Shown piece after piece: positions 1 through 6,899 of a stretch of DNA of 6,899 nucleotides; within the stretch, counting starts at the first letter, position 1; every line of letters begins with the position of its first letter. Below the pieces are notes generated by a model, which did no database searches, was not told the origin of the DNA, and worked only from the letters and a program-made list of their open reading frames with translations. Origin of the DNA: Desulfobacteraceae bacterium (GTDB taxonomy: Bacteria > Desulfobacterota > Desulfobacteria > Desulfobacterales > Desulfobacteraceae); contig JAAEMC010000357.1 in assembly GCA_024225895.1 (NCBI GenBank), positions 1 to 6,899 on the forward strand, read 5' to 3'. The position numbers were made by a program, and so were the translations under genes.

Positions 1-720
1 CTGGATCATTTTTTCAAGTTTGTCTGCCATGAAATTAAAAGAGCGGCCAAGCTCTGTAATCTCATCTTGCCCTTTTATCATTGTCCTGCAGGAAAGATTT
101 CCTTTAGCAAATTCAAGGGCAGATCGGTTCAAATCCTTAATGCGGTTGGTAATGATCCTGGTTAATGGAACGACAAGAAACGCAATCATGGCACCGATAG
201 ATAAAAGCCCGAAAAGAAATAGGCCTTCCGGAGGCTTGTGTTTCCTGGCATTTAACAGGATATGGAGTGTGCTGGCGGAACGATCTGGGCAGATGATGGG
301 TATCTGTGCATAAAACCGCGACCTTTTTTTTGAAAGATGGAACAACCTGATATCTTCATCAATAACAACAGGCTCTTTTTTATTTATGCTTTTTATATGG
401 GTTTCATCAATAAAGGTTTTAATTAAAATATTACCGTCTGGTGAGCTGATCCAGATTTTCATGGCCAAAAGATTGGCATATTTATTCAAAAACACCTTTA
501 TATCTTCTCTTTGATAGACAGGGATGTCGGGCATTTTGTCAATCTGGTCCTGTACCAGTGATTTGAAAAACAGCAATTTGGCAATGTTTTCATTGTCCAT
601 GTGCTGGCGAAATGATCTTCCGGCAGTGATAATAAACAGAGAAAAAATAAAAACTTCAGTAATAAGGAGAACACCTAAAAAAGATAATAAGATCTTTAAA
701 TAGAGACTTTTGAATTTCAT
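1..720 (-). CDS. Sensor histidine kinase, N-terminal 240 residues (runs off left edge)
   Basis: Reading leftwards from an ATG at 720-718 gives an open frame to the window edge, starting MKFKSLYLKILLSF. Seen: a first hydrophobic segment at about residues 7-33, a probable periplasmic sensor region at about 34-165, a second hydrophobic segment at about 166-185 (LFLFGLLSIGAMIAFLVV), and a HAMP linker at about 184-240. The HAMP is marked by PLTRIITNRIKDL followed by DEITELGRSFNFMADKLEKM. The HisKA and ATPase domains would lie beyond base 1. Its ATG overlaps the TGA of the response regulator (ATGA), so the two are probably translationally coupled and form a kinase/regulator pair. By family knowledge it would autophosphorylate in response to an envelope signal and phosphorylate that regulator. 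The neighbouring CpxP-like gene suggests a CpxA-like role; this is inference, because the periplasmic domain itself was not recognised. Confidence 0.88.
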   Translation of the reverse strand, partial: MKFKSLYLKILLSFLGVLLITEVFIFSLFIITAGRSFRQHMDNENIAKLLFFKSLVQDQIDKMPDIPVYQREDIKVFLNKYANLLAMKIWISSPDGNILIKTFIDETHIKSINKKEPVVIDEDIRLFHLSKKRSRFYAQIPIICPDRSASTLHILLNARKHKPPEGLFLFGLLSIGAMIAFLVVPLTRIITNRIKDLNRSALEFAKGNLSCRTMIKGQDEITELGRSFNFMADKLEKMIQ

Positions 721-1409
721 ACAGTATCCACAAACATGTATCCGGTTCCCCAGATGGTTTTAATCCTTTGGGGTGACGCTGGATCGGTTTCAATTTTTGC
801 TCTTAATTTACTGATATGGATATCGATACTTCGGTCAAAAGCCATGAAATCCCTGCCCATGGCAAGGTTCATTATCTGGTCCCGGCTTAAGATCACATTG
901 GGATTTCTCATCAATGCCTCAAGAATATTAAATTCAGTGGTCGAAAGATCGATAACTGTGTCTTTTATCTCAATTGTTTGAGAGGCCCGATTAAGTGTCA
1001 GTTCATTTGATTCAATTATAAGGGGATTAATTTTTTCTTGGGCCGGATGCTGCCTCCGTAATATCGCTTTTATCCTGGCCAGTAATTCCCGGGGATTGAA
1101 GGGTTTGGGAAGATAGTCATCCGCGCCCATTTCAAGCCCCACTATCCGGTCTGTGTCATCTCCCCTTGCAGTCAGCATGATGACCGGAAGATTGTGAACT
1201 GCCCGGATTTCTTTTAGCACTTCCAGGCCGTCCTTTCCCGGCATCATAATATCAAGTATCACAAGGTCCGGTGCAGTCTTCTCAATCTCTTTCAACGCTT
1301 CAAGACCATTAAGGATATAGACAATATCAAATTGGTTCTCCTGAAGGTAATCAGAAAGAAGTTCAATCAGTTTAATATCATCATCAATAATTAAGATTTT
1401 GTTATTCAT
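717..1409 (-). CDS. OmpR/PhoB-family response regulator, CpxR-like
   Basis: A complete 230-aa regulator. The receiver domain (about residues 3-118) has the acidic cluster D9-D10-D11, the phosphoacceptor D53 in LVILDIMMPGKDG, T80 in IMLTAR, and K102 in the KPF motif. A winged-helix DNA-binding domain follows (about 130-228), with LSTTEFNILEALMRNP, a recognition-helix region RSIDIHISKLRAKIE, and the usual ending IKTIWGTGYMFV. The start codon is preceded by AAGGA at 1416-1420. It is the first gene of a leftward pair with the kinase. Expected role: when phosphorylated by the kinase it binds DNA near its targets, probably including the shared intergenic region that holds a CpxR-box-like motif. Assignment to OmpR family is secure; the CpxR-like specificity is inferred from the divergent CpxP-like gene and the motif. 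Confidence 0.95.
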   Translation of the reverse strand: MNNKILIIDDDIKLIELLSDYLQENQFDIVYILNGLEALKEIEKTAPDLVILDIMMPGKDGLEVLKEIRAVHNLPVIMLTARGDDTDRIVGLEMGADDYLPKPFNPRELLARIKAILRRQHPAQEKINPLIIESNELTLNRASQTIEIKDTVIDLSTTEFNILEALMRNPNVILSRDQIMNLAMGRDFMAFDRSIDIHISKLRAKIETDPASPQRIKTIWGTGYMFVDTV

Positions 1410-1452
1410 TTGAAATCCTTTCTATCCTGTTTTTTCTTTTTTTAAAAATCAT

Positions 1453-1489
1453 TTTACACATTTTTACAACTTGTAAAAACTTAATTTAC
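1453..1489. promoter_or_regulatory. CpxR-box-like operator cluster between divergent genes
   Basis: TTTAC at 1453-1457 and 1463-1467 are separated by five bases, which on the minus strand is GTAAA-N5-GTAAA, the consensus described for CpxR in enterobacteria. The second half-site is also the left arm of a perfect 19-base palindrome, TTTTTACAACTTGTAAAAA, at 1461-1479 centred on C1470. A further TTTAC lies at 1485-1489, inverted relative to GTAAA at 1473-1477. The cluster sits about 43 bases from the response regulator start and about 70 bases from the CpxP-like start, so it could act on both genes. Binding by the neighbouring regulator is inference. The region is AT-rich, which raises the chance of such words, but the exact spacing and palindrome are hard to ascribe to composition alone. 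Confidence 0.6.
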
Positions 1490-1499
1490 ATTTATCACT

Positions 1500-1505
1500 T
1501 ATGAT
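1500..1505 (+). promoter_or_regulatory. Candidate -10 element for the CpxP-like gene
   Basis: TATGAT differs from TATAAT at one position. It lies 10 bases right of the last TTTAC word and has no recognisable -35 hexamer at 16-18 bases, as expected of an activator-dependent promoter. If used, transcription would start near 1512, placing the TTTAC/GTAAA cluster at roughly -60 to -23, a position suited to activation. A short inverted repeat ATCCT/AGGAT (1511-1515 and 1521-1525) would then be near the start of the transcript. Confidence 0.3.
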
Positions 1506-1560
1506 CAATCATCCTAACGAAGGATAGATTTTTTAACAATTTTAGTAAAGGAGGGGCAAA

Positions 1561-2145
1561 ATGACAAAAAATAAAAAATATTTTGCCATTTCATTGGCAG
1601 CATTTCTAATCATCGCCATTTCAGGTGGTTTTTTTGTTGTCATAACTGGTGCGAACATGCCGGGTAACAATCAGTATCCGTTTTTTGGTCATGGTTGTTT
1701 TGCAAAGAAAAGAATGCCGCATTTTATGCAGCGTGAAATAGGCGAGTTCGTACTTTGGCGGATGGATAAGAAAATTACAAAACTTGGGCTCAATGAGAAT
1801 CAGAAAGCACATTATGATCAGTTCAGGTCAAAACTTCACCAAACCATGGAACAGGGAATAAATACCAGGTTGGCAGTTAAAAGCAAGTTTCGCCTTGAAC
1901 TTGAAAGTACAGAACCAGACCTGGAAAAAATGGTAAGTGAAATACAAAAGAACCTTGGGATAATCTCAAACAATATTCAGGATAATCTGACGCTTTTTAA
2001 TATGTTTTACAATTCTCTGGACGATGAACAGAAAAAAATGATTACCGATGTCCTGAAAGAAAAATGTGAGCAATACCGCAGCTATCACAGCTCTGTAAAA
2101 GGGGAGCAGTGGGAGGCGGATTTACAAGAGGAACATTTATTGTAA
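1561..2145 (+). CDS. CpxP/Spy/ZraP-like exported stress protein
   Basis: A 194-aa protein with a strong ribosome site (AAAGGAGG at 1547-1554). Residues 8-28 form a hydrophobic export segment after a lysine-rich start; cleavage after TGA (A31) is possible but the site is not ideal, so it may stay anchored. The rest is charged and helical. Two degenerate copies of the LTxxQ motif that marks the CpxP/Spy family are visible: LNENQ at 77-81 and LDDEQ at 153-157, the latter followed by an amphipathic helix. H44 and C46 (HGC) and C169 could contribute to metal binding as in ZraP-type metal-sensing members; this is speculative. Family members act in the periplasm as small chaperones and as negative regulators of the cognate sensor kinase. 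The divergent placement against a kinase/regulator pair, with a CpxR-like box between, supports that role. Identity rests on motif, topology and context, since the overall sequence is divergent. Confidence 0.72.
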   Translation: MTKNKKYFAISLAAFLIIAISGGFFVVITGANMPGNNQYPFFGHGCFAKKRMPHFMQREIGEFVLWRMDKKITKLGLNENQKAHYDQFRSKLHQTMEQGINTRLAVKSKFRLELESTEPDLEKMVSEIQKNLGIISNNIQDNLTLFNMFYNSLDDEQKKMITDVLKEKCEQYRSYHSSVKGEQWEADLQEEHLL

Positions 2146-2182
2146 ATGATATTAACAAGAAAAATCAGACAAATGATGAGTA

Positions 2183-2225
2183 ACTTCCGGATTAAGACCT
2201 TTATTTATCGGGTCTTACTTCCGGA
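2183..2225. repeat. Hairpin bracketed by 9-bp direct repeats
   Basis: A perfect 7-bp stem, TAAGACC (2193-2199) and GGTCTTA (2211-2217) with an 11-base loop, lies between the CpxP-like and porin genes. It is flanked by two exact copies of ACTTCCGGA (2183-2191 and 2217-2225). There is no T-run after the stem, so it is a poor rho-independent terminator. It could be an attenuator, an mRNA-processing structure or a regulator site upstream of the porin. Confidence 0.5.
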
Positions 2226-2299
2226 ATTATTTATAGATAGTCGTAGTAACGATCAGGTAGTATTTTTAATAATTTAATCTGATAGGAGAAAAGAAAAAG

Positions 2300-3337
2300 A
2301 TGAAAAAATTAACAGTAATTGCTGTCTCTATTGCAATGGTGGCGACCTTTGCAATGACAGCCGCAGCCTCGGAGTGGAATTTCTATGGTTCTGCTCGCAT
2401 GACTACTTTTGTGGAAGATCTGGATGTACCTGGCGGGGAAGATATCACCACACTAGACAACTCTCTGCAGAGCAACTCCCGTATTGGTGCAACAGTTAAA
2501 GTAAGTGACGCAGTTGGCGGCGGTTTTGAATACGGTACCACCGTCAATCTTCGTAAACTCTATGGTACCTGGAATTTTGGTGCCGGCGAACTTCTCATAG
2601 GTCAGACTTATACACCCTTTAACCTGTTTTATTCCAACCAGGTCTGGGGCGGTGATAATGACCTTTTGAGCTATGGTGCTATCTATGCCGGCCGTCACCC
2701 CATGATTCGACTGAAATTTGGTGATTTTCAGATTGCCGCCATAGAGCCTGAAACAGATATGCTGAATTCTGGTGTCAACTCTTTTACAGAGGTGACTTTT
2801 CCCAAAATTGAAGCCAGATACGACATGAATTTTGGCGCACTTACATTGAATGTAACCGGTGGTTTCAACACATATGAACTTACTGATTCAGACACCGGTG
2901 TTGCTCATGACGTTGATTCTTATGTTTTGGGTCTGGCTGGAAAAGTTAACTTTGGTCCGGCGTATATTGCGGGTAATGCCTGGTTTGGAGAGAATGTTGG
3001 AGTATATGGTATTGCAAACTCCCCTGTTGATGATCCTACAATCACCGGCAGTACACTCAGTGACAACGATGCTTATGGATTCATCTTTGTTGTTGGTGCA
3101 AAACTCAACGACATGTTCTCATTTGAAGCTGGTTATGGTTGGGCGGAAGCTGAGCTTGATTCTGCCGGTTCCAATGAAGATGATGCACAATCTTACTATG
3201 TACAGTCAACCATCACTTTCGTTCCCGGTGTATTCATCGTTCCTGAAATCGGTGTAGTAGATGAAAAACAGGATGCAGCCGGTGTAGAAGAAGCAGAAAC
3301 CGTTTATTACGGACTCAAATGGCAGATTAATTTCTAA
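2300..3337 (+). CDS. Outer-membrane porin-like beta-barrel protein
   Basis: A 345-aa protein with a classical signal peptide: KK at residues 2-3, a hydrophobic core at 4-20, and an AAA cleavage site at 21-23, giving a mature protein of about 322 aa starting SEWNFYGSARM. The mature part has no cysteine and is rich in G, Y, F, N and D. It shows alternating strand-like segments (for example EWNFYGSARMTTFVE, GAELLIGQ-type turns, LTLNVTGGFNTYEL) and ends in YYGLKWQINF. A terminal phenylalanine is the usual signal for the BAM assembly machinery. Length and pattern fit a general or anion-selective porin of the outer membrane; the substrate cannot be read from the sequence. The ribosome site AGGAG (2284-2288) is 11 bases from the ATG, slightly long. 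A strong terminator follows, so it ends its transcript. No CpxR-type GTAAA-N5-GTAAA was seen directly upstream. Confidence 0.88.
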   Translation: MKKLTVIAVSIAMVATFAMTAAASEWNFYGSARMTTFVEDLDVPGGEDITTLDNSLQSNSRIGATVKVSDAVGGGFEYGTTVNLRKLYGTWNFGAGELLIGQTYTPFNLFYSNQVWGGDNDLLSYGAIYAGRHPMIRLKFGDFQIAAIEPETDMLNSGVNSFTEVTFPKIEARYDMNFGALTLNVTGGFNTYELTDSDTGVAHDVDSYVLGLAGKVNFGPAYIAGNAWFGENVGVYGIANSPVDDPTITGSTLSDNDAYGFIFVVGAKLNDMFSFEAGYGWAEAELDSAGSNEDDAQSYYVQSTITFVPGVFIVPEIGVVDEKQDAAGVEEAETVYYGLKWQINF

Positions 3338-3390
3338 ATTTGATCCGGATATAATACTTTAGATACATACTGTCTGATTCGTATATAAGG

Positions 3391-3429
3391 AAGTCTGGTG
3401 ATGGAAAATTCATCACCAGACTTTTTTTT
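3391..3429 (+). terminator. Rho-independent terminator of the porin gene
   Basis: A perfect 13-bp stem, AAGTCTGGTGATG (3391-3403) and CATCACCAGACTT (3411-3423), with a 7-base loop is followed directly by a run of T ending at 3429. It lies 54 bases after the porin stop. The opposite strand lacks a T-run, so it works for rightward transcription only. Confidence 0.95.
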
Positions 3430-3448
3430 GTGTTTACAAAGTCAAGGG

Positions 3449-3478
3449 CTCAAGGCTTCTTGTTGAAGATGCCTTGAG
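3449..3478. repeat. Small intergenic hairpin next to the insertion point
   Basis: CTCAAGGC (3449-3456) and GCCTTGAG (3471-3478) can form an 8-bp stem with a 14-base loop. The right arm overlaps the first bases of the 10-bp direct repeat flanking the neighbouring MITE-like element. The element therefore appears to have landed in or beside a pre-existing palindrome. There is no adjacent T-run on either strand, so it is not a clear terminator for the leftward operon. Confidence 0.5.
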
Positions 3479-3483
3479 ACACC

Positions 3484-3704
3484 CAGGGTAAACGCATGTA
3501 ACACTGGCATGAATTTTAATTTTTATTAATTTGCGTTAATGCCCCGTAAAACATTTGGTGCAAATGCTTTACGTTAATGCCCGTAAAACATTTGGTGCAA
3601 ATGCTTTACGGTACTTATGCAAAGCAAATGCTTCACTCGCGTTTACCTTTAAATCGTAACTGCTTGAAATCATTAATGTGGAAAAGTTACATGCGATTGC
3701 CCTG
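3484..3704. mobile_element. MITE-like non-autonomous insertion element, 221 bp, with 10-bp target duplication
   Basis: The left end CAGGGTAAACGCATGTAAC (3484-3502) and the reverse complement of the right end GTTACATGCGATTGCCCTG (3686-3704) agree at 17 of 19 positions. Immediately outside, TTGAGACACC occurs at 3474-3483 and again at 3705-3714, an exact 10-bp direct repeat abutting both ends. Inverted termini plus an exact flanking duplication are the signature of transposition by a DDE transposase. The interior encodes no protein, so any transposase must act in trans. From memory of IS family tables, CAGGG ends with 8-10 bp duplications suit the ISAs1 family; this parent assignment is tentative. 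The interior contains a tandem hairpin repeat. Confidence 0.75.
3535..3609. repeat. Two tandem 37/38-bp palindromic units inside the MITE-like element
   Basis: Unit 1 (3535-3572, 38 bp) and unit 2 (3573-3609, 37 bp) abut and are identical except for one extra C in the first unit's C-run. Each contains a hairpin: CGTAAAACATTTG, a GTG loop, then CAAATGCTTTACG, pairing 12 of 13 positions. A degenerate third partial copy, GCAAATGCTTCAC, lies at 3624-3636. There are no spacers, so this is not a CRISPR array. The structure resembles REP-type palindromes or an internally amplified MITE core. Confidence 0.8.
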
Positions 3705-3734
3705 TTGAGACACCCCTGATGGAACGGAATCGAT

Positions 3735-4622
3735 TTAACTTCTAGGATGATACTTTTTATGCATTTCCATAAGGTATTCCCTTGAAATATGGGTGTAAAT
3801 CTGTGTGGTGGAAATATCTGAATGACCCAGCATGGTTTGTACGGACCGAAGATCAGCGCCGCCTTCCAAAAGATGGGTCGCAAAAGAGTGGCGAAAGGTA
3901 TGGGGTGTAATATTTTTTGAAATTTTGGCAAGCAAAGCGTATTTTTTAATAATTTTCCAGAAGGCCTGACGTGTCATGGGTTTTCCTGCACGGGCTACAA
4001 AAAGGTATTCACTTTGCATGTTTTTTAATAGCTGTGGCCGTGCCTGTTCAATCCACTTTCTTGTGACACTTTTCGCTATTGCACCAATGGGAATGATTCT
4101 TTCTTTGGAACCTTTGCCCATCACCCGGACAAGACCGGAATCAAGATTAATATCACGGGTTTTCAACAAAATTAGTTCTGAAACCCGAAGACCAGCACCA
4201 TATATTATTTCCAGCATGGCAAGATTTCGAAATCCCCTTGGTTTTTTTAAATCCGGGACCTGCAGTAATTGTTCAATTTCTTCAACAGATATAATTTTGG
4301 GAAGTGATAACCCTGTTTTGGGGATGTCTACATTTTTGACAGGATTGGTGCTTAAAAGTTTCTCATTGACTAAAAATTTATAAAAGCCCCGGATAGTAAT
4401 CAGATGACGGGCTCTGGATTTCGGGGAAAGGCCTTTGCGAGTCATGTTTACAAGCCAGCCCAAGATGGTTGCTGTGTCGGTATGATTTAAATTGTATATT
4501 TTATTGTGTTCAAGAAAGTTTAAGTATTCTGCCAGGTCAGCAGAATAGGATTCAATGCTATTATGGGAGAGCCCTTTTTCAATTAAAAGATGATCAATAT
4601 ATTTTTGGGAAAGCTCATCCAT
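3735..4622 (-). CDS. xerD: XerD-type site-specific tyrosine recombinase
   Basis: A complete 295-aa recombinase, close to the 298 aa of E. coli XerD. The N-terminal SAM-like core-binding domain covers about residues 1-90 (YIDHLLIEKGLSHNSIESY). The catalytic domain follows with all expected residues: R146 in GAGLRVSEL, K170 in GKGSKER, H241 and R244 in HTFRHSFATHLLEGGADLR, H267 in LGHSDISTTQ, and nucleophile Y276 in QIYTH. The ending HKKYHPRS matches the XerD rather than the XerC style. XerD with XerC resolves chromosome dimers at dif near the divisome under FtsK control; here no dif-like site was found. It starts 3 bases after the stop of the acidic-repeat gene (TGA-CCC-ATG), with only a weak ribosome site, so translation is probably coupled. 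A phage or island integrase is less likely given the length and tail. Confidence 0.92.
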   Translation of the reverse strand: MDELSQKYIDHLLIEKGLSHNSIESYSADLAEYLNFLEHNKIYNLNHTDTATILGWLVNMTRKGLSPKSRARHLITIRGFYKFLVNEKLLSTNPVKNVDIPKTGLSLPKIISVEEIEQLLQVPDLKKPRGFRNLAMLEIIYGAGLRVSELILLKTRDINLDSGLVRVMGKGSKERIIPIGAIAKSVTRKWIEQARPQLLKNMQSEYLFVARAGKPMTRQAFWKIIKKYALLAKISKNITPHTFRHSFATHLLEGGADLRSVQTMLGHSDISTTQIYTHISREYLMEMHKKYHPRS

Positions 4623-4625
4623 GGG

Positions 4626-6770
4626 TCACAAAGATATCTCTGAGATACATCTGAATCCAATGGTATTGGATGTGAATTCCGGGGTGAAAAGTCCCCTGGA
4701 GCTGATGGTCACTGTATTCTTGGAATTCCAAGCACCACCTTTTGCAATAGCGTATTTAGTATCTTTTTTGGTTTTAAAAGGGGCATTCTCCATATCACAG
4801 GTCCATTCCATTACATTGCCTAACATGTCCGAGATATTAAACGAATTGGCGTGGGTGTCATATTCATCCACAGTAGTTGTATCGGCAATGGCACTATCTT
4901 CCATATTACAACAGTGGATATTAAAATCATTACCCCATGGATATTTGTTTCCAATATCGGTTCTGGCAGCAGCCTCCCATTCCGCTTCCGTGGGAATTCT
5001 ACGCCCAATCCAGGCGGCAAAAGTAAGGGCATCATCAACACTGACCTGGACCACCGGATGATTGCGTTTTCCATTCAAAGAAGATTTGGACCCTGAGGGT
5101 TTATACCAACATGCACCTTTCACCTCTTTCGAGCCTGATGTTTTTTGCCAGCTAGATCCCTTGGTTTTTTTAATAAACCGGGAATGAAAAACAGTACCGG
5201 AGCCCTTTTTCTCTGCTGTGGTGACATAGCCTGTTTCCTCGATAAAAATTTCAAAAAACGCATTAGTTATGGGGTACATTGCAATATATACCCTGGGCAT
5301 TTCAAATTGTTGAAGCTCAAGACTGCTTTTAAGACTTTTTAGGGCACCCACCGTATAAAGGCCTTCCGGGACTTCTACATATTTATTGAATTGTTTTTCT
5401 CTTTCCCCGAGGATTTCATCAAATTGTTCTGCCAGTTCCCGCTTTTCCCTGAATTCATCCAACGCCTTTTGTTCTTCTTCATCCAGTTCATCCAGCTCTT
5501 CTATATCTTCATCTTCATCCAGCTCAATTTCTTCGACATCATCATCTAATTCTTCAATCTCTTCAAGTTCCTCATCTTCATCAAGTTCAATCTCTTCTAC
5601 ATCTTCGTCTTCATCTATATCTAATTCCTCAAGCTCTTCATCCTCATCCAGATCGATCTCCTCTAACTCCTCATCCTCATCCAGATCAATTTCTTCTAAC
5701 TCCTCATCCTCATCCAGCTCGATTTCTTCAATTTCCTCATCTTCGTCCAATTCCAGTTCATCAATTTCTTCGAGTTCCTCGTCTTCATCCAGTTCGATCT
5801 CCTCAATATCCTCGTCTTCATCCAGATCGATCTCCTCAATTTCTTCGTCCTCATCCAGCTCAATCTCTTCTAATTCCTCATCCTCATCCAGCTCGATCTC
5901 TTCAATATCCTCATCCTCATCCAGCTCGATCTCTTCAATATCCTCATCCTCATCCAGCTCGATCTCTTCGATTTCCTCATCTTCATCAACTTCAATTTCC
6001 TCTACTTCTTCATCTTCTTCTAATTCCTCATCCTCATCCAACTCAATTTCTTCAAAGTCAGCATCTTCATCCAGGTCGATTTCTTCTATTTCATCATCTT
6101 CATCCAGATCAATTGTTTCAAATTCGTCATCCTCCTCATCCTCTTCAACAACCTCGATCTCCTCATCTTCATCAACTTCTATTTCCTCTACTTCCTCCTC
6201 CTCCTCTTCGCTTATTGCCTCTTCAAGTCCTTCAACAGGGAAACCTTCGTGGGCAATTTTATTTAAAATATTTTCAATCTGGCCGACCACATCGTGGGCT
6301 TCAAGCTCTTCATTGGAACCTTCGAAATTATCTAGAAAGTCGGTGATCAGCTTTAACAGACCTGCAGCCTGATCAATATCAACATCCCCGGCTTGTACTG
6401 CATTGGTAAATGAATGCAGCAGATTATTTTTTGCCTCCTCTGACATGTCAAAGGTATTGGCATCCGTGATAACTATATTTTCGGGATTCTTATCTTTTTC
6501 GCTGAGTTTTTTAAGGTCTGCAGTAATGGATGATTTGATGGAAAAGAAATTTCTTCTTTTAGCTTTGAGTTTGGGCAGGCTGTCGCCAACATCCCATATA
6601 GTCTTGATCAGTGTATCAGTTTCAATCTTTCGGATTTTTAAAATGTCGTCTTCTGATGTATAAAGTTCCCTTATGGCAAGGATCGCCTTTTGTTTTACAG
6701 ACTTCTCCCGGTAATTCAAGTTGGCGATTGCCTCATCAATTCCTTCCAATGAAATGGATATATTTGCCAA
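4626..6770 (-). CDS. Acidic 11-residue-repeat protein with a C-terminal FGE/SUMF1-like domain lacking catalytic cysteines
   Basis: A 714-aa protein with no signal peptide or membrane segment, so probably cytoplasmic. Residues 1-180 are a mixed-charge helical region that I do not recognise. Residues about 183-434 are roughly 70% D+E, with no lysine or arginine between K171 and K435, and carry about 18 LDEDE-type repeats, mostly 11 residues apart. Residues 435-465 are a charged linker. Residues about 466-710 match the formylglycine-generating-enzyme (SUMF1) fold: MYPITNAFFEIFIEETGY, HPVVQVSVDDALTFAAW, RRIPTEAEWEAAAR, YPWGN, NISDMLGNVMEWTCD, KGGAWN and NTIGFRC. In true FGEs the segment after GGSW holds two copper-binding cysteines; here it reads NSKNTVTISSRG, so sulfatase activation is unlikely. 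A binding role, as in other lectin-fold SUMF1 relatives, is inference. The start is TTG at 6770, ten bases after AAGGAG; the nearer ATG at 6777 is out of frame. It is first in an operon with xerD. Confidence 0.85.
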   Translation of the reverse strand: MANISISLEGIDEAIANLNYREKSVKQKAILAIRELYTSEDDILKIRKIETDTLIKTIWDVGDSLPKLKAKRRNFFSIKSSITADLKKLSEKDKNPENIVITDANTFDMSEEAKNNLLHSFTNAVQAGDVDIDQAAGLLKLITDFLDNFEGSNEELEAHDVVGQIENILNKIAHEGFPVEGLEEAISEEEEEEVEEIEVDEDEEIEVVEEDEEDDEFETIDLDEDDEIEEIDLDEDADFEEIELDEDEELEEDEEVEEIEVDEDEEIEEIELDEDEDIEEIELDEDEDIEEIELDEDEELEEIELDEDEEIEEIDLDEDEDIEEIELDEDEELEEIDELELDEDEEIEEIELDEDEELEEIDLDEDEELEEIDLDEDEELEELDIDEDEDVEEIELDEDEELEEIEELDDDVEEIELDEDEDIEELDELDEEEQKALDEFREKRELAEQFDEILGEREKQFNKYVEVPEGLYTVGALKSLKSSLELQQFEMPRVYIAMYPITNAFFEIFIEETGYVTTAEKKGSGTVFHSRFIKKTKGSSWQKTSGSKEVKGACWYKPSGSKSSLNGKRNHPVVQVSVDDALTFAAWIGRRIPTEAEWEAAARTDIGNKYPWGNDFNIHCCNMEDSAIADTTTVDEYDTHANSFNISDMLGNVMEWTCDMENAPFKTKKDTKYAIAKGGAWNSKNTVTISSRGLFTPEFTSNTIGFRCISEISL
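5481..6182 (-). repeat. 33-bp coding tandem repeat array (acidic repeats)
   Basis: The array encodes residues about 197-430 of the 714-aa protein. The unit is 33 bp, giving 11 residues of the form I-E-L-D-E-D-E-(E/D)-(I/L)-E-E, about 18 units in all. The phase is disturbed near residues 250-260, 335-340 and 400-416. Copies at 5875-5907 and 5908-5940 are identical at the DNA level, and 5941-5973 differs at only two bases. Other copies differ mainly at synonymous positions, so the array is mostly old with a recent local duplication. The purine/pyrimidine-biased strand makes it prone to slippage. Confidence 0.93.
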
Positions 6771-6777
6771 AGGGCAT
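6736..6777 (-). other. Out-of-frame 13-codon leader ORF overlapping the TTG start
   Basis: The first ATG after the AAAAGGAG ribosome site begins MPFGKYIHFIGRN and ends at TGA (6736-6738), in a frame different from the 714-aa gene, whose TTG lies 7 bases further in. The spacing from GGAG to this ATG is 3 bases (short) and to the TTG 10 bases (long). It may be chance, or it may compete with the main start and lower its expression. I keep it as a start-site caveat rather than a gene. Confidence 0.25.
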
Positions 6778-6811
6778 TTTCTCCTTTTAATTGAGTTTAT
6801 GCTAGCTTTAC

Positions 6812-6840
6812 ATTATTGTATAAACATCGGCTTATTTCAA
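6812..6840 (-). promoter_or_regulatory. Sigma70-like promoter of the acidic-repeat/xerD operon
   Basis: On the minus strand, TTGAAA (6840-6835) is followed after 17 bases by AATAAT (6817-6812), each close to the -35 and -10 consensus. Transcription would start near 6805, leaving a leader of about 35 bases with AAAAGGAG at 6781-6788 before the gene. The sequence is AT-rich, so the match is suggestive only. Confidence 0.45.
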
Positions 6841-6899
6841 TATATCCTTATATTTCAGTTAATTTAATTTGTCACCAATTTCACTTCCCCATTGAAAAA

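Follow-up and report, generated by a model that had tools for sequence, protein, structure and literature searches.

A polyanionic repeat tract in a bacterial FGE-like protein and the genes that accompany it

D/E-repeat DNA-binding proteins such as HMGB1 carry a disordered acidic run on a DNA-binding domain, and in the accessible part of the source D/E repeats are studied in eukaryotes as autoinhibitors (PMC10250230). ParA/MinD proteins serve in cargo-positioning systems, as far as the accessible part of a second source describes them (PMC10241942). The window analysed here, a stretch of 6,899 nucleotides from a Desulfobacteraceae bacterium, encodes a protein (the tract protein) that invites comparison with the former, and its relatives lie beside genes that invite comparison with the latter. 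The features concerned are as follows.

4626..6770, minus strand: tract protein gene, 714 aa, TTG start (ORF listing, Pfam match and upstream sequence)
6411..6749, minus strand: N-terminal domain, residues 8-120, predicted winged helix
5469..6230, minus strand: polyanionic 11-residue repeat tract, residues 181-434 (composition, periodicity, AlphaFold2 to residue 300)
4644..5384, minus strand: FGE-sulfatase domain PF03781, residues 463-709, without the FGE active-site cysteine pair
3735..4622, minus strand: xerD-type tyrosine recombinase (TIGR02225, 370 bits, cut-off 329.6)

The tract protein and its acidic repeat

The sequence AAGGAG lies at 6781-6786, upstream of the TTG start. The PF03781 match scores 150 bits (cut-off 23.3), and the entire FGE-like domain aligns with FGE structures such as 1y1e (E ~1e-32). 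At the two positions that we take to be the FGE active-site cysteines, the aligned window protein has a serine and a gap. No column near these positions holds more than 4 Cys among 78 relatives; the only nearly invariant cysteine is that of GFRC (residue 708), present in 76/78. The N-terminal domain is modelled as a winged helix, and Foldseek returned no match for it below E 0.47.

The tract consists of 59 Asp and 122 Glu in 254 residues (181/254, 71% D/E). Lys and Arg are absent between K171 and K435 (residues 172-434, 263 residues), and glycine occurs once in 254 residues. These figures agree with the initial annotation, which had counted about 180 acidic residues and no K or R from 172 to 434, and had placed the tract at 5470-6210, close to its actual span of 5469-6230. 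The 11-residue period proposed there is confirmed by three measures. Identity reaches 0.63 at lag 11, where lags 10 and 12 give 0.18 and 0.25, and it peaks again at lags 22 and 33; TRF finds a 33-bp array in the tract DNA; and the 266-aa linker has a lag-11 identity of 0.61, the highest value in 60 composition shuffles, over lags 5 to 40, being 0.38. A pattern search identified 17 units like I-E-L-D-E-D-E-E-(I/L)-E-E. Their hydrophobic steps of 2, 6 and 3 are those noted earlier as foreign to a hendecad coiled coil; likewise, spacings 4 and 7 occur at 0.63 and 0.82 of expectation over 72 tracts of the family, and no helix is modelled.

One neighbouring pair of units is identical in DNA. Codon comparison at lag 11 (residues 187-434) gave pS 0.68, pN 0.22 and pN/pS 0.32, and the ratios at lags 9, 10, 12 and 13 were 0.73, 0.95, 0.82 and 0.65. 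Thus the repeat units have diverged much at synonymous sites while the protein sequence was kept. Units picked by pattern gave 0.11, which is biased low because they were chosen by amino-acid pattern, and the unselected value of 0.32 is the one reported.

In an AlphaFold2 model built without metal to residue 300, the tract is unstructured, with pLDDT 41-48 and no helix. As far as this model reaches, the tract is predicted to be disordered, in support of the extended polyelectrolyte suggested initially. The plus strand holds a serine-rich 328-aa open frame antisense to the tract (5386-6372), which probably just reflects the acidic codons on the other strand.

What persists in the tract among relatives

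A profile search with the N-terminal part only, proposed in the initial annotation as a way to see whether the architecture recurs, was run with residues 1-180 and returned 66 homologues, 66/66 with PF03781. Their linkers span 34-339 residues and are 50-71% D/E in 65/66; the sole exception, P0051, has a 34-residue non-acidic linker. The tract protein was found, as a single match per genome, in 65/291 genomes of the order, 113/389 of the class and 18/395 of the phylum, Desulfobacterota, one of the 18 matching at E 8.5e-4. Named genera with relatives are Desulfobacula, Desulfotignum, Desulfobacter, Desulfospira and Desulfamplus.

For linker charge, identical proteins, proteins cut by contig edges and FGE-less ORFs were removed; the FGE-less ORFs away from edges included those of L061, L065, L125 and L129, with masked residues, and L117, with none. 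This left 75 proteins, 74 with a linker above 30 aa. All 74 linkers are net negative (-7 to -269, median -108.5), and in the 75 proteins both flanking domains have about zero net charge. Charge density ranges from -0.70 to -0.18 per residue.

Periodicity, motifs and spacing were analysed in 72 tracts, after short linkers were dropped. Internal periodicity exceeds that of shuffles in 50/72, and the best periods differ: 9 in 7 tracts, 21 in 6, 11 in 5 and others in at most 3. The period of 11 is both best and significant in 5/72 tracts only, and the modelled tract is unstructured; the conserved repeat fold, such as a solenoid, that had been envisaged is not borne out. Hydrophobic residues are overrepresented at a spacing of 3 (1.37, significant in 40/72 tracts) and of 9 (1.36, 32/72), and more weakly so at 11 (1.20) and at 6 and 8 (1.13); spacings of 1, 2 and 4 are underrepresented (0.60-0.63 of expectation). 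The motif [ILVF][DE][DE][ILVF] was counted 853 times where 281 would be expected, and is enriched in 57/72 tracts, with a median of 10.5 per tract and 22 in the window. As for the strand-like I-x-L step pointed out earlier, hydrophobic pairs at this distance fall below expectation overall (0.60), but the acid-flanked form [IV][ED][LVI][ED] is found 298 times against 165 expected. It is significant in 21/72 tracts and thus characterises the window and part of its relatives. The overall spacing would suit a conformation with three residues per turn or a short motif, and not an amphipathic helix or a strand. What the tracts retain is their negative charge and hydrophobic spacing; they differ in length, density, sequence and repeat unit.

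Neighbouring genes and the link to F0

Of 71 loci examined, the 58 with 4 kb or more of upstream sequence are assessable. F0, a topoisomerase IA-like gene, lies within 3 kb of the tract protein gene in 56/58. The usual arrangement is divergent; at L113-L116 F0 is on the same strand, and in three of these the called ORFs overlap by ~16 bp. Within 3 kb, F0, F1 and ParA occur together at 36 loci, F0 and F1 at 7, F0 alone at 13, F1 and ParA at 1, and none at 1. A ParA gene is present at 37/58, 36 of these with F0. From the sequence comparisons, the shared ends and the gene partnership of the relatives are well supported.

F0 has C4 zinc ribbons and a basic tail, and the modelled F0 matches the domain IV/winged-helix fold. 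In its best structural match, which spans chain 157-591, no more than 169 residues align, so the F0 start and a long middle stretch are skipped. The Toprim and catalytic lobe are absent from the one F0 modelled, and no Toprim match was found in the two F0 proteins scanned. F0 is therefore predicted to be a topoisomerase I-derived protein stripped of its catalytic parts.

Two loci (L195:1426-3933 and L196:2070-4583) encode full-length topoisomerase I-like proteins with a lysine-rich tail, matching PF01131 and PF01396. In alignment, the L195 protein has Phe at the Tyr of ITYMRT in S. mutans topoisomerase I and Ser at the Arg, so that its active-site motif is altered; the L196 protein has a sub-cut-off Toprim match (E 0.005). 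Both may be intermediates linking topoisomerase I with the short F0. Proteins of 161, 102 and 131 aa in G002, G186 and G193 (L172, L174 and L175) match F0 only at its zinc-ribbon and tail end. They occur in genomes without a tract protein match, and that of L172 lies near a contig end.

F1 (~140 aa) has no significant relative in Pfam or PDB. The module ParA is related to Soj. Four single-contig genomes have a ParB gene next to a different ParA elsewhere, so that the module ParA is an additional one in those four. Among 30 module ParA P-loops examined, 15 lack KGGxGK[S/T] and keep GK[S/T] only (L036, L038, L042, L048, L051, L056, L059, L061, L074, L075, L078, L084, L086, L088 and L090); in L036 and L042 the P-loop lysine is replaced by arginine. 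Anti-phage defence was considered and set aside: PADLOC gave no match for the window tract protein, F1 or ParA, and a weak one of F0 to LmuB (E 4e-5, residues 196-424, including a predicted long helix).

In the window, xerD lies 3 bp downstream of the tract protein gene on the same strand and is likely co-transcribed with it. The XerD family is present at 20/59 loci, in 19 cases no more than four genes downstream. A 37-bp tandem repeat (3530-3610, 2.2 copies) occupies the gap downstream of xerD. The rest of the window holds an OmpR-type response regulator (717-1409, minus strand) beside what looks like a sensor kinase (1-720, minus strand), an LTXXQ protein (1561-2145) and a 345-aa protein without a Pfam match that gives the impression of a porin (2300-3337). 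A search of the window's assembly yielded neither F0 nor F1, and no close ParA (best 7.6e-9) or ParA of chromosomal strength. With 1184 contigs and a completeness of 81%, this assembly is fragmentary, and just 129 bp of contig lie upstream of the tract protein gene; the module in the window genome is therefore inferred from relatives.

Among 389 genomes of the class, 106 have both the tract protein and F0, 7 the tract protein only, 10 F0 only and 266 neither, counts that ignore kinship and are approximate because the mismatches have explanations and some genomes are miscounted. A genome was scored as having F0 when a match fell under E 1e-30, and anything weaker was taken as ordinary topoisomerase I. 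The mismatches are contig-edge cases, short zinc-ribbon F0 forms or G192, and at least two genomes scored as F0-bearing (G106 and G138) have an 835-837-aa full-length relative instead.

Tract charge was compared with F0 adjacency in 52 complete non-identical loci, 5 of which, with less than 3 kb upstream, were set aside. The charge is -35 to -269 in the 43 loci with F0 nearby and 0, -7, -21 and -25 in the 4 without (p 0.001); L077, one of the five set aside, has -17. L073 and L076, from the same genus, have a mixed-charge or short linker, and a full-length F0 relative is encoded elsewhere in the genome. L046 has lost in frame the tract and parts of both flanking domains; its genome has kept F1 and ParA and has no F0, the single match being at the level of an ordinary topoisomerase I. 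Tract charge does not correlate with F0 tail charge (rho 0.16, n 56), F0 net charge or GC.

Possible roles and comparison with known systems

The reading that we favour, tentatively and as somewhat short of probable, is that the tract is a disordered DNA-mimicking polyanionic arm, extending from the winged-helix head to the FGE-like domain within a nucleoid module, and that it competes with DNA. The charge is kept where the repeat is lost, and F0 is adjacent, which suggests that the tract regulates nucleoid proteins as a flexible mimic of DNA. The sites contested between arm and DNA would be, in trans, the basic tail and zinc ribbons on F0 and, in cis, the tract protein's own DNA-binding head. 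The module would then settle on the nucleoid only at real targets able to displace the arm, and ParA may position the complex.

Mimicry of DNA or nucleoid proteins and a charged spacer were both put forward initially, and both are still live. An entropic spacer would hold the FGE-like domain off the N-terminal head and aid solubility, its charge preventing collapse and binding nothing. Linker lengths of 34-339 residues with drifting sequence among the 66 homologues, the modelled disorder, the absence of charge correlation with the F0 tail and the short non-acidic linker of P0051 all accord with a spacer. Yet a spacer would not need to exclude K and R over 263 residues or to enrich [ILVF][DE][DE][ILVF] (853 against 281), and its charge should not track a nearby F0 gene; we regard it as a serious if unlikely alternative. 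That motif, together with the preference for spacings 3 (1.37) and 9 (1.36) over 1, 2 and 4, its median of 10.5 copies per tract (22 in the window) and the ParA gene within 3 kb at 37/58 loci, would suit a multivalent scaffold whose acid-flanked hydrophobic i+3 motifs dock partner copies and form a condensate with the F0 tail, moved by ParA. Such a scaffold is doubtful, since 13/58 loci have F0 with neither F1 nor ParA nearby, and both the docking partner and the condensation are putative.

A repeat fold that orders on Ca2+ or Mg2+ could draw on the regular period of 11 in the window and some relatives and on [IV][ED][LVI][ED], enriched in 21/72 tracts. It is very improbable, given that the metal-free model has no structure, the period is not conserved, hydrophobic pairs two apart are depleted overall and glycine is nearly absent (1/254), unlike in RTX repeats. 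A solenoid or coiled coil is disfavoured by the unstructured model, the unconserved period and the wrong hydrophobic spacings. Replication slippage could have produced a neutral low-complexity expansion, and the tandem DNA repeat, the lineage-specific periods and the one DNA-identical pair of adjacent units would be its traces. The initial annotation held that homologues with the same ends and no acidic tract would indicate such neutrality; 1/66 (P0051) has a short non-acidic linker, and weak or deleted tracts occur at a few loci. The 4 judgeable loci of this kind also lack an adjacent F0, which argues against a merely neutral expansion. This pattern of charge with F0, the pN/pS of 0.32 over the tract and the net negative charge of 74/74 linkers above 30 aa make neutral expansion highly unlikely.

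Beyond the DNA-mimicking arm, a catalytically dead topoisomerase I with its polycationic tail and a winged-helix polyanion protein might condense electrostatically on DNA, as a nucleoid machine found throughout the phylum. An extra ParA would position or segregate this condensate, and XerD, the recombinase that resolves dimers, would be encoded close by; we consider this wider picture improbable. No published description of the gene module was found in the accessible parts of the literature on the module and on D/E and acidic repeats, and the neighbourhood of tract protein, F0 and often ParA is apparently undescribed. An odd low-complexity repeat thereby becomes the marker of a conserved gene neighbourhood. 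In a probably disordered region, charge sign and hydrophobic spacing outlast the repeat unit.

Like the ParA/MinD positioning systems, as the accessible part of their description presents them, the relatives have ParA beside other dedicated genes; they differ in that no ParB or McdB-like gene is recognised at the loci, ParA is optional (37/58) and 15/30 of the P-loops examined lack KGGxGK[S/T]. F0 shares with type IA DNA topoisomerases the domain IV/winged-helix fold, the C4 zinc ribbons and the basic tail, whereas its usual form is modelled without the Toprim and catalytic lobe. The tract protein aligns with the FGE family over the whole PF03781 domain, but lacks the active-site Cys pair and adds the predicted winged-helix head and the acidic linker.

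By composition, and by disorder predicted to residue 300, the tract is a long D/E-rich disordered region, and it offers a bacterial case of D/E repeats with natural variants, strong tracts lying near F0 and weak or deleted ones at the few assessable loci without it. Its likeness to HMGB1-type proteins, so far as the accessible description of these extends, is a disordered acidic run on a DNA-binding domain, here a predicted one, from which competition in cis would be expected. In contrast to those proteins, the tract protein is bacterial, its acidic run of ~250 residues stands between two domains and is broken by hydrophobic residues every few positions, and a basic-tailed partner is encoded nearby in relatives.
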